Part shown: piece after piece, positions 1-30,730 of the stretch
How the letters are laid out: each line of letters opens with the position of its first letter
Position numbering within the stretch: the first letter of the stretch is position 1
IMG/VR virus record: IMGVR_UViG_3300048003_000282
Location: 1 to 30,730 of that record
Direction: 5' to 3' (one strand)
DNA length: 30,730 nt
DNA from: a virus
Translations under genes and position numbers: made by a program
The notes under the pieces: model-generated
Told to the model about the DNA's origin: nothing
The model's input: only the letters and a program-made list of their open reading frames with translations
The model's database searches: none

Positions 1-263
1 AGCTTATGGCTTACGGAAGACCTCATATCTGCGTAGAAGATAGAAACGGAAACTTTATGCTTTGTGGTTTAGAACACGGAATGGAAGTTACTGGTGGAAG
101 TATAGCTACTGGAACTGCTTTTGGTGATTTAAGCGGTTACTCATTAACACTTACAGGACAAGAGCTTGAACCAGCTAACTTTATTGCTGGTGGAACTTCT
201 GCTGACCCTCTTGCGGGAATGAGTTCAGCGACTGTAACAGTTACGGTGGGAACCAATAGTTAA
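1..263 (+). CDS. C-terminal part of a phage virion protein (probable tail-tube-like), 5' truncated
   Basis: The frame is open from base 3 (codon CTT) to the stop at 261-263, so an internal ATG at base 6 is not the start. The fragment has about 87 residues. Its LMAYGRPH beginning and the later LSGYSLTLTGQELEPANF resemble, from memory, the C-terminal half of a small structural protein common in Bacteroidetes siphophages and placed just after the major capsid gene. The last bases of the window (30656-30730) encode the N-terminus expected for that family. The protein is therefore probably split by the window ends. It is followed by a strong terminator at 316-345, which would close the capsid operon. 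The tail-tube role is a guess from position and the beta-rich composition. Confidence 0.7.
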   Translation, partial: LMAYGRPHICVEDRNGNFMLCGLEHGMEVTGGSIATGTAFGDLSGYSLTLTGQELEPANFIAGGTSADPLAGMSSATVTVTVGTNS

Positions 264-315
264 AAAATACGCGATTAATATAATTGTGTGATTCATAATA
301 TATAGTTTGATTGGA

Positions 316-345
316 GGGGAGGAAGTGATTAGCCTCCCCTTTTTT
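316..345 (+). terminator. Rho-independent terminator after the split virion gene
   Basis: A perfect 7-bp stem, GGGGAGG (316-322) with CCTCCCC (333-339), encloses a 10-nt loop and is followed by TTTTTT (340-345). It lies about 50 bases after the stop at 263 and just before the gene at 357. It is one of the few GC-rich stretches in the window. The rest of the 264-356 gap shows nothing else that I can name. Confidence 0.88.
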
Positions 346-356
346 ATTAAAAAAAT

Positions 357-710
357 ATGCAAATATTAACTACAAGTGGCACACGAATTATTAACTTTAT
401 ACCAAGAGAAACAATTTTAGGTACTAAAACTTATAAATTAGTGATAAAGTCAGAAGCTCAAAATAAAGTTTTATTTACAGATGTTAATGCAACATTTGCT
501 GAATTAGATTACTATTATCAATATTCAACTACTCAAGCATTAATTGAAAACAATTACTATACTATTACAATCACTAATACAACAGATAACGCAATAATTT
601 TTAAAGACAAAATGTATTGTTCAGACCAAACACTTTCAGACTATGAAATATCAAACGGTGTTTATATAGAACAAAGCACAGGAGACAATCAATTTATATA
701 TTATGGATAA
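357..710 (+). CDS. Conserved phage protein of unknown function upstream of the portal gene
   Basis: This is a 117-residue protein with no signal peptide or membrane segment. It alternates short beta-prone stretches such as YKLVIKS and YYTITITN, consistent with a small all-beta structural protein. I recall proteins of this length with a similar C-terminal IYKDKIFC-like segment (here IIFKDKMYC) directly ahead of the portal in other Bacteroidetes phages. A neck or head-decoration role is therefore plausible but unproven. It starts right after the terminator at 316-345. Its stop overlaps the portal start by 8 bases, which suggests translational coupling. The leader is a run of A's with no Shine-Dalgarno sequence. 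Confidence 0.75.
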   Translation: MQILTTSGTRIINFIPRETILGTKTYKLVIKSEAQNKVLFTDVNATFAELDYYYQYSTTQALIENNYYTITITNTTDNAIIFKDKMYCSDQTLSDYEISNGVYIEQSTGDNQFIYYG

Positions 711-2487
711 TCTACATTTAATACAATTAGGTCAATACGAAAGGCCAACAATCACAGAAGAACGCAACAAAGATTGGGTTTCAATAGGCGATAACAATGA
801 TTATTACCAAAGTTTAATAGATGCTTATATGGATAGCACAACCAATAATGCTGTAATTAATGGTGTTGTTAATCAAATTTATGGAAAAGGATTAGATGCT
901 ACTGATTCTGCACAAAAGCCAGACCAGTATGCACAAATGAGGAGTTTAGTAAAACCTCACGATTTAAGAAATGTTTGCCAAGATTTAAAACTATTAGGCG
1001 AAGCTGCTTTTCAAATAACTTATAATGGTAATAAAATATCAGCAATAACACATTTTCCAAGAGAAACCTTACGTGCTGAAAAAATGAATGATAAAGGCGA
1101 AATAAAAAACTATTTTTATTCTGCTGATTGGAGTAAAGTAAAACACAATACTAAACTAAAAAAGTTTCCTGTTTTTGGTAGTGGCGCACAAAATGAGATA
1201 TTTATTATTAAAAGATATGTAACTGGTTTTTATTATTATAGTCCAGCAGATTATAATACTGCTTATGCTACACTTGAAGATGAGATAGCGTGTTATTTAA
1301 TTAATGATACTCAGAATGGCTTTAGTGGTACAAAGGTGGTGAACTTTAATAATGGTGTACCAGATCGCGAGAAACAACTTGCTATTAAGAATGATGTAAT
1401 GAATAAGCTCACTGGTAGCTACGGGGAAAAAGTAATTGTTGCATTTAACAATAATGCAGAAAGTAAAACAACTGTTGAGGATATACCACTAAATGATGCT
1501 CCTGCACATTACACTTATTTAAGTGAAGAATGTAGTAGAAAAATTATGTTAACTCACAGAGTAACATCACCATTATTATTAGGTTTATCTTCTGCTAATG
1601 GCTTTTCTTCTAATGCTGATGAAATAGAGAACGCCTCACGCCTTTTTAATAACGTAGTTATACAACCATACCAAAACCTTTTAATTGATAGCTTAGATGC
1701 AATATTAGCAGTAAATGATATTAGTTTAAATCTTTACTTTAAAACTATTGAACCACTTGAGTTTATGGATTTAGAGAATGTTGAAGGTAAAGAAAACATT
1801 GAAGAACAAACTGGAATAAAAGAAGAAGAAGAAAGCACAGAGCTTGAAATAATGGCTTCTAAGAGCGTTTCAAACAAAGATAGTGATGAACTACTAAAAA
1901 ATGCTTTAGATTCGCTTAAAGGCGTTAAAATGGATACTAAAGAGTTTGAAATAGTTGATATTAGAGATTTAGATGATGAAAATGAAAGTGTTGAGGATTG
2001 GGCTAAATCAATGATACAATTAAGTGATGTTGTAGATAGTAAAGAAGATGGTTTTTCTACTTTAGATAAATCAATGTATAAAGTAAGATACAAGTACGCA
2101 AAAGGTAGTAGTAGAGGTGGAGAAAGCAGAGAGTTTTGTAAAGAGATGATGAGCAGAACAAGTGCTGGTATTGTATATAGATTAGAAGATATAGATAAGG
2201 CAAGCAGAAATATGAACTTTAAAGCTGCTAAATTACCAATGCACAAAGGTCAAAAGTATGATTTGTTTAAATTTAAAGGTGGTGTTTATTGTAGACACAA
2301 ATGGCAACAGATTTTATACAAAATTAAAAAAGGAAAAGAAGCTGGTAGTGATGATTTAGATGATTACAAAAAAAGTAAAACTATTCCTAAAAGTTACGAA
2401 CCAAAGCCAAGAGGTAGAAAACAAGCAGTAAAAGCTCCAGTAAATATGCCTAATAATGGACATCACCCAAATTATACAGGAAAATGA
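703..2487 (+). CDS. Portal protein with a C-terminal extra domain
   Basis: This 594-residue protein would form the dodecameric ring at the capsid vertex through which DNA enters and leaves. Residues 1 to about 360 have the organisation of Bacteroidetes phage portals: an N-terminal NKDWVSIGDNNDYYQSLIDAY segment, a mixed alpha/beta clip-like middle and a helical stretch near LTHRVTSPLLLGL. A low-complexity acidic linker (about 365-440) follows. The C-terminal region (about 465-545) carries SREFCKEMM, YRLEDI and YDLFKFKGGVYCRHKWQQ, a domain I have seen attached to portal or minor head proteins in related phages. The tail is basic. The gene overlaps its neighbours on both sides and sits with the connector gene at 2484. 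The portal call is by family resemblance and size; the function of the C-terminal domain is unknown. Confidence 0.75.
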   Translation: MDNLHLIQLGQYERPTITEERNKDWVSIGDNNDYYQSLIDAYMDSTTNNAVINGVVNQIYGKGLDATDSAQKPDQYAQMRSLVKPHDLRNVCQDLKLLGEAAFQITYNGNKISAITHFPRETLRAEKMNDKGEIKNYFYSADWSKVKHNTKLKKFPVFGSGAQNEIFIIKRYVTGFYYYSPADYNTAYATLEDEIACYLINDTQNGFSGTKVVNFNNGVPDREKQLAIKNDVMNKLTGSYGEKVIVAFNNNAESKTTVEDIPLNDAPAHYTYLSEECSRKIMLTHRVTSPLLLGLSSANGFSSNADEIENASRLFNNVVIQPYQNLLIDSLDAILAVNDISLNLYFKTIEPLEFMDLENVEGKENIEEQTGIKEEEESTELEIMASKSVSNKDSDELLKNALDSLKGVKMDTKEFEIVDIRDLDDENESVEDWAKSMIQLSDVVDSKEDGFSTLDKSMYKVRYKYAKGSSRGGESREFCKEMMSRTSAGIVYRLEDIDKASRNMNFKAAKLPMHKGQKYDLFKFKGGVYCRHKWQQILYKIKKGKEAGSDDLDDYKKSKTIPKSYEPKPRGRKQAVKAPVNMPNNGHHPNYTGK

Positions 2488-2987
2488 GTAAAGCACTATT
2501 TGTAACAAGACACGATATTTCAGTATTTACTGCTGCTAATGGTTCGATTGACCCAGACCGTTTACTAAATTTTATAAACCAAGCACAAGATATACACATA
2601 CAAAATTACTTAGGTACTGAGTTATATGTTAAAATACAAAATGAAATAACTGCTGGTACTTTAGCAAATCCTTACTTAGCTTTATTAAACGATTATATTA
2701 AACCAATGCTATTACATTGGAGTATGGTAGAATACTTACCTTACGCTGGTGTTAATATTTCTAATGGTGGTATATATACTAAGAATCCTGAAAATAGCAC
2801 AGCACTAAGTAAAGAACACGTAGATAGCTTAATTGAAAGAAGCAGAACTACAGCACAGTTTTACACAAATAGATTTATAGATTTTATGCAAAATAACGCA
2901 GCTGGATTAATACCTGAGTATTATAGTAATTCTCAAGAGGATATGTATCCAGATGATGTTGCAGATTTTGGAGGTTGGGTACTTTAA
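2484..2987 (+). CDS. Head-tail connector-like protein (DUF6712-type)
   Basis: This 167-residue, mostly helical protein begins ALFVTRHDISVFTAANGSID and contains AQDIHIQNYLGTELY. It ends DVADFGGWVL. This pattern matches, from memory, a small family (DUF6712) next to portal genes in Bacteroidetes phages. It is equivalent in position to the HK97 gp6-type connectors that join the portal ring to the tail. The ATG at 2484 overlaps the portal stop (ATGA), so translation is probably coupled. There is no membrane segment. I am confident in the family and moderately confident in the connector role. Confidence 0.72.
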   Translation: MSKALFVTRHDISVFTAANGSIDPDRLLNFINQAQDIHIQNYLGTELYVKIQNEITAGTLANPYLALLNDYIKPMLLHWSMVEYLPYAGVNISNGGIYTKNPENSTALSKEHVDSLIERSRTTAQFYTNRFIDFMQNNAAGLIPEYYSNSQEDMYPDDVADFGGWVL

Positions 2988-2996
2988 AAATATATT

Positions 2997-5009
2997 ATGC
3001 CAGATAATAACATAGAATGGGGACAAGGTGGTGTGAACAACAACAACGATTGGGGAAAAGCAAAAGCTAATTCTACCAATAACTTTGGTGCTGTTTATGA
3101 TAGTTCGCCAAGTGGTGATACTAATATTGCTGGAGGGCAACCTGTTGTTTCAATAACTTATTCTGCAAGTACTTTTTGTGCTGATGCAAGCGACCCTACA
3201 CCAACTATACAAAATAATGCTGGTGTTGGAACATTTAGCTCTACTACTGGATTAGTATTTATTAGCACAACAACTGGTGAAGTTGATATTGATGCTTCTA
3301 CTGTAGGAAGTTATTTAATTACTTATACAGATACAGATGCTGCAACTGCAACATATAACTTTACTATTAATGCTTTACCAACTGTTATTGTAAGTACTTC
3401 TGCTGGTACTATTTGTAATGGTGAAAGCACAACATTAACTGCAAGTGGTGCTTCTACTTATGTATGGAATGATGGTAATACAGATAATCCAAGAACAGTA
3501 ACACCAACTACTACAACTACATTTAATGCAACAGGTACAGATTCTAATGGTTGTACAAGTTCTGGTGGAACTACAATTACTGTAAATGCATTACCAACTG
3601 TTGAAATATCTGGTACTTTAACTTATTGTGTTGGTAGTACAGCAACACTAACTGCTACTGCTGGTTTATCTTCATACTTATGGAGTACTGGAGCAACTAC
3701 ACAAGCTATAAATGTAACTGCTGGTAGTTATACAGTAACAGGAACTGATAGCAATGGTTGTAGTGCTACTTCTTCTGCTTCTACAGTAACTGAATTACCT
3801 TTAGATGTTGCAACAGTTGTTTATGATTCAAGTGCTTACTGTCAAATGCCTACTGGTGCTACTGCTGTAGATGGTTATTACCCACTTTATTCAACTGCTT
3901 CTGCTGCAAATGCAGTAAGTTCTGATGGAACAAATCATACTCACGTATTAGGCGGTGTTACTTACTATATGCCAAATGCTGGGGTAATTGCATATCACGG
4001 AACTTATTCTTTAACTACACCAGCACCAACAATAACTGGTCAAAGTGGTACATTTAGCGAATCTACTGGAAACCTAAGTATTGATAGTTCAACTGGTGTT
4101 ATTACTTTAAACAGTTCAACTGCTGGAACTTATACAGTTGTATATACTACAAATGGAACTTGCCCTAATACAGTAAATAATACTATTACAGTAAATGCTT
4201 TAGATGGCGCAACATTTGGTTATTCTGCAAGCAGTTTACCACAAACAGGAACAGCAAGTTTAACAACTACGCCAACAACTTCAGGTGGTGTTTATAGTGC
4301 TTATCCAAGTGGATTAAGTATTAATTCTTCTACTGGTGAAATAGATTTAGCTAATTCAACTATTCAATCATATAAAGTATTCTATGTTACAAGTGCTGGA
4401 TGTCCTAACTCTTCAACATTTGATTTAGCTGTAACTGCTGCTGGAATTGCTAATAATTACAGTATGAGCTTTGATGGAATTAATGACCGTTTAGCACCAA
4501 TTCAACAACCAGCATTGGATGGAGTAAGTGCTGTAAGTGTTTCTTTATGGTTTAATTACAACTCTGTTGGAGGTGCTAAAAATATGATTCTTACAAATGG
4601 TTTTGGCTGGTATATCCATTTAAGTTCTGCTACTAATCTTGATTATTATAATACTTCATCAAATAATATAACTGTTTCAACAAGTGCAAATACTTGGTAT
4701 CATTTAGCAATCGTACACAATGGAACAAGTTTAGAAGTTTGGCTTAATGGCACATCGTTGGGAACTACGACTACAAACACGCCTAGAAACAATATAGGAC
4801 AAACACTATCGGTTGGTGCATATAGGTATTTAAATGGAACTTTCGGCTATTATTGGGATGGAAAACTTGACGAGATAGGAATTTGGAACACAGCTCTAAC
4901 ATCAACACAAGTACAGGAGATATACAACGCAAAAGGAACTAATTTAACTAAAGACTTAACTACAGTAGCAGGTTCAAACCTAAAGTACTGGAATAGAATG
5001 GGAGATTAA
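2997..5009 (+). CDS. Virion fibre/adhesin with Ig-like domains and a C-terminal LamG-like domain
   Basis: This is a 670-residue, Thr/Ser/Gly/Asn-rich protein without a signal peptide. The N-terminus (NNIEWGQGGVNNNNDWG) is one I recognise as conserved among Bacteroidetes phage fibres, and it is probably the virion-attachment part. About five beta-sandwich Ig-like modules follow. Those at about 126-265 end in the TDSNGC signature typical of surface adhesins of Bacteroidetes hosts. A central segment (about 270-345) has YYPLY and THVLGGVTYYMPN motifs found in other marine phage structural proteins. Residues 488-655 form a LamG/concanavalin-type jelly roll, starting SMSFDGINDRL and ending LDEIGIWNTALTSTQVQEIY. 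The protein most likely binds a glycan receptor on the host. The base composition of the 3' quarter differs from the rest, suggesting domain exchange. Confidence 0.75.
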   Translation: MPDNNIEWGQGGVNNNNDWGKAKANSTNNFGAVYDSSPSGDTNIAGGQPVVSITYSASTFCADASDPTPTIQNNAGVGTFSSTTGLVFISTTTGEVDIDASTVGSYLITYTDTDAATATYNFTINALPTVIVSTSAGTICNGESTTLTASGASTYVWNDGNTDNPRTVTPTTTTTFNATGTDSNGCTSSGGTTITVNALPTVEISGTLTYCVGSTATLTATAGLSSYLWSTGATTQAINVTAGSYTVTGTDSNGCSATSSASTVTELPLDVATVVYDSSAYCQMPTGATAVDGYYPLYSTASAANAVSSDGTNHTHVLGGVTYYMPNAGVIAYHGTYSLTTPAPTITGQSGTFSESTGNLSIDSSTGVITLNSSTAGTYTVVYTTNGTCPNTVNNTITVNALDGATFGYSASSLPQTGTASLTTTPTTSGGVYSAYPSGLSINSSTGEIDLANSTIQSYKVFYVTSAGCPNSSTFDLAVTAAGIANNYSMSFDGINDRLAPIQQPALDGVSAVSVSLWFNYNSVGGAKNMILTNGFGWYIHLSSATNLDYYNTSSNNITVSTSANTWYHLAIVHNGTSLEVWLNGTSLGTTTTNTPRNNIGQTLSVGAYRYLNGTFGYYWDGKLDEIGIWNTALTSTQVQEIYNAKGTNLTKDLTTVAGSNLKYWNRMGD

Positions 5010-5010
5010 T

Positions 5011-7191
5011 ATGAGTACACAGTTTACAAATAGACAATGGCGTTTGCCTAATGAAGAAAATAAAAGTAAGGTTTCAAACTATTCGCTTTCATTTGATGGG
5101 AGTGGTATTGTAACTGTACCAACTAATAATTCTTTTGCTTTTGGTACTGGTGGTTTTACAATTAATGTTTGGGTAAAAATAACAAGTGATTTAGGAGATA
5201 AAGGCATTCTTGATTTTAGAGGCGTTGCTGGAAGCTCTAATGCTGGTGCTTTGTGGAAAAACCCAGACGAAACTTTGTCTTGGTACACTTTAGGCCAAGT
5301 TTGCACAACATCAACTGCACTTTCTTTAAATACTTGGTATTTTATAACAGTTTTAAATACAGGTTCTAATACATCAATTTATATAAATGGCACATCTGAT
5401 GCAAGCGGCTCAGACTCCGTTAACTACTCTGCCACAAACCTTAAAATTGGAGACCACCACGCATACAGCGCATATAAACTTGTTGCTAAATTAGACGCTT
5501 TATCCATTTTTAATTACCCTCTTTCTTCAAGCCAAGTAACAACTCTTTATGGTTCAAGCTCTACTGGTATAGGAAACCCGATGAGTTTATCTCCAAAGCC
5601 AGTTGCTTACTATCCTTTAGGTGACCAAGATGCTTTTAATGGAGCAGATTATTTAGTGCCTAATAGTTCTTTAAAAGATTATGTTTTTGATTTTGGAAGT
5701 AATGGAACTTCTCACGTTGCTTTAGGTTTAAATTCTGCACTTCCAACAACTGCTATTTCAATTTCTTTCTGGGCAAAAGCAACTGTTGATAGCCAAAGCT
5801 ATAAAATGATTTATTTAGCTGACAAAGGAGCACAAGGTTCTTCTGACGTAGCTATATATATATGCCCTACAGGAGGAAGTAGTGTAACTGTTAAAATTGC
5901 TACAGACACAGGCTTTGCACAACCAGCAACAGCAGCTGTTTTTAATGATAACAAATGGCACCACGTGGTAGCAACTTGGAATGGTTCTCTATTAAGCATT
6001 TATACAGATAATGACGTTTCAAATCCTAATACAGCTTCTTTAAGTGGAACGATTTCTTACAATACTACTACATCTCCAAAAGCTTTTATAGGTACTAACC
6101 CAAATAGTTTATCAAGTTTTTTTCAAGGTAATGTTAGTAATTTCCAAATATTTAGCACAGCACTACCAGCAACAGGTTCTAATTCAGTAGAAACTCTTTA
6201 CAATAATGGTTCTCCTCTTACTTCAATGACGGGATTTACTTCTTTGGTTTCTTGGTATAAATTAGATGCTTCTGATACTTATGATTCTTCTACAGGAAAT
6301 TGGACGATTGAAGACCACGCTGGTTCTAACGATGGCACAAGCTCAGGAATGACACAAGCCAATTTAGTACAAAGTGATTTAAGTTTTACAAGTGGTTACT
6401 CTCCGTATGCATTACAGCTGGATGGAACAGATGACTACATTAATTGTGGACATATAAATTTAACAGGTGCTTTTTCTTTAAGTTTTTGGACTAAGTACAC
6501 AACAACATCAGTAGTTAATGTAATAACACAAAACAATTCTGGAGAAGCTACATTTGGAATGTATCAACTTACAGATGGTAAAATTAGATTTTGGGTTACA
6601 AGTTCAGGTAGTTATAATGCTTCAAATGAAATAACAGCTAATACTGCGACAAATAATGGAAATTGGAATAATATTATTTTAATTAATGATGGTACTAATT
6701 TAAAAATTTATATAAATGGAAGTTTAGACAACTCAAGTTCTAATGGTGTTTCATCTCCGTATAATGGAACTGCAAATTTTTGGATTGGCGGAGTTGAAGC
6801 TGGTGGAAGTACATTTAATGGTTCTATTTCAAATGTATCTGTTTGGAATACAGCTTTAACATCTTCACAGGTATCAGAAATTTATAATGAAGGAGTACCA
6901 TCTAATCTAAACAACCATAGTGCATATTCAAACTTAGTTAGCTGGTGGCAGTTGGGAAGTAATAGTTCTTTTAATACTAACTGGACTGTTTTAGATGAAA
7001 AAGGTAGCAATAATGGAACTTCTGCAAATATGACTGAGGATGATATTGTAGATGGTGTAAATACCTATGGAGGAGGAACAAGTTCTGGAATGGGTGGAGA
7101 TGAAGTTATTGGAGATGCACCTTACAGTACATCAAATTCTCTTAGTGTGAATATGGATGTAGAAGATAGAGTTACAGATACACCAAGTTAA
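5011..7191 (+). CDS. Receptor-binding/fibre protein with three LamG-like domains
   Basis: This is a 726-residue protein. Three jelly-roll LamG/concanavalin-like domains are visible at about 23-175, 222-400 and 466-630. Each begins with an F/L-D-G or similar strand and closes with an I/V-W-N-x-L-S/T-S-Q-V-x-x-LY helix (for example VSVWNTALTSSQVSEIY). Spacer modules recur after the domains: LVSWYKLDASD...EDHAGSNDG near 415 and LVSWWQLGSNS...DEKGSNNG near 645. These point to internal duplication. The N-terminus (STQFTNRQWRLPNEENKSK) probably anchors it, and the C-terminus (SNSLSVNMDVEDRVTDTPS) resembles a conserved tail of such proteins. It starts one base after the previous stop and presumably acts with that fibre in sugar recognition. 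Confidence 0.75.
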   Translation: MSTQFTNRQWRLPNEENKSKVSNYSLSFDGSGIVTVPTNNSFAFGTGGFTINVWVKITSDLGDKGILDFRGVAGSSNAGALWKNPDETLSWYTLGQVCTTSTALSLNTWYFITVLNTGSNTSIYINGTSDASGSDSVNYSATNLKIGDHHAYSAYKLVAKLDALSIFNYPLSSSQVTTLYGSSSTGIGNPMSLSPKPVAYYPLGDQDAFNGADYLVPNSSLKDYVFDFGSNGTSHVALGLNSALPTTAISISFWAKATVDSQSYKMIYLADKGAQGSSDVAIYICPTGGSSVTVKIATDTGFAQPATAAVFNDNKWHHVVATWNGSLLSIYTDNDVSNPNTASLSGTISYNTTTSPKAFIGTNPNSLSSFFQGNVSNFQIFSTALPATGSNSVETLYNNGSPLTSMTGFTSLVSWYKLDASDTYDSSTGNWTIEDHAGSNDGTSSGMTQANLVQSDLSFTSGYSPYALQLDGTDDYINCGHINLTGAFSLSFWTKYTTTSVVNVITQNNSGEATFGMYQLTDGKIRFWVTSSGSYNASNEITANTATNNGNWNNIILINDGTNLKIYINGSLDNSSSNGVSSPYNGTANFWIGGVEAGGSTFNGSISNVSVWNTALTSSQVSEIYNEGVPSNLNNHSAYSNLVSWWQLGSNSSFNTNWTVLDEKGSNNGTSANMTEDDIVDGVNTYGGGTSSGMGGDEVIGDAPYSTSNSLSVNMDVEDRVTDTPS

Positions 7192-7210
7192 AATTTTAAA
7201 ATAAATAAAA

Positions 7211-7462
7211 ATGAATAATAGAAGTTATATAGTAATTAATTTAAGCGATACAGACAAAGTGCTTTTTTCTCAGGTTTCACAAAGCTCTGCACAAAGTATG
7301 AGAAGAAACTTAGCGAATACACAAGGTTTATTAAGCTATAGTGTAACACCAAGTTTTGTAACTGATGGTAGTTTACCTATTGTGGGAAGTGTTATGAACC
7401 AAACAGAAGCTCTTGAATTATTGCAAACCTCTGCTTGGAGTGAGCCAATGCCAGAAGAATGA
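7211..7462 (+). CDS. Small conserved phage protein between fibre and lysis genes
   Basis: This 83-residue protein starts NNRSYIVINLSDTDKVLFSQV and ends EALELLQTSAWSEPMPEE. It has no membrane segment and no catalytic motif that I can see. I recall similar short proteins after the fibre genes in Bacteroidetes phages, where they have no assigned role. A fibre chaperone or small virion component are both possible. Its stop overlaps the next start (7459), so it belongs to the same transcript as the lysis genes. Confidence 0.7.
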   Translation: MNNRSYIVINLSDTDKVLFSQVSQSSAQSMRRNLANTQGLLSYSVTPSFVTDGSLPIVGSVMNQTEALELLQTSAWSEPMPEE

Positions 7463-7782
7463 ACAATTTAAAAAGTGTAAGAATGGATGACCATAATTTA
7501 TTATTAGCATTAGCTGGTATTATCTCAGCATTTGGAGTGAAGGAAGTTTGGGCAATTATCCAAAAGAAAATGGATATAGGTGCAAAGAAAAATGAACGCG
7601 AAGAAAGTTTATATACAAAACAAATTGAAGTTCTTACTAATAAAATTACACAGCTTGAAACAAAGATTGAATTACTTATTGAGGAAAATATTCAACTAAG
7701 AGTAAAAGTTGTTAAGATGGAAGCACGTTTAATAAATAGTGCTAAAAAAAAAGTAAATAGGAAAAATGAGAAAAGTAAATAA
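7459..7782 (+). CDS. Membrane-anchored coiled-coil protein, possible holin or lysis accessory
   Basis: The protein has 107 residues. Residues about 11-30 (NLLLALAGIISAFGVKEVWA) form one hydrophobic segment. They are followed by a long charged helix with heptad character (residues 50-90, including KIELLIEENIQLRVKV), and the C-terminus is very basic. One membrane anchor plus a coiled coil, placed directly before the amidase gene, fits a holin, an XhlA-type lysis factor or a spanin-like helper. I cannot decide between these. The start overlaps the preceding stop and the gene overlaps the amidase by 17 bases. An alternative start at 7480 (MDDHN) would remove seven residues and leave the membrane segment intact. 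Confidence 0.7.
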   Translation: MNNLKSVRMDDHNLLLALAGIISAFGVKEVWAIIQKKMDIGAKKNEREESLYTKQIEVLTNKITQLETKIELLIEENIQLRVKVVKMEARLINSAKKKVNRKNEKSK

Positions 7783-8278
7783 AATTGTAATACATTGTAC
7801 AGCTACCAAAGAAGGTAACAATGTAAGTCCAGCCACTATAAAAAGATGGCATTTAAACAGGGGTTTTTCAGATATAGGTTATCATTATATTATAGGTATT
7901 GAAGGTAAAATAAATGCTGGTAGGCCTGTATCTCGTTCAGGAGCTCACGTTAAGAACGGAAACAGCGATAGCATCGGAATCTCATATGTTGGTGGCTTAG
8001 ATTCTAATGGTAAAGCCAAAGATACAAGAACAGAAGCGCAAAAAGCATCATTAATTAAAATACTAAAAGTATTAAAAAACATTTATCCACAAGCAAGCAT
8101 TCACGGCCATAGAGATTACTCACCTGACAAAGATGGCGATGGTGTTGAAGAACACGAATTTATGAAACAATGTCCTTGTTTCTCAGCAGAAGTAGAATAT
8201 TTAGAGCTACAACCAAAATCTTTCAAACCAAAATCAAAAAAAGCAAAGGATAAATTAAATGGAAAAAAATCAAACTAA
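7766..8278 (+). CDS. Endolysin: N-acetylmuramoyl-L-alanine amidase (T7 lysozyme/Amidase_2 family)
   Basis: This 170-residue zinc amidase would cut the bond between N-acetylmuramic acid and L-alanine in peptidoglycan at the end of infection. The N-terminal KIVIHCTAT supplies the first zinc ligand (His10). The SIHGHRDYSPDKDGDGV segment contains His113 and His115, one of them the second ligand. KQCPCF supplies Cys136. The spacing and length match the single-domain T7-type enzymes. The last 20 residues are Lys-rich and may aid binding to the wall. No signal peptide is present, so it needs a holin, for which candidates lie on both sides (7459 and 8369). Confidence 0.92.
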   Translation: MRKVNKIVIHCTATKEGNNVSPATIKRWHLNRGFSDIGYHYIIGIEGKINAGRPVSRSGAHVKNGNSDSIGISYVGGLDSNGKAKDTRTEAQKASLIKILKVLKNIYPQASIHGHRDYSPDKDGDGVEEHEFMKQCPCFSAEVEYLELQPKSFKPKSKKAKDKLNGKKSN

Positions 8279-8372
8279 CTTAGAGGACTTAATTAAGAGA
8301 ATGGAAAACTTACCAGTTCCAGAAAGAACGTGCAATATAGATGACGAAAACTGTGAAAGTTGTAGTGGATGA
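8259..8372 (+). CDS. 37-residue Cys-containing peptide in the lysis cassette
   Basis: This short ORF begins with an ATG inside the end of the amidase gene and ends in an ATGA overlap with the holin candidate at 8369. Start and stop are therefore both coupled to neighbours, and without it there would be an unexplained 90-base gap. The product is mostly acidic and ends CNIDDENCESCSG, with three cysteines and no membrane segment. I do not recognise it. The context suggests an accessory or regulator of lysis, but it could also serve only to carry ribosomes to the next gene. Confidence 0.6.
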   Translation: MEKNQTNLEDLIKRMENLPVPERTCNIDDENCESCSG

Positions 8373-8812
8373 AGCAATTAAAAGATACTAAAATAGGAAA
8401 GTTCTTAGCTGAGAAAGCACCTGATGTTTTAGATGTTGCTGGTGCTTTATTACCAGATGCTGGTTTATTGGGTGTAGTTAAAAATTTAATTGATAAAGAT
8501 TCTAATTTAACACCAGAAGATAAACAACAAATACATCAACAATTAGTTGAATTATACAAGTTAGAAGTAGAGGACAGAAACTCAGCAAGGCAACGCGAAG
8601 TTGAAATGATTAAAGCTGGAAGTGAAGATTGGATGATGAACTTTACTGGTATTGTTGGATTAGGTGGTTTTGTGTTGTTATTAATTGCAATAGTGTTTAT
8701 ACAAGTACCAGAACACAACAAAGAACTAATGATTCACACAACAGGAATCGTTGAAGGAATCGTGCTTTCTATTGTTGGTTACTACTTTGGTTCAATAGCT
8801 AAAAAAAAGTAA
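8369..8812 (+). CDS. Holin candidate (two membrane segments, 3TM-holin-like family)
   Basis: This is a 147-residue protein. The N-terminal half is soluble, with a helix containing EVEDRNSARQREVEMIKAG, a pattern I associate with phage and GTA-type 3TM holins. Two hydrophobic segments follow, at about 91-111 (FTGIVGLGGFVLLLIAIVFI) and 122-142 (TTGIVEGIVLSIVGYYFG). A KKK tail follows, likely cytoplasmic. Placed right after the amidase and coupled to the 37-residue peptide, it most likely makes the membrane lesion that releases the endolysin. The protein at 7459 could share or compete for that role. Confidence 0.75.
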   Translation: MKQLKDTKIGKFLAEKAPDVLDVAGALLPDAGLLGVVKNLIDKDSNLTPEDKQQIHQQLVELYKLEVEDRNSARQREVEMIKAGSEDWMMNFTGIVGLGGFVLLLIAIVFIQVPEHNKELMIHTTGIVEGIVLSIVGYYFGSIAKKK

Positions 8813-8830
8813 ATAATTTATTTTTATTAT

Positions 8831-8850
8831 ATTTAACAAAATTGTTAAAT
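8831..8850. promoter_or_regulatory. Perfect 9-bp palindrome over the start of the phosphoesterase gene (operator candidate)
   Basis: ATTTAACAA (8831-8839) and TTGTTAAAT (8842-8850) are exact inverted repeats separated by AA. The right arm ends inside the ATG at 8849. A TATATTTA (8828-8835), close to the Bacteroidetes -7 element, overlaps the left arm. There is no T-run or GC content to suggest a terminator. A repressor bound here would block transcription, or the RNA hairpin could block initiation. A related palindrome lies at 9915-9934. Confidence 0.45.
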
Positions 8851-9913
8851 GAAATCACACAAAAAAAGGTGGAAAGATAAAGGCAATCCACGTTATCGCC
8901 TCAACTCAGACGAGGCACAAATTATAAACGATTATAGAAGGTTAAAACAAGAAGCAAAAGCAGAAGGTTTAAATCCTAATGATATACATAGTGGCTGGAT
9001 AAAGAATAAGAAAGCAAGTTTATATTTTAAGAATCCTAATTTTAAGCAAAACGATTTAAAGGAGTTTAAGCAACAATTATTAAACGACCTTAAAGAATAC
9101 TCACCAAACTTTGAAAAGGTTGTTAAACCTAAAGTAAAGGATGGCCATTGCCTTTTAATATCACCAGCTGATATACACATTGGTAAATTATGTAAATCTT
9201 TTGTAAGTGGTGAAGAATATAATAAACAAATAGCAGTTCAACGAACATTAGAAGCTATTGATGGTATATTACAAAAAAGTAACGGTTTTAATATAGATAA
9301 ATTAATACTATGTATTGGTAACGATGTAATGCACATTGATACACCAAGTGGCGGTAAAACTACAAAAGGAACTGTTCAAGATACGGATGGAATGTTTTTT
9401 GAGCATTTTCATATAGCTAAAAGATTATATATAAATATTATTGAAACATTAGTTAGTTTCTATCCAGATTTGCACGTTGTTTATAATAGTAGTAACCACG
9501 ATTACTTAACAGGTTTTTGTTTGGCAGATACAATAGCAACATACTTTAGAAATAGCAAGAACATCACTTTTGATATAAGTTTACAACATCGTAAATATTA
9601 CACCTACTTTAACTCGTTAATCGGCAGCACTCACGGAGATGGTGCTAAATGGGATTTATTGCCTTTATTAATGGCCGATGAATGTAAAGAATGGAGTGAA
9701 ACTAAATACAGATATATGTTTACGCATCACGTACATCACAAAATAGGTAATAAAGATTTAATCGGTTGCTCTATAGAAAGTTTCCGTAGCCCATCGCCCG
9801 CAGATAATTGGCATCACAAGCAAGGTTATACCTCTTCTAATAACCAAGCAATAGAAGGTTTTATTTTCTCTAAGAATAATGGCCAAGTAGCCAGAATTAC
9901 ACATTTATTTTAA
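8849..9913 (+). CDS. Calcineurin-like metallophosphoesterase of phage type
   Basis: This is a 354-residue protein. The C-terminal two thirds carry the metal-binding series of metallophosphoesterases: DIHIG (Asp108, His110), GND (157-159), SSNHD (His217, Asp218), THGD (261-264) and HHVHH (293-297). The first 95 residues are helical, basic and lack known motifs; they could bind DNA or a partner. Similar proteins occur in many marine phages, where the substrate is unknown. A DNA/RNA nuclease or a nucleotide phosphodiesterase are the obvious options, by analogy with Mre11/SbcD and YfcE types. It stands alone between the lysis cassette and the early operon, and palindromes of the same type flank both ends. 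The start chosen is the first ATG. Confidence 0.82.
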   Translation: MKSHKKRWKDKGNPRYRLNSDEAQIINDYRRLKQEAKAEGLNPNDIHSGWIKNKKASLYFKNPNFKQNDLKEFKQQLLNDLKEYSPNFEKVVKPKVKDGHCLLISPADIHIGKLCKSFVSGEEYNKQIAVQRTLEAIDGILQKSNGFNIDKLILCIGNDVMHIDTPSGGKTTKGTVQDTDGMFFEHFHIAKRLYINIIETLVSFYPDLHVVYNSSNHDYLTGFCLADTIATYFRNSKNITFDISLQHRKYYTYFNSLIGSTHGDGAKWDLLPLLMADECKEWSETKYRYMFTHHVHHKIGNKDLIGCSIESFRSPSPADNWHHKQGYTSSNNQAIEGFIFSKNNGQVARITHLF

Positions 9914-9914
9914 A

Positions 9915-9934
9915 ATTAACATTTGATTGTTAAT
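9915..9934. promoter_or_regulatory. Inverted repeat ATTAACA-N6-TGTTAAT (operator candidate)
   Basis: The 7-bp arms at 9915-9921 and 9928-9934 flank TTTGAT. The core TTAACA...TGTTAA is the same as in the palindrome at 8831-8850, though the spacing differs by 2 bases. It lies between the phosphoesterase stop and the promoter candidate at 9951-9984, where a regulator could act on the early operon. Confidence 0.4.
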
Positions 9935-9950
9935 AAAGTTTTTAGTGTGT

Positions 9951-9984
9951 TTTGTAAATCGTAATGTATTTATATATATATTTA
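9951..9984 (+). promoter_or_regulatory. Bacteroidetes-type promoter candidate for the early operon
   Basis: TTTG (9951-9954) is followed after 22 bases by TATATTTA (9977-9984), one base off the TAnnTTTG -7 consensus. The stretch from GTTTTGTA to TTTATATAT resembles the promoter at 19755-19785. It lies in the 97-base noncoding gap ahead of the long run of early genes starting at 10011. The spacing is slightly long, so strength is uncertain. Confidence 0.5.
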
Positions 9985-10010
9985 CAACCATAAACTATAA
10001 AACATATATT

Positions 10011-10157
10011 ATGAAACATTTAAACACTTTTACTATTTGGCTTAAAAACAATAAGCAATCAATAGAGTTAAATTTACCATTTCATACAGTGCAAACTGTA
10101 AAAGATTTTATTGAAGATAATTTTGATAAAAGAGTAATTTCAATATCTAAACATTAA
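10011..10157 (+). CDS. Small hypothetical protein, first gene of the early operon
   Basis: This 48-residue product begins MKHLNTFTIWLKNNKQSIEL. An in-frame ATG further upstream at 9927 would run through the promoter region and add a hydrophobic stretch unlike the rest, so I chose the ATG at 10011, which follows the AAACATATATT leader. The sequence has amphipathic helices and a basic C-terminus (DKRVISISKH). I do not recognise the family. As first gene after a promoter it may act early against the host, but nothing in it shows this. Confidence 0.6.
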   Translation: MKHLNTFTIWLKNNKQSIELNLPFHTVQTVKDFIEDNFDKRVISISKH

Positions 10158-10176
10158 TAAATAAAAACAAACAATT

Positions 10177-10332
10177 ATGAGCAGAGAAATATCATACACA
10201 ACAAGAACCTTTTACGTACCAGCAGAGAAAATAGAAACGCTGGTAAAGTTTCAAGGCAAATGCAAAGAGAATGGACACAAATCTTATTCTGAAGTATTAC
10301 TAAGTTTAATGGAAAAATATAATGAACAATGA
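10177..10332 (+). CDS. Ribbon-helix-helix-like small DNA-binding protein candidate
   Basis: This 51-residue protein starts at ATG 10177 after an A-rich leader and ends in an ATGA overlap with the next gene. The arrangement is one beta strand (SYTTRTFYVP), a helix (AEKIETLVKFQGKCKENG), then HKSYSEVLLSLMEKY. This fits the strand-helix-helix fold of Arc/MetJ/CopG regulators, including the typical S-x-S-E-V-L-L-x-L start of the second helix. Such a dimer could repress phage promoters, and the palindromes at 8831 and 9915 are possible targets. That link is speculation. Confidence 0.6.
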   Translation: MSREISYTTRTFYVPAEKIETLVKFQGKCKENGHKSYSEVLLSLMEKYNEQ

Positions 10333-10646
10333 TACATTATCCGCATCCGCATAACGAACAACACCACAATGACAATATCAACCATTGGTGGGCATACGAA
10401 ACTAACAGATACTTACAAGATAGATTACGCAACTTAGTAATAAGAGCTAACTGGAACAAACGTATTATCTGTAGAATACATTTATCATATAATGATTTAG
10501 AAATGCATCAGCACAGATTTGATACTTTTATTATACAATTAGAAAATATTGAAAAGCAATTAAAAACAATTGCTGTACAATACAATGAACAAAGAATGAA
10601 ACAATTAAAAACTATATTTACAATAATTAGAAACTATGAAAATTAA
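10329..10646 (+). CDS. Hypothetical early protein, His-rich N-terminus
   Basis: This 105-residue protein has six histidines in its first 20 residues and a further pair near HQHRFD. The remainder is amphipathic helix with basic and aromatic residues. There is no membrane segment and no known motif. It overlaps the preceding gene by ATGA and the next by 11 bases, so it is translated as part of the early operon. The histidine cluster could bind metal. I do not recognise a family. Confidence 0.65.
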   Translation: MIHYPHPHNEQHHNDNINHWWAYETNRYLQDRLRNLVIRANWNKRIICRIHLSYNDLEMHQHRFDTFIIQLENIEKQLKTIAVQYNEQRMKQLKTIFTIIRNYEN

Positions 10647-11010
10647 AGAAATCGCACAAAAATATGATTTATCAAAAGATGACTTTTGGGAATTAAAAAG
10701 AGGTACAAGAAGTATGTGGATAATAACTCACGATGCTTGTGAAAAGATAGCAGCAAAAGAAAACATACAATTTGGCGCGCCTACAATATACAGAGATAGC
10801 AACCAAGATGTTGCAATAGTAGGAGATGCAAAACGTGGTAATAAAATTATCTGGTCAACTGGTGAAGCGTCACCTAAGAACTGTAAAGCTCCTTATCCTT
10901 TTGCAATGGCCGAAAAGAGACTGAAAGACAGACTCGTTTTAAAATTAATTAACGCTTACGAATATGGTATTTATTCAGATTCAGAAGCAGATAACTTTAA
11001 GAAACAATGA
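10636..11010 (+). CDS. Conserved phage protein, possible single-strand annealing protein
   Basis: This 124-residue protein begins KIKEIAQKYDLSKDDFWELK and contains WIITHDACEKIAAKENI. It ends PYPFAMAEKRLKDRLVLKL followed by YGIYSDSEADNF. I recall this family in many marine phages. The A-x-K-R-x-x-D-R-x-x-L-K-L helix followed by a YSxxEA segment recalls the helix of Rad52/Erf/Sak annealing proteins. The gene is one small ORF away from a RecE/Cas4-like exonuclease, and such pairs often encode two-component recombination systems. The annealing role is therefore an inference from context and a short motif only. Confidence 0.7.
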   Translation: MKIKEIAQKYDLSKDDFWELKRGTRSMWIITHDACEKIAAKENIQFGAPTIYRDSNQDVAIVGDAKRGNKIIWSTGEASPKNCKAPYPFAMAEKRLKDRLVLKLINAYEYGIYSDSEADNFKKQ

Positions 11011-11105
11011 TAGAGACAAACGCAGTAGAATTAGCTACGCTTATTATGACAAGCGTGTTTGGTGGAATCGTATTTGCTATGGCAATCGATTACTATAATA
11101 AATAA
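11007..11105 (+). CDS. 32-residue single-span membrane peptide
   Basis: It begins with an ATGA overlap on the previous stop and ends 15 bases before the exonuclease gene. The product has an acidic N-terminus, one hydrophobic span (LATLIMTSVFGGIVFAMAI) and a short DYYNK tail. It is one of three tiny coupled membrane ORFs in the early operon (also 11846 and 15674). Function unknown; small inner-membrane peptides of this kind can alter host membrane proteins or proteases. Confidence 0.55.
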   Translation: MIETNAVELATLIMTSVFGGIVFAMAIDYYNK

Positions 11106-11120
11106 ATCAAAAACTATATT

Positions 11121-11849
11121 ATGAAAAAGAATCACTTGAGTTACTCGGCTTTATGCCAGTTTAAGAAATCTCCTAACCATTTATTAGCATACTGGAACAA
11201 AGAATTAAAAACTACGGATGCAATGCAGTTTGGAACTATAATACACAAGATGTTATTAGAACCAGATACATTTACAAAAGAGTTTGCAATTTTTGAAGGT
11301 GCAAGAAGAGCTGGTAAACAATGGGTAGAGTTTAAAGAACAAAACGAAGGTAAAACACTAATTAAGCAACAAGAATTAGATGATGCAAACAAAATAATTA
11401 ATAATGCTATGTTACATCCAGTACTTACTGAAATGATGCAAAATAAAGTAGATACTGAAATTAAATTAGAGTGGCAACATAAAGATGTTAATTTTAAGGG
11501 CTTTGCAGACCTTCTAACAACGTTTAATGGTAGAAAGTGTATTGTAGATATAAAAACTACTAACGATGCTGGAAAACGCTTTGAACGTGATTTATACTAT
11601 AATGATTATAAAATGCAGTTAGCAATGTATCAAGATCAATACGATAAAGATACAGATGCTTATATTGTAGCAATAGAAACTACAACACCATTTAATGTAC
11701 AGATATATAAATTAGATGATAGTTTATTATTTAAAGGTTGGATGGATTACGATTATTATACAGATAAATTTAAAGAGTGGAATGGAGAGCCTCAAGGTTA
11801 CTCAAGTGATATTGTAGAAGTAAAAACAGAAACAGAAGAAATATTATGA
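11121..11849 (+). CDS. PD-(D/E)XK exonuclease, RecE/Cas4-like
   Basis: This is a 242-residue nuclease. The visible motifs are SYSALCQFKKSP at the N-terminus, FGTIIHKMLLEP (with His42), a Glu near 113-117 (EIKLEW), GFAD (Asp130), VDIKTT (Asp143, Lys145) and QLAMYQ (Gln166). This order is that of the RecE/lambda-exonuclease/Cas4 branch of the PD-(D/E)XK fold. The enzyme would resect DNA ends to make single strands for recombination or for processing replication products. A possible annealing protein (10636) and an SSB-like protein (12255) are close by, suggesting a recombination unit. The start at 11121 follows an A-rich leader. Confidence 0.85.
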   Translation: MKKNHLSYSALCQFKKSPNHLLAYWNKELKTTDAMQFGTIIHKMLLEPDTFTKEFAIFEGARRAGKQWVEFKEQNEGKTLIKQQELDDANKIINNAMLHPVLTEMMQNKVDTEIKLEWQHKDVNFKGFADLLTTFNGRKCIVDIKTTNDAGKRFERDLYYNDYKMQLAMYQDQYDKDTDAYIVAIETTTPFNVQIYKLDDSLLFKGWMDYDYYTDKFKEWNGEPQGYSSDIVEVKTETEEIL

Positions 11850-12001
11850 AGAAGTTAGCAATAATAGGTGGTTTATCTTTAATGACTGCTGGTGCAACTA
11901 ATATGTTGTGGCACAAACAAAAGTTAAATTTAAATCCTAATACATTTGCTATAGCGACAGGAGGTTTTTTTGTAGCTGTAGGAATAACCTATAAATTTTA
12001 A
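11846..12001 (+). CDS. 51-residue two-span membrane protein
   Basis: It starts in an ATGA overlap with the exonuclease stop and ends in a TAATG overlap with the next gene, so it is likely a real coupled ORF. Two hydrophobic stretches (LAIIGGLSLMTAGATNM and TFAIATGGFFVAVGITY) flank a basic loop (HKQKLNLN), suggesting a helical hairpin in the inner membrane. I do not recognise it. It could be a toxin-like or host-takeover peptide, but no feature proves that. Confidence 0.55.
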   Translation: MKKLAIIGGLSLMTAGATNMLWHKQKLNLNPNTFAIATGGFFVAVGITYKF

Positions 12002-12252
12002 TGATAAAAAAAGAATGGCAATGGATGTCAGATTATAAACAACAAAAACAAATAACAATGAATGCTATAAAATTAGAGCTTTATGATTTTGAAATTGAAC
12101 ATATAATACATATTATAAAAGATGATTTTAAAAATATAGAACAATATAGAGAAAACAAATATTTATATCCAAAATTTAATGAGGTTGAAGAACATTATAA
12201 AGATATGATAGATAAATTAAATAAATCAATAAAAACAAATAAAAACAAATAA
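12001..12252 (+). CDS. Hypothetical early protein, charged and helical
   Basis: This 83-residue protein is rich in Lys, Glu, Asp and Ile, with amphipathic helices through most of its length and an Asn/Lys-rich end (KSIKTNKNK). The 3' end holds two tandem copies of AAATAAAAAC. No motif or membrane segment is visible. It overlaps the preceding stop by one base and ends 2 bases before the SSB-like gene. Function unknown. Confidence 0.6.
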   Translation: MIKKEWQWMSDYKQQKQITMNAIKLELYDFEIEHIIHIIKDDFKNIEQYRENKYLYPKFNEVEEHYKDMIDKLNKSIKTNKNK

Positions 12253-12254
12253 CA

Positions 12255-12518
12255 ATGAGTAAAAAAGAAGAAACAATATATTGTGGTAGTGGTAAAGTTA
12301 TGAATCCTAAATGGTTAAAAGTAACTATTAATCCAAGTAAATTAGCTGATTACATACAAGAGTATAATGGCAACAAATTCATCAAACTAAATATTAATTT
12401 AAAAGATGAAGCTGACCAATATGGTAAAGATGTAAGTATTAGTGTTGATACTTGGAAGCCAGATGCAGAAGCACCTAAATCTGAAGCAAGTAATACTTCA
12501 AACGATTTACCCTTTTAA
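12255..12518 (+). CDS. SSB-like protein with acidic C-terminal LPF tail
   Basis: This is an 87-residue protein. The first 65 residues are beta-rich: IYCGSGK, WLKVTINPSKL, FIKLNINLKDE and DVSISVDTWKP. The last 20 are a flexible Ser/Asn/Glu linker ending NDLPF. Bacterial and phage single-strand binding proteins end in an acidic tip of the DDxPF type that recruits replication and repair partners, and this tail matches in form. The core is shorter than a canonical OB fold (about 100 residues), so it may be a divergent SSB or a mimic of the SSB tail. Related proteins in flavobacterial phages are, as far as I recall, unnamed. Its position between recombination and replication genes fits. Confidence 0.7.
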   Translation: MSKKEETIYCGSGKVMNPKWLKVTINPSKLADYIQEYNGNKFIKLNINLKDEADQYGKDVSISVDTWKPDAEAPKSEASNTSNDLPF

Positions 12519-12523
12519 GTATT

Positions 12524-12847
12524 ATGAAAAAATCAAAAATCTTAACCGCATTGGGTTTGAGTTCGTTGGATATTCAAAATATGTTGATGAACGGACTAAC
12601 AATGCCAGAGATAGCAAAGAAGTATAATATAACTTATATTTCATTGGTACAGGCATTTAAAATCCAAAAGAAAGATTTTAAGTATATTGATTATATACAA
12701 CCTAAAGAAGAAGTGAAGGACATTAAAAACGTGTCCTTCGCTTTTGATAAACTATATACAGAAGAATCACTTAATGAAGATGAACTACTTGCTTATTATA
12801 AGTATGAAGTTAAAAACAAAGCATATTATGAAAGAAGAATTAACTGA
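12524..12847 (+). CDS. Hypothetical protein with an N-terminal helix-turn-helix-like segment
   Basis: The product has 107 residues. Residues 13-45 (SSLDIQNMLMNGLTMPEIAKKYNITYISL) have the helix-turn-helix pattern of small regulators, with MPEIAKKY as the turn and ITYISLVQAF as the possible recognition helix. The remainder is acidic and helical with no motif. It overlaps the next gene by 20 bases if that gene starts at 12828. It could be an early transcriptional regulator or a replication accessory factor. Confidence 0.6.
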   Translation: MKKSKILTALGLSSLDIQNMLMNGLTMPEIAKKYNITYISLVQAFKIQKKDFKYIDYIQPKEEVKDIKNVSFAFDKLYTEESLNEDELLAYYKYEVKNKAYYERRIN

Positions 12848-13259
12848 GCAAGAAAAAACCATACTTACAATTAATTGGTTAAATAAAAAATTTAATTTAT
12901 TAATAAAAAAAACAACTGGTCAATTTGATTTATGGGATGCTCAAGATGATAAAAGAATTATTGAGTTTAAGTTTAGAAAAAAATATTATAAAGAAAAATA
13001 CATACAAGTAGATAAATTTTATTCTTTATTAATGGCTGCTGATTATTATAAAAAAACTGCTTTTTATATTGTACACGATAATAAAAGCAAAAATGGATAT
13101 GGATATTATTTATATAATTTATCTGAATTAAAAAATGAATTAATTAATAGTGATATAATAATTAATCAAGCTCCATATCAAACTGAATTTAAAAACAATA
13201 AAAAAATTAATAAATATTTTTATATATTAAACCAATCAAATCAAACTAATCAATTATGA
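12828..13259 (+). CDS. Small PD-(D/E)XK nuclease-like protein
   Basis: This 143-residue protein starts at the ATG at 12828 (MKEELTEQEK). An earlier in-frame ATG at 12744 would overlap the previous gene by over 100 bases and add a sequence that looks like an out-of-frame shadow. The core QFDLWDAQDDKRIIEFKFR (Gln32, Asp34, Glu46, Lys48) followed by YIQVDKF (Gln60) has the D...ExK...Q arrangement of restriction-endonuclease-fold enzymes, and the strand-helix order agrees. The target is unknown: host DNA degradation, a nicking or repair role are all possible. It overlaps the replication initiator gene by ATGA. Confidence 0.6.
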   Translation: MKEELTEQEKTILTINWLNKKFNLLIKKTTGQFDLWDAQDDKRIIEFKFRKKYYKEKYIQVDKFYSLLMAADYYKKTAFYIVHDNKSKNGYGYYLYNLSELKNELINSDIIINQAPYQTEFKNNKKINKYFYILNQSNQTNQL

Positions 13260-13663
13260 AAGAATTACCATACTTTAAATTTTATCCAAATCAATGGATT
13301 ACTGGATCAATATCATTTATGGACTTAGATGTACAAGGTGCATTTATGAAAGTTTGCTGCTACTACTGGAGCAAAGAATGTAACGTTACAAGAAAACAAA
13401 TAAAAACACTAATACCTAAACAATGGAGCGCGTTATTAGATGCTGAGTTGTTTAAGATAGAAAAAGAAACTATTAGTATTAAGTGGTTAGATGAACAATA
13501 CCAGCAACGCTTAGTAGAACACAAGCGAAATGTAAGCAACGGAAAGAAGGGGGGCTTAAGCAGGGCTCAAGCATTAAGAAAAGAAAAGAAAAGAAAAGAT
13601 AATTACGCAAATGATAATTTATTAAAAGTAAATGATGAAGTGCAAAAACTTCTTGACCAATGA
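13256..13663 (+). CDS. Phage replication initiator-like protein (DUF1376-type winged helix)
   Basis: This is a 135-residue protein. The first 80 residues, beginning LPYFKFYPNQWITGSISFMDLDVQGAF, match the winged-helix domain of phage replication initiators (DUF1376/DnaD-like). These bind origin DNA and help load the helicase. The HKRNVSNGKKGGLSRAQA segment is the usual linker, here followed by a Lys/Arg-rich run and a short C-terminal tail, shorter than most relatives. The run is encoded by a pentamer repeat (AAGAA units) within a 47-nt module that reappears in noncoding DNA near 19675. The gene is followed by the helicase-like ATPase with an ATGA overlap, as expected for an initiator/helicase pair. 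Confidence 0.75.
   Translation: MKELPYFKFYPNQWITGSISFMDLDVQGAFMKVCCYYWSKECNVTRKQIKTLIPKQWSALLDAELFKIEKETISIKWLDEQYQQRLVEHKRNVSNGKKGGLSRAQALRKEKKRKDNYANDNLLKVNDEVQKLLDQ
13554..13600. repeat. 47-nt module, copy 1 (inside the initiator gene): palindrome plus pentamer purine repeats
   Basis: GCTTAAGC (13554-13561) is followed by four bases, CTCAAGCATT (13566-13575) and then 25 bases with a G every 5 bases (13578, 13583, 13588, 13593, 13598) in an otherwise A-rich tract. Copy 2 at 19675-19721 matches 39 of 47 bases with no gaps. In lambda-type phages the origin lies inside the initiator gene, so an origin role is possible. Confidence 0.6.
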
Positions 13664-14514
13664 TATTAGAAGATAAAGCTACCATACCATATTTAAAAGC
13701 ATTTAAAGAAGGTAGAATTAAAAAAGGCATTGGTATTGGTTGTTTATTAGATGATTACTTTTTATACAAGAATGGCAACTTTAATATGTTTCTTGGTTTA
13801 GATAATGTTGGTAAAACTAATTTTATATTATGGTACTTAACCGCACTAAGTAAAATACACAAAAAAAAGTGGTGCATCTGGTCTGGAGAAAACAATGCTG
13901 GACAACTTAAAAGAGATATAATACAAATGTGGACTGGTGAAACAATTAAAGATTTAAACGAATATTTATTTTATCACGATGAAATAAGTAAGTATTTTAA
14001 ATTTATTGATAATAGAAAACTTTACAATCATAAAGAACTATTAAAAATATTTGAAGCAGAAGATTGTGATGGATGTTTTATTGACCCTTATACTGGTATT
14101 AACCACGATAGAAGAATTTCACAATTTGAACGTAATTATCAAGTTTGTAATGATGTTAGAGAGTTTTGTAATAAAACAGGCAAAACAATGTTTATTGCAA
14201 TGCATCCACAAACTGAAGCTGCAAGGCGTGTATATCCACCAGACCATCAATTAAACGGACATATACAACCACCAAGAAAAGCAGATTGTGAAGGTGGACA
14301 AGTGTTTCCAAATAGAGTAGATAATTTTATTTGTTTACATAGATTAATATCACACGACAAATTGTGGATGATGACTGAAGTACACGTATATAAAATAAAA
14401 GATAAAGAAACTGGTGGCAAACCTACAATGTTAGGAGAACCACTAAGATTTGATTATAATAGTGGATTAGGTTTTACTATTGGTGGAAATAATGTATTAA
14501 AACAAAAAAAATGA
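13660..14514 (+). CDS. DnaB/RecA-type ATPase, probable replicative helicase or loader
   Basis: This is a 284-residue P-loop protein. Walker A is GLDNVGKT (46-53), the strand after it ends in WSGEN (74-78), and Walker B is DGCFIDPY (137-144). IAMHPQTEA (near 180) gives the sensor-like histidine, as in RecA/DnaB-type ATPases. The fold is the single C-terminal domain of DnaB-like or RepA/AAA_25 enzymes, without a separate primase domain. It follows the initiator gene by an ATGA overlap, so the likely job is unwinding DNA at the phage origin. No phage primase or DNA polymerase was seen, so host enzymes probably finish the work. Confidence 0.82.
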   Translation: MILEDKATIPYLKAFKEGRIKKGIGIGCLLDDYFLYKNGNFNMFLGLDNVGKTNFILWYLTALSKIHKKKWCIWSGENNAGQLKRDIIQMWTGETIKDLNEYLFYHDEISKYFKFIDNRKLYNHKELLKIFEAEDCDGCFIDPYTGINHDRRISQFERNYQVCNDVREFCNKTGKTMFIAMHPQTEAARRVYPPDHQLNGHIQPPRKADCEGGQVFPNRVDNFICLHRLISHDKLWMMTEVHVYKIKDKETGGKPTMLGEPLRFDYNSGLGFTIGGNNVLKQKK

Positions 14515-14750
14515 GATACACATACAAAGACATAGAAAAGTTTATGCAGTTTACAAGTTGGACTGATAAACAAAAAATAGATGAATTATTAAGAATAGAT
14601 TGCTCATTATATGCGCATCTAGGTACAGATTCAACTAAAGGAGAAAAAGATGAAGTTAAAAGAAGAAGTATAGAAATATACAGAACAATTAAAACACTAA
14701 ATAAACAATTAGGTGATGAATTATTATACTCAGAAGATTTAAAACAATGA
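14511..14750 (+). CDS. Small conserved protein between helicase and methyltransferase
   Basis: This 79-residue helical protein contains YKDIEKFMQFTSWTDKQKI, then LRIDCSLYAHLGTDSTKGE and VKRRSIEIYRTIK. I recall this family in flavobacterial phages after the helicase gene, with no function given. It overlaps both neighbours by ATGA. A helicase accessory or small DNA-binding protein is possible. Confidence 0.7.
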   Translation: MRYTYKDIEKFMQFTSWTDKQKIDELLRIDCSLYAHLGTDSTKGEKDEVKRRSIEIYRTIKTLNKQLGDELLYSEDLKQ

Positions 14751-15412
14751 AAATTACTAACGAAGATAATATGGATTTAATGGCAAGGTATGAAGATAAC
14801 TACTTTGACCTTGCAATAGTTGACCCACCGTATGGGATTGGATTTGATGGTAATACAACCGTAAAAGGTAAAGCAGGGAAGGCAAATACATTTTCAAATA
14901 AACAACACCACGAGAAAAAAGGTTGGGATAATAAAAGACCCTCTTTAGAATACTTTACGGAATTACAAAGAGTAAGCAAAAAACAAATAATTTGGGGAGG
15001 TAATTACTTTGCTGATTTATTACCTGCAAAAAAAGGATGGGTTTATTGGGATAAGAAAATAACAAACGCAAAAAATACAAATTACTCTGATGGCGAATTG
15101 GCTTGGACTTCTTTTGATTGCGTTTTAAGAAAATTTACTTATGATTGGATAGGGTTTGGATACTTAAATAACCCACAAAGACAAAAGAAAATACACCCAA
15201 CAGAAAAACCAATTTCATTATACGAATGGCTTTTAATGAATTACGCTAAAGAGGGAGATAAGATACTTGATACACATTTAGGTAGTGGAAGCATAGCAAT
15301 AGCTTGTCACAATTTAGGTTTTGATTTAACAGCTTGTGAATTAGATACTGAATACTATGAAGCAGCTATGAAAAGAATAGAACAACACAAACAACAAATA
15401 AGAATGTTTTAA
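14747..15412 (+). CDS. DNA methyltransferase (beta-class, DPPY)
   Basis: This is a 221-residue amino-methyltransferase that would transfer a methyl group from SAM to adenine N6 or cytosine N4. The catalytic motif DPPYG is at 26-30, HPTEKP (motif X region) at 150-155 and the SAM-binding motif I DTHLGSGS at 175-182. The order, catalytic motif before the SAM motif, is that of the beta class. Motif I is DTHLGSGS rather than the usual DPFxGxG form. No restriction partner is adjacent, so it is likely an orphan enzyme that protects phage DNA from host restriction or marks it for another step. Confidence 0.88.
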   Translation: MKITNEDNMDLMARYEDNYFDLAIVDPPYGIGFDGNTTVKGKAGKANTFSNKQHHEKKGWDNKRPSLEYFTELQRVSKKQIIWGGNYFADLLPAKKGWVYWDKKITNAKNTNYSDGELAWTSFDCVLRKFTYDWIGFGYLNNPQRQKKIHPTEKPISLYEWLLMNYAKEGDKILDTHLGSGSIAIACHNLGFDLTACELDTEYYEAAMKRIEQHKQQIRMF

Positions 15413-15413
15413 G

Positions 15414-15677
15414 ATGACAGACTTAGATTATACAATTACAAAAAACAAATTAGAAATATTGCTTTTAAAGGCACAAGAAGGTTTAAAAGTAGGTAAAGTA
15501 ACACAAAGTAAATTAGATGCGGTAGAAACGCTGCAAAGTAGCTTAAAATGTATATTAGAACTTAGATTAATGTTAGATGAATTAAATAAAAAACAAAGTT
15601 TGTTAACAATGCAAAATGTAAAAGCTTACAAAGAAACTGCGGAACTTAAGAAAAAATTTAATACTTTTAAAAAATGA
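15414..15677 (+). CDS. Hypothetical coiled-coil protein
   Basis: This 87-residue, almost entirely helical protein contains a leucine-rich heptad region (SLKCILELRLMLDELNKK) and a second helix rich in Lys and Glu. It starts one base after the methyltransferase stop and overlaps the next tiny ORF by ATGA. No family is recognised; it is likely an oligomer-forming accessory protein. Confidence 0.65.
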   Translation: MTDLDYTITKNKLEILLLKAQEGLKVGKVTQSKLDAVETLQSSLKCILELRLMLDELNKKQSLLTMQNVKAYKETAELKKKFNTFKK

Positions 15678-15772
15678 AAACTATATTATTAATGTTAATA
15701 CTATCACACATAACCAGTTTTATCTCTGGTGCTTTAATTGTTGTAATAATAAAAAGATATTTTGAAAAGTAA
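15674..15772 (+). CDS. 32-residue single-span membrane peptide
   Basis: The ATG overlaps the preceding stop (ATGA). Residues 3-26 (starting TILLMLILSHIT and ending ALIVVII) form one hydrophobic span, followed by the basic tail KRYFEK. It has the same length as the membrane peptide at 11007, though the sequences do not align. It could also act as a signal-anchor or holin-like peptide. Function unknown. Confidence 0.55.
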   Translation: MKTILLMLILSHITSFISGALIVVIIKRYFEK

Positions 15773-15926
15773 AAAGAGAACATTAAATGAATACAGACAA
15801 ACAAAGGACTCTCACTATCGTAGTGATGATTCTCCTATTGAGTACAACATTGCTTTGTTGTGTAGAATATATTCTAATGATACAGAGCTTGGAGCAATAA
15901 TTAGAAAACATTTTCAAAAGATATGA
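15762..15926 (+). CDS. 54-residue basic protein with a likely TTG start
   Basis: The frame ends in an ATGA overlap with the resolvase gene, and the only plausible start is TTG at 15762, inside the end of the previous ORF. The product begins with a Lys-rich stretch and KRTLNEYRQTKDSHYRSDD, a segment I recall from small phage proteins in Bacteroidetes. It then runs IALLCRIYSNDTELGAIIRKHF. A 37-residue hydrophobic ORF in another frame (15787-15900, ATG start) lies fully inside it and is the alternative reading. I prefer the TTG frame because of the recalled motif and the coupling to the next gene. Confidence 0.5.
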   Translation: MKSKKRTLNEYRQTKDSHYRSDDSPIEYNIALLCRIYSNDTELGAIIRKHFQKI

Positions 15927-16273
15927 GTTTAAATTCAAATCAAAAAGGCAAACGTTTTGAATTGCGAATCGCAAAAGATTTAGCTAAGAAGTTTGATACT
16001 AATATAAGAAGAACACCAAACTCAGGTGGATTAAGTATTAAAGGAGATATTATGACTACAAGTGGAATACTATCTGAATATAACTGGGAGTGTAAGAATC
16101 AAGAGAAACTAAATATTTGGAAAGCACTGGAACAAAGTAAAAACGATACCACAGGAAGTTTAAAAACCCCTCTTGTGGTATTCACCAAGAATCACGAACT
16201 TGATTATGTAGCGTTACAATACGATGATTTTGTAAATATACTTCTTGAATTAGATGAGTACAGAAGTAAATAA
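15923..16273 (+). CDS. PD-(D/E)XK endonuclease, Holliday junction resolvase-like
   Basis: This is a 116-residue protein. NQKGKRFELRIAKDL supplies Glu13, GGLSIKGDI supplies Asp42 and WECKNQ supplies Glu56 and Lys58, with RRTPNSGG between them. This is the pattern of archaeal Hjc-like and phage resolvases. It would cut branched DNA made by replication and recombination before packaging. Position near the end of the early operon and just before the sigma-like and terminase genes fits that role. It starts within ATGA and overlaps the next gene by 20 bases. Confidence 0.78.
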   Translation: MSLNSNQKGKRFELRIAKDLAKKFDTNIRRTPNSGGLSIKGDIMTTSGILSEYNWECKNQEKLNIWKALEQSKNDTTGSLKTPLVVFTKNHELDYVALQYDDFVNILLELDEYRSK

Positions 16274-16763
16274 TATATTACACATCTTAGTAAGGGATGA
16301 AAAAACTTGGTTAAGTATGGCTGAGGAAATAAGTAGCAATAGTAAAATACCAGCAAAAGATTTATTACACGACTTCTACATAGCTCTACATAGTAAAATT
16401 GATAGTAAAAAAGTAAAAATTAACGATATTCTATATAACGATTCTTTAAATAAAGCGTTTATATATAAGATGATGCATAATATTTTCATTGATACAATAA
16501 GAGTTGATAAAGATTTACTAATAGATAAAGACCTAAAAAACATTATAGAAGCAGATAACACAAAGTATGTAGACATAGAAAAAGTAGTAGATGATATAGT
16601 AAATGAATTCTATTGGTTTGATAGAAAGTTATTTAACTTATATAGAAAGAAATTCCACAGTATAAGAAAACTATCTGCAGCAACTAATATATCTCACGTA
16701 GTTGTATGGAGAACTATAAACAATTGTATTAAAGAAATTAAAAAAAAAATTAATGAAGAGTAA
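16254..16763 (+). CDS. Sigma-70-like factor, possible late-transcription switch
   Basis: This is a 169-residue protein. Residues 36-84, from KDLLHDFYIAL to MMHNIFIDTIR, match the form of sigma region 2 (helix pair ending in N-x-x-x-D-x-x-R). Residues about 118-166, from FDRKLFNLYRKKFHSIRKLS to the VVVWRTINNCIKEIKKKI helix, match region 4, a helix-turn-helix for the -35-like element. Regions 1 and 3 are absent, as in ECF-type factors. It is at the end of the early operon, ahead of the packaging and structural genes, so it could direct host RNA polymerase to late promoters. An alternative is a transcription factor of the same fold without core binding. Confidence 0.65.
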   Translation: MSTEVNNILHILVRDEKTWLSMAEEISSNSKIPAKDLLHDFYIALHSKIDSKKVKINDILYNDSLNKAFIYKMMHNIFIDTIRVDKDLLIDKDLKNIIEADNTKYVDIEKVVDDIVNEFYWFDRKLFNLYRKKFHSIRKLSAATNISHVVVWRTINNCIKEIKKKINEE

Positions 16764-17133
16764 AGGCTTAGGAGATACAGTAGAAAAGATTACAAAAGCC
16801 ACAGGCATAAAACAAGCTACTGATTGGATATTTGATAAACTTGGAAAAGATTGCGGGTGTTCTGATAGAAAGAGAAAGCTCAATTCTATGTTTCCTTACA
16901 AAAATGTAGAATGTTTAAACGAAGATGAATATGTATATCTAAAAGGATTCTTTAATCAGCAAAAGAATGTAGTAAATGCAAACGAGCAAAAAGGATTGCT
17001 AATAATACACAATAGAGTATTTAACACCAACAAACAAAGCTCAAGTTGTGGTAGTTGCGTTAAAGGTTTAGTTGATACAATGAAGAGATTATATAATGAA
17101 TATGAATACGAAAGAGAAAGCAAAAGCAATTGA
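16753..17133 (+). CDS. Conserved Cys-containing phage protein upstream of the terminase genes
   Basis: This 126-residue protein begins MKSKGLGDTVEKITKATGIKQ. Cysteines occur as DCGCSDRK (34-36) and SCGSC (98-102), with one more near 54 (VECLNEDEY). Two CxC/CxxC-type pairs could bind zinc. I recall this family beside terminase genes in Bacteroidetes phages, without a function. It overlaps the sigma-like gene by 11 bases. A packaging or transcription role is plausible from position. Confidence 0.7.
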   Translation: MKSKGLGDTVEKITKATGIKQATDWIFDKLGKDCGCSDRKRKLNSMFPYKNVECLNEDEYVYLKGFFNQQKNVVNANEQKGLLIIHNRVFNTNKQSSSCGSCVKGLVDTMKRLYNEYEYERESKSN

Positions 17134-17236
17134 AAGAAAGCTGATAATGTTTTTAAACAAATACAGCATAAATACAACAGTAAATGTCAAAAGAAGATAT
17201 AGTAAAACATCAATGGACAAAAGGTCAGAGCGGTAA
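17096..17236 (+). CDS. Possible 46-residue basic ORF bridging to the terminase genes
   Basis: The ATG at 17096 lies inside the end of the previous gene and the stop at 17236 lies inside the terminase small subunit gene. It covers the 50-base gap between them. The product is strongly basic (NTKEKAKAIERKLIMF, VKRRYSKTS). The overlaps (38 and 53 bases) are longer than usual here and I recognise no family, so it may be a chance frame. Confidence 0.28.
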   Translation: MNMNTKEKAKAIERKLIMFLNKYSINTTVNVKRRYSKTSMDKRSER

Positions 17237-17528
17237 TCCAAAAGGCAAACCAAAAGGTGCTAAGAACAGAAGCACAATTTTAAAAGAAATAGCAGAGCTT
17301 AGAACAAAAGGAATTCATCCTGTTACTGGTGAAGAAGTATGGATGACTAATGAATATAGAATGGCTATGGCTGTTATAGAAAAGGTTATACAAAAAGGAG
17401 ATGCACAAGCTCTTAATATGGTATTAGATAGTATCTATGGTAAGCAGAAAGATTCTGTTGATATACACACTTCAGAAGAAGTAAACCACGATTTTAGAAA
17501 TATCATTGCACGGATTAAAGCTCAATAA
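17184..17528 (+). CDS. Terminase small subunit-like protein (DUF5681 type)
   Basis: This 114-residue protein has WTKGQSGNPKGKPKGAKNRS at the N-terminus, the hallmark of the DUF5681 family that accompanies phage terminases. A helical region then includes EYRMAMAVIEKVIQKGDAQA. It would recognise the packaging site on phage DNA and present it to the large subunit, whose gene begins within its last codons. The unstructured KGK segment is typical of the family. Start by ATG after an A-rich leader. Confidence 0.82.
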   Translation: MSKEDIVKHQWTKGQSGNPKGKPKGAKNRSTILKEIAELRTKGIHPVTGEEVWMTNEYRMAMAVIEKVIQKGDAQALNMVLDSIYGKQKDSVDIHTSEEVNHDFRNIIARIKAQ

Positions 17529-18717
17529 AAAGTATTTAGTATTAGATGAATCTTTTGCACGTTACTTTATTGTAACTGGTGGCAGAGGTTCAGGTAAATC
17601 ATTTGCAGTTAACTCTGTACTGTTACTACTAACTTACCAAGCTGGACACACAATACTATTTACACGTTACACATTAAGAGCTGCTGGTATTTCAATCATA
17701 CCTGAGTTCATAGAAAAGTTAGAACTGCTTGGAGTTATTGATCAGTTTAAAATAACAAAGGATGAAATAATAAATACAGGCAATGGTAGCAAGATAATAT
17801 TTCGTGGTATTAAAACAAGTTCAGGAGATCAAACTGCAAATCTTAAATCTTTACAAGGTATTACTACTTGGGTAATGGATGAGGCAGAAGAACTTAATGA
17901 CGAAGATATATTTGATAAAATAGATTTATCTGTTCGTAATAAAGTACAAGAGAATCGAGTTATACTAATATTAAATCCAACAACCAAAGAACATTTCATT
18001 TATAAAAGATGGTTTGAAGATAGAGGTGTTGCTGCTGGTAGTAATATAACTAAAGAAGATACTACCTATATACACACAACATATTTAGATAACTTAGATA
18101 ACCTATCAGAAAGCTATATTAAGCAGATTGAAACAATGAAGGTTAGAAGGCCAAACAGATACAAGCATACTATTGAAGGTGCTTGGCTAGATAAAGCTGA
18201 GGGTGTTATATTTACTGATTGGAGTATAGGAGAATTTAAGCAAGTAGGTAAAGTTGTTTATGGTCAAGATTATGGTTTTAGCAATGACCCAAGCACATTA
18301 GTTAAAACAAGTATAGATAAAGAAAATAAAGTTATCTATATACAATTATGCTTCTACCAAACTAAATTAACTACAAGCGAGATATTGCAATTAAATAAGA
18401 AGTTTGCAGCAGATAATTTAATAGTAGGTGATTCAGCAGAACCAAGATTAATAACAGAACTAAGTAGAGATTGTAATGTAGTGCCAGCTATTAAAGGACA
18501 AGGTAGTATAACATTTGGTATTAGTTTATTACAAGATTATGATTTAGTAATAACAGAAGATAGCACAGAATTAATTAAAGAGTTAAATAATTATTGTTGG
18601 TTAGAAAAGAAATCACAAACACCAGTTGATAATTTTAATCACGCTATTGATGCGTTGAGGTATGCAGTAAGCTACCAATTACAAAATCCAAACTTAGGAG
18701 AATATCACATTTATTAA
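17506..18717 (+). CDS. terL: Terminase large subunit (PBSX/Terminase_3 type)
   Basis: This 403-residue packaging motor has an ATPase and a nuclease domain. Walker A is GGRGSGKS (25-32), Walker B is WVMDEAEE (122-129), and a coupling-motif-like ILNPTT is at 155-160. The RNase-H-like nuclease has Asp255 (GQDYGFSND), Asp309 (VGDSAEP) and Asp382 (HAIDALRY). It would cut concatemers and pump DNA into proheads through the portal. No ATG is available at the N-terminus. The best start is TTG at 17506, 23 bases before the small subunit stop, so translation is probably coupled. Length and motif order match the PBSX group. Confidence 0.93.
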   Translation: MHGLKLNKKYLVLDESFARYFIVTGGRGSGKSFAVNSVLLLLTYQAGHTILFTRYTLRAAGISIIPEFIEKLELLGVIDQFKITKDEIINTGNGSKIIFRGIKTSSGDQTANLKSLQGITTWVMDEAEELNDEDIFDKIDLSVRNKVQENRVILILNPTTKEHFIYKRWFEDRGVAAGSNITKEDTTYIHTTYLDNLDNLSESYIKQIETMKVRRPNRYKHTIEGAWLDKAEGVIFTDWSIGEFKQVGKVVYGQDYGFSNDPSTLVKTSIDKENKVIYIQLCFYQTKLTTSEILQLNKKFAADNLIVGDSAEPRLITELSRDCNVVPAIKGQGSITFGISLLQDYDLVITEDSTELIKELNNYCWLEKKSQTPVDNFNHAIDALRYAVSYQLQNPNLGEYHIY

Positions 18718-18722
18718 ATATT

Positions 18723-19664
18723 ATGAAATTATACAAAGGAGATTGCTTAATTGAAAGCGATAAAATAGAAAGTGGAAGCGTTGATTTAATATTGACCGAT
18801 TTACCTTATGGAACTGTTAAAGGTTTAGGAGGTGATATAAAGAAGTATGAACGTCTTTCTAATAGTGATTGGGATAATGTAATAGACACCAATAAAATAA
18901 TGCAGATAGCAAACCGTATATTAAGAAAAAACGGTAAAATGATTTTAACTGCAAACCAACCTTTTACAACAGAATTAATAGGCAAAGCAATACCAAACGT
19001 ACCACATTGTTATAATATGTATTGGGATAAAATGCACTTTGCAAATTGTTTAGTGGCTAACAAAGCACCTGTAAGTTATATTGAAGATATTTTGGTTTTT
19101 AGTAAAACACATCAATTAAAAGTTGATAATCATTTAAGGGATTATATGAGGGAAGAAAGACAAAAAGTAAAAGAAGCAGGTTATAAGGATAGAGATTTAA
19201 GAATAATGTGTGGATTGAGTTTAAAAGGTGGTGGTATGTTAGGGCATTATTGGGGTAGGGAACAGTGGACTATGCCGACAGAAAAGCATTACACTACATT
19301 ACAAGAAACAGGTTTTTTTAAAAAACCATACTCAGAACTAAAAAAAGATTATGAAGATTATAAAAAAAGTTTTGAGAGTACCTTTAATTTATGGGAAGGT
19401 AACAAATACAAAAGCAATATTCTAAAATACAAAAAAGATTATGACGGACACCACCCAACTCAAAAGCCTGTATTATTGTTAGAGGATTTAATAAAAACTT
19501 TTAGCAATGAAAATGATTTAGTAGTTGATTTGACTATGGGTAGTGGCTCAACAGGTGTAGCGTGTAAGAATACAAACAGGAACTTCATAGGAATAGAACA
19601 AGATGAAAACTATTTTAATATAGCACAACAAAGAATTAAAGCAGCAGAATATAAATTGTTTTAA
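18723..19664 (+). CDS. DNA methyltransferase with a variable recognition insert (DLPY)
   Basis: This is a 313-residue beta-class amino-methyltransferase. The catalytic motif is DLPYG (26-30), a variant of DPPY. HPTQKP is at 244-249 and motif I DLTMGSGSTG at 269-278. Between them, residues about 135-225 form an insert with HYWGREQWTMPTEKHYTTLQ and KPYSELKKDYEDYK, probably the target recognition domain. Genes in this position vary between related phages, and it separates the terminase from the tail genes. It is followed by the noncoding module copy and a separate promoter. It is likely an acquired anti-restriction gene, and is unlike the shorter methyltransferase at 14747 except in the core motifs. 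Confidence 0.85.
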   Translation: MKLYKGDCLIESDKIESGSVDLILTDLPYGTVKGLGGDIKKYERLSNSDWDNVIDTNKIMQIANRILRKNGKMILTANQPFTTELIGKAIPNVPHCYNMYWDKMHFANCLVANKAPVSYIEDILVFSKTHQLKVDNHLRDYMREERQKVKEAGYKDRDLRIMCGLSLKGGGMLGHYWGREQWTMPTEKHYTTLQETGFFKKPYSELKKDYEDYKKSFESTFNLWEGNKYKSNILKYKKDYDGHHPTQKPVLLLEDLIKTFSNENDLVVDLTMGSGSTGVACKNTNRNFIGIEQDENYFNIAQQRIKAAEYKLF

Positions 19665-19674
19665 TTATAGCCAC

Positions 19675-19721
19675 GCTTAAGCCACCCTCAAGCATTTAGA
19701 TAAGATAAGAAAAGATAAGAT
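19675..19721. repeat. 47-nt module, copy 2 (noncoding)
   Basis: GCTTAAGC (19675-19682), four bases, CTCAAGCATT (19687-19696) and a 25-base tract with G at 19699, 19704, 19709, 19714 and 19719. It matches copy 1 (13554-13600) at 39 of 47 positions without gaps. Unlike copy 1, all three forward frames contain a stop here, so coding does not explain its conservation. It lies just after the methyltransferase and before the promoter at 19755. Confidence 0.65.
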
Positions 19722-19754
19722 ATATAAGAGAAATAAAAAAAAGTTTAAAAAAGT

Positions 19755-19785
19755 TTTGTAGTTTATAAATATATTTATATATTTG
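19755..19785 (+). promoter_or_regulatory. Strong Bacteroidetes-type promoter
   Basis: TTTG (19755-19758), a 19-base spacer and TATATTTG (19778-19785) match the flavobacterial housekeeping consensus TTTG-N19-TAnnTTTG exactly. Transcription would start near 19792, about 20 bases before the ATG at 19813. It shares the stretch from GTTTTGTA to TTTATATAT with the candidate at 9951-9984. Confidence 0.75.
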
Positions 19786-19812
19786 ACTAATTATTAATTA
19801 AAACCAAAACAA

Positions 19813-20016
19813 ATGAAAAATTTAAACCTTATCCAATTAGTTAAAATGATGTTATTCTTTTCAGATTTAGGATTAGCCAAAAAATATAACGAAATTAAAG
19901 ACATCTTAAAAGAAAAATATCCAGACACAATGGTGTTATCTACTATAAATTACTTAAACGGAGAATACACAGAATCTCAAGAAAAAGTTTACAAAGAAAT
20001 AACTAAAGGATTATAA
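19813..20016 (+). CDS. 67-residue orphan protein with its own promoter and terminator
   Basis: This helical protein begins MKNLNLIQLVKMMLFFSDLGLAKKYN and ends YTESQEKVYKEITKGL. The first 20 residues are hydrophobic at spots but not a clear membrane span. No motif is recognised. It is the only coding gene between the promoter at 19755-19785 and the terminator at 20067-20098, so it is probably expressed on its own and not with packaging or tail genes. That arrangement is typical of accessory 'moron' genes. Confidence 0.65.
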   Translation: MKNLNLIQLVKMMLFFSDLGLAKKYNEIKDILKEKYPDTMVLSTINYLNGEYTESQEKVYKEITKGL

Positions 20017-20029
20017 ATTAAAATACCAA

Positions 20030-20059
20030 GAGGCAGCCGATTTATTAGCGTAAGTCCTC
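20030..20059 (+). ncRNA. Hairpin motif copy 1 (GCCGA-N6-AGCG loop), possible structured RNA
   Basis: GAGG (20030-20033) pairs with CCTC (20056-20059). Inside, GCCGA (20036-20040) and AGCG (20047-20050) are spaced exactly as GTCGG and AGCG in the hairpin at 20180-20207. The CG of GCCGA can pair with the CG of AGCG. It sits just after the 67-residue gene and just before a terminator. Confidence 0.4.
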
Positions 20060-20066
20060 AGAAATT

Positions 20067-20098
20067 AAAGAGCTACTGTAATAGGTAGCTTTTTTTTA
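20067..20098 (+). terminator. Rho-independent terminator after the 67-residue gene
   Basis: AGCTAC (20071-20076) pairs with GTAGCT (20085-20090), extended by AAAG with the first T's. A run of T's (20090-20097) follows. It closes the unit that begins at the promoter at 19755. A TATATTTG (20100-20107) follows at once, which may start the next transcript, although no good -33 element is visible. Confidence 0.82.
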
Positions 20099-20175
20099 TT
20101 ATATTTGATTGTAATTTAAAAATAACTTTCTGAATACGTTTAGTAAAGTCTTGATTTAAAATTTATGTTTTGGTT

Positions 20176-20216
20176 AAAGTAGGTAGTCGGCAAAAGAGCG
20201 TTACCTACTTTTTTTT
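20176..20216 (+). terminator. Terminator hairpin carrying the second GTCGG-N6-AGCG loop
   Basis: AAAGTAGGTA (20176-20185) and TACCTACTTT (20202-20211) form a 10-bp stem, followed by T's to 20216. The 16-base loop contains GTCGG (20186-20190) and AGCG (20197-20200), the same elements as the hairpin at 20030-20059. No gene lies between the two terminators, so a transcript ending here would be a short RNA of roughly 100 bases if it starts near 20110. The -7-like TATATTTG at 20216-20223 overlaps its end. Confidence 0.78.
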
Positions 20217-20260
20217 ATATTTGTATATAACGATTCACTAATTTAAACGTTTGTATATAA
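20216..20260 (+). promoter_or_regulatory. Leader of the tail operon with direct repeats and an AAACGTTT motif
   Basis: TATATTTG (20216-20223) fits a -7 element but lacks a clear -33. TTTGTATATAA occurs twice, at 20220-20230 and 20250-20260, exactly 30 bases apart; the second copy touches the ATG at 20261. TTTAAACGTTTGTA (20242-20255) resembles TTCAAACGTTTATA at 29020-29033 ahead of the scaffold and capsid genes. This may be a late promoter or operator region. Confidence 0.4.
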
Positions 20261-20932
20261 ATGAAACTAACAATCAACATACCAGAAACTCTTAATGAGG
20301 TTACTTTAAAGCAATACCAAAAGTGGTTAAAGATTGCTGATGGTAAAGAACTGGATTCGTTTCTACAACAAAAGATGGTAGAGATATTTTGTAATATACC
20401 ACTTAAGCAAGTATTACAAATAAAAGCTACTGATATTAATAACATCTGCGAAGAACTATCAAAGCTATTTAATAACGAACCTAAGTTTATTGATAGGTTT
20501 ACTTTAAACGATAAAGAGTTTGGATTTATACCAAAGCTGGATGATATTTCATTTGGTGAATACGTTGATTTAGATACATACCTTGCTGATTGGGAGCTTA
20601 TGAATAAAGCAATAGGTGTTTTATATAGGCCAATAACCTACAAAAAGAAACAACAGTATTTAATAGAAGAATATGAAAGTGCTGAGAAGTACGATATGAC
20701 AGAAACCACTTTAGATGTTGTATTTGGTGCAATTGTTTTTTTTTACAGTTTAAAGAACGAATTACAGAAAACTATCCTGAATTATTTAGCAACTCAGAAG
20801 GAGATAGAGCTGCCTCAGCATCTGCGGGATTCTCTGCAAAATGGGGCTGGTATCAATCTATCTACGGACTTACTAATGGAGACATTCTCAAATACAATCA
20901 AATTACCAAATCAAAACTACACACCTGTTTAA
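20261..20932 (+). CDS. Tail assembly chaperone, unshifted product
   Basis: This 223-residue protein would help the tape measure protein fold and guide tail tube assembly, like lambda gpG. It begins KLTINIPETLNEVTLKQYQKW and contains FGFIPKLDDISFGEYVDLDTY and AIGVLYRPITYKKK. I recall these as hallmarks of this family in Bacteroidetes phages. At codons 159-162 the frame reads through nine T's (20736-20744). The in-frame part that follows (NELQKTILNYL) still matches the family, while the last 45 residues look like overlap with the shifted frame. It is the first gene of the tail operon. The family match is good; the chaperone role is by position and by the frameshift. Confidence 0.72.
   Translation: MKLTINIPETLNEVTLKQYQKWLKIADGKELDSFLQQKMVEIFCNIPLKQVLQIKATDINNICEELSKLFNNEPKFIDRFTLNDKEFGFIPKLDDISFGEYVDLDTYLADWELMNKAIGVLYRPITYKKKQQYLIEEYESAEKYDMTETTLDVVFGAIVFFYSLKNELQKTILNYLATQKEIELPQHLRDSLQNGAGINLSTDLLMETFSNTIKLPNQNYTPV
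20736..20744 (+). other. Nine-T slippery run: probable programmed -1 frameshift or transcriptional slippage
   Basis: The zero frame reads GTT TTT TTT TAC. A -1 shift on the T-run continues TTA CAG TTT AAA and stays open to the stop at 20998-21000, which overlaps the next start in ATGA form. The shifted product would be about 246 residues. The -1 frame has no start codon of its own near the T-run, so a shift is needed to express it. Confidence 0.75.
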
Positions 20933-21000
20933 TGCACTTAGCATTTGAAAAAGATAAATATGAATTAGAGCAACAGATATTAAAAAGAAGCCAACGATGA
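20743..21000 (+). CDS. Tail assembly chaperone, -1 frame extension (gpGT-like)
   Basis: Read one base back from the upstream gene, this 85-codon frame gives LQFKERITENYPELFSNSEG, then FSAKWGWYQSIYGLTNGDI and CLMHLAFEKDKYELEQQI. The KWGWYxSIYxLxxGD...CLxxLxFEKxKxExE pattern is one I recall as a conserved product following the chaperone gene in Bacteroidetes phages. Its TGA overlaps the ATG of the gene at 20997, as other gene pairs here do, which would make no sense if the frame were noise. It would be made as a fusion to the first 161 residues of the upstream gene. Internal initiation at ATG 20934 would give only a 21-residue fragment. Confidence 0.72.
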   Translation, partial: LQFKERITENYPELFSNSEGDRAASASAGFSAKWGWYQSIYGLTNGDILKYNQITKSKLHTCLMHLAFEKDKYELEQQILKRSQR

Positions 21001-21263
21001 CAAAGGATGATATATTAGAAGAATTAACAGAACGCAATTTATTGATTGAGAATGAACACATAATTCTAGTTGATGGCTTTGAAGAAGCATTTTTAGGTAT
21101 TACAGCTAACAATCCAATACAAGCTATTTACGATTATTGGGTATGTTTAGATTTATTAATCCAGCGTGATAAAATGGATTTTGATAATGCGATTGATGAC
21201 TTAGATGAATTTATTAATCAAGATTTAGGAGAACACACTCCAAGATATATAAAAGTAGTATGA
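20997..21263 (+). CDS. Small acidic conserved tail-operon protein
   Basis: This 88-residue protein is rich in Asp, Glu and Leu: KDDILEELTERNLLIENEHI at the start, then VDGFEEAFLGITANNPIQAIYDYWVCLD. I recall the segment NPxxAIYDYWxxLD from small proteins in many phage tail operons, without a known role. It starts in the stop of the frameshifted chaperone and overlaps the next gene by ATGA. No membrane segment or catalytic motif. Confidence 0.75.
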   Translation: MTKDDILEELTERNLLIENEHIILVDGFEEAFLGITANNPIQAIYDYWVCLDLLIQRDKMDFDNAIDDLDEFINQDLGEHTPRYIKVV

Positions 21264-21715
21264 ACAGTTTTTACAATATAATAGATAAAATAAAAGAAGT
21301 AATTGTTGCAGAACCATTTAACAATGAAATTACATTTGGTGATATAGCTGATATTGATTTAAAGAAGCAGAGCTTGTTTCCGTTGTCGCACGTAATGGTG
21401 AACAACAGTACAATAAACAACAATTATATAACTTTTAATATTACTATCTTCTTTATGGATTTAGTAGATATTAGCAACGAACAAGTAACAGATTTATATA
21501 GAGGCAACGACAACAGGCAAGATATATTAAACACTCAGTTAGCATTAGCAACAAGAGTAATAAGAGTTTTACAAAAGAGTGATTTATATAAAGATAAGTT
21601 TGAGCTAATTAATCCTGCTTCTTGTGAACCGTTCACAGAGCGTTTTGACAATATGCTTTGCGGCTGGGCAGTTACTTTTGATTGTGGTACTAATGATGAA
21701 ATGACTTATTGCTAA
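21260..21715 (+). CDS. Conserved tail or neck protein, possible tail terminator
   Basis: This is a 151-residue alpha/beta protein. FPLSHVMVNNSTINNNYITF and FNITIFFMDLVDISNEQVTDLYRG are followed by ILNTQLALATRVIRVLQ, and the end is CEPFTERFDNMLCGWAVTFD. The size, the strand-helix-strand order and the position between the chaperone and HK97 gp10-like genes fit a tail terminator or completion protein. The function is inferred from context. It overlaps the next gene by TAATG. Confidence 0.68.
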   Translation: MNSFYNIIDKIKEVIVAEPFNNEITFGDIADIDLKKQSLFPLSHVMVNNSTINNNYITFNITIFFMDLVDISNEQVTDLYRGNDNRQDILNTQLALATRVIRVLQKSDLYKDKFELINPASCEPFTERFDNMLCGWAVTFDCGTNDEMTYC

Positions 21716-22194
21716 TGAGTGAATTTAAAAAAGCTTTAGAGAAATATGCTAAGTATGTTATTCAACAGTCAAGGAGCAACCTAACTAAAAAGAAAAATAA
21801 CGCTTCTAAGCAACTATATAATAGTTTAGAGTATAAAATACAAGGAGACAAGATTTCGTTTCTTAGCGAGAAGTATGGAGAGTTTATAGACAAAGGTGTT
21901 AAAGGTTCTAAATCTACATATCCTGAAAGCTCTGCAAGTCCATTTAGATACACTACTAAACAACCACCAAGTTCAGTATTTGATAAGTGGAGTATTAGAA
22001 AAGGTATTGCACCAAGAGATAAACAAGGTAGGTTTGTAAGTAGGCAATCACTTAATTTCTTAATTGCAAGAAGTATTAAAAACAAAGGTATTAGAGCAAC
22101 ATTATTTTTTACTAAACCATTTGAACGTGGTTTAGATTTATACGGAGATGAAATAGTTGCTGGTTATTTAGAAGATAAATTAGATTTACAATGA
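21715..22194 (+). CDS. Head-tail joining or tail completion protein (HK97 gp10-like)
   Basis: This 159-residue basic protein starts at ATG 21715 in a TAATG overlap; a TTG two codons upstream (21709) is less likely. It begins MSEFKKALEKYAKYVIQQSRSNL and contains YNSLEYKIQGDKISFLSEKYGEFIDKGVKG. This is the pattern of HK97 gp10-type proteins, with a helix, a beta sheet and a conserved YGxFxDxGVKG-like turn. It would cap or connect the neck during tail joining. The second half (VSRQSLNFLIARSIKNKGI) is helical. Confidence 0.7.
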   Translation: MSEFKKALEKYAKYVIQQSRSNLTKKKNNASKQLYNSLEYKIQGDKISFLSEKYGEFIDKGVKGSKSTYPESSASPFRYTTKQPPSSVFDKWSIRKGIAPRDKQGRFVSRQSLNFLIARSIKNKGIRATLFFTKPFERGLDLYGDEIVAGYLEDKLDLQ

Positions 22195-23321
22195 GTACAA
22201 TAATAAGAACAAGAAGCCCTTTTTTCATAAGAACACCACAAGAAACAAATGTTAACCTGAATTACTTTCAAATTAACATAACTGTATTTGGTGGTTTAAG
22301 TTCTTCTACTGAAGTATGCGATGATTTATATGCAACTTACTCACTACAGAAAAAACCATTAGGAGCTGAGAATAGTGTTTCATTTGATATTAGTGAAATA
22401 GTAAACGACCACATAGAACAAATATTTACAGGAACTTATGCTTCTGCTAAAAGTTCTATTTGGGTAACTGTAGCAACATCAGCAAGACAATCAGATGGTA
22501 CAGTAATTGGTTCTGTAACTACAAATACTTACTTAGCTCAAGAAGGATTCAACAAGTTTAAAGAAGGTGTAAACTACACAACAGAACCTATTGCAATGCT
22601 TAGCAGTACTTACATACAAAACCATAAAGGCAGTACAATTACAATACCAGTAAATGCAGAAAGAGTTACACAAGTTGAATGGCGAAACGGTACAAGCGTT
22701 AGAGAAACAGATACTTTTACAGACAACGGAAACCAAAACCAAAAGATTCAATTTGCTTTATTTACTGCTGGAACTTTTTTAGACAATGCTTTAATAACTT
22801 ACGATAGTGGCAGCACCACTACAATAACTTTAGAACAGGTAGAAGAATGTAAATTTCCAGTTAATAAAATAACATTTGTAAATAGATGGGGTGCTTTACA
22901 AGACCTATTCTTTTTTAAAAAGTCTACAGAAAATCTAGAAGCAACAAGAGAAACCTTTAACAGAAGTATTTTTGAAGCAAGAGCTGTACAGTTAGACCCA
23001 CCTGAATCAGTTGGAGAACCTTGCCAAGAATCATTGACATTTAATACTTATTCAACTACAGCACACGCAAAGAAAACATTCAATGCAAATGCAACAGAAT
23101 CAGTTGTTTTAAATACTGGTTTTGTTAACGAATTAATGAATCCATATTTTGAAGAGTTGATGGTTAGTGAATACATCTGGCTAACAGATTCAAGTGCTAA
23201 CATATTCCCAGTTAATTTAAAAGAAAGCTCCTTTGCTAAAAAAACAGGGTTAAACGATAGGTTAATTAATTACACAATGAGTTTTGATAAATCCTTCAGT
23301 TTAGTAAATAATATTAGATAG
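22191..23321 (+). CDS. Large conserved tail protein (distal tail-like candidate)
   Basis: This 376-residue protein is mostly beta, beginning IIRTRSPFFIRTPQETNVN. It contains AENSVSFDISEIVNDHIEQI, a region around FVNRWGALQDLFFFKKSTE and a C-terminus ending YTMSFDKSFSLVNNIR. I recall proteins with an RSPxFI start and an xFVNRxGxxD motif as structural tail components in Bacteroidetes siphophages. Its gene lies between completion proteins and the tail-tip gene, so a distal tail or baseplate role fits. There are three Cys and no signal peptide. It overlaps the next gene by TAGTG. Confidence 0.68.
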   Translation: MSTIIRTRSPFFIRTPQETNVNLNYFQINITVFGGLSSSTEVCDDLYATYSLQKKPLGAENSVSFDISEIVNDHIEQIFTGTYASAKSSIWVTVATSARQSDGTVIGSVTTNTYLAQEGFNKFKEGVNYTTEPIAMLSSTYIQNHKGSTITIPVNAERVTQVEWRNGTSVRETDTFTDNGNQNQKIQFALFTAGTFLDNALITYDSGSTTTITLEQVEECKFPVNKITFVNRWGALQDLFFFKKSTENLEATRETFNRSIFEARAVQLDPPESVGEPCQESLTFNTYSTTAHAKKTFNANATESVVLNTGFVNELMNPYFEELMVSEYIWLTDSSANIFPVNLKESSFAKKTGLNDRLINYTMSFDKSFSLVNNIR

Positions 23322-25552
23322 TGCAAAAAATTATTCTATACATACAGCCACAGTTAAGAAATACAACAACAACTCAAGACTTTGTTAGAGTTGATTTAAT
23401 GGAAGAAGATTTAATTGAATTAACTCAAGTAATTCAAGATGCAAGAGATATAGAAAAAATATTTACAGATTACAGTAGAACTTTTAATTTACCAGCAAGT
23501 AAAACTAATAACAAGATTTTTAAACATTGGTACAATCCTGACATAGATGGTTTTGATAATCAAATATTTTCAAGTGCCAGAATAGAATTAAATCACTTGC
23601 ATTTTAAGTTTGGGAAAATAAAACTTGAAGAAGCAGTTTTAAAAAATGGACAACCTTCGATGTATAAGGTAACTTTCTTTGGAGATACTTTAACACTAAC
23701 AGAATTAATTGGCGAAGATAATATACAAAACTTAACTTGGTTAAATAACTTTAATTTTACAGCATCTAATGCAACTGTTAAAGATGGTTTAGAAAATGGT
23801 TTAAATTTTACTGTAGATTCTGTTGCTTATAACGATGCAATTATATATCCATTAATAGCACACTCACAAAGTTATATTTATGATGATACTAATAATTTAG
23901 ATAATGGTTTAAATTTAAGTGTTGCTTCTTCTCACCATAATAAAAGAGGAGTGTTTCCAGAAGATTTAAAACCAGCAGTTACTACTAAAATTATTTTTAA
24001 AGCTATTGAACAACAGTACGGAATAACATTTAAAACAAGTGAATTTTTAGATTCTGCTGCTATGACTAATTTGTATATGTGGTTGCATAGAGATAAAGGG
24101 AATTTAGTTTCGGAAGGGTTTGTTGACGTTAATGGTTTTGATTTTACCTGCGCTTCAACTACAATAAACTGTCAGCATTTTTCACACACAATAAATAATG
24201 TATATTTTGATACTGGTTCACCAAGTACAAATGGTGGTGTTTATAGGTTTATCTATACTAATTCCCAAGGGTTGGGTAATGAGTATTTTAATTTTCAAGC
24301 TCAAATAACACCAAGCTCTAGCACATTAGCATATAGTTTAGATGTATTTAATATTGACACAGGAGAAGTTTACTCAACAATAGAAAATGTTACTGGAACA
24401 CAACCAGTTGGAAGAGGTTTTGGAGATGGTGGCTCAATAGACCCTAACCCTGTAACTATGGCTTTAAATGAACAAACTAGGGTTGCAGTAAGAATTAGGA
24501 GTAATTTTTCTTTAACGTTTTCTGTAGAAATTAATATAGACCATATTTATCAAGACATAACACTCGGGCAACAAACTGTAACAACTGTTTATAATTCTAA
24601 TAATACTACTATTCCTTTAACTTCTGATATAATTATAACAAATCAAGTACCAGATATTAAAGTCCTTGATTTTTTAAGAGCATTTTTTAATATGCACAAC
24701 TTAACTGCATTTTTAAATTTTAATGGTGAAGTAGTTGTTAAAACATTAGATAGCTTTTATGCTGGTGGTGATACTTTTGATATTACACCATTTGTAAAAA
24801 CAGACGAACATACTGTAGGGGCAACAGTTCCATTTAGTGAAGTTGACTTTGAGTATGCAGAACCACAGAGCATTTTAGCACAACAGTTTTTAAATACTAA
24901 TAACCAAAAGTATGGCGAATTAAACTATTTAGCAGATACAACTAAAAGTAAAAAGTATAAAATTAAAATACCTTTTGAGCATATGCTATTTGAAAGGTTA
25001 CAAGATAAAACTAGTGGAGCATTAACAACTGTGCAAGTTGGAAGCTTTTTAAATGAAGAATTAGAACCAAGTATAGGGCAACCACTTTTATTTTATGGTA
25101 TATATCAACAGAATCAAGACAATATTAATTTTATATACAATACTAGGCCAGCAGTTTATGGAGCTTTAGCAGATAATCCAGCTAATAATTCTGATGTTTT
25201 TAATTTAAATGATTATTGGATATCAAGTGCTTGCAATGAATTAGGCACATCTTCAACACCACCTACATACAACTTAAATTTTGGTAGTGAAATAAACACC
25301 TATACACTAACTGATTATGGTGGAAATAACAACAGCTTATTTCAAACATATTACCAAAATTACATCACAAGAGTATTTAACAAAAAAACAAGAATATTTA
25401 AGTTCTCTGCTGTATTGCCTTTAAAAGTTTTGCTCACTTTAAGCTTAGATGATTTAATTGTAGTAGGAACAAGAGCTTACACAATAAATAAAATGTCCAC
25501 CAAATTACAAAGTGGAGAAACCAATTTTGAACTATTAAACGAACCAACGTGA
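23321..25552 (+). CDS. Tail-tip/baseplate hub-like protein, GTG start
   Basis: This 743-residue protein starts with GTG (23321) in a TAGTG overlap. The N-terminus includes YSRTFNLPASKTNNKIFKHW, a motif I recall as conserved in tail proteins of Bacteroidetes phages. The middle is beta-rich with many Asn and Thr, and IKVLDFLRAFFNMHNLTAFLNF (about 447-468) recalls the hub domain that ends the tube. The C-terminus (TLSLDDLIVVGTRAYTINKM) resembles other hub ends. The protein most likely forms the tail tip that touches the cell after the fibres bind. The call is from family memory and position. Confidence 0.68.
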   Translation: MQKIILYIQPQLRNTTTTQDFVRVDLMEEDLIELTQVIQDARDIEKIFTDYSRTFNLPASKTNNKIFKHWYNPDIDGFDNQIFSSARIELNHLHFKFGKIKLEEAVLKNGQPSMYKVTFFGDTLTLTELIGEDNIQNLTWLNNFNFTASNATVKDGLENGLNFTVDSVAYNDAIIYPLIAHSQSYIYDDTNNLDNGLNLSVASSHHNKRGVFPEDLKPAVTTKIIFKAIEQQYGITFKTSEFLDSAAMTNLYMWLHRDKGNLVSEGFVDVNGFDFTCASTTINCQHFSHTINNVYFDTGSPSTNGGVYRFIYTNSQGLGNEYFNFQAQITPSSSTLAYSLDVFNIDTGEVYSTIENVTGTQPVGRGFGDGGSIDPNPVTMALNEQTRVAVRIRSNFSLTFSVEINIDHIYQDITLGQQTVTTVYNSNNTTIPLTSDIIITNQVPDIKVLDFLRAFFNMHNLTAFLNFNGEVVVKTLDSFYAGGDTFDITPFVKTDEHTVGATVPFSEVDFEYAEPQSILAQQFLNTNNQKYGELNYLADTTKSKKYKIKIPFEHMLFERLQDKTSGALTTVQVGSFLNEELEPSIGQPLLFYGIYQQNQDNINFIYNTRPAVYGALADNPANNSDVFNLNDYWISSACNELGTSSTPPTYNLNFGSEINTYTLTDYGGNNNSLFQTYYQNYITRVFNKKTRIFKFSAVLPLKVLLTLSLDDLIVVGTRAYTINKMSTKLQSGETNFELLNEPT

Positions 25553-25686
25553 AAACAATATTAGAAGCATTAGAATTTTGTAAAGAAAATAAATTATATG
25601 ATAAACATATAAAGATAGCATTAGGCATCAATAAAGTACCTATGACTATAAAAGAAGCATTTAACCAAATAAGATTAAGAAGATGA
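25549..25686 (+). CDS. 45-residue basic protein with GTG start between tail-tip and tape measure genes
   Basis: The GTG at 25549 overlaps the preceding stop and the TGA at 25684-25686 overlaps the tape measure start, so it fills the only gap in this operon. The product is helical: KTILEALEFCKENKLYDKHI, then INKVPMTIKEAFNQIRLRR. I do not recognise it. A small tape-measure partner is a fair guess given the tight coupling on both sides. Confidence 0.55.
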   Translation: MKTILEALEFCKENKLYDKHIKIALGINKVPMTIKEAFNQIRLRR

Positions 25687-27626
25687 GTAAAGAAGTTATA
25701 GTAACAGTAAAAGCAGACACTAAAAATGCTCAAACTAATGTAAAAGATCTTAACGAAGATTTAAAAGAAACTAAAACAGATTTATCTGGTATTGAATCTT
25801 CTGCTGACAAAGCCACAGGTGGGTTAATTAGTGGTTTTAAAGGTTCTATTGGTGCTATAAAAGGAGTAGTAAAAGGTTTTAAAACATTAAGAGGAGCAAT
25901 TATTGCTACAGGAATTGGTGCTTTAGTCGTTGTTGTTTCATCGTTAATGGCTGCATTTACAGATAGTGAAGAAGGAGCAAATAAGTTAAGTAAAATTTTA
26001 GGTGTTCTTGGTACTGTAGTTGATAATGTTTTAGATTTATTTGCAGATTTTGGAGAAGCTATTATATCAGCTTTTGAAAATCCAAAAGAGGCATTAATGT
26101 CTTTTGTTAACTTATTAAAAAACCAAGTTGTTAATAGAATTAATGGCTTAATGGAATTAATACCAGCTCTTGGCAAAGCAGTTCAATTAGTTTTTAGTGG
26201 TGATTTTTCAGAAGCTGGAAAAGTAGCAACAAATGCAGTAGGGAAAGTTGTTCTTGGTGTTGAAGATGTCACAGAAAAAATACAGGCGGCAACACAAGCG
26301 ACTAAAGAATTTATTGCAGAAAACATTGAAGAAGCAAAAAAAGCAGCAGATGTAGCTGATATGAGAGCTAAAGCTGCGAAACTTGAAAGAGAACTATTAG
26401 TTGAACGTTCTATACTTGAAAGTAAAATTGCTGACTTAAGGTTAAAATCAAGACAAGAAGAAGAATTTACTGCTGCACAAAGAAAACAATTTTTATTAGA
26501 TGCACAGAAACTTGAAGATGGTTTACTTACAAAAGAGACAGAAGTTCTTGAATTAAGAAGAAAAGCACAAGAAGATGAAAATGAATTTGCAAGAAGTAAT
26601 ATTGAAGCTCTTGACAAATTAGCAGAAGCAGAAGCAGCAGTAAATAGACAATCAGCAATAAGGTTAAACCAACAAAGAACTACACAAAGAGAGTTAAATA
26701 CTCTTAATAAACAAATACAAGCAGAAAATAAAAGAATTGCTAATGAGAAAAAAGCTCAAGATGATGCAGAATTAAAAAGAAAACAAGAAGCACTTAAAGC
26801 AGATGAAAAAGCAAGAGCAATTAAAAAAGCTGCTGATGAAAAAGCTCAAAAAGAAGAATTAGAAAGAGCAAAAAAACAAAGTCTTGACTTGCAAATGTTA
26901 AGGAACACAGATTTAGAAAACGAACTTTTAGAGTTACAAATACAATATGATAAAAAAATAGAATTAGCTAAGGGAAATAATGCACTAATTGAAGCTCTTA
27001 AAAAAGAACATTTAGAAAAAGTTGCAGGTATAGAAAATAATTCCAGAGAAAAAGAAAGACAAGCTAAATTGCAAGCTGCTAATGATGCTTTGGATATAGC
27101 TGCTAATAGTTTAAATTCAATTCAATCTTTAGGCGATGCAGCTTTTGCTCATAGAACTAAAAATTTAAAAGAAGGAACGAAAGAACAATTAAAAGCAGCA
27201 AAACAGCAATTTAATTTTAATAAAGCATTGCAATTAGGAATGGCTGTAATTGATGGAGGTAAAGCGATTACTGCTTCTTTAGCTCAATCGCCTCTTTCTA
27301 TCGGCCCACTTCCAAATCCAGCTGGTATTGCCTCTCTTGCTTTTGCAAGTGTTACATCAGCAGCACAGATTGCAATGATAGCAGCGCAAAAGTATGAAGC
27401 ACCTAAAAAAAATACAACTACTGTTTCTCCTCCATCTATTGATAGTGGTGGAGCAAATACTTCTCCAACACAGCCACCAAGTTTTAATGTAGTAGGGCAA
27501 TCAGGATTTAATCAAGTAGCTGGAGCATTAGGACAACAACAACCAATACAAGCATTTGTAGTAGCTGGAGATGTTACCACAGCACAACAACTACAAAACA
27601 ATACAATAACACAAGCAACTTTTTAA
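25683..27626 (+). CDS. Tail tape measure protein
   Basis: This 647-residue protein sets tail length. The N-terminal region (AQTNVKDLNEDLKETKTDLS) and a Gly/Ala-rich helical part (about 45-100, GGLISGFKGSIGAIKGVVKG, ending in a hydrophobic span IGALVVVVSSLMAAFT) are typical. Residues about 215-480 are a long coiled coil rich in Ala, Lys, Glu and Gln. The C-terminal region has another hydrophobic Ala-rich stretch (GIASLAFASVTSAAQIAMIAA) and a Pro/Ser/Thr tail. At about 1.5 angstroms per residue it would give a tail of roughly 100 nm, a known rule of thumb. No lysozyme or peptidase domain is visible. Confidence 0.85.
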   Translation: MSKEVIVTVKADTKNAQTNVKDLNEDLKETKTDLSGIESSADKATGGLISGFKGSIGAIKGVVKGFKTLRGAIIATGIGALVVVVSSLMAAFTDSEEGANKLSKILGVLGTVVDNVLDLFADFGEAIISAFENPKEALMSFVNLLKNQVVNRINGLMELIPALGKAVQLVFSGDFSEAGKVATNAVGKVVLGVEDVTEKIQAATQATKEFIAENIEEAKKAADVADMRAKAAKLERELLVERSILESKIADLRLKSRQEEEFTAAQRKQFLLDAQKLEDGLLTKETEVLELRRKAQEDENEFARSNIEALDKLAEAEAAVNRQSAIRLNQQRTTQRELNTLNKQIQAENKRIANEKKAQDDAELKRKQEALKADEKARAIKKAADEKAQKEELERAKKQSLDLQMLRNTDLENELLELQIQYDKKIELAKGNNALIEALKKEHLEKVAGIENNSREKERQAKLQAANDALDIAANSLNSIQSLGDAAFAHRTKNLKEGTKEQLKAAKQQFNFNKALQLGMAVIDGGKAITASLAQSPLSIGPLPNPAGIASLAFASVTSAAQIAMIAAQKYEAPKKNTTTVSPPSIDSGGANTSPTQPPSFNVVGQSGFNQVAGALGQQQPIQAFVVAGDVTTAQQLQNNTITQATF

Positions 27627-27636
27627 AATAAAAACA

Positions 27637-28839
27637 ATGGATATAATAGAATTAATATTAGATGAAGAGAATGAAGAGATGGTTGGAATAGATGCAGTTA
27701 GCATTGTAGAGAATCCAGCAATTGAATCTGACTTTATAACATTAGCAAGTGAAGAAATACAACTTGCAAAAATAGATGAAGAGAAAAAACTGCTACTTGG
27801 TGCTGCACTTATACCAAACAAGCCAATATTTAGAAAGCGTAATGAAACTATGTTTTATGTTTACTTTTCAAAAGATACAGTGAGAAGAGCAAGCGAATTA
27901 TTTTTTCAAAATAGTAACCAAAACAATGCAACCTTAGAACATCAAATGAGTGTTAATGGTTTAACTGTTGTAGAATCGTGGATAGTGGAAGATACTAAAA
28001 TGGATAAATCAGCAAAGTATGGTTTAGAAATGCCTGAAGGTACTTGGATGATTAGTATGAAAGTAGAGAATGATGAAGTTTGGACTGATTATGTAAAAAC
28101 TGGTAAAGTAAAGGGTTTCTCAATTGAAGGATTTTTTTCTGACCGCGCACAAATTAAAAAACCAGATACAAAAGCAGAGATGCAAGCTATTGAAGATGCT
28201 GAGGCAGAATATATGCTTAGTAATATTAAAGCATTAATTAAAAAAGATAAAAGAACTAAATCAGGCAAAAAGATAGAATTAGAAACATTTAAAGATTATC
28301 CACAAGCAGTTAGTAATAATGCTAAACGTGGTATTGATCTTAATAAAAAAGTAAATAATAAATGTGCTACTCAAGTTGGTAAAATACGTGCGCAACAATT
28401 AGCACAAAAAGAAAATATTAGTTTACAAACTTTAAAAAGAATGTACAGCTATTTAAGTAGAGCGCAAGAATATTATGATGAAGGAGATAAAGAAGCGTGT
28501 GGTACAATTAGTTATTTATTGTGGGGTGGTAAAGCTGGTTTAAGATGGTCAGAAAGTAAGTTAAAAAAACTCGGTGAAATTAATTTAGCTTCAATGGTAG
28601 TAGATGAAACCTTTGCTATTATTGATGATAGATTAGCTTATAGCACACAAGAGAAAGCTGAGGAGATGGCTAAAAACATAGGTTGTGAGAATTTTCACAT
28701 TCACGAGTTTGAAGGTAAAGAATGGTATATGCCTTGTGAAAAGCACGAAATGAAGAAACCTTGTCAAGCTGGTTATGAGCAATACGGAATGAAAATTAAG
28801 AATGGTAAAAAAGTACCTAATTGTGTGCCTATAAAATAA
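27637..28839 (+). CDS. XkdF-like prohead protease with two extra C-terminal domains
   Basis: This is a 400-residue protein. Residues 1-170 match the XkdF-like phage serine protease family (Peptidase_S78_2): VSIVENPAIESDFI near the start, EHQMSVNGLTVVESWIVED (His106 likely in the active site) and WMISMKVENDEVW, then GFSIEGFFSD. It would mature the prohead. Residues about 208-310 (ETFKDYPQAVSNNAKRGI to CGTISYLLWGGKAGLRWS) form a separate domain I have seen attached to phage head proteins. The last 50 residues (CENFHIHEFEGKEWYMPCEK and the end GKKVPNCVPIK) form a third Cys/His-containing part. The end motif VPNCVP is frequent in marine phage head proteins. The fusion may couple cleavage to scaffold or capsid binding. 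Confidence 0.78.
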   Translation: MDIIELILDEENEEMVGIDAVSIVENPAIESDFITLASEEIQLAKIDEEKKLLLGAALIPNKPIFRKRNETMFYVYFSKDTVRRASELFFQNSNQNNATLEHQMSVNGLTVVESWIVEDTKMDKSAKYGLEMPEGTWMISMKVENDEVWTDYVKTGKVKGFSIEGFFSDRAQIKKPDTKAEMQAIEDAEAEYMLSNIKALIKKDKRTKSGKKIELETFKDYPQAVSNNAKRGIDLNKKVNNKCATQVGKIRAQQLAQKENISLQTLKRMYSYLSRAQEYYDEGDKEACGTISYLLWGGKAGLRWSESKLKKLGEINLASMVVDETFAIIDDRLAYSTQEKAEEMAKNIGCENFHIHEFEGKEWYMPCEKHEMKKPCQAGYEQYGMKIKNGKKVPNCVPIK

Positions 28840-28844
28840 ACAAT

Positions 28845-28985
28845 ATGAGAAGTAAAAAATTTAAAACTCCAAGTAATACATCACCTAAAAATACTAAGCG
28901 TGGTTGCTTATGTCCTGATGGTAAAAGATACAGTAATAAATGCTGTGATGGTAGCTTACAAGCACAAGGAATAGGCAAAGTATAA
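28845..28985 (+). CDS. 46-residue Cys-rich peptide of the head operon
   Basis: It starts 5 bases after the protease stop. Its N-terminus is basic (MRSKKFKTPSNTSPKNTKR) and its C-terminal half reads RGCLCPDGKRYSNKCCDGSL, followed by QAQGIG. The four cysteines as CxC and CC recall small peptides I have seen near the protease and capsid genes of Bacteroidetes phages. A structural or metal-binding role is possible. It is too short for standard gene callers and could be missed. Confidence 0.6.
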   Translation: MRSKKFKTPSNTSPKNTKRGCLCPDGKRYSNKCCDGSLQAQGIGKV

Positions 28986-29019
28986 AATAAAGTTGTAAAA
29001 AAATATAACAGTAAAGGTT

Positions 29020-29033
29020 TTCAAACGTTTATA
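29020..29033 (+). promoter_or_regulatory. TTCAAACGTTTATA motif ahead of the scaffold gene
   Basis: This 14-base motif lies 17 bases upstream of the ATG at 29050. It matches TTTAAACGTTTGTA (20242-20255) upstream of the tail operon at 12 of 14 bases. AAACGTTT is itself palindromic. No TTTG/TAnnTTTG pair is visible here, so it could be a distinct late promoter or operator element. Confidence 0.35.
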
Positions 29034-29049
29034 GGTATATACTCAAATT

Positions 29050-29655
29050 ATGAAAGCAAACGAAATACTAAACAAAATAAAAAATATTGTTGGTGAAAAA
29101 GTTAATCTTTCTGAAGAAAAAATAGAAATGGCTGAAATTACATTAGAAAACGGAACTGTATTAGTTGCAGAATCTTTTGAAGCTGGAAAATCTGTATTTA
29201 TTAAAACTGATGATGAGCAAATTGCTCTACCAGTTGGTGAATATAAATTAGAAGAAGGCAAAGTTTTAGTTGTATCTGAAGAAGGTTTAATTGACAGTAT
29301 TAAAGAAGCTGCTGAAGAAGAGGTAGCTGAAGAAGAATTATCTGAAGAATCTGAAGAAGTTAAAGAAACTGAATTAGAGGAAGAAGAAAAAGAAGAAATG
29401 AACTATGTAACCAAAGAAGAGTTTACATCTGCTGTTGAAGAAATCAAAGCAATGATTGACGAAAAACTTGGTAACAAAGAAGAAATGAAGGAAGAAGTAA
29501 TAGAAGAGAAAGAAGAACTTTCTGCTGTTGCTCCTGAACCTGTAAAACATAATCCTGAAGCTGAAGTTGATAATAAAGTGAATTTTCATATTGGAAGCAA
29601 TAGAACAGCTACAACTAAAGACAGGGTTTTTGATAAAATTTTTAACAATAATTAA
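29050..29655 (+). CDS. Acidic scaffold-like protein
   Basis: This is a 201-residue protein. Residues 20-80 are beta-rich (ITLENGTVLVAESFEAG, IALPVGEYKLEEGKVLVV), a small domain known to me from other phage scaffold proteins. Residues about 85-165 are a very acidic coiled coil (strings of Glu with Lys). The C-terminus has a conserved-looking NRTATTKDRVFDKIF. Scaffold proteins are acidic, helical and placed between the protease and the major capsid gene, all of which hold here. It would guide capsid assembly and then be cut by the protease. No membrane segment. Confidence 0.72.
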   Translation: MKANEILNKIKNIVGEKVNLSEEKIEMAEITLENGTVLVAESFEAGKSVFIKTDDEQIALPVGEYKLEEGKVLVVSEEGLIDSIKEAAEEEVAEEELSEESEEVKETELEEEEKEEMNYVTKEEFTSAVEEIKAMIDEKLGNKEEMKEEVIEEKEELSAVAPEPVKHNPEAEVDNKVNFHIGSNRTATTKDRVFDKIFNNN

Positions 29656-29665
29656 ATAAAATAAA

Positions 29666-30601
29666 ATGGCGACAACAACAAGTATAACAAGTACTTACGC
29701 TGGAGAATTTGCAGGTAAATATATCTCTGCTGCTCTTTTAAGTGCTAACACAATTGATAAAGGCGGTATAGAAGTAATGCCTAATATCAAGTATAAATCT
29801 ACTATGAAAAAAGTAGCTACTGATGCAAACGTAATTAAAGACGCTTCTTGCGATTTTGATGCAACTGCTACAGTAACATTAACTGAAAGATTACTACAAC
29901 CCTCTGAGTACCAAGTAAATATGACTTTTTGCAAGCAAGATTTTGTATCGGATTGGGAAGCTGCTCAAATGGGATATTCTGCATTTGATAAAATGCCACC
30001 TAAATTTTCAGATTTCATTATTGGCCACGTAGCTGGTTTAGTAGCTGAAAAAACTGAATCTAATATTTGGGAAGGTGTTAATGCAAACGCTGGTGAATTT
30101 GATGGGTTAACAACTTTAGCTTTAGCTGATGCTGACGTTATTGATGTAGCATCTCACGCTGCTGTAACTGCTTCTAACGTAATTAATAAATTAGGTTCTA
30201 TTGTTGATGCAGTACCTTCTGCTCTTTACAACAAAGAAGATTTACACATTTACGTATCACAAAACATTGCAAGAGCTTATGTAAGAGCTTTAGGTGGTTT
30301 TGCTACTTCTATTGGTTCAAATGGTGTTAACGCACAAGGGACACAATGGTACAACGCTGGAGGTCAACTATCTTTTGATGGTGTTAAAATCTTCGTTGCT
30401 AATGGATTAGCTGATGATACTGCAATGGCTGCTCAAAAGAGTAACTTATACTTTGGTACTGGTTTATTAAATGATATGAACGAAGTTAAGGTATTAGATA
30501 TGGCTGATCTTGATGGTTCTCAAAATGTGAGAGTTGTTATGAGATATACAAGCGCAGTTAACTACGGAATAGGTTCTGATATAGTTTTATACCACGCCTA
30601 A
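29666..30601 (+). CDS. Major capsid protein (HK97 fold)
   Basis: This is a 311-residue protein. Segments such as YAGEFAGKYISAALLSANTI, GIEVMPNIKYKSTMKKV, CDFDATATVTLTERLL and FSDFIIGHVAGLVAEKTESN match a major capsid family of Bacteroidetes phages. The order of an N-arm, an E-loop-like strand region, then P- and A-domain sequences is that of the HK97 fold. It would form the shell after scaffold removal. It is flanked by the scaffold gene 10 bases upstream and a weak terminator 15 bases downstream, as expected for an abundant product. Confidence 0.85.
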   Translation: MATTTSITSTYAGEFAGKYISAALLSANTIDKGGIEVMPNIKYKSTMKKVATDANVIKDASCDFDATATVTLTERLLQPSEYQVNMTFCKQDFVSDWEAAQMGYSAFDKMPPKFSDFIIGHVAGLVAEKTESNIWEGVNANAGEFDGLTTLALADADVIDVASHAAVTASNVINKLGSIVDAVPSALYNKEDLHIYVSQNIARAYVRALGGFATSIGSNGVNAQGTQWYNAGGQLSFDGVKIFVANGLADDTAMAAQKSNLYFGTGLLNDMNEVKVLDMADLDGSQNVRVVMRYTSAVNYGIGSDIVLYHA

Positions 30602-30616
30602 GAATTAATTAATAAC

Positions 30617-30640
30617 AAGGGGGTGTGATTCCCCCTTTAT
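30617..30640 (+). terminator. Weak terminator-like hairpin after the capsid gene
   Basis: AAGGGGG (30617-30623) pairs with CCCCCTT (30631-30637), closing a 7-base loop, and only three T's follow before an A. It may reduce, not end, transcription into the next gene, or protect the capsid mRNA. Its loop carries GTGATT, as does the loop of the terminator at 316-345. Confidence 0.6.
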
Positions 30641-30655
30641 TTAAATTTTAATAAT

Positions 30656-30730
30656 ATGGCTTGCGATTTAACAGCTGGTAGAAAAGTACCTTGTAAAGAT
30701 GTAATTGGTGGTATTGTTAGAGCTTGGTTC
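30656..30730 (+). CDS. N-terminal 25 residues of the virion protein split by the window ends
   Basis: The frame starts at ATG 30656 and is open to the last base (MACDLTAGRKVPCKDVIGGI, then VRAWF). The MACxLTxGRxxPCKDxxGG start is the one I recall for the small structural protein after the capsid gene in Bacteroidetes phages. Its C-terminus in that family resembles the partial ORF at the start of this window. The middle part is not in the window. Confidence 0.72.
   Translation, partial: MACDLTAGRKVPCKDVIGGIVRAWF

Follow-up and report, generated by a model that had tools for sequence, protein, structure and literature searches.

A putative phage adhesion fibre with host-type Ig-like modules and an exchangeable LamG tip

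The gene at positions 2997–5009 of the IMG/VR viral record IMGVR_UViG_3300048003_000282 (30,730 bases, analysed as a whole and called the window) probably encodes a virion adhesion fibre of a long-tailed marine Flavobacteriia phage, with a host-type Ig stalk and an exchangeable LamG tip. A short conserved anchor would fix the fibre to the particle. The Ig-like stalk is of the T9SS surface protein type, was probably taken from Bacteroidota long ago and would space out the tip. The LamG tip has a lectin fold, which suggests binding of a surface glycan. The LamG core may be swapped as a cassette between conserved flanks and this would change the specificity. LamG cassettes may also circulate between two adjacent fibre genes, as suggested by the mosaic sequences. 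The location on the virion and an effect on the host range are predicted. Modular build, conserved place, hypervariable tip and mosaic DNA were directly observed.

Fibre gene, neighbourhood and anchor

The fibre ORF (2997–5009, plus strand) codes for 670 amino acids without an internal stop. A disordered anchor is followed by an Ig-like domain, two Ig_7-type modules, more Ig-like modules and a C-terminal LamG domain, all on the plus strand. The N-terminal anchor with WGQG/NN repeats (residues 1–49, 2997–3143) is predicted to be disordered (pLDDT 29–41). Ig-like domain 0 (residues 50–127, 3144–3377) is beta-rich (pLDDT 82–93), with a Bact_surface_Ig-like match below the Pfam cut-off. Module A (3378–3596) ends in NATGTDSNGC and module B (3594–3800) in VTGTDSNGC; the latter motif occurs once in the ORF. 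Module B is missing from L041, L042, L045 and L048. A tyrosine-rich insert between the Ig modules, YCQMPTGA...GYYPLY (3801–4013), is conserved in the family; the model is of low confidence over residues 281–340 (pLDDT 47–66). Two further Ig-like modules (residues 343–400 and 402–481, 4023–4439) include a Big_3 match below the cut-off at residues 366–399; the second module is of low confidence. The LamG_3 domain (4452–4946; Pfam E 1.6e-18 for residues 505–640) is the putative glycan-binding tip. With 67.7 bits against a gathering cut-off of 27.6, it belongs to Laminin_G_3. It contains the hypervariable, exchangeable core (4494–4856) and is followed by a conserved C-terminal tail (4857–5009) with the family consensus DEVAIWNTALTS...NRMGD.

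The Ig_7 family (PF19081, CHU_C-associated Ig-like domain) was matched below its gathering score of 27.3, with 17.8 bits in hmmscan and 23.9 bits in the genome search; the hmmscan match of module A covers residues 129–200 (E 0.0042). The modules are hence named Ig_7-type and not counted as Pfam members, and their assignment also leans on AlphaFold and Foldseek. The AlphaFold model, based on 23 sequences, had a mean pLDDT of 71.9 and a pTM of 0.39. Residues 51–280 form confident beta-sandwich domains (pLDDT 82–95 in blocks of ten), and LamG is mixed (56–86). The seven best Foldseek matches in the PDB are all pieces of Aureispira GhpA (E 4.9e-17 to 4.5e-11), with low TM-scores because flexible multidomain chains were compared. 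The LamG tip matched pentraxins. In the viral library, some of the matched proteins bear the names Ig, LamG-like and SprB repeat. The ORF, Pfam, AlphaFold and Foldseek thus confirm the statement of an earlier note, made from the sequence, that VTGTDSNGC-type Ig modules lie between a phage anchor and LamG. The conserved N-terminal anchor and variable C-terminal tip are as expected for a receptor-binding fibre. The sorting domain of T9SS-secreted adhesins was not found at the C-terminus of the phage proteins P0001 and P0002 by NCBIfam and Pfam.

Upstream of the fibre ORF, a portal protein (703–2487, plus strand; phrog_33693, E 6.9e-80) is followed by a syntenic DUF6712 protein (2484–2987, plus strand; PF20459, E 6.1e-20). 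Downstream, a second fibre-type gene (5011–7191, plus strand) has three LamG domains (LamG_3, E 2.7e-54, three stretches). After two small ORFs, an amidase (endolysin; 7766–8278, plus strand; PF01510, E 2.5e-14; phrog_822, E 6e-54) ends the block. The window also encodes a terminase, a gene with a virion-structural match (29666–30601) and a weakly tape-measure-like gene (25683–27626) far from the fibre ORF. Given the portal-side neighbourhood, away from the tape-measure-like gene, a neck or head fibre is possible. Two DNA methyltransferase genes were also observed (14747–15412 and 18723–19664). Rfam families and tRNAs were not found within the window. The nearest cultured relatives are the Nonlabens phages P12024S/L, according to the portal (31.5% identical to that of P12024S) and the terminase (about 52.5%). 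On this sequence basis, the virus probably infects marine flavobacteria.

Relatives of the fibre protein are present at 56 viral loci. Many are full length and several are ended by the contig edge; in two (L056 and L057), the relatedness is confined to the Ig part. L002 represents almost the same phage (100% over 7207 bp). A scan with the anchor yielded 235 viral relatives, of which the best 80 were kept. Upstream of the anchor, a DUF6712 relative was present in 42 and a portal in 38 of 44 loci (L223–L266; some loci end short upstream). Together with the 56 viral relatives and the sharing of the anchor between phages, this argues against a chance architecture. In the annotated phage collection, the whole fibre protein had no match at 1e-3 and the anchor none at E 1, both with the BLAST low-complexity filter on, which may hide Thr/Ser-rich matches.

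The anchor carries different proteins. LamG_3 was detected in 13, DUF285 in five and Ig_7 in four of 24 anchor and family members (E 0.01), a set that includes L030 and L175 with other N-termini. Anchor and LamG are joined without an Ig match in L223 and L228. DUF285 repeats replace LamG as the tip on the same anchor in L226, L229, L234, L237 and L239. Nearly half of the anchor ORFs read (19 of 39) are stand-alone anchors of 71–86 amino acids. These (L245–L256 and L260–L266) are mostly located downstream of portal and DUF6712, so the anchor may be a small structural protein that acquired fibres. The gene after one stand-alone anchor (L262:4240–5241) resembles by eye the N-terminus of the P12024S fibre-like protein. 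This P12024S protein was considered as kin of the anchor and rejected: Pfam gave it no match at 0.001, and BLASTP showed no significant likeness to L229, the sole protein compared.

Variation and exchange of the LamG tip

Across 30 aligned relatives, the column identity in blocks of ten is 0.56–0.92 up to residue 500, drops to 0.13–0.41 at residues 501–620 and returns to 0.70–0.88 afterwards. The median pair identity is 36.7% for the tip, 75.0% for the stem and 78.8% for the tail (300 pairs from the 25 of 30 members that split automatically into these parts). Among 150 pairs with stems at least 75% identical, 139 have tips below 45% identity.

The DNA of the window and L028 is mosaic. The tip differs by 10 mismatches in 450 bp (97.8% identity in pairwise comparison), and the LamG core lies inside this common block. 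Other collinear blocks are 83.9–90.0% identical, including 3200 bp downstream (89.7%) and 1735 bp upstream (87.3%). The stalk module adjoining the tip (4218–4431) is without a match; in the multiple alignment, the last part of the Ig-like stretch 4023–4439 has 59% identity to L028. Among viral contigs, the exact 50-base tip pattern was found twice, once with L028 and once with L002. L026 matches the window with 89–95% over blocks of 1.8–4.2 kb, but not in the tip. Whole tip classes differ between L235 and L237: their stems are 90.6% identical over 626 residues, with LamG as the tip in the former (read from the same contig under the id L152) and DUF285 in the latter. The pair of window and L028 is the only clear recent tip transfer between unlike stems at the DNA level. 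The variation of the tip is the stronger result of the analysis and goes beyond the earlier note, as do the swaps of tip class, the like cassettes of the second gene and the stand-alone anchors.

LamG domains of the first and second gene also resemble each other across loci. In a set of 206 domains, 15 cross-gene pairs were 50% identical or more across 100 columns or longer. The highest value, 82%, is that of the first gene of L032 and the second of L008. Some contigs of the set are present under two locus ids, a few domains are from hosts and several of the 15 pairs repeat one contig. The likeness across the two genes could have arisen by duplication instead. In the second gene, the third LamG of the window has its nearest match in the first of L024 (73.6%). 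A wider scenario seems rather improbable to us: a shared pool of LamG cassettes would move between the two tandem genes via conserved joints and be mounted on a stalk of host origin. The fibre would let the particle stick to polysaccharides grazed by flavobacterial hosts, waiting where the hosts feed.

Bacterial relatives and origin of the Ig-like modules

A scan of GTDB genomes with a two-module alignment found at least 496 relatives. The best 80 loci were kept, thus selected by likeness to the phage modules. Of their titles, 73 name Bacteroidota (presuming our assignment of the titled genera to this phylum), four have no taxon and three name others (L069, L078 and L104). L104 (genome G003) is titled Glaciecola amylolytica, by name a gammaproteobacterium, and has 136 scored module matches; it may be mislabelled or reflect a large transfer. 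A module HMM, seeded from the phage family and iterated once, counted modules of at least 50 positions: 1146 in the host set of 80 kept loci and 226 in viruses, besides the two of the window. Four viral-classed contigs (L174, L176, L177 and L178) encode long host-like multi-module Ig_7-type proteins. They were not counted in the phage family; host DNA and large phages are both possible sources. Matches to the modules at E 0.001 were present in 119 of the 149 genomes of the family that includes G001, the Flaviramulus-titled genome with L113. A set of 14 control genomes, one of them a Bacteroides, gave no match to the Ig_7 model, so the modules are not present in all Bacteroidota.

Pfam and NCBIfam were run on six long host ORFs, a subset of the 109 module-bearing ORFs in the kept loci. 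Each of them has a T9SS sorting domain at its end, of type A in five and of type B in one. LamG is present in three, and two reach the Pfam cut-off for Ig_7. The phage modules are therefore related to modules of T9SS-secreted host proteins, as the earlier note had proposed for secreted surface proteins of Bacteroidetes. Proteins other than adhesins also carry the modules in hosts: the sulfatase L113 combines LamG and a T9SS sorting domain with Ig_7-type modules, the latter according to the module HMM and not Pfam.

Among the best 80 of at least 496 loci, the best host module is 52.9% identical to module A and 60.3–62.5% to module B. Within the phage family, the best non-identical modules reach 98.6% (A) and 97.1% (B), the top listed ones range over 90–99%, and those of L002 are 100% identical. 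After the phage's own family, the next-closest homologues are in Bacteroidota-titled genomes, which goes against phage-only relatives of the modules. An origin of the modules in phages only was considered and rejected: when 50,697 phage records were searched by tblastn with both modules, a single weak match was obtained (E 0.1), again with the low-complexity filter on, which may hide Thr/Ser-rich matches.

The module tree comprised 109 modules (13 phage, 96 host) over 72 columns, with bootstrap values that did not settle. Module A forms a clade of four phage rows (support 99/95) within a starred clade of 32 host and six phage rows (96/80). Module B forms a clade of four phage rows (98/83) elsewhere in the tree, apart from A, and three phage rows are unplaced. 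Given the starred branches, the phage label must have changed twice or more. An AU test of a single phage clade was borderline (p=0.0518) and did not reject one phage origin. Tree and test favour, without proof, several host-like sources or the capture of an array of unlike modules.

The domain phylogeny thus moderately supports the capture of host domains suggested by the earlier note: the nesting of module A among host modules stands, and the exclusion of a single phage clade is borderline. A host-to-phage direction is likely for the Ig modules because phage modules nest in host modules and the diversity is greater in hosts. With a host identity of at most about 62%, any capture would be old. 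A foreign composition was considered as a sign of recent capture and rejected. The G+C content is 33–41% in parts of the fibre gene versus 31% for the window. Ig domains 0, A and B (3144–3800) are devoid of G and C at the third position of their 135 fourfold codons, which gives no pointer to recent foreign DNA. In ten other genes, 8.3% of 1709 such positions are G or C, and in the LamG core 11.5%. Of 26 members of the family, counting the window and its near copy L002, 20 have a higher share in the tip than in the stem; the stems of L016, L017, L019, L021 and L022 have 12.9–18.1%. That the fibre binds the same polysaccharides as the host proteins, as the earlier note had considered, is speculation. 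Of six host LamG domains compared, the best is 28.7% identical to the LamG of the window over 150 residues, and another 30.7% over 127; the LamG is also the most variable part of the fibre.

Alternative explanations and known systems

The fibre may be an accessory adhesin on the head or neck. It would hold the particle near hosts or particulate polysaccharide, and a separate tail-tip protein would decide infection. This explanation overlaps with the preferred one except for place and role, and we consider it possible, though rather unlikely. The gene is positioned after portal and DUF6712 and at a large distance from the tape-measure-like gene, and the relatives with just the 71–86 amino acid anchor suggest that the adhesive part is dispensable there; however, these phages may have an adhesive domain in the next gene, as may be the case in L262. 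Gut phages are known to have adhesive Ig-like proteins (PMC13370021). On the other side, entire tip classes are exchanged, as would fit selection for recognition of the host, and the same neighbourhood in P12024S has a gene noted as tail-fibre-like.

Alternatively, the Ig modules spread mainly between phages, and their host likeness is that of an old shared domain family without a specific capture. The much closer matches in family phages than in hosts (at most 53% for A and 62% for B) and the borderline AU test are consistent with this. Yet, the modules are abundant in bacterial genomes, the phage records gave the single weak tblastn hit, and module A nests among host modules. We regard this spread as unlikely. 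The hypervariable C-terminal binding-type domain also recalls a diversity-generating retroelement, but such a source of the tip diversity is barely conceivable. A reverse transcriptase (PF00078) was not found in the window, a record that may be incomplete. The tip varies by length changes and wholesale replacement instead of scattered point changes, and a nearly intact tip block is common to the window and L028. An exchangeable tip on a host-type stalk remains our preferred reading.

In this family, anchor, stalk and tip vary separately in a well-sampled natural series. The part that decides attachment can thus be located and tested in uncultured marine Bacteroidota phages. In viral contigs without annotation, the anchor sequence can help to detect fibre genes.

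Ig-like domains are widespread among phage structural proteins. A literature search, with few subscription papers in its range, gave no study of flavobacterial phage fibres of the Ig_7/LamG type. The Nonlabens phages P12024S/L share the order of portal, DUF6712 relative and tail-fibre-like gene; in P12024S, the gene two places past the DUF6712 relative is annotated as 'similar to putative tail fiber protein'. This protein differs from the fibre family by the aforementioned lack of a Pfam match and of significant likeness to L229. The best structural match, the Aureispira GhpA grappling hook (PDB 9flp and others), shares Ig-like adhesin modules, with a weak sequence match (E 0.0018). Unlike the window fibre, GhpA is a bacterial protein of 5898 residues without a phage anchor. 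According to the portion of a review available to us, grappling hooks of the GhpA type are made of a T9SS-secreted protein, and SprB and RemA are T9SS-secreted adhesins (PMC11205867).

Host-shared Ig domains in a phage protein are also known from the BACON tandem-repeat proteins of crAss-like phages. As far as the consulted sections describe, these Ig-fold repeats are shared with bacteria and tail-associated in some lineages, and single domains were transferred horizontally between phages and bacteria (PMC6949934). BACON is another Ig family of gut phages, and the LamG tip of the window fibre is absent from that partial description (PMC6949934). The Ig_7-type modules are another Ig-type domain family, beside BACON, common to Bacteroidota surface proteins and phages. 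The Ig-like adhesins of gut phages are likewise modular and from phages of Bacteroidota. In the excerpt consulted, they have BACON, PKD and other Ig-like domains, and their epithelium binding was tested (PMC13370021), whereas the window fibre has a LamG tip and is known from its sequence.

Interchangeable host-recognition genes in near-identical core genomes offer a further parallel (PMC7468147, PMC3909814, both seen in part). The Bacteroidetes 'Cryophage' has flexible, interchangeable host-recognition modules, and T9SS cargo proteins are reported for it as well (PMC7468147). Marine phages have metaviromic islands with variable C-terminal fibre parts (PMC3909814). As described in these extracts, the exchange concerns genes of C1q-domain proteins, tail fibres and the like (PMC7468147, PMC3909814). 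In the window, it concerns just a part of one gene, the LamG core with its roughly 120 residues, and, unlike in those descriptions, similar cassettes are present in the neighbouring gene. Modular phage adhesins and a change of attachment by tip swap are already known; the window fibre is a clear new example.
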